This document shows positions 1 through 24,081 of a stretch of 24,081 nucleotides of DNA, piece after piece. Made by a program: the position numbers and the translations under genes. Origin of the DNA: a virus; the IMG/VR virus record IMGVR_UViG_3300007345_000273, positions 1-24,081 of that record. One strand, given 5' to 3'. The notes under the pieces are model-generated. The model saw only the letters and a program-made list of their open reading frames with translations. It did not search any database and was not told the DNA's origin. Every line of letters begins with the position of its first letter. Position 1 is the first letter of the stretch.

Positions 1-32
1 ACACCACCATGTGTTATCTTAGAAAGTGCCAT
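1..32 (-). CDS. Probable tail protein, N-terminal fragment (runs off left edge)
   Basis: An ATG at 32 opens a frame that stays open to the window edge and encodes MALSKITHGGV, 11 residues. It begins 6 bases after the stop of the upstream C1q-type fibre gene, with a GGGG stretch upstream as a weak ribosome binding site. This kind of N-terminus (MAL-S/T-KI followed by Gly-Gly) is common at the start of small phage tail and fibre proteins, and the gene lies in a run of fibre genes. Both points support a further tail gene continuing to the left. With 11 residues the assignment is only suggestive. Confidence 0.45.
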   Translation of the reverse strand, partial: MALSKITHGG

Positions 33-38
33 GTCTAA

Positions 39-842
39 TTACCCCACTAAGAAACCGCTGAAGAAAGTGTTTCTGTCACCATGATAAAGTGTTGCCGTAC
101 CAGCAGACACAGCAACCTTGACTTCATCGGATGAAGACAACTGCATCAGAAAGGCATAATTATTTGCATAGGGATTGACCGCACTTGCGGCAACTATATT
201 GGACAGACGCTGGTATCTAGTACCATTTTTATGAACTTCCACCTCTGCATATGCTATTGGATAGAAGTAAAAACCAACCTGAAAAGAGTAAATGCCATCT
301 ATTGGTGCTACAAAACCACCAGACGCTGAATAGTGACCACCAACATTGAAGTCTGTTGATGTCATATACTGGCACATATCGGTTTCAGAGGTATTATTAA
401 TAGGAACACTGCTGGGGAGATACGCGAAGAACGCTGGTCTCGCAGGTGTCAGAATACGACCAGTGCTATCAATGGTCATCGCAGTGTTAGTGCTCGAACT
501 GTCTTTAATTGTGCCGACAGAAATTGCTCCGCTAAAGGTGCCTGTGGTCGCTTGCATCGGTTGGTCAGATGGATGACTAACCGTTTGAACTGCTTTGCCA
601 GCAAAGTTGACGTAAACTGTATCGGTGCTGGCGATGTTCTCGCTAAATGTGATCTGGTTGCCAGACACGGTATATGCCTTACCTGACCCACCTTCCTGAC
701 GGACGTTGTTTACAAAGACTTCAATTTCTTGCTCATTCGCCACGTTGTGAGACAGTGTGTAGACCGCTGTGCCACTGCCAGTAATCGTCTGTTTATCGAA
801 GCTAGTAAAAGCAGTCTGGACTGTGTTTCCTATGTGTCCCAT
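39..842 (-). CDS. Tail fibre protein with C-terminal C1q-like domain
   Basis: This 267-aa protein is probably a short fibre or receptor-binding protein. Residues about 13-80 form a beta module (VYTLSH, EVFVNNVRQ, AYTVSGNQITF, TDTVYVNF) that is recurrent in marine phage fibres. Residues 100-130 are a linker containing a TIDSTGRI strand. From about 134 the sequence follows the C1q/TNF-like pattern: RPAFFAYL, then a Gly-rich turn, GFVAPIDGIYSFQVGF, VEVHKNG, and a closing FFSGFLVG. That domain trimerises in known proteins, so a trimeric tip is inferred. AGGTG lies 7 bases before the ATG. The gene follows the 112-aa structural gene by 8 bases. The C1q call rests on pattern recognition, not a profile search. 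Confidence 0.75.
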   Translation of the reverse strand: MGHIGNTVQTAFTSFDKQTITGSGTAVYTLSHNVANEQEIEVFVNNVRQEGGSGKAYTVSGNQITFSENIASTDTVYVNFAGKAVQTVSHPSDQPMQATTGTFSGAISVGTIKDSSSTNTAMTIDSTGRILTPARPAFFAYLPSSVPINNTSETDMCQYMTSTDFNVGGHYSASGGFVAPIDGIYSFQVGFYFYPIAYAEVEVHKNGTRYQRLSNIVAASAVNPYANNYAFLMQLSSSDEVKVAVSAGTATLYHGDRNTFFSGFLVG

Positions 843-850
843 GACTGCAC

Positions 851-1189
851 CTATTCGCTGATTTCTTGTACGATAGAAACAGTCACATCTATCGAAGCAG
901 CAGTGTCGCTCTGGACATACAATCGGTCTGCGTCTGTCACCACGATCTTTGAGCCGCCATCGATCAACTCAAGACTGCTTCCAGCCGGAATGGGTGCATC
1001 AACAATCAGCGATATGTCGTCAGTACCATTGTTAATGTACGCCTTAGCCATGATCATGTTGCTTGTGACGTTAGCCATACGAATACTAATGATCGTGTGA
1101 TATCCCGTCGGAAAGTTTGCTGCATCGGGTATGTCAGCCGCAGAAACGCCTACGGCATTGAGGTGATATCTTCTAAAGTTCTGTGCCAT
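851..1189 (-). CDS. Small virion/tail-associated protein (112 aa)
   Basis: A 112-aa protein between two fibre genes. The sequence is mostly predicted beta strand (HTIISIRMANVTSNMIMAKAYI, ISLIVDAPIPAGSSLEL, KIVVTDADRLYVQS, IDVTVSIVQEI) with no Cys and no membrane segment. It resembles small beta-sandwich structural proteins found near tail genes of marine phages, where they are usually annotated only as hypothetical or virion proteins. AGGA about 7 bases upstream supports the ATG at 1189. It is 12 bases downstream of the heptad-repeat fibre gene. The role as an adhesin accessory or tail component is inferred from position alone. Confidence 0.65.
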   Translation of the reverse strand: MAQNFRRYHLNAVGVSAADIPDAANFPTGYHTIISIRMANVTSNMIMAKAYINNGTDDISLIVDAPIPAGSSLELIDGGSKIVVTDADRLYVQSDTAASIDVTVSIVQEISE

Positions 1190-1201
1190 CGTTGTTTCCT
1201 A

Positions 1202-2380
1202 TTAAAGTGCGATTGCCATAGCCGTGCTGAAGCCTTTAGTCGCAAATTGGCTAGTGTCTGTTGCGACGTTATTCCAGCCAGAGAATGACCGAACACGCAT
1301 CACGTTGTTTGTAGAATCAAAGTACAAATCACCCACGTTCACTGAGCCGCCATTCGTGTTTAGCTGGTAGTTCTCAGCAGTGGTGTCATTACTGAATGAC
1401 CCATAGTAAACATCAACAAAGTCTTGGGCTGAGTTGGCTGCTTGGTTCGCCCAATACCGAGCAGAGTATTCAGCAGTAATCCCAGAGCCTGTGACGGCTG
1501 TGTCTCGGTCAAAGCTGCCGCCACCGCCCAACGCCCATTGTTTTGCGCTACCATTAAGGGCAGACAATGTGCCAGCAGCATACGACTTAGCTGAATATTC
1601 CGTACCGTCTACAGATGTGGCTTTTGTAGCCCAGTCTTTAGATGCACCCGCGCCAGCTGTATTTGTGACACCAGTGCCACCTATAGCCCATGCTTTTGCA
1701 GCATACTCTGTGCTGTCAACGATGCCGGTCGTCTGTGATGCCCACTGCTGCGCTAGGGTGTTGCTTGCGGCAGCGTTGGTCTCGCTAGTTGAAGCATTAG
1801 TCGCACTTGTCGCAGCTGCTGTTGCACTGTTCGATGCGTTGGTCTCACTCGTTGCGGCATTTGTCTCTGAAGTTGCTGCTGCAGTCTCGCTAGCAGCTGC
1901 GGCTGTCTCACTTGCTGCCGCTGCAGTAGCACTGGCTGCTGCGTTGGTTGCGCTTGTTGACGCATTAGTTTCGCTGGTCGAGGCATTAGTTGCACTGGTG
2001 GCCGCATTGGTCTCGCTGGTTGCAGCGTTTGTCTCGCTTGTGGATGCGGCAGATGCGCTAGTGGCTGCGTTGGTCTCGCTGGTTGCGGCATTAGTTTCGC
2101 TGTTCGATGCGTTTGTCTCGCTGGTCGCCGCCGCTGTTGCACTGGCTGCACTATTGGTTTCGGCTGTGGATGTAGATGCGGCTGACTGTTGAGCATTACC
2201 TGCGAGGGTGTTTGCTGTGTCTCTAGCGTTTTCTGCAGCTGTCTGTGCGGCTTCTGCAGCTGTCTGAGCCGCCTCAGCTGCTACTTGGGCTGCCTGGGCT
2301 GCTGTTACAGATTCAGCAAATGTGGTTTGCAGTGTCGAGGATACCCCGGATGACGTAAAGAAGCTGGTGGTTGCTGCCAT
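1202..2380 (-). CDS. Long tail fibre with heptad-repeat shaft
   Basis: A 392-aa side tail fibre-like protein. The N-terminus (MAATTSFFTSSG) is followed by an Ala/Gln coiled-coil stretch at about 25-60 with AAQTAAE heptads. Then come 19 uninterrupted seven-residue repeats (consensus SETNAAT) at residues 76-208. The C-terminal half carries the QWASQ, AKAWAIGG, AKQWALGG and ARYWANQA motifs seen in many marine phage fibres, then a small head domain with GDLYFDSTNNVMRV and SGWN. The layout matches lambda Stf-type shafts made of trimeric coiled coil. The start codon overlaps the adaptor stop by one base (TAATG), with GGAGAT just upstream. The strongly repetitive DNA may change length by slippage. 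Confidence 0.85.
   Translation of the reverse strand: MAATTSFFTSSGVSSTLQTTFAESVTAAQAAQVAAEAAQTAAEAAQTAAENARDTANTLAGNAQQSAASTSTAETNSAASATAAATSETNASNSETNAATSETNAATSASAASTSETNAATSETNAATSATNASTSETNASTSATNAAASATAAAASETAAAASETAAATSETNAATSETNASNSATAAATSATNASTSETNAAASNTLAQQWASQTTGIVDSTEYAAKAWAIGGTGVTNTAGAGASKDWATKATSVDGTEYSAKSYAAGTLSALNGSAKQWALGGGGSFDRDTAVTGSGITAEYSARYWANQAANSAQDFVDVYYGSFSNDTTAENYQLNTNGGSVNVGDLYFDSTNNVMRVRSFSGWNNVATDTSQFATKGFSTAMAIAL
1757..2155 (-). repeat. 19 x 21-bp coding repeats in fibre shaft
   Basis: The stretch coding for fibre residues 76-208 is exactly 19 units of 21 bases, each giving a seven-residue unit such as NAATSET, NASTSET, NAAASAT or AAAASET. The third to sixth bases vary while the Ser/Thr-Glu-Thr core is retained. 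Repeat number could vary between strains. Confidence 0.9.
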
Positions 2381-2991
2381 TAGTAATCTCCATACTGGTA
2401 AGCCGGTAGGATCTGCTGAGTGCCACCATTGAGCTCCTGGTCGTTGGCTTGCTCTTGGATTTCATTTAGAAACTGCTGGTACTTTGTTTCGAACACCTGG
2501 GCTCTTTCATCCAGGTAGTAATCCGCTGCAAAGGTTAATGCTGAGTAAGTAATGAGGTCGCTGGCTACCAAAGTTAGGTTATTGGTGTCGGTACCATTCA
2601 CCAGGGCTGGAAACTCAGCGTAATAGTACAGCACAATGTCGCCGGTGGTGGGCGTTGGCCACAGGAGCAGGTTCTGTTGTTCTCTCACAAAGTAGCGTGG
2701 CTTACCCTGCTGAGCTGACTGCTGCAGCTTACGGTATTCTTTCATAGTAATACGCTGCAGCTCATACTCATTCGCGTAGAGGCTGATGATCTCCAGGAAA
2801 TCTGTTGGCAGTGTGATGCTAGGAGTAGATCCTGTTACGTTGTATGTAGTCTTGCTCTCGTTGAGAGGTGTACGCAGCTGGCGCTGAATACGTGCAATGC
2901 CCTGGTCAACAAATATGGTCGTAAGAGCTGGTGTGATATCCGACCGGTTTAGCAAGGCATCGAAGTGGGTCTTCAAATCACCATAATTCAT
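2380..2991 (-). CDS. Head-tail adaptor protein
   Basis: A 203-aa protein of the podovirus adaptor type (P22 gp4 / T7 gp11 / SU10 adaptor role), which would form the ring under the portal and join it to the tail. Visible signatures are an N-terminal helical region (NYGDLKTHFDALLNR, FVDQGIARIQRQLR), the LPTDFLEIISLY turn, KPRYFVREQQNLLLWPTP, DIVLYYYAEFPAL, DLITYSALTFAADYYLDE, and a C-terminal helix with FETKYQQFLNEIQEQAND. The order of strands and the closing amphipathic helix match adaptor proteins encoded near SU10-type capsid genes. AGGACG lies about 7 bases before the ATG. It follows a tiny basic gene by 3 bases and overlaps the fibre gene by one base. Confidence 0.75.
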   Translation of the reverse strand: MNYGDLKTHFDALLNRSDITPALTTIFVDQGIARIQRQLRTPLNESKTTYNVTGSTPSITLPTDFLEIISLYANEYELQRITMKEYRKLQQSAQQGKPRYFVREQQNLLLWPTPTTGDIVLYYYAEFPALVNGTDTNNLTLVASDLITYSALTFAADYYLDERAQVFETKYQQFLNEIQEQANDQELNGGTQQILPAYQYGDY

Positions 2992-2994
2992 AGC

Positions 2995-3159
2995 TTACGT
3001 CCTTCTGGTTTTCTTCTTTGCTGGCTTCTTTGCAGTCTTGGCTGCTTTGGTAAATGCTTTAGCTGTAGGTGCGCCTTTGGCACCGGGGCTACGCATCTTC
3101 TCACCGCTGCCGGCGGCGATACGCTTACGTTTTGCATGTATGTTCCTGTACAGAGACAT
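2995..3159 (-). CDS. Small basic phage protein (54 aa)
   Basis: A short gene encoding MSLYRNIHAKRKRIAAGSGE followed by KMRSPGAKGAPTAKAF and a Lys/Arg-rich tail ending KKTRRT. The N-terminal SLYRNIHAKRKRI and the GAKGAPTA segment recur in tiny proteins encoded next to capsid genes of marine podoviruses, where the function is unknown. It has no acidic patch, Cys or membrane segment. The ATG overlaps the stop of the upstream small gene by one base (TAATG), which suggests translational coupling, and the adaptor start follows after 3 bases. Binding to packaged DNA or to the capsid interior is a guess from charge only. Confidence 0.75.
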   Translation of the reverse strand: MSLYRNIHAKRKRIAAGSGEKMRSPGAKGAPTAKAFTKAAKTAKKPAKKKTRRT

Positions 3160-3278
3160 TACGCATATCCCTTCTTGGTTTTGCCTTTAGTCTTCTTTGC
3201 AACTTTTGTAGCGGCCTTTTTAGCGGCAGCTTTACCAGCTTTAGTGTAGGGGTATTTCTTTCCCATAACATTTGGCAT
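3159..3278 (-). CDS. Very small Lys/Ala-rich protein (39 aa)
   Basis: Encodes MPNVMGKKYPYTKAGKAAAK followed by a Lys/Ala/Thr repeat tail ending KKGYA. The MP-x-V-x-GKK-Y/F-PYT-x-AG start is a recognisable signature of very short proteins in phage structural clusters; their role is not known. Two in-frame ATGs exist (3281 and 3278). The second is preferred because GGAG sits 6 bases before it and because it gives the usual MPNV start. The first would make an ATGA overlap with the upstream stop. The stop overlaps the next start by one base. Possibly DNA-binding, from composition only. Confidence 0.75.
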   Translation of the reverse strand: MPNVMGKKYPYTKAGKAAAKKAATKVAKKTKGKTKKGYA

Positions 3279-3520
3279 CATGATCTCCGTGATTTCTTAC
3301 CGGCGCACTTCCATTTCTTCCTGGACAGGCGCAGCGGTGAATTGGGATTTGCAGCTGCTTTCGGATGTTTCTTCATCTGCCCAGCTGACCTGGCGCAATA
3401 GCTATCGCCTTTGGATGTACCAGGCGCTATTGAGTAACCCTTAGCGCCGTAGCGTACTTTCTTTGTCCCGGTCTTTGTCTTGACCGTCTTTACAAACTTC
3501 TTCGAGCCTGAGTAAGCCAT
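3278..3520 (-). CDS. Small basic protein, DUF6321-like (80 aa)
   Basis: An 80-aa basic protein with a Lys-rich N-terminus (residues 7-27) followed by a compact domain. That domain has IAPGTSKGDSYCARSAG (about 31-47), PNSPLRLSRKKWKC (about 59-72) and a short basic tail. The paired CAR and KWKC cysteines and the PNSP...SRKKW block match the small DUF6321-type family found in aquatic phages and bacteria, as I remember it. The function is unknown; the two cysteines could bind metal or form a crosslink. It starts on the base after the stop of the 104-aa gene and has only a weak ribosome binding site, so translation is probably coupled. Confidence 0.65.
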   Translation of the reverse strand: MAYSGSKKFVKTVKTKTGTKKVRYGAKGYSIAPGTSKGDSYCARSAGQMKKHPKAAANPNSPLRLSRKKWKCAGKKSRRS

Positions 3521-3835
3521 CTAAATGCTCTTATCTGTTGTCAGGAAACCATCGAGGTTCTCAGCCTTTAGACGCTTGATGATCTCTTTACCGTTTACGT
3601 TTGGGTCATAAATGTTGAAGCCCTCACGCATCCATTTCTCGATTACGATGGTGGGTATTGATGCCACGCGCTGGAAGTTACCAATGCGCTCATTTGCACT
3701 AGCGTTACGTGCATCCCGGACATCGTCCATAAATGCCTGGCTGATGTTCTGTGAGTGTTTACGGAATAAACCGTCAGCGTCTTGACCAAAGTCGGTATCG
3801 ATACCAACCAGGTTCGTTGTGTCTTTTGTATTCAT
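3521..3835 (-). CDS. Conserved phage protein downstream of capsid (104 aa)
   Basis: I do not recognise a named function. The frame is open further upstream, but the start is placed at the ATG at 3835 because AAGGAG lies 6 bases before it. The extra upstream codons would also run through a strong hairpin after the capsid gene. The protein (MNTKDTTNLVGIDTDFGQDA onward) is predicted mostly helical, with SQAFMDDVRDARNA, then ASIPTIVIEKWMREGFNIYD, and a C-terminal EIIKRLKAENLDGFLTT. The ASIP-x-x-V-x-EKW-x-REG segment is recurrent in marine podovirus proteins beside the capsid gene. A head or connector accessory role is inferred from position. Confidence 0.7.
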   Translation of the reverse strand: MNTKDTTNLVGIDTDFGQDADGLFRKHSQNISQAFMDDVRDARNASANERIGNFQRVASIPTIVIEKWMREGFNIYDPNVNGKEIIKRLKAENLDGFLTTDKSI

Positions 3836-3850
3836 AAAGAACTCCTTGGA

Positions 3851-3900
3851 AATAAGGGTGATACCCCGGATAAGGAGAGCAAAACTCCAGGGTACCACCC
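3851..3900 (-). terminator. Candidate terminator hairpin after capsid gene
   Basis: On the minus-strand transcript GGGTGGTACCCTGGA (3900-3886) pairs with TCCGGGGTATCACCC (3870-3856) over all 15 positions, two of them G-U, around a 15-base loop. The 3' side is followed by TTATTTCC, a moderately T-rich tail. It starts 12 bases after the capsid stop and ends before the next ribosome binding site. T7 has a partial terminator at the equivalent place after gene 10. It could instead be an RNA processing or stability hairpin. Confidence 0.7.
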
Positions 3901-3912
3901 ATCAGTTATGGC

Positions 3913-4797
3913 TTATGACAAGCCAGAAATCATACCATCTGCACCGTAGTTCATGTGCTTCAGTGAGTATTCACCCACAACGGCGTGTGTATCGCCGTCT
4001 GATGTCTTACCCAGCAGAGTACGTGAGAACGGACGCAACACAGCTGAACGCCACATTGACGGATCAATGAGGAGTGCATGCGTTGTCTTCATGTGGCGGT
4101 TAAGTACAATCTTGTACTCACCAAATGGACTAACGTACAGGTCAATCACATTTATCAGTGAGCGTGTCTGAGCGAACTCACGGTTGCGACCAGATGATGC
4201 TGCAAAGTTAGCAACAATGGTGGCATCCGCAGGTTTGATCATGAAGATCGATGGATCACTGCCGTTATCGTAGCAGTCTTCGCCCAGCTCCAGGAGCTTC
4301 GCTTCTGTCAATGCGTCTGTGGCGTTTGCGCCGGCATCAACGTCAGTTGTGATCTGTGCGATGGCTGAATCCATCTCACGTGCCACTGAGGCTGAACCAG
4401 TCACTTTGGCGTTGTCCTGGCCGACATAAGCGAACTCTAGATCGCGCTTAATCTCTTTCAGAACTTTCGAAAGTTGATGGGCGGTCTCTCGTGCTCGGCC
4501 ATGCGTCTTAATAGCATCGGCGGTGGCACTCACTTCGAAAACCTTACTTAGGATTTGTGTATTATTCGTTCGTAAGGTTGTGGCTGTCTGACTTCCAGCT
4601 GAAAAGGCTGCCCCTTCCACTTGCTTATTGTCGGCTGCCGCAGCTAACGCATCTTCTTGCCACTCAAATACACGTGCTGATACTTTCTCGGACTTAATCG
4701 AGGTAGTAAAAGGCACATCCGTAGGCGTGATATCGGTGATAATAGAAGAAACGTCCTCCGCTTTTCCTACCTGGTCATATGTGGTAAATACTGCCAT
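3913..4797 (-). CDS. Major capsid protein (SU10-like)
   Basis: A 294-aa major head protein of the HK97-fold family related to phage SU10 (DUF5309 type). The N-terminus lacks a long delta domain and reads into TPTDVPFTTSIKSEKV and FEWQEDAL. It then shows the family-typical order: NTQILSKVFEVSATADAIKT (near 100), RARETAHQLSKVLKEIKRDLEFAYVGQ (long spine helix), FMIKPADATIVANFA, and VLNRHMKTTHALLIDPSMW near the C-terminus. The length is right for this family. GGAGATT lies 8 bases before the ATG. It directly follows the scaffold gene (22 bases) and precedes a strong hairpin. This is the expected high-expression site in a podovirus late operon. Confidence 0.85.
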   Translation of the reverse strand: MAVFTTYDQVGKAEDVSSIITDITPTDVPFTTSIKSEKVSARVFEWQEDALAAAADNKQVEGAAFSAGSQTATTLRTNNTQILSKVFEVSATADAIKTHGRARETAHQLSKVLKEIKRDLEFAYVGQDNAKVTGSASVAREMDSAIAQITTDVDAGANATDALTEAKLLELGEDCYDNGSDPSIFMIKPADATIVANFAASSGRNREFAQTRSLINVIDLYVSPFGEYKIVLNRHMKTTHALLIDPSMWRSAVLRPFSRTLLGKTSDGDTHAVVGEYSLKHMNYGADGMISGLS

Positions 4798-4819
4798 GAG
4801 TTAATCTCCATTAGGCAAA

Positions 4820-5863
4820 TTAGTTTTCCCAACGAGACATAATCAAATCTGCAATATCATCCCTGTCCTGGCTAACCGAATTGTGCAGACGCTTCCTGAC
4901 TTGCTCAGTCTTTTCATTGCGTCTTTGCGTTGGTGTTGCCGGGGCTCGCTTGCTCTTCAGAACACGCTTCTTTGGTGTCTTTTTCTTCACAGTTGCTACC
5001 TTCCGTCCCTCATCGAACATACGCGCCTTGTTTAAAAGCATGATCACGTTAGGATCGACGTATGTGTCCACTTGTTCCTGGGGTAGTCCCTGAGACACCG
5101 CGTAGGCGCGGATATCGTTGTACAGCTGGTTAGACCAGTTTGGCAGCTCGTTCTGGAGTGTTTTTACGCACTCGGTTGCCGCCTCTTGCATGGACTTTTG
5201 TTGCTGTTGCTGCAGACCGCGATAGAAACCATCAGCCTCTTCTTTTAAGAAATCCAGGTTGGCTTTGGCCAGCTGGGCTTCTTTACGTAGTGCAGCAAAG
5301 TCGTTATCGGACATCGTCTTGGATGCGACTAGCATGTCTACGTCAGCGTATGGTTTGTATTCTGTTTCTGCTTTCTCGATTAGTTTCTGAAGAACGAGAT
5401 GTGATTTCTCACTAGATTCTACTGCTTCTTTGCGTAGTCTCGAAACTTCTTGAGACTTTTGAGTGAGTGATTTCTCCTGGCCGGCAAGTCTCTTGAGATC
5501 GCCTACCGATACTTGTTGAGTTTCACCTGAGACTACAACTTCGACCATGGTGTCATCGGATAACTCAATGGTTTCCTCTTCGCCATCGTCTTCGTCTTCT
5601 GTCTCTTCAGTGTCTTCCTCAATATCTTCGTCAAGGTCGGTATCGTCTTCAAGATCATCATCGTCTTGGATTTCTTCACTATCATCCAGCTCAACGTCAT
5701 TAGTCTCTTCTGTAACGTCAGCTGTTGCCTCTTCGGGGTCTTCAGATGCCTGTTTTTCGTCAGGGTCTTCCCACCGCTGTAAGATGGCTTCGGTTGGATC
5801 GACTTCGCCGGTGATTGGATCTAAGGCTAGTTCGATTTGCTGAGGGTTTTGTTGGTCGCTCAT
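4820..5863 (-). CDS. Capsid scaffolding protein
   Basis: A 347-aa protein placed directly upstream of the capsid gene, the usual scaffold position. Residues about 33-105 are extremely acidic, with long Asp/Glu runs. Residues 106-130 have a small VVVSGETQQVSVGDLKRLAG module common in podovirus scaffolds. Residues 130-235 are predicted helical coiled coil (QKSQEVSRLRKEAVESSEKS, LRKEAQLAKANLDFLKEEAD, then a Gln run QQQQQ). The C-terminal part is strongly basic (KKKTPKKRVLKSKRAP near 293-308), which matches the positively charged capsid-binding helix of known scaffolds. It follows the 87-aa gene by 6 bases. A protease domain is not visible, so the scaffold is probably released rather than self-cleaving. 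Confidence 0.85.
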   Translation of the reverse strand: MSDQQNPQQIELALDPITGEVDPTEAILQRWEDPDEKQASEDPEEATADVTEETNDVELDDSEEIQDDDDLEDDTDLDEDIEEDTEETEDEDDGEEETIELSDDTMVEVVVSGETQQVSVGDLKRLAGQEKSLTQKSQEVSRLRKEAVESSEKSHLVLQKLIEKAETEYKPYADVDMLVASKTMSDNDFAALRKEAQLAKANLDFLKEEADGFYRGLQQQQQKSMQEAATECVKTLQNELPNWSNQLYNDIRAYAVSQGLPQEQVDTYVDPNVIMLLNKARMFDEGRKVATVKKKTPKKRVLKSKRAPATPTQRRNEKTEQVRKRLHNSVSQDRDDIADLIMSRWEN

Positions 5864-5869
5864 GTAGAC

Positions 5870-6133
5870 CTATTCCTCTTCGTTGTTGTCACGGTTTGAT
5901 AAGATCTGATCACGGACGGCTACACGCTGTTGTAATGTAGCTACAATGTCCGTCAGACCACGATATGCGTTGTACGCACGTTCCCGGTCTTGGGGGCTCT
6001 CAGGTTTCGAATTAACGAACTGCTGGAAGCTACCCTCGACCAGGGTGTTTACGACTTCGGTGAAAGTGGGATCGGCAATCAGCTTCTGCGCTGCGTCACC
6101 CATTTCTAGTGCTTGCTCTTCTTGTTTATCCAT
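5870..6133 (-). CDS. Small acidic protein between portal and scaffold (87 aa)
   Basis: An 87-aa acidic, predicted all-helical protein (MDKQEEQALEMGDAAQKLIA, FTEVVNTLVEGSFQQFVNSK, RAYNAYRGLTDIVATLQQRV) with an acidic end (DNNEEE). Small helical proteins at this place between portal and scaffold are usual in podoviruses but have no established function that I can name. AGGATAACAA precedes the ATG and the gene begins 3 bases after the portal stop. It may help portal incorporation or prohead assembly, which is inference from position. Confidence 0.7.
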   Translation of the reverse strand: MDKQEEQALEMGDAAQKLIADPTFTEVVNTLVEGSFQQFVNSKPESPQDRERAYNAYRGLTDIVATLQQRVAVRDQILSNRDNNEEE

Positions 6134-6136
6134 TTG

Positions 6137-8161
6137 TTATCCTGTCGGTGAGACAATGCCCCGGCGATCCTCAGTAACTTTGAGGATGTCGAGTTCGCCT
6201 TCATCGATCTTCTTCTTGTGTTGGAACTGTGCCTCTTTCAGATCCATATTGTCTGACTGAAGCGCGTGTGCAGCCTGAGCCTTGAGCTCTTCAAGCTGCA
6301 GTTTGAGCTGAGCGATCTCGGCATCGCTTTGTGCCTTCATCTCAGCCACTGCGGTCTGACGCTCGCTGATCTCCAGCTGCTTCATGGCCATCTCTTGCTG
6401 CATCTCTTGTGCAGGATTTGGTTGCGGTGGCGGCAGCTGGTCAGGTGGCGTCAGATAATCATCTACGTTAAGGATGCCCTGCTTTTCCATGATGGTCTTC
6501 ATCACGTTGTAGCGCTTCTTGGCATCGTACATTGGTGCTAGAGCTTCGTCCTGGCTAAGCATTGCATGCAAAGCTAGATACTTCTGTGCGTCACGGTCTT
6601 GCTCTCCGTAACCCAACTTCAGCTCAGTAATTACGTCACGCTTGTCATCCCAGGTCGTAGGATCGACCGGAACAAAGTTGCCGGCTAGCTGAACGATACG
6701 TTCCTGGGTCTCATTTGCTAGGATCTCGCGGTACACTTTGTGGAACAATGGAGATACAAATCCATTCGCAAAGTTACGCGCTACGATCTTTTGCCGCTGC
6801 TGTGACATAGACGCCAGCTGCTCGACCATGGCGGCTGAGTTCTGCTTTGATATGGCGTCCTTCTCGATGCCACGGCTGAGCCGGCTAACGCCGGTCGTGT
6901 CTTCGTTTTGCTCTTCCAGCAGCTGCAGCGTTTGGAATACAAACGGATTAAGGCCAGCCTGGGGCATTGGGGCTACACCATCTACCCTGGTTACATTCAC
7001 GATGCCGCCCTGGCGATTATCGATCATTTCACGTGGGTTTGTGAGTGAGCCCTTTGCTACCAGGTAGCGTGGGTTGTTTGTAATAACAGCGTGATCCAGG
7101 ATCGACCTGGTTAATACTGTACGTGCATTCTGTGTCGATACGACTTTCTCGGCAAAGTTAGAGCCATAGAATGCATGCGGTATAGGTAGTGGGACGAATG
7201 CAACAAACGGTATATCGTCTACTTCATACATATCCAGCAGCGCGTTGCCGGCCTTACATACCTTGTGCAGCCTGGCCATGCCGCTGCCGTCTGGATCGAT
7301 ATGAATATAGCATTCATAGACCATGACCGTGCGTACCTGGTCTTGGAAGCCTTTAGCATTGAAGCCACGGTCGCTGCCGATATCCTCATGCCGCGCCAGG
7401 ATCTCTGGGTCTGTCTCTAGCTCTACATCGCTGTGATCGTCACCGATTTCCTCAATGAGATCCTCTGAGTAACCCATCTCGCGCAGCTCAGTGATACTCT
7501 TACGCTCGCGGTGCGCCATGAAGGTCACTGTAGACAGTGATTTCGCCTGGGGCTCGATAATGAAGTTTTCCGGCGGCACTGATTCAATGACCACCTGGCT
7601 TTTGTCCATCTCGCGGCTGATTGTGCCTGACAGAAGACCAATCGAATTGGCTTCACTTTCCTCAAGCTCAACGCCGTCCTGGGTGAGAAGCATATCCAGC
7701 TCATCTTCTGTAAGATCAGCGAACTCTTCCACTTCGTATTCCAGGCGCTCATCCCAGTAGACTTTGGCCAGACCGGCTCTAGCGAGCAGACCATCGTGGA
7801 TCACATCCCTGGCGACAGAGTAAAAATCATTCTGCCTAAAACACACATAGTCTGTGTACTCGCTGGCAATGTTGGCCATCACAACGTCATCAGCGTTTTG
7901 TGGCGCAAACTTTACGATCTTCTGACCGGCTGCCATGCTCTCCAGGAGAGCTGCAGACATCGACTGTACACTGTCGTAAACGTCCTGGCTTACGTACTTA
8001 GAGTTGCCATCGTGTTGTGGTTTAGGTAGCTCTGCCTGGTAGTATTTCTGCGTCAGTTCACGCTCTCGGCTCAGCTGGCTATCATAGTAGCCGATAGATC
8101 GAGAGATGTTATCCTCGACAATCTTTACGACTTCTTCATCGTTCAGAGGCTTATAATCCAT
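6137..8161 (-). CDS. Portal protein (P22-like)
   Basis: A 674-aa portal that would form the dodecameric vertex for DNA packaging and tail attachment. The length and order fit the P22-type portal family. The N-terminal helical region has NISRSIGYYDSQLSRERELT and KYVSQDVYDSVQSMSAALLE. The wing/stem part has DVIHDGLLARAGLAKVYWDE, PPENFIIEPQAKSL, and the long region with DDIPFVAFVPLPIPHAFYG. The tunnel-loop/crown part has RTVLTRSILDHAVITNNPRY and GIEKDAISKQNSAAMVEQLA. The last roughly 110 residues are Pro/Gln then a long charged coiled coil (EMQQEMAMKQLEISERQTAV onward), comparable to a barrel or crown extension. The ATG overlaps the terminase stop by one base (TAATG). Confidence 0.9.
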   Translation of the reverse strand: MDYKPLNDEEVVKIVEDNISRSIGYYDSQLSRERELTQKYYQAELPKPQHDGNSKYVSQDVYDSVQSMSAALLESMAAGQKIVKFAPQNADDVVMANIASEYTDYVCFRQNDFYSVARDVIHDGLLARAGLAKVYWDERLEYEVEEFADLTEDELDMLLTQDGVELEESEANSIGLLSGTISREMDKSQVVIESVPPENFIIEPQAKSLSTVTFMAHRERKSITELREMGYSEDLIEEIGDDHSDVELETDPEILARHEDIGSDRGFNAKGFQDQVRTVMVYECYIHIDPDGSGMARLHKVCKAGNALLDMYEVDDIPFVAFVPLPIPHAFYGSNFAEKVVSTQNARTVLTRSILDHAVITNNPRYLVAKGSLTNPREMIDNRQGGIVNVTRVDGVAPMPQAGLNPFVFQTLQLLEEQNEDTTGVSRLSRGIEKDAISKQNSAAMVEQLASMSQQRQKIVARNFANGFVSPLFHKVYREILANETQERIVQLAGNFVPVDPTTWDDKRDVITELKLGYGEQDRDAQKYLALHAMLSQDEALAPMYDAKKRYNVMKTIMEKQGILNVDDYLTPPDQLPPPQPNPAQEMQQEMAMKQLEISERQTAVAEMKAQSDAEIAQLKLQLEELKAQAAHALQSDNMDLKEAQFQHKKKIDEGELDILKVTEDRRGIVSPTG

Positions 8162-9732
8162 TATACCATTTCCACATATAATTCATCCGGGATATCTACA
8201 GGTTCCCAGGCACCTTCATGAATGTAATTAGCTAGTGCTAGAGCCATGACACAGTCATCGAAGCAGCTGGGTTCTGCTTCCATTGAACCACTCTCGGTGA
8301 CGATGTAGGTCATCATTTCTCTAATGGTTGTTTTGTCATTCAACAGCAGCTCTTCTTCACGCATTGCTGCGCGGAGCTGGTCGATAATTAGAGGCTTAGT
8401 TTTAGCTGTAGTACTAAAGCCCAGCTTTACAGTCTCTCGATCTGTAATCTTGTCATGCTGCACTTCTGTATAGAAGTTGTGATACGCCAGGTCTTTGCCT
8501 AGTCGCGTACACGTAAGAATGCCATGACCGTTGTTTTCAACGATGATATGCGCCTCGTTATAATACGTTCCCAGCGCATAGAGTATTTCTGCGTAATAAT
8601 CTGGATGTATTTGACCTCGCCAAGTAGCCACCTGCCGCTTCTTGCTGTCCAGAACCTGCGCCACAGACCAGTCGCCGTTTCGCACACCCATTGCCACATC
8701 AGCTCCAATGACATAACGCTCACCTTCATCGTGTTTCATGTATGTTGTAAGTTCGCCACGTGAATGGTTACGCCACTCACCGTCTTCCCAAGCCAGGCGC
8801 TCCTGGACATCAGCTGTCTCATCGAGGATGTCTACGAGTTGATCTGGATTAAAAACAGGCCGACCAGTCGTCAGGAAGCTCTCGTCTGGTGTCGAAGGGT
8901 ACTCCTGACGAAATAGGTCGATGCCATTTTGTGCAATTTTGCGTCTGCGGAACATGAGCTGTTCATCATCTAAGTTGTACTTTTCAGACAGCTCTTGTTC
9001 TTCCGGAGTACGCTCAAAGTTATCTGTAACGGGTTCTCTGTACTCTGGATCGGTGAACCATGGAATAAACACCGGCACGAAACCGTTTTCACCAGCCACT
9101 GCACCCTTCCAGAGGTTGTAGAAAACGCCGTTTACACCGTTCGCCGTGCTCTCGACAAATATACTCGTATCATTAGTATTCGGTACTGCTTGTACAAGGC
9201 CGTTCCAAGTCTCATCCGCAGTTGACTTAGGCCAAAACGCAATTTCCGAGGCGTGTACGCAACTAAGGGTTTCGCCACGACCGACCGCGTCGCCACCTGC
9301 TGTGGCAACGACATAAGAGCTATCGAGAACATCAAATGTTAATTCCCTTCTTGAAGAGTATTTAGTTGATGGTTTGAGAATGTCAGGGCAATGCTGATGA
9401 TAACGCTTAGTCATATCGAACAGCGCCCTGGTACTGTCTGCATGGTGTGTAATAACCATGGCTTTACGAGCCTTGTTTTGGCTCACAGTGAAGTACAGGT
9501 GTCCACCAACGTATGTTGACAAGCCTTGCTGGCGAGCCTTCAAGATGATGATCCTTATCTTCCCTTCACTCTCAAGTTGTCTGCTGACAGCCTCGTTTAA
9601 GATCTTCTGTGCTTCGTTCAAAACTAAAGGGGCGACTTCGCCCCTCTTTGTTCTAATCTTCAGTGCAGCTTTTGCGTAGTAATCGAAATCAGTGTGTAGT
9701 CTCTTCCTGATTTGCCTCAGCTTTTTGTCCAT
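8161..9732 (-). CDS. terL: Terminase large subunit
   Basis: A 523-aa packaging ATPase-nuclease. The Walker A-like motif is KARQQGLST (65-73). Walker B ends at Glu163 in LSCVHASEIAF. The coupling motif ESTANG is at 194-199. The RNase H-like nuclease shows its acidic triad in order: IGADVAMG (Asp345), IIVENNGHG (Glu399) and FDDCVMALA (Asp492/493). All required residues appear intact. The start overlaps the small terminase gene by 44 bases in another frame; no later in-frame Met precedes the ATPase core, and GAAGAG lies upstream, so ATG 9732 is kept. The protein would dock on the portal and drive headful-type or site-specific packaging; which of the two is not visible here. Confidence 0.93.
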   Translation of the reverse strand: MDKKLRQIRKRLHTDFDYYAKAALKIRTKRGEVAPLVLNEAQKILNEAVSRQLESEGKIRIIILKARQQGLSTYVGGHLYFTVSQNKARKAMVITHHADSTRALFDMTKRYHQHCPDILKPSTKYSSRRELTFDVLDSSYVVATAGGDAVGRGETLSCVHASEIAFWPKSTADETWNGLVQAVPNTNDTSIFVESTANGVNGVFYNLWKGAVAGENGFVPVFIPWFTDPEYREPVTDNFERTPEEQELSEKYNLDDEQLMFRRRKIAQNGIDLFRQEYPSTPDESFLTTGRPVFNPDQLVDILDETADVQERLAWEDGEWRNHSRGELTTYMKHDEGERYVIGADVAMGVRNGDWSVAQVLDSKKRQVATWRGQIHPDYYAEILYALGTYYNEAHIIVENNGHGILTCTRLGKDLAYHNFYTEVQHDKITDRETVKLGFSTTAKTKPLIIDQLRAAMREEELLLNDKTTIREMMTYIVTESGSMEAEPSCFDDCVMALALANYIHEGAWEPVDIPDELYVEMV

Positions 9733-10207
9733 TGGTTTGCTCTTCTTGTAACAGTCCTTCGAGGAAACTTTCAGCCTGGCTGATAGCCATTTCTGACTTT
9801 GATGCCGGCTTCTGCTTGGTAAAGTCTAATACAAGTCGCGCAGCTGACAGCCTGTCCCTGGTTGCATCAGGTGACCGCATGATCTCGACAGCTGTTACCA
9901 GTGCCTCGGTTGCGTACTCATCTGGATTAACGTCTAGCTTCTTTGTCATTACTTCGACTACCTTTTCTGCCTCGCCTCGCAGCTCTTGCCGTAGAGGTTC
10001 GATTGTTTTCTTTCTGTAACCATCCGGCACACCTTTAGGCCGCCCAGGGTTCTTCCTGGGGCGTTTAGACCACTCTTTACGCAGCGCCCTGCCCTCTGGT
10101 GTGGACATGAGCGTTGCGAAATAGTTGTTCTTAGGTGCGCGTTGTGGATGGGTACCATTGCCATACCGAGGCGGTGCCTTGGCGCGTGGCTCTTTTGGTT
10201 TACTCAT
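9689..10207 (-). CDS. terS: Terminase small subunit (probable)
   Basis: A 172-aa protein immediately upstream of, and overlapping, the large terminase. The N-terminal 70 residues are basic and Pro-rich with an AT-hook-like NPGRPKGVPDG (about 53-63). The middle is helical (EPLRQELRGEAEKVVEVMTK; TEALVTAVEIMRSPDATRDR; LSAARLVLDFTK), which resembles the oligomerisation core of small terminases. The tail is Gln/Glu-rich. Small terminases bind the packaging start site and regulate TerL. The call depends on position and architecture because these proteins diverge fast. The ATG shares ATGA with the stop of the 53-aa gene. Confidence 0.75.
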   Translation of the reverse strand: MSKPKEPRAKAPPRYGNGTHPQRAPKNNYFATLMSTPEGRALRKEWSKRPRKNPGRPKGVPDGYRKKTIEPLRQELRGEAEKVVEVMTKKLDVNPDEYATEALVTAVEIMRSPDATRDRLSAARLVLDFTKQKPASKSEMAISQAESFLEGLLQEEQTNGQKAEANQEETTH

Positions 10208-10365
10208 ATTATGCTTTTAGCGAACTCGACCACTTGTTTATAAAACGATGGATCTTCTTTACGCTTCCTTTTGGTGGGTACCGGCTTTTTACGTTTAGCA
10301 ACCTTTTGTGGCTGGTTTTTGTACTTACGCATGTCAATGCCAATACGGTTTGTATAATCAGTCAT
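10204..10365 (-). CDS. Small basic protein upstream of terminase (53 aa)
   Basis: A 53-aa gene beginning MTDYTNRIGIDMRKYKNQPQ, with a central Lys/Arg/Pro stretch (KRKKPVPTKRKRKED) and a short C-terminal helix FYKQVVEFAKSII. AAGGA lies 6 bases before the ATG. The stop overlaps the small terminase start as ATGA. The coupling and clean ribosome site support a real gene. The function is unknown. Its charge and coupling to the terminase suggest a nucleic-acid or packaging accessory, which is inference. Confidence 0.7.
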   Translation of the reverse strand: MTDYTNRIGIDMRKYKNQPQKVAKRKKPVPTKRKRKEDPSFYKQVVEFAKSII

Positions 10366-10375
10366 ATTGGTTCCT

Positions 10376-13300
10376 TTATGCTGTTAGTGCGCCTCTACCA
10401 AGAGTAAGCAGCGCCTTTTCTTCTTCGTCTTCTTTCTCAGCCAGGAGCATGTTTGCCATAACCATGGCGACAACAGCGCTAAATGGTGCTGAGAAGAATT
10501 GAATGGTGGGGTTATCTTTAAGCAAAAGACGCACTAGCTTTGTGGCTTTAGGCATTTCACGTTTAGCCAACTTTGGGTCAAACATGTAAATGGCCATAAG
10601 ATCCGCAGCCAGCTCGTAGGGTGTATGAAAGTAAGTACGCTCACCCTCTCTCATCACAGTATCGTACTTGCTTTGAGTTATCTTGCCCTTCGAGACAAGC
10701 TCCATACCCTTCGAGTAATCATTACGGACAGGAAACTTTGTTCCAAACCCTTCAAGTATGCCTGTTCTTTGCATACGGATTACTTCGTTTATTATGTCCC
10801 TGGCGTCCTGGTTGGTAAACTCGCCTGTAGCAACCTTTTTATCACCAAATAGCTCCAACAGCTCACGCACGGCTGCACGGAACGTGTTTGAGTACGTGGC
10901 ATTGTTCACTGGGTCGTTTATAGACTGCTGTGAGAGGGGTGAGTAAAAGTCTCTTCCGAGGTTTTCTGAGCCCTCTTGCCGAGCTGCTTCATCCACGTAG
11001 CTAGTCTCTATTGCATGCCCAAGTTCATGCAGCGCTGCAAATATATCTGAGCCCTTATACTTTTTAGCTTTCGACTGGATAATGCCAAACCTGGCACCCC
11101 TACCTAATTTATACCCTTCCGGGCTAGGTAAGGATACTCTGGCACCTTTTGTGTCGGTCAGCTGCTTGCGCTTGACTTGCAGTTTCTTTGCGAGATCTGT
11201 CTGGCTAGTTGCCAGGTGGAATACGTGGTTAAACGCCTGGCCAATCTTACTGATGGTGTCGTAATCACGGATACCGTTCTCGTACGGCGAGCCTGGCTTA
11301 CCGACTTCGAAAGCTGCTTTGACTACATTGAGAGCCTCACGGTTTTCTTCTGGTGTAGGCTCTCTTGAACCAGCTAGACTTGTTTTTGGAAGTTCAGTAT
11401 CCCCGGGGCGTCGGTTATTTCCTCCGCCATCGAGGTCAAGGATGCCTTGTTGCCGGTTGATTGATTCTGCTTGCTTTCCGCTAACTGTATCAACGACCGC
11501 ACTGCTGCCGCCATCTTGTCGTCCGGTATCTGTTCCACCAAAGAGCCTTGCTCGCTCTGCATCGGGGAGTGCTTCTTGGATTTGGTCATTTGATATACCT
11601 TCTTTTGTTGCAGCCTCTATAGCTGCGTCCAGATAATCGTTGTCATCACCTTTGCCTTTTGCGACACCCATCTTCTGTGCAAGCTGCTTTTCTGGGTACC
11701 ACATCAAGGCTTGGAAATCTGCAGTATTTATATCATAACCCTGCTCTGATAACAACTCTCTGGCACGTGCAGTGACATCTCGCATATAAGATCTCTCACT
11801 GCCGCTAGTCGGTGTAGCTTGCAGCTCGGGTGCCAGGTTTTTAAAGTGTGTGCCAACAGTTTTGAATAACTGCGGCTTTACCGGGTTAGTACCGTTTTCT
11901 TTTTGGTACCGGCTATAATAACTGTTCCAGGCGCGGTTCAATTCACGACTAAAGTCATCGATCTTACCCTTGCTCTGGCGTACTTTTGACCTGGTGGTAC
12001 CAAGACGCTGCAACGTGGCATCCACAAGCTGCTTTTCGATACCATCTTCCGCGTCCAAACCTTGTTCAACAATGATATTACGGTTCTTCTGCATGTCTGC
12101 AGCTGACTTAGCTGGCTTGAATGGTCTACCGATCAATCGGTTCCACATACGCATCCACCAAATGTCCATGGTCAATGGGTCATAGTTACCCCGGACATTC
12201 TGATAGAAACCCTGGCCAATCTTTGCTCCCAGTATAAAGCTACCTTTGACTGTAGTGTCGGCGTTTTCTGTAACGCTAAGACCAATATCAGTTCCATTAG
12301 TTGCGTTAAAATCATCAACCCATTTGCTAATTTCTTTGACCGTAAAATCAGTATCCAGGAACATTTCGATAGGCATATTACTGCCGGATTGTTGGTAGGC
12401 GTTATAGAACTTAAAGCTAGTTTGCATAGCTTTCTTTCTTTCACCGCCTTTATTCCAATTTGCCGGCATTTTGCCTGTTTTCATGTAAATGCGGAAAACT
12501 TCTAACGCTTGGGCAAAGTTATCTAGAACCGCCTGGCCGTTTGATGTGACTGCCAGAGCGAAGTCGAAAGCTGCTTCATTGCCGGAGATGCGTGGTTCTA
12601 CAAGTTTCATAACAGATTTGGCTGCTTTTAACTTAGCATCATACCATCCAATAGCGCTCCCATCACGTTTAATAGCCCGGAGAGCTTCAGTAGCCATCAT
12701 TCTGGCAATACGATCAATGTTTTCTGGAGTGTATTCTAGAGGTGTGTTAGTGCCAGCTGCTTGCTTCCACCCCTTATGGTAATCACCATATGCGACTTCG
12801 AGCTTCTTCTTTTGTGCAGGTTTAAATGTACCAGCTTGCATCTCTGCAAATTCAGCATCTGTAGGCATCGTAGAAACTGCGGTCATACCTATGTCTGAGC
12901 CAATACCGAATACGTCTGATGCATTTTCTAGCGCCGCGCCGAATAGGTTTGCCTGTCTATCAATGGTAGGCTCGCTATCAGTTGCTTGCTGGCCAATCAC
13001 CCGGTTTACGTACGGCATCACGTACGTTTCGACCAATGCTGGGTCAGATACCTGGCTCTCAGCCTTTGCAGCTATATCCATAGCCCGGTCAGCTGGGTTT
13101 GCTCCCAGGTTGCTACGTAGATCAGCCAGGGTATCAATCAGTACAGCCTTGTCGTCATCAGAGATCGTAGGATCGGCGTCTACAGCCTCGATAAGAGCAG
13201 TATTGGCAGCCTGGTTGTCCTGGATGCCGCGCACATAGCCGGCAGATACATCGCGTGGGGCTGCAGCTGATGCCGCGGCTGCCTGGGATGCGCCTGGCAC

Positions 13301-15328
13301 CGGTGCTTTGTCCCTGGTGACTGATGTAGACTGCTGATCGAGCGCTGTGCTCATCGCAGCGCCTACTGCAGTCATGTTTGGTGCTCTGCCGCCTTCCTGG
13401 ATGGCTTTGATCATTGCCTGGGCGTCTGCTGCGATCACAGGATCTGCAGCTGCCATGGCCTCAAGCAGCTGTACAGCTCTTTGTGGGCTTAATCCGCGCT
13501 CTTTTAGCATTGCGTCCAGTCTCATGAACGGTAAGTCGCCGTTCTTTTCGTATTGTGACTTGTGGATCTCTTTTGCCCTGGCGCGTTGCTCCTGGTTGGC
13601 CTTCTTGATGCCTTCAGCTTCTTGTCTACGTGTTTCGCGTACTGATTCAGCGTCATCAGAGATCTTAATGCCTTCGTTTTTGTTAATGTTGTCCTTGATA
13701 TAGGTCGCAACGCGGCTACGCCGGCCTGTGATGGCATCTATGCCCCGGCCACCTATGACTGCAGCGCCCTGGATTGCAGGGATTACTGGGTTAACTGAGG
13801 CACCGTAAAGAGTACCGAGGATACGTGTAGGGGTCTCGATCAAGCTGCGGTCAGAATAGCCTACATTGCTCGGTATTGGAGACAGCTGGTCAGTGATTTT
13901 AGACACGCCGCCAACATATCCAGAGTTATGCAGTGTTGTCAGCTCGTTCATCTGCCGCATTAGCGACAACATGCGCTGACCTTCCTGGGTGTTACCGGTC
14001 AGGCGGTCGATAGCTTGCATCTCCTGGACACCAACAGTGCTTTTTGCTTTGTTACGCGCCTGGCGCTGCCCAGCGATGGCCATGACTTTGTCCAGGACAA
14101 CAGATAACTCATCGCTGTCTGTGATTCCCAGCTGGGTGCGTAAATCTTTAGCGAGCTGTTTAAGCTCTTCTGATACCTGGATGTGTGCCTTGTCTACAGC
14201 TTCACGTGCGCCTGATGTACTCTGCTTGTTTACGTCTTTAAGGTTTAGGTCGTTTGCCTTTGCGATTGTGTCTAGCCTGGTAGCCAACTCAGTGGCCGCC
14301 TGGGGGTCGTTACCAATCATCTTAGGATTGAGTACGTCACCTTTTGCAATTAGGTCTTCCGCTACTGCTCTGGCATTAATGTCTTGCCCAGCAATAGCTG
14401 TAACAGCGTCTGTGGTAGCTCTTAACCCTGTACCAGCACCAAAACCACCTACCGCGCCGGCTAGAGCCTGGTCAGCAGCCTGTGCAGGGTCGAAACCTGC
14501 TTGGGTACCTGCTGTTTCTGCGCCGTACTGTGTGGTCTCCTGGATGGCTTCTGTGCCTGATTCTTTTACACCAGCTTTAATAGGTCTAGTGACCATGTTA
14601 CCGGTCTGGCCGCCGAAGATGCCCTTAGCACCAAATCGTTCAGCGCCGGCAATGGCTAAAGATGCGGTGGCTGCGATTGATATATCTTCTGGTGTTACCT
14701 GGTCGCGGCCATCGTTCTTTGCGCGTTCTTCTGCAATAGGTGAAATGTATGAAGCGAAGTATGCTGGTGTCGCCAGTAGAGCAGCTGCCATGTCGGGTAA
14801 GCTAGTGACAGCGGCCTCACCCATAAATGCCAAAACATTCTGTGGTGTTGGGTTTGATTTAACCTCATTCCACGGTGTTATACGCTGATAATCAATATCC
14901 TTTTGTACGCCGCGAAGAAACTTGCCGGTGTTCTCGAACTCATCACCAGTAAAACCAAGTGGGTTCTGTAGCTTCTGGATGTCTGGGGTGTTCTCAACAA
15001 ACTTAGTGTCGCCAATGTTACGCCAGTCAACACCCATGAACTGATCAGCATCGCCGGGAACGAGTAGTCGTGGGTCTTTGAAACCTGTAACTGCCTCTGC
15101 AACAGTGTCAGGAAGCTCAGTAATACCGGCAGCAATGCCAGTTGCGCGGTCTGCTATACCTCTGCCGAGACTTTCCATTACGCCGGGCTCAGGCGCTTGT
15201 ACTGGCTTGGGCTGCGTTTGACCACCTTGGGCTTGTTTGATCAAGGCAGCCAGGCGTTTTGCGGCTGCAGTGTCCCCTGCCGCGTCTGCATTACGCAGCG
15301 CAGTCATCAGCTGATTGATATCGGCCAT
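10376..15328 (-). CDS. Giant virion protein with C-terminal zinc-metalloprotease signature
   Basis: A 1650-aa protein in the position of the large internal/ejected virion protein of podoviruses. It starts with a short helical module (LMTALRNADAAGDTAAAKRL) typical of such proteins. Residues about 150-240 contain a hydrophobic region with AAALLATPAYFASYISPIAE followed by the NDGRDQVTPEDISIAA motif. The middle is long, helical and Gln/Ala-rich. Near the C-terminus is HELGH (His1434, Glu1435, His1438), a HExxH zinc-protease motif. Some 135 residues later comes YELAADLMAIYMFDP, whose Glu1572 could be the third zinc ligand. A hydrophobic segment at about 1609-1630 is followed by an acidic tail. No lysozyme or transglycosylase motif was seen. 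AAGGATC precedes the ATG. Confidence 0.8.
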   Translation of the reverse strand: MADINQLMTALRNADAAGDTAAAKRLAALIKQAQGGQTQPKPVQAPEPGVMESLGRGIADRATGIAAGITELPDTVAEAVTGFKDPRLLVPGDADQFMGVDWRNIGDTKFVENTPDIQKLQNPLGFTGDEFENTGKFLRGVQKDIDYQRITPWNEVKSNPTPQNVLAFMGEAAVTSLPDMAAALLATPAYFASYISPIAEERAKNDGRDQVTPEDISIAATASLAIAGAERFGAKGIFGGQTGNMVTRPIKAGVKESGTEAIQETTQYGAETAGTQAGFDPAQAADQALAGAVGGFGAGTGLRATTDAVTAIAGQDINARAVAEDLIAKGDVLNPKMIGNDPQAATELATRLDTIAKANDLNLKDVNKQSTSGAREAVDKAHIQVSEELKQLAKDLRTQLGITDSDELSVVLDKVMAIAGQRQARNKAKSTVGVQEMQAIDRLTGNTQEGQRMLSLMRQMNELTTLHNSGYVGGVSKITDQLSPIPSNVGYSDRSLIETPTRILGTLYGASVNPVIPAIQGAAVIGGRGIDAITGRRSRVATYIKDNINKNEGIKISDDAESVRETRRQEAEGIKKANQEQRARAKEIHKSQYEKNGDLPFMRLDAMLKERGLSPQRAVQLLEAMAAADPVIAADAQAMIKAIQEGGRAPNMTAVGAAMSTALDQQSTSVTRDKAPVPGASQAAAASAAAPRDVSAGYVRGIQDNQAANTALIEAVDADPTISDDDKAVLIDTLADLRSNLGANPADRAMDIAAKAESQVSDPALVETYVMPYVNRVIGQQATDSEPTIDRQANLFGAALENASDVFGIGSDIGMTAVSTMPTDAEFAEMQAGTFKPAQKKKLEVAYGDYHKGWKQAAGTNTPLEYTPENIDRIARMMATEALRAIKRDGSAIGWYDAKLKAAKSVMKLVEPRISGNEAAFDFALAVTSNGQAVLDNFAQALEVFRIYMKTGKMPANWNKGGERKKAMQTSFKFYNAYQQSGSNMPIEMFLDTDFTVKEISKWVDDFNATNGTDIGLSVTENADTTVKGSFILGAKIGQGFYQNVRGNYDPLTMDIWWMRMWNRLIGRPFKPAKSAADMQKNRNIIVEQGLDAEDGIEKQLVDATLQRLGTTRSKVRQSKGKIDDFSRELNRAWNSYYSRYQKENGTNPVKPQLFKTVGTHFKNLAPELQATPTSGSERSYMRDVTARARELLSEQGYDINTADFQALMWYPEKQLAQKMGVAKGKGDDNDYLDAAIEAATKEGISNDQIQEALPDAERARLFGGTDTGRQDGGSSAVVDTVSGKQAESINRQQGILDLDGGGNNRRPGDTELPKTSLAGSREPTPEENREALNVVKAAFEVGKPGSPYENGIRDYDTISKIGQAFNHVFHLATSQTDLAKKLQVKRKQLTDTKGARVSLPSPEGYKLGRGARFGIIQSKAKKYKGSDIFAALHELGHAIETSYVDEAARQEGSENLGRDFYSPLSQQSINDPVNNATYSNTFRAAVRELLELFGDKKVATGEFTNQDARDIINEVIRMQRTGILEGFGTKFPVRNDYSKGMELVSKGKITQSKYDTVMREGERTYFHTPYELAADLMAIYMFDPKLAKREMPKATKLVRLLLKDNPTIQFFSAPFSAVVAMVMANMLLAEKEDEEEKALLTLGRGALTA

Positions 15329-15340
15329 GTCAGATCCTTG

Positions 15341-16264
15341 CTACTGGGAGTATTTGTCTATGATTGCTTGATCGGATGGGCTCATCGTGCCTACAGGCGC
15401 AGCCATGCCATTCATTGCGGCATATGCTTGCTGCTGCTGTTCGATAGCTTTCACAGCTGATATGTAGTGCTTCTTAACGAGCGCCAGGTTTGCTTTGAAT
15501 TGCTCACGGCTCTGTGACTGGCGTAGGTTACCCAGAGATGCATTAAGCTGCGCCAGTTCGCGCTCTGACACCTGACCCAATGCGCCGCCAGTTGGGCTGT
15601 CATCGCGCATCTTCTGCAATCTGTCGAAACCAATAGATGATACAACGGTCTCGATAGCCATCTTAGTATCGTGGGCTGGCGTACCTGCAACAAATGATAA
15701 AGCGTTACCCATAAAACCAGTGACGTTATCAAATGGGTTATAGTTGCTTTCGGCCATGGCCACGTTTGCTTCGATTTGATCGATAGCATCGATGGCTGCT
15801 TGCATATATGGCGATGACTGAGGTGCTTTGGGTTGGTTCTGGGATGCTTCGTTTTGTGCTTTCAGAGCTTTGACCTGGGCGTTATATGCATCGATACCTG
15901 CCGCGTTGTTTATGTCTTGCACATTGCCATACTCTCTCGCCATGTTGGCGTATGACTGCAGACCGCTTTGCTGTGCGCCTTCCATACCTGCGCCACCCAT
16001 CCGTATCAGCATGTCACCCATGCCGATCTTATTGTCAGGCATCTGTGGCATCTGGATCGCGCCAGGTACCATGTTGCGGCGCTGGTTTGTTGCTGCAGCT
16101 TGTGTACTCAATACGCCTGGTGTTGGGTTGTTGAGCATGCCGCTGGTATTGTTATTACCAGGTGCCGGCGGCTGATTAGGATTGGGTATCGTGAGCATAG
16201 GGATGCCGTCTGGGCTATATTGTATCCCAGGTGCCACTTGTGCATTTGGATCACTTATTGCCAT
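15341..16264 (-). CDS. Internal virion / DNA ejection protein (307 aa)
   Basis: A 307-aa protein between another ejection-type gene and the giant virion protein. The N-terminus is Pro/Asn/Gly-rich and probably disordered (to about residue 75). A helical part follows, then the recognisable block GFDRLQKMRDDSPTGGALGQ and VSERELAQLNASLGNLRQSQ at about 215-255, found in injected virion proteins of many podoviruses and siphoviruses. The C-terminal helix is Gln-rich. There are no enzymatic motifs. It begins 3 bases after the preceding stop (GGGAGATAAGAC before the ATG). It is expected to be carried in the capsid and released with DNA, by analogy with T7 gp14/gp15 and P22 ejection proteins. Confidence 0.7.
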   Translation of the reverse strand: MAISDPNAQVAPGIQYSPDGIPMLTIPNPNQPPAPGNNNTSGMLNNPTPGVLSTQAAATNQRRNMVPGAIQMPQMPDNKIGMGDMLIRMGGAGMEGAQQSGLQSYANMAREYGNVQDINNAAGIDAYNAQVKALKAQNEASQNQPKAPQSSPYMQAAIDAIDQIEANVAMAESNYNPFDNVTGFMGNALSFVAGTPAHDTKMAIETVVSSIGFDRLQKMRDDSPTGGALGQVSERELAQLNASLGNLRQSQSREQFKANLALVKKHYISAVKAIEQQQQAYAAMNGMAAPVGTMSPSDQAIIDKYSQ

Positions 16265-16267
16265 GTC

Positions 16268-17332
16268 TTATCTCCCACTCATGTAGCCCATGCCCTGGTA
16301 TGCTGGAGCATTGATGTACTGCTGTTGTGGTGCCATTGAGGCGAAGGCGCTTGGTTGACCACCGAAGCCGCCGCTAAACTGGTTGTACAAGTTTCTACCC
16401 ATACCTGCGCCGGTGACCATGCCGCTGATAGTTGCAGCTGTAGGATCTACAGTGTTCGCCTGGTAGCCAGATGGTGACATTGGTGCGCGGCCTAAGATGC
16501 CGGACATGTACTGTTGATACGCTTGCATATCAAAGTCACGATTAGCTTCGAAGGCAGCCTTGTCGGCATTTAGCTGCTGCTGTGCGTCCTTCTGGAAGCC
16601 GGCACCTGCGTTAATCATGTTAGATAGGCCAGTGTTCGCTGTGTTGACGCCGGTACCAAATGCACCAGCGAGACCCTGGTTAGCAGACATGGCGTTACCG
16701 AAGTCGCGCTGCTGCTGTCCTAGAGACTGGTCGATAAGGTTGCTGCGGATACCTGCGGCTGTGTCAGCTGCGCGGTCACCATAATCACGCATGGCGATAG
16801 CGTCTGCGACACCTGCCCTGGAGCTGTTGACGTTACCTGTGCCTGATGCCACCTTGTTGATACCAGGCAGCGTTTGTTCTGTAAGCATGCGTGTACTGTC
16901 GCGCAGCGCTGCGTCTGTAAGAGCGCCTGTGTTCGCGTCAGCATACGCCAGGGCGTTGTTCATAGCGCCGCCGCCCATCGCCTGGTCATATAGGTTTCCA
17001 TAGTTACCAGCGAAACCTTGCGTCTGATCTGCGAGGTTTTGACCGTAGCCGAACGTAGTGTTACCGAAGTTGAACTGATTGTTCAGCCCGGTGTTCTGCA
17101 TGTCGTTCATGTTTGCATATAGGTCGCCCTGGTATGCGCCTGTGCTTAACATCTTGTTTAGGGCATCCTGGCCGCCCTGGTATCCAGAATTGATGAATGG
17201 GCGCGCATCGGTATAACCCATGTTGTTCATTTGGTTTGCACGGTCTATAGCACCTGCTTGTTTCTTTGCTGCTTTGTTTGCAAAGTAACCAGATACCAGT
17301 GAGCCACCGACAGAGGCTGCTACTGAACCCAT
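16268..17332 (-). CDS. DNA ejection protein, Gly/Ala/Asn-rich (354 aa)
   Basis: A 354-aa protein opening with a Gly/Ala amphipathic segment (GSVAASVGGSLVSGYFANKA) followed by Lys-rich residues. This is the usual start of phage DNA-transfer/ejection proteins of the P22 gp7/gp16 and T7 gp14 kind, in which it interacts with membrane. The body is rich in Gly, Asn, Gln and Tyr with quasi-repeats of GNYGNLYDQAM type. A conserved-looking GTGNVNSSRAGVADAIAMRD lies near 163-182 and helical Gln-rich parts near 260-280. The C-terminus is Gly/Gln/Tyr-rich. GGAG precedes the ATG, which lies one base after the previous stop. Function is inferred from composition and cluster position. Confidence 0.7.
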   Translation of the reverse strand: MGSVAASVGGSLVSGYFANKAAKKQAGAIDRANQMNNMGYTDARPFINSGYQGGQDALNKMLSTGAYQGDLYANMNDMQNTGLNNQFNFGNTTFGYGQNLADQTQGFAGNYGNLYDQAMGGGAMNNALAYADANTGALTDAALRDSTRMLTEQTLPGINKVASGTGNVNSSRAGVADAIAMRDYGDRAADTAAGIRSNLIDQSLGQQQRDFGNAMSANQGLAGAFGTGVNTANTGLSNMINAGAGFQKDAQQQLNADKAAFEANRDFDMQAYQQYMSGILGRAPMSPSGYQANTVDPTAATISGMVTGAGMGRNLYNQFSGGFGGQPSAFASMAPQQQYINAPAYQGMGYMSGR

Positions 17333-17333
17333 A

Positions 17334-17639
17334 TCATATCTCCAATTTATATACGTCTAATGGCTGCTGCCCATCCGTTGTTGGGAAATCGAAAGCAAAG
17401 CCAAACATTTTTATGAACTTCTCTTGCTTACTGTCGTGCCGAAGGCAGTACAGCGGCGTAGTCCTGAGCCTCACAAGTTGCGTGAAGTCTCTCATTAGCT
17501 CTCTTTTGATATTCTTATTCCAGCGGTGTACATCGCAGTGTACGAACGTCAGTACGCCCTCACCCTCGATGGGGAAGCCTTCCAGGTAGACTGTATAGTG
17601 GGGGCGCTCGATGGTCGGGACTTTTACACCGCGACCCAT
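17334..17639 (-). CDS. GNAT-like small virion protein (101 aa)
   Basis: A 101-aa protein with features of a shortened GNAT-type fold as seen in T7 gp13-like internal proteins: a central beta strand (GEGVLTFVHCDVHRW), a helix with KNIKRELMRDFTQLV, and a closing KFIKMFGFAFDF, the K-F-x-x-x-GF element typical of acetyltransferase-like proteins. The canonical acetyl-CoA-binding R/Q-x-x-G-x-G/A loop is not visible, so catalytic activity is doubtful. It overlaps the 92-aa gene by 16 bases in a different frame, with only a weak ribosome binding site, and directly precedes the ejection gene. It could equally be an unrelated small structural protein. Confidence 0.5.
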   Translation of the reverse strand: MGRGVKVPTIERPHYTVYLEGFPIEGEGVLTFVHCDVHRWNKNIKRELMRDFTQLVRLRTTPLYCLRHDSKQEKFIKMFGFAFDFPTTDGQQPLDVYKLEI

Positions 17640-17902
17640 GCTGTACCGTTGTAAACAACAAGACCCTCTGAGCCGTCACCTAGTGGATCCCATGGGCTGA
17701 CATTAAAACGCACCATGCCTTTAACAGGATTGTCCGGTGGGTTCTCAGTAACCTGGATCGCAGCGTTAGCTAGACTGCCAACAGCTGTCTGTATTCTCCG
17801 CAGCTCTTCCTGGATGTATCTCTGGATACCTTCTTCGAGCTGTGGGTACTGCTGCCGGCTGTAGTCCTGGACAAGTAGATTAGTCTTATCATTGAGTGCC
17901 AT
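17624..17902 (-). CDS. Small fibre-like tail protein (92 aa)
   Basis: A 92-aa protein with a helical N-terminal half (QDYSRQQYPQLEEGIQRYIQ, EELRRIQTAVGSLANAA). It is followed by a compact beta part with NPVKGMVRFNVSPWDPLGDG and SEGLVVYNGTAWVAV. The latter G-x-V-R-F...G-x-G-x-x-V-Y-N-G-T-A-W-V ending is the widespread small fibre-head motif of tail proteins. It may be an oligomeric tail spike, plug or fibre connector. The ATG overlaps the nozzle stop by one base (TAATG), with GGAG upstream, and the stop lies inside the next gene. Position between the nozzle and ejection genes fits a tail-tip part. Confidence 0.7.
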   Translation of the reverse strand: MALNDKTNLLVQDYSRQQYPQLEEGIQRYIQEELRRIQTAVGSLANAAIQVTENPPDNPVKGMVRFNVSPWDPLGDGSEGLVVYNGTAWVAV

Positions 17903-19521
17903 TATCTGGCTCCTGTCGGGGTAATCTCGATGTCAAAGCCTGACAACTCAAAGTCTTTATAGTCAGTGTCAGCCAAGGTCATTCTATATGATAGGTATCT
18001 ACCGGCTGCCCGGCTGTCGATCTTGTGCTCAGTCGGGATGTCATAGATCGCTGGTGTTCCATAGACTGGTGTGGCACGTGGGATGTCTGATGCACCAAAC
18101 TCAAATGTGAGCGTGGTGTCAGCTGTGTTGATCGTATCACACTGTGGATACAGCCTGGTTACAACAACATACTGCCGGGCTGCTAGGCCGCCCTCGTCCA
18201 GGTCAATACCGGTACGCTCCAGGTATGGCGGCTTGGTAGCCTCGATATCGAGCTGGAACGCAATCTGTCCACTGTCTGATAGATCTACGCCATACATCTT
18301 GTCACTGGTGATGCCGTCAGATGATTGATCTTCGCCTACCATGATTACGTGTCTATCAAAGCTGTCTTCCTGGCTGTAGTAGGTACCACCGGTAAGCTGA
18401 TAGGTGGTTGTGCTGTTGGCATATGTAGAAACAGAGTTGACGTTGGCGATAGTGCCGCTGCTAACATTCGGCATGTCCATGAATGACCATGTGTTCGCAC
18501 GGTAATTATACACAGCTGCGCGGTTGCAGCGGTTGGCGTTAGGAAACTCTACGCGGCTGTCGCCTGACATGTAGCAAAAGTAGATCTCATTGAGCACTGG
18601 GTTGTGTTGCGTAAAGCATACATCTGAGTTGTTGTTATTTAGGTTTGAGTAAATGAAGTTCTTAGTACGCTCATCGCATATGCTTTGTTTTGACGTACCA
18701 TCGTGAATATAGATATCGAAAGCTCCGAAGACATAATGTTTGCCCTCAGCTTCCACTACACAGTTTTGGTTAATTACGCCGGCGTCATTAAAGAGTTTAC
18801 GGAAGTTAAATATAAACGTGCCGCCAACAAACTCCATGAGCCAAGTCTGGTCACTTGAGTAAATAATAAAGTTACTACCGAGGCTCATGCCATCAATGAT
18901 CTCGGTTGGGATCTGTACGAGGTCGTTAAAACCTGCGCTCTTTGTGGTGTCAGTGGCATCCCAGCTGCCTGGTACACTATTGGCTGTCGTGATGTCAGAG
19001 AAGCGTACCCTGGTTGGAAAGTTGGTGCTGCCCTCTGTCATGTTTAGGGCAATCAGCTGGTCACCATATGAGCGTAGAGCTTTGCATCTGTGAGTGCTAT
19101 CCCAGTTGGGCAAGTCAGCAAAGTTAGTGCCGGTGCTACTACGGTACACTGGTACACGGTCTACACGGTTGATGTAGGTTACATCAGCCAGGGACGTACC
19201 TGTGTATGGCCGGGGGTCTGATGATCCAGTGATGGAACCAGACACATCTGACACTGTGCCACTGGCGTATTCTTTCATAGCCCATGCATCTGATGCCATG
19301 ACCACAGTATCGAAGCCTGTAGCCGGCACAATGCCATATGCAAAGCGCGGCGTGAAACCGAGACTGTCTTTTATTGTTCTAAAGATTGGCGCTCGGCTCA
19401 CCCTGCCTTCATCGAAACGTACATTAAAACCTGCAGAAAAACCTGTGAGGGGAATGTTGTACGCACTGTTATCAGTGACAACGCCGGTCTTTCCCAGGTT
19501 ACGGATCGGAATGATAGGCAT
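17902..19521 (-). CDS. Tail nozzle protein (P22 gp10 / T7 gp12-like)
   Basis: A 539-aa beta-rich protein matching podovirus tail nozzle/stabilisation proteins. The N-terminus (IPIRNLGKTGVVTD, then FSAGFNVRFDEGRVSRAP) is the typical opening. A series of beta-propeller-like blades follows, with recurring aromatic strands (LRSYGDQLIALNM, DGMSLGSNFIIYSSDQTWLM, VVEAEGKHYVFGAFDIYIHD, NEIYFCYMSG, AAVYNYRANTWSFMDM). The C-terminus carries the immunoglobulin-like YLSYRMTLADTDYKDFELSG strand pair. It would close the tail tube below the adaptor. Unusually, the adaptor gene is about 15 kb away, beyond the packaging and head genes. It starts 6 bases after the 93-aa gene, with GGAG upstream. Confidence 0.8.
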   Translation of the reverse strand: MPIIPIRNLGKTGVVTDNSAYNIPLTGFSAGFNVRFDEGRVSRAPIFRTIKDSLGFTPRFAYGIVPATGFDTVVMASDAWAMKEYASGTVSDVSGSITGSSDPRPYTGTSLADVTYINRVDRVPVYRSSTGTNFADLPNWDSTHRCKALRSYGDQLIALNMTEGSTNFPTRVRFSDITTANSVPGSWDATDTTKSAGFNDLVQIPTEIIDGMSLGSNFIIYSSDQTWLMEFVGGTFIFNFRKLFNDAGVINQNCVVEAEGKHYVFGAFDIYIHDGTSKQSICDERTKNFIYSNLNNNNSDVCFTQHNPVLNEIYFCYMSGDSRVEFPNANRCNRAAVYNYRANTWSFMDMPNVSSGTIANVNSVSTYANSTTTYQLTGGTYYSQEDSFDRHVIMVGEDQSSDGITSDKMYGVDLSDSGQIAFQLDIEATKPPYLERTGIDLDEGGLAARQYVVVTRLYPQCDTINTADTTLTFEFGASDIPRATPVYGTPAIYDIPTEHKIDSRAAGRYLSYRMTLADTDYKDFELSGFDIEITPTGAR

Positions 19522-19527
19522 AGCGTA

Positions 19528-19809
19528 TTACTCCAGTCTTAGGTTACCTGTGGTTAGCTGCTGCAGGTTGCGCTCATTTTGTTTGACCATTTCATTACGG
19601 AAGCTCTCTACTGCGGCACCAGCTGCGCGGCTCTGTTGTGCATTCTCAATCATGAGTACTGGCATCCAGGCCATGGCGCATCCCCACTCTTCTGTGGGCT
19701 CGCCGGTGTTTGGGTTCTTACCGTTAATCTTCATAAACCACGCGCAGTCGAACTGCCGGCATGGCTTGAAGCTATCGAGTGGGCAGTTCTGCTTAACCTC
19801 AATCTTCAT
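19528..19809 (-). CDS. Cys-containing conserved protein (93 aa)
   Basis: A 93-aa protein with four cysteines at about positions 9, 17, 22 and 44 (CPLDSFKPCRQFDCAWF and EEWGCAMAWMPVLMIENAQQ) and a helical C-terminus (AAVESFRNEMVKQNERNLQQ). The same pattern CPLD-x-FKPC-x-x-FDCAWF...EWGCA-x-AWMP occurs in small proteins of many podoviruses, which are annotated as hypothetical. The cysteine spacing suggests metal or iron-sulphur binding but is not a standard zinc ribbon. It lies between a fibre gene (9-base gap) and the nozzle gene (6-base gap), in the late operon. Function unknown. Confidence 0.75.
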   Translation of the reverse strand: MKIEVKQNCPLDSFKPCRQFDCAWFMKINGKNPNTGEPTEEWGCAMAWMPVLMIENAQQSRAAGAAVESFRNEMVKQNERNLQQLTTGNLRLE

Positions 19810-19818
19810 GATTTGCTC

Positions 19819-20487
19819 TTAATCCTTAGTTGCGATGATTACATCGACATACTGAACATCCAGCGCATTTGCTGATCCTGTGAATGTTGAGGTAACTGTG
19901 AGTGATCCTGCACCGTGTGCGTGCGACCCACCGCCACCTGTGGAACCTATGTTCCATGTGGTTGGTGCGTGGTTTCCTGCGCTAGGCGAGTAACCTGCGT
20001 ATGACACGCCGTTATCGAAACCTTCCTGTACACGGTCTGTGCGTTGACTGTGGGTGTGTGAGGGTATCTGTGAGATTGTCAGTGTGTGTCCAGCGGTTGA
20101 GCCTGAGATTGAACTGTTGACTGTACCACTTGCGGTGGCATCAAGTGTCGAGAAGGCGTTAGTACCGCCGGAACTAGCAGTACCCGTGACTACACGTAGC
20201 GCCTTGTCATCGTGGGTGGTGTCTTTAGTCCATCCTGTGGGGGCTGTAGACTGCTGGAAGAGCATCTTAGTGCCGCTGGTGAAAGCGTCTTCTAAGGATG
20301 TCACACGGGCGTCTAGGCCGTTTAGTACGGTATGTGTAGCGGTCATAGCCCCGGTAATGTTTGGGAATGACGCTAGGATAGTGGCTTTGATTAACCGCAT
20401 GTGGTCGTCAGCTTGCGCGAGACCGTCAGTCGCAGCTGGGTTTGTGCTTACCAAGCTGTCTATGTAGGTGCCGGATTCTAGAGCCAT
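19819..20487 (-). CDS. Tail fibre with HxH C-terminal motifs (222 aa)
   Basis: First gene of the late run. This 222-aa protein has a helical N-terminus (residues 15-70, including RLIKATILASFPNITG), a FQQSTAPTGWTKDT turn typical of short tail fibre and tail-collar proteins, and a C-terminal part rich in Thr/Ser/Gly. That part contains GHTLTISQIPSHTHS (HxH at 144/146) and GGGGSHAHG (HxH at 189/191). In T4 gp37 and similar fibres, such HxH pairs from three chains coordinate iron in the needle. The protein ends in a VQYVDVIIATKD strand, also typical. AGGAATAC lies upstream of the ATG. A trimeric fibre or tail needle is inferred. Confidence 0.8.
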   Translation of the reverse strand: MALESGTYIDSLVSTNPAATDGLAQADDHMRLIKATILASFPNITGAMTATHTVLNGLDARVTSLEDAFTSGTKMLFQQSTAPTGWTKDTTHDDKALRVVTGTASSGGTNAFSTLDATASGTVNSSISGSTAGHTLTISQIPSHTHSQRTDRVQEGFDNGVSYAGYSPSAGNHAPTTWNIGSTGGGGSHAHGAGSLTVTSTFTGSANALDVQYVDVIIATKD

Positions 20488-20550
20488 CTGTTTGTATTCC
20501 TATTGTATGTATGTGATATGTTGTCCAAATGTGGCGCTGGTTTAACGAGG

Positions 20551-20611
20551 GTCTGACAACAACAACAACAAGCAGACCTTTAGCCTCTTTTTGAAATTGA
20601 CCTTGTTGTTG
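20551..20611 (-). promoter_or_regulatory. Competing GTT-rich hairpins upstream of late genes
   Basis: On the plus strand GGTCTG (20550-20555) pairs with CAGACC (20573-20578) around an ACA/CAA-repeat loop. The repeat part CAACAACAAG (20563-20572) can instead pair with CTTGTTGTTG (20602-20611). The two foldings are mutually exclusive. The element lies 63-123 bases upstream of the first late gene, so it would be in its 5' leader if transcription starts upstream. A regulatory role is speculative. Confidence 0.35.
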
Positions 20612-20697
20612 ACCCATGGGGGGTCGTTTTGCAGCGTATGGTACCAGGTTTCATGGCCATGTCATGATAACATGCTGTAATCGTTGGATACCTGCGT

Positions 20698-20718
20698 CAT
20701 GCTGACTGGTAATCAGCA
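20698..20718. repeat. 13-mer copy 1 with hairpin
   Basis: The 13-mer CATGCTGACTGGT at 20698-20710 recurs exactly at 20925-20937. Here it forms a small hairpin TGCTGA (20700-20705) with TCAGCA (20713-20718) and a 7-base loop. Confidence 0.7.
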
Positions 20719-20823
20719 ATACAAAAACACTGATCAGCTCACCGACATTAGGACATTAGTGAACATTAACCGTGGTGGGTCATTAGTCTTTAATACAAAT
20801 CGGGACTTAGTCACCACCGTCCA

Positions 20824-20893
20824 CCTTAGTCATCCTTAGTCATCCTTCGATGACCTTAGTCATCCTTAGTCATCCTTAGTCTACCTTAGTCAT
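20824..20893. repeat. Seven tandem 10-bp repeats (iteron-like)
   Basis: Seven consecutive 10-base units begin at 20824, 20834, 20844, 20854, 20864, 20874 and 20884. Five are identical (CCTTAGTCAT). The third is CCTTCGATGA and the sixth CCTTAGTCTA. A further related ACTTAGTCAC lies at 20805-20814, and ATTAGT-containing words occur from 20744 onward. On the minus strand the unit reads ATGACTAAGG. A period of 10 places each copy on almost the same helix face, as in arrays bound by initiators or regulators. Confidence 0.9.
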
Positions 20894-20924
20894 CCACTGT
20901 ATCCAGTGTTCTGTCCTGGTTACC

Positions 20925-20959
20925 CATGCTGACTGGTGGTTGTCCGTAGTCAGCAACCA
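20925..20959. repeat. 13-mer copy 2 with two alternative hairpins
   Basis: The second exact copy of CATGCTGACTGGT (20925-20937) belongs to an inverted repeat TGCTGACT (20927-20934) / AGTCAGCA (20948-20955) with a 13-base loop. An overlapping alternative pairs TGGTTG (20937-20942) with CAACCA (20954-20959). Confidence 0.65.
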
Positions 20960-20979
20960 AAGTAATCCAATCACTTACA

Positions 20980-20996
20980 ACTAATAGACTATTAGT
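20980..20996. promoter_or_regulatory. Perfect 8-1-8 inverted repeat, operator-like
   Basis: ACTAATAG, one A, then CTATTAGT form a perfect dyad of 8-base arms. An outer TACAA (20976-20980) and TTGTA (21002-21006) can extend pairing with a bulge. The size and symmetry fit a site for a dimeric DNA-binding protein, though no regulator gene is in the window. Confidence 0.55.
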
Positions 20997-21091
20997 AACT
21001 GTTGTACTGTGGTATCAAAAGAGATCAAGCAGTCTTGTGAGACCACTCTCTCTAATGGGGGAACACAAGTAGCCTTGAAACTTATGGTAAG

Positions 21092-21130
21092 CCTGGGAGA
21101 GACTAATTATAACCTTATTAGCTTCCCAGG
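21092..21130 (-). other. Interrupted hairpin downstream of zinc-ribbon gene
   Basis: CCTGGGA (21092-21098) pairs with TCCCAGG (21124-21130), and an inner CTAAT (21103-21107) pairs with ATTAG (21117-21121) across an internal loop. It starts 34 bases after the last stop of the metabolic run. No T-run follows on the minus strand, so it is not a standard terminator and may mark the transcript 3' end by processing. Confidence 0.45.
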
Positions 21131-21163
21131 TTTGCCACCCACCTACCTAGCTTTGGTTATGAG

Positions 21164-21349
21164 TCAGTGCTCGGTGCCACGTGGTGCTTCTAACCATGGT
21201 CTGATGTGAGGGTTAGTCTTCTGCTGCTTCTGCAGCTCACGTACACCACATTCACTACATACAAACACACCACCAGAGTAGACAAATGCATCATTGGTCT
21301 TGCACTTGTCACACGCTGGTAGTCCTTTGCTTATGTCATGGTACGACAT
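21164..21349 (-). CDS. Zinc-ribbon micro-protein (61 aa)
   Basis: A 61-aa protein with two Cys pairs, CDKC (13-16) and CSEC (31-34), separated by a FVYSGGVFV beta hairpin. This is the zinc-ribbon layout, followed by a basic tail (RELQKQQKTNPHIRPWLEAP). It starts two bases after the ribonucleotide reductase stop, with only a weak GTGAG ribosome site, so it is probably coupled. Zinc ribbons of this size bind nucleic acid or protein partners. A link to the reductase, or a role as a small transcription factor, cannot be decided from the sequence. It is the last gene before the gene-free interval. Confidence 0.75.
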   Translation of the reverse strand: MSYHDISKGLPACDKCKTNDAFVYSGGVFVCSECGVRELQKQQKTNPHIRPWLEAPRGTEH

Positions 21350-21351
21350 GT

Positions 21352-23067
21352 TTACTCACAGCTCTTCTGTCCTGTGCCAGGGTCAATGAAGCATGCCTCA
21401 GCCTTCGCAGGTTCTTCCTTGTCTGGCTTTACCTCATTGAGGATACCAAACCTCTTGCCAGCTGCTCTGAACGTAGTGATGCCCTTACAGCCACCCTTCC
21501 AGGCTTTGTAATACAGCTGCTTGAACTCATCGTAGGTCACATCATCACCCACGTTACATGTCTTACTCACTGCGCTGTCCACGTACTTAGATGCCAGGCA
21601 TAAGACATCCACGTGTTCATCTGCAGTGATCTCATTGGCTGTGCGTCCACTGACGCCCTGGTTGTATGCGTAGTCTTCCACACGCTCGATCTGGTGGCCA
21701 TCGAACTGCTGAATGGTACGGTCATAGTACAGGCTGTATGGTGGCTCGATGCCTGAGCTTACGTTATCTGCAGTCAGGCTGATGGTGCCTGTGGGTGCGA
21801 TGCTAGTCAGGTGTGAGTTACGCAATCCATGCTCTTCGATCAGCTCACGTACCTTCTTTGGTAGTGTCTTGAAGAACCTGCCCTGGGTGTACTTCTCTTT
21901 GTCGTACAGTGGGAATGCACCTTTCTCCTGGGCAAGCAGCGCTGACGCTGTGTAACACTCATCACGCAGCATCTTGAGTGCCTTCTCAGCCCACTCCATG
22001 AACGTAGGTGTGGCGTATGGGTAGCCTAACAGCTCACCAGCATTAGCCATGCCAGTGACACCTAATCCCATGCGGCGCTTGTTCTCTGCTTCACTCTTCT
22101 GCTCAGGCAGTGGGTAGATCGTGCGGTCAACCACGTTGTCCATGGCTCTCACTACTGTGTGGATGTCAGACTTGTACTGATCCCAGTCGAATGACTTATC
22201 GTCTACGTACTTGGTAAGGTTAAAGCTGCCCAGCAAGCATGCACCATACGGTGGCAGAGGCTGCTCAGCGCATGGGTTAGTGGCTTCCAGGGTCTCACAG
22301 TACCAGAGGTTATTCATCTCGTTCATACGATCCAGGAATACTACGCCTGGCTCAGCCCAATCATATGTGCTTCTCATGATCATGTCCCACAAGGCGACCG
22401 GGTCTACCTCTTTGTACACCTTGCCTTCGAAGCGCAGTGGGAAAGGCTTGCCAGCATCCAGGTAATTCATGAACTCATCCGTGATACCCACAGAGATATT
22501 GAAACCTGTCAGTGTCGTACTGTCATGTTTCGCAGTAATGAACTGCTCGATGTCGGGGTGATCAACACGCAGCACACCCATCTGAGCGCCTCTACGGTGG
22601 CCGCTGCTGGCGATGGTCTGACACACGGCATCAAAGATACCCATGAAACTAACAGCGCCTGACGCCTTACTATCGAGGCTCTTGATCAGCTCACCGCGTG
22701 GCCGCAGCCGGCTGAAGTCATAACCAATGCCACCACCGCGACGCATGGTCTCAGCTGCCTCTGCGGCTCGCTTCATGATTACGTCCATGCTGTCTTCGAT
22801 GATGCCGCTGACAAAGCAGTTGTATGCTGTAGTCTGCCGGGCAGCGCCCATTGCATTCTGTACACGGCCAGCTGGCAGGAACCGCATGTGACGCATGGCG
22901 TCCTTGAAGTCCTCGAAGTGTTCCGGTGTGTCTTTCAAAGCATCTGCAATACGTACTACCTTGCTGTAGAAGTCCTCACCGACCTGGCGATACTTTTGCC
23001 TATCGATCTCATCGGACAACGGCAGTGTCATGCCGTAATGCTGGTTGTGCTTCATCATATTATTCAT
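21352..23067 (-). CDS. nrdJ: Class II (B12-dependent) ribonucleoside reductase
   Basis: A 571-aa adenosylcobalamin-type ribonucleotide reductase that makes deoxynucleotides for phage DNA synthesis. Visible elements are NCF with Cys84 (redox Cys); GGGIGYDFSRLRPRG (111-125); GHRRGAQMGVL (156-166); NPCAEQ at 264-269, with radical Cys266 flanked by Asn264 and Glu268; ACLLGSFNL with Cys277 (second redox Cys); SIAPTGTIS phosphate loop (422-430); TTFRAAGKR (531-539); and Cys559 and Cys570 near the C-terminal end as candidate re-reducing thiols. No small subunit (NrdB) lies next to it and the length is short for class I, which favours class II. It starts with an ATGA overlap on the MazG gene and has GGGAG 8 bases upstream. 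No ATP-cone domain is visible. Confidence 0.92.
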   Translation of the reverse strand: MNNMMKHNQHYGMTLPLSDEIDRQKYRQVGEDFYSKVVRIADALKDTPEHFEDFKDAMRHMRFLPAGRVQNAMGAARQTTAYNCFVSGIIEDSMDVIMKRAAEAAETMRRGGGIGYDFSRLRPRGELIKSLDSKASGAVSFMGIFDAVCQTIASSGHRRGAQMGVLRVDHPDIEQFITAKHDSTTLTGFNISVGITDEFMNYLDAGKPFPLRFEGKVYKEVDPVALWDMIMRSTYDWAEPGVVFLDRMNEMNNLWYCETLEATNPCAEQPLPPYGACLLGSFNLTKYVDDKSFDWDQYKSDIHTVVRAMDNVVDRTIYPLPEQKSEAENKRRMGLGVTGMANAGELLGYPYATPTFMEWAEKALKMLRDECYTASALLAQEKGAFPLYDKEKYTQGRFFKTLPKKVRELIEEHGLRNSHLTSIAPTGTISLTADNVSSGIEPPYSLYYDRTIQQFDGHQIERVEDYAYNQGVSGRTANEITADEHVDVLCLASKYVDSAVSKTCNVGDDVTYDEFKQLYYKAWKGGCKGITTFRAAGKRFGILNEVKPDKEEPAKAEACFIDPGTGQKSCE

Positions 23068-23393
23068 CTGGTATCTCCCGATCCATGCAGCGTCCCTCGC
23101 TGCTTTCTATCTGCTAGTTTCTGTAGGTTTTGTTCTGCGATCTCATCCAGGCTGAGCTCCAGGTCTCTTGCCAGGACAGCGAGGTACCAGAGGCAGTCGC
23201 CCAGCTCGCTTTTCAAGTCGTCGCGGATGTCATCCAGGGTGATGTCATCACGGATTAGTTTCTTTAGCTTGTTGCACACCTCACCGACCTCGCCGGCTAA
23301 GCCGAGAGCTGGGTAGTTGATCTGTTGGTTAATTGAGTAGATGGCGGTGCTTGCAGCTTTCTTTTGGTATTCAGTCAAGCTGTCTATCGCCAT
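23064..23393 (-). CDS. MazG-like nucleotide pyrophosphohydrolase
   Basis: A 109-aa single-domain MazG-like protein. The metal-binding helices are seen as GLAGEVGEVCNKLKK, giving Glu35 and Glu38, and SELGDCLWYLA, giving Glu63 and Asp66, so the ExxE/ExxD set is complete. Such enzymes hydrolyse NTPs or dNTPs to the monophosphate and PPi. Phage versions have been proposed to remove non-canonical dNTPs or to alter (p)ppGpp signalling; which substrate applies here is unknown. The start overlaps the DUF3310 gene by 10 bases, and the stop shares ATGA with the reductase start, so the trio is likely co-translated. Confidence 0.88.
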   Translation of the reverse strand: MAIDSLTEYQKKAASTAIYSINQQINYPALGLAGEVGEVCNKLKKLIRDDITLDDIRDDLKSELGDCLWYLAVLARDLELSLDEIAEQNLQKLADRKQRGTLHGSGDTR

Positions 23394-23641
23394 GTCTCAT
23401 TTTCCTTCTCGTACTGGATCAGGAACCCCAGGTAGACTTGAGCCTTCTCAAGATCCTGGATGCCGCCCTTCTCTTGGTAGCGCCAAATGTACTTGAGGAT
23501 GTTGGCTCGCCAGGCATGCACTACATGGTCACCGAGCATGCCCTCGATAGCCTCTTTGCATTCCATGCCTGTCATTGTGTAATGACCGGGGCTATGCACT
23601 TCGCCGTCTTCCATTTCTTTCATGTAATCCTCATGCCTCAT
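23384..23641 (-). CDS. DUF3310 protein, T7 gp1.7-like nucleotide kinase family
   Basis: An 85-aa protein carrying the DUF3310 signature: SPGHYTMTGMECKEAIEGML, then AWRANILKYIWRYQEKGGIQ and DLEKAQVYLGFLI. In T7 the related region of gp1.7 belongs to a nucleoside monophosphate kinase. A role in dNTP supply fits the neighbouring MazG and ribonucleotide reductase. An upstream in-frame Met at 23674 would add 11 basic residues and a 44-base overlap. ATG 23641 is preferred because it leaves an 11-base overlap with the previous gene and has AGAGG 10-12 bases upstream. The catalytic residues of this family are not something I can assign here. Confidence 0.8.
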   Translation of the reverse strand: MRHEDYMKEMEDGEVHSPGHYTMTGMECKEAIEGMLGDHVVHAWRANILKYIWRYQEKGGIQDLEKAQVYLGFLIQYEKENETWR

Positions 23642-23858
23642 GACCAATCGCCGCCTCTTTTGCTTTGCGTTCACAATCGATCATGAACAACATGTTGATG
23701 GAGTAATGACCCTGCAGCTTGTAACGCTCGCAGATTCTCTTTGCTTGCTCAGCTGCCACGACTGAGTGCGTAGGGTTAGTCATCGGCTCACCATTGACAC
23801 CCACGCAATACCGGTGGTCATGCATATCTGTAGTTGTCCGTAGTAATTCATAAGTCAT
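23631..23858 (-). CDS. Unknown small protein (75 aa)
   Basis: I do not recognise this 75-aa protein. The start is taken at ATG 23858, which overlaps the exonuclease stop as ATGA. An in-frame ATG 15 bases earlier would lie inside the exonuclease gene. Residues 1-30 look like a beta pair (YELLRTTTDMHDHRYCVGVN and EPMTNPTHSVVAAEQ), and the rest is helical (AKRICERYKLQGHYSINMLF, MIDCERKAKEAAIG). There are two histidines near residue 12 and two cysteines in the helical half. It is in the nucleotide metabolism run between exonuclease and DUF3310, probably co-translated with both. Confidence 0.65.
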   Translation of the reverse strand: MTYELLRTTTDMHDHRYCVGVNGEPMTNPTHSVVAAEQAKRICERYKLQGHYSINMLFMIDCERKAKEAAIGHEA

Positions 23859-24081
23859 GCTGCTGGCTCCCATAGCTTTGGTTCATTCCTAGTTGTGTCC
23901 CAGTCTGACCAGCGTAGTATCCTGGCCATGCGAGCCTGTAGCAGCGCGTCAGCCTTAGTCAGACCTTGTTTAATGAATGCTTGCTCAACCACTGACCATG
24001 CCGGGCGCTGACCTAGCAGCCCCTCAGCTCTCTTCTGTCCAATGGTTGGGCAGCCTGGGTAGCCATCAGTGCTATCGCCGG
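23855..24081 (-). CDS. 5'-3' exonuclease, C-terminal part (runs off right edge)
   Basis: The frame is open at the window edge and gives the last 74 residues of a T7 gp6 / FEN-like exonuclease. It begins with GDSTDGYPGCPTIGQKRAEG, the helix-3-turn-helix DNA-binding loop with the Asp pair (GDSTD) that binds metal in this family. Then comes LLGQRPAWSVVEQAFIKQGL and a C-terminal ARMARILRWSDWD, typical of phage exonucleases. It would degrade host DNA or remove RNA primers. The stop TGA overlaps the next start as ATGA. Only the C-terminal third or so is visible, so the nuclease core could not be checked. Confidence 0.88.
   Translation of the reverse strand, partial: GDSTDGYPGCPTIGQKRAEGLLGQRPAWSVVEQAFIKQGLTKADALLQARMARILRWSDWDTTRNEPKLWEPAA

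Follow-up and report, generated by a model that had tools for sequence, protein, structure and literature searches.

Zincin-like metallopeptidase domains are known in the polyvalent proteins of phages such as N4 and P1, and are reported to be the commonest domain of such proteins (PMC5512222). Podovirus virions are known by proteomics to contain a giant DarB-like protein in the case of JC1 (PMC9144972) and, in the case of SU10, the ejection protein gp24 (PMC9509320). SU10 gp20-gp24 are absent from genome-released particles and are therefore ejected, gp20 being a transglycosylase (PMC9509320). The last and largest of the SU10 ejection proteins, gp24 (1473 aa), shares its slot with the 1650-aa protein described here, and T7 gp16 is likewise the largest of three ejection proteins. 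T7 gp16 has a transglycosylase at its own N-terminus, whereas in SU10 this enzyme is a separate protein and at the present locus it is either absent or, in some relatives, located in the preceding protein. A further counterpart occurs in the LUZ24-like phages, where an annotated phage particle protein (tf gp51; LUZ24 gp50) occupies the same slot, after the nozzle and other ejection-type genes.

The sequence analysed (termed here the window) is a 24,081-nucleotide stretch from a virus record in IMG/VR (IMGVR_UViG_3300007345_000273); the homologues with which it is compared are from uncultivated viruses. Its 1650-aa open reading frame starts with an ATG preceded by AAGGA, and a scan of IMG/VR with the encoded protein returned 78 related loci; the gene is real. 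A second record of 40,459 bases (termed here G001) encodes an identical (100%) protein; it overlaps the window over 22,596 bases, of which 22,546 are the same in both. Members of the family are about 1650-2030 aa long and contain one zincin each. Counts of active-site conservation given below refer to 74 aligned homologues, and the structural model and the alignment underlying it to 52 sequences. The features discussed are listed in Table 1.

Table 1. Location of the 1650-aa protein, its parts and its neighbours within the window
Feature	Window positions	Strand	Evidence
1650-aa largest ejection-type protein	10376..15328	minus	ORF and ribosome-binding site; 78 related IMG/VR loci
N-terminal region, about residues 39-337	14318..15214	minus	common to phage tf gp51; profile match 7e-20
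Central all-helical region, residues 690-1272	11513..13261	minus	conservation; model pLDDT 85
Variable linker, about residues 1257-1330, joining central region and protease	11339..11560	minus	conservation, pLDDT
Zincin-like metallopeptidase domain, about residues 1331-1615	10484..11338	minus	invariant catalytic residues, AlphaFold2 model, Foldseek
HExxH, residues 1434-1438 (HELGH)	11015..11029	minus	74/74 invariant; helix 1422-1442, pLDDT about 96
Tyr1566 ... Glu1572-x3-Asp1576 ... Tyr1581, glutamate helix with third-ligand candidate	10586..10633	minus	conservation; helix 1570-1583
Hydrophobic stretch, residues 1610-1629	10439..10498	minus	Kyte-Doolittle 1.83
C-terminal tail GALTA, residues 1646-1650	10379..10393	minus	conserved G-[AIVLM]-L-[STAN] motif
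307-aa second ejection-type protein	15341..16264	minus	SLT domain absent here; present in orthologues of five relatives
354-aa ejection-type protein	16268..17332	minus	phrog_4287 DNA ejection protein, E 2.5e-10
Nozzle-like virion protein, tf_57 orthologue	17902..19521	minus	phrog_3287 1.4e-95; tf_57 6e-66

The gene lies within a virion module whose portal, capsid and adaptor match SU10 Pfam models; among annotated phages, the nearest portals are those of LUZ24-type Pseudomonas phages such as tf (about 30% identity). The order of genes within this module--nozzle, 92 aa, 101 aa, 354 aa, 307 aa and 1650 aa--parallels tf gp57-gp51, the tf counterparts being, in order, gp57 (the nozzle), gp56, gp55, gp54, gp52 and gp51. 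Both the nozzle and the 92-aa gene have sequence homology to their tf counterparts; with tf gp51, a profile of the full-length family gives a match confined to the N-terminal 300 residues (E 7e-20). The tf protein differs in having 1021 residues and in lacking the HExxH motif and both the middle and the protease regions. SU10 gp24 has no detectable homology to the 1650-aa protein, and no HExxH motif was found in SU10 gp20-gp24. Gene order and N-terminal homology strongly suggest that the 1650-aa protein is the third and largest ejection (i.e., internal virion) protein of an SU10/LUZ24-like podovirus. An earlier description of this locus, made from the DNA letters (termed here the sequence-only reading), had called it a virion protein; this agrees with the gene's position and with the homology of its N-terminus to an annotated phage-particle protein, though for the window phage itself the term should be read as 'putative virion protein'.

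The same setting bears upon the suggestion, also made in the sequence-only reading, that the protease acts on phage proteins during maturation. Because the gene sits among the virion genes, immediately ahead of those for terminase and head proteins, it might be supposed to encode a prohead maturation protease for capsid and scaffold; however, the capsid protein and the SU10 capsid model align end to end (3-291 of 292), without an additional N-terminal segment, the scaffold has a gene of its own, and both tf and SU10 build heads without an HExxH protein in that slot. A role of this kind is therefore highly improbable.

Within the C-terminal part of the protein, His1434, Glu1435, His1438, Tyr1566 and Glu1572 are invariant in all 74 homologues, and Asp1576 and Tyr1581 are each kept in 73 of them, even though the median pairwise identity of the protease domain is 27%. 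The sequence HELGH is located at residues 1434-1438, where the sequence-only reading had placed a zinc-protease signature; from composition, 0.004 HExxH motifs would be expected in a protein of 1650 residues. Every homologue that reaches the active-site region has this motif (one locus without it, L077, is ended by the contig end), so that a family in which the catalytic residues are sometimes missing, which would speak against a protease, is not what is seen among the 74. The segment YELAADLMAIY, proposed earlier as the source of a third ligand, corresponds to residues 1571-1581 and puts Glu1572 138 residues past His1434. More generally, each of the 74 homologues contains, after its HExxH, exactly one match to Y-x5-E-x3-[DE]-x4-[YF]-x3-P, at a distance of 91-171 residues. 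Only nine columns are invariant in the 52-sequence alignment, four of them being the active-site residues H, E, H and E.

Gluzincins classically have an ExxxD motif on the glutamate helix, and a tyrosine shortly ahead of the third ligand recalls lethal-factor-type enzymes. Glu1572, which begins such an ExxxD motif and is present in 74 of 74 homologues, is likely to be the third ligand. We infer from this pattern that zinc is bound by His1434, His1438 and Glu1572, that Glu1435 is the general base and that the metallopeptidase domain is active; Tyr1566 is likely to be a transition-state residue. Conservation of a metal site need not imply that proteolysis is needed: ArdC performs its role in conjugation without its metalloprotease glutamate (E229A; PMC7213743), and the MPTase-containing region of N4 is needed for encapsidation (PMC5512222). 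By analogy, the present site might be structural or vestigial, with the domain serving only in virion assembly or DNA handling. This is improbable, however, inasmuch as invariance in 74 of 74 homologues extends beyond the ligands to the general base Glu1435 and to Tyr1566; that precisely the gluzincin residues are retained at so low a median identity counts for a metallopeptidase.

The predicted structure points in the same direction. AlphaFold2, run on residues 1300-1650 with 52 sequences, gave a mean pLDDT of 78.9, with 183 residues at 90 or above and a core above 90. The modelled order is three strands, the HExxH helix (1422-1442), an insert and the Glu1572 helix (1570-1583); HExxH and Glu1572 are thus predicted to fall within the two expected helices, and a zincin layout can be assigned to the model with confidence. 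Together with the invariant residues, this predicted fold supports the gluzincin-type active site proposed in the sequence-only reading. The outcome of searching for related peptidase folds is less clear-cut: the top PDB folds found by Foldseek are zincins, but none reaches E <= 0.001 (the best E is 0.17). Lethal factor accounts for the top two matches and several others among the first ten, and much of the list consists of ACE, oligoendopeptidase and other gluzincins, likewise at E-values that are not significant. Lethal-factor-type (M34) and other gluzincins resemble the present domain in being its top-ranked, though not significant, PDB folds and in having a tyrosine shortly before the third ligand. 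In a viral structure library Foldseek returned one strong unnamed match (1.7e-7) and, weakly, LPD-bearing phage proteins.

Sequence searches yielded less. Pfam, PHROGs and NCBIfam assigned no significant named family to the 1650-aa protein or to the 52 domain homologues, their scattered matches being mostly weak and none occurring in more than three members; Pfam ATLF (M34) fell below the cut-off, being matched by 2 of 52 members with an E of 0.06 at best. PDB sequences were not matched by single-sequence or profile searches, nor were any of 50,697 phage records matched by the protease domain (tblastn, up to E 1). Searches of viral contigs with single divergent members found close relatives only, and a scan of genome contigs with the full protein found one locus, with the middle region alone in common. 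When the profile was compared with the MPTase of the N4 virion RNA polymerase (12 schitoviruses), only 20 columns around HExxH aligned, at a probability of 25%. This is a protein of a kind already known, whose sequence family is outside Pfam, PHROGs and NCBIfam.

That kind is recognizable from the overall architecture, in which several unrelated regions--N-terminal, central and protease--are joined in one giant virion-module protein. Residues 136-280 are found by tblastn also in giant proteins of Vibrio and Shewanella phages. The central region is the best-conserved part of the protein, and its model resembles no solved structure; about residues 807-1282 of the protein recur in polyvalent proteins of 2500-3100 aa. 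In close relatives, the part that aligns with the central region contains FtsK-gamma (E 3e-18) or methyltransferase inserts, and more distant proteins that share the central or N-terminal region have LPD38, LPD22, ART-PolyVal and methyltransferase domains, a pattern typical of polyvalent proteins (PMC5512222); these distant relatives have an HExxH of their own elsewhere. In the 1650-aa protein itself, no catalogued polyvalent domain (LPD, ART-PolyVal or MPTase-PolyVal) passes in Pfam. Because such domains occur only in its wider relatives, the protein is described here as 'of polyvalent kind' but outside the named domain families. Two observations concern individual relatives. Limnohabitans phage DC33 (PQ492659.1, locus L080) encodes a 3125-aa protein with LPD22 and ART-PolyVal in a 39-kb genome, because of which its filing under Inoviridae looks wrong. 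A contig of a Porticoccaceae MAG (NYWV01000005.1, locus L083) codes for a protein related to the central region (892-1294); the contig may carry a prophage, or may come from a phage and have been binned together with the bacterial genome.

Compared with the MPTases of the N4 virion RNA polymerase and P1 DdrB, the modelled domain has the same HExxH helix and later glutamate helix, in the same strand-strand-strand-HExxH helix-Glu helix order, and is likewise fused into a giant virion-module protein with LPD, ART-PolyVal and methyltransferase relatives (PMC5512222). It differs in that a sequence link is not detectable beyond the HExxH helix, in the long, variable insertion that separates HExxH from Glu, in the invariant tyrosine six residues before that Glu, and in the absence of an RNA polymerase or ParB domain from the rest of the protein. 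Judged by sequence comparison, the proteins appear to form a new family of zincin-bearing polyvalent/ejection protein.

The sequence-only reading had proposed that peptidolysis of envelope or host targets may replace the transglycosylase of T7-type phages. Read in this way, the protease would open the envelope during ejection by cutting peptidoglycan or envelope peptides, which would fit with the finding that no SLT transglycosylase domain was detected in the near-identical G001 genome or in 7 of the 10 other relatives with near-full-length genomes. In the remaining 3 of these 11, however, the counterpart of the 307-aa neighbour is extended at its N-terminus and bears SLT in that extra part; a profile made from these SLT-bearing counterparts adds two further loci (L011 and L045). 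All five (L011, L016, L018, L041 and L045) combine SLT in the preceding gene with a protease whose catalytic residues are all intact; since both enzymes occur in the same ejection set, the protease is no substitute for the transglycosylase. Moreover, Phage_lysozyme is encoded as a separate gene in 8 of the 11 genomes, including G001, and peptidases that act on peptidoglycan are not usually HExxH zincins. An envelope-opening role is, on balance, very unlikely.

The reading preferred here, which is held to be probable, is that of an ejected SU10/LUZ24-like protein whose C-terminal gluzincin-type domain acts as a protease after ejection. The 1650-aa protein would be packaged full-length or nearly so and would enter the bacterium together with the viral DNA; the protease might then cut its own polypeptide at loose linkers, thereby freeing functional units, or its target might instead be a host protein. 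Action at this stage is favoured because a frozen active site is carried on a loosely tethered C-terminal domain that would be delivered with the DNA. Conservation and occupancy are lowest in the linker (1257-1330), and pLDDT is below 50 over residues 1300-1320.

The sequence-only reading had ended the protein with a membrane segment, and a hydrophobic stretch is indeed present: the Kyte-Doolittle value peaks at residues 1611-1629 (1.83), and at the same place it is at least 1.6 in 62 of 74 homologues. As a membrane anchor, however, it is borderline, being only about 15-19 residues long; an acidic tail comes after it, and the model shows it as a helix of low confidence. A G-[AIVLM]-L-[STAN] motif occurs within the last 25 residues of 54 of 55 distinct relatives and in the linker of 13 of the 55; in orthologues of the 307-aa neighbour it occurs about five times as often as in shuffles (55 versus 11). 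It may be a packaging or docking tag, or a protease site, common to ejection proteins; the tag is no less likely than the protease site, inasmuch as cleavage at a C-terminal G-x-L-S/T would free only a residue or two.

Such motifs, together with the variable linker ahead of the protease domain, would also suit a protease that acts earlier, in the maturing head, by cutting its own or neighbouring ejection proteins before or during packaging. This has been proposed for P1 DdrB, which is processed before packaging and has a C-terminal MPTase; on the other hand, the N4 virion RNA polymerase is packaged uncut with its MPTase (PMC5512222). In the present family, moreover, conservation of the protease is accompanied by that of the hydrophobic C-terminal end and the tail, so that the domain is evidently not simply discarded. 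Cleavage within the head is accordingly considered rather unlikely. A more specific form of post-ejection action can be put forward only tentatively: the podovirus lineage may inject a dedicated gluzincin protease that, anchored by its hydrophobic C-terminal end, cuts a specific host protein early, alongside an optional, partner-borne transglycosylase.

Metallopeptidases are common in polyvalent proteins (PMC5512222), and a compact family with a single zincin offers a test case. The residues that are invariant in 74 of 74 members at 27% identity are defined targets for testing, and the homologue in cultured LUZ24-like phages, because it is without the protease, provides a clean natural comparison.

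Outside the virion module, a T7-type RNA polymerase is encoded in all 11 of the near-full-length records examined, and G001 encodes in addition a T7-type helicase-primase, a family A DNA polymerase and a tyrosine integrase; the phage is possibly able to integrate. The sequence-only reading's comparison with T7-type phages fits these replication genes, but not the virion genes, which are SU10/LUZ24-like. By gene content, G001 is thus a chimera of two podovirus types, combining T7-type genes with an SU10/LUZ24-type virion module. A gene for the large chain of ribonucleotide reductase (PF02867, 1.8e-111) is located at 21352-23067, upstream of the virion genes.
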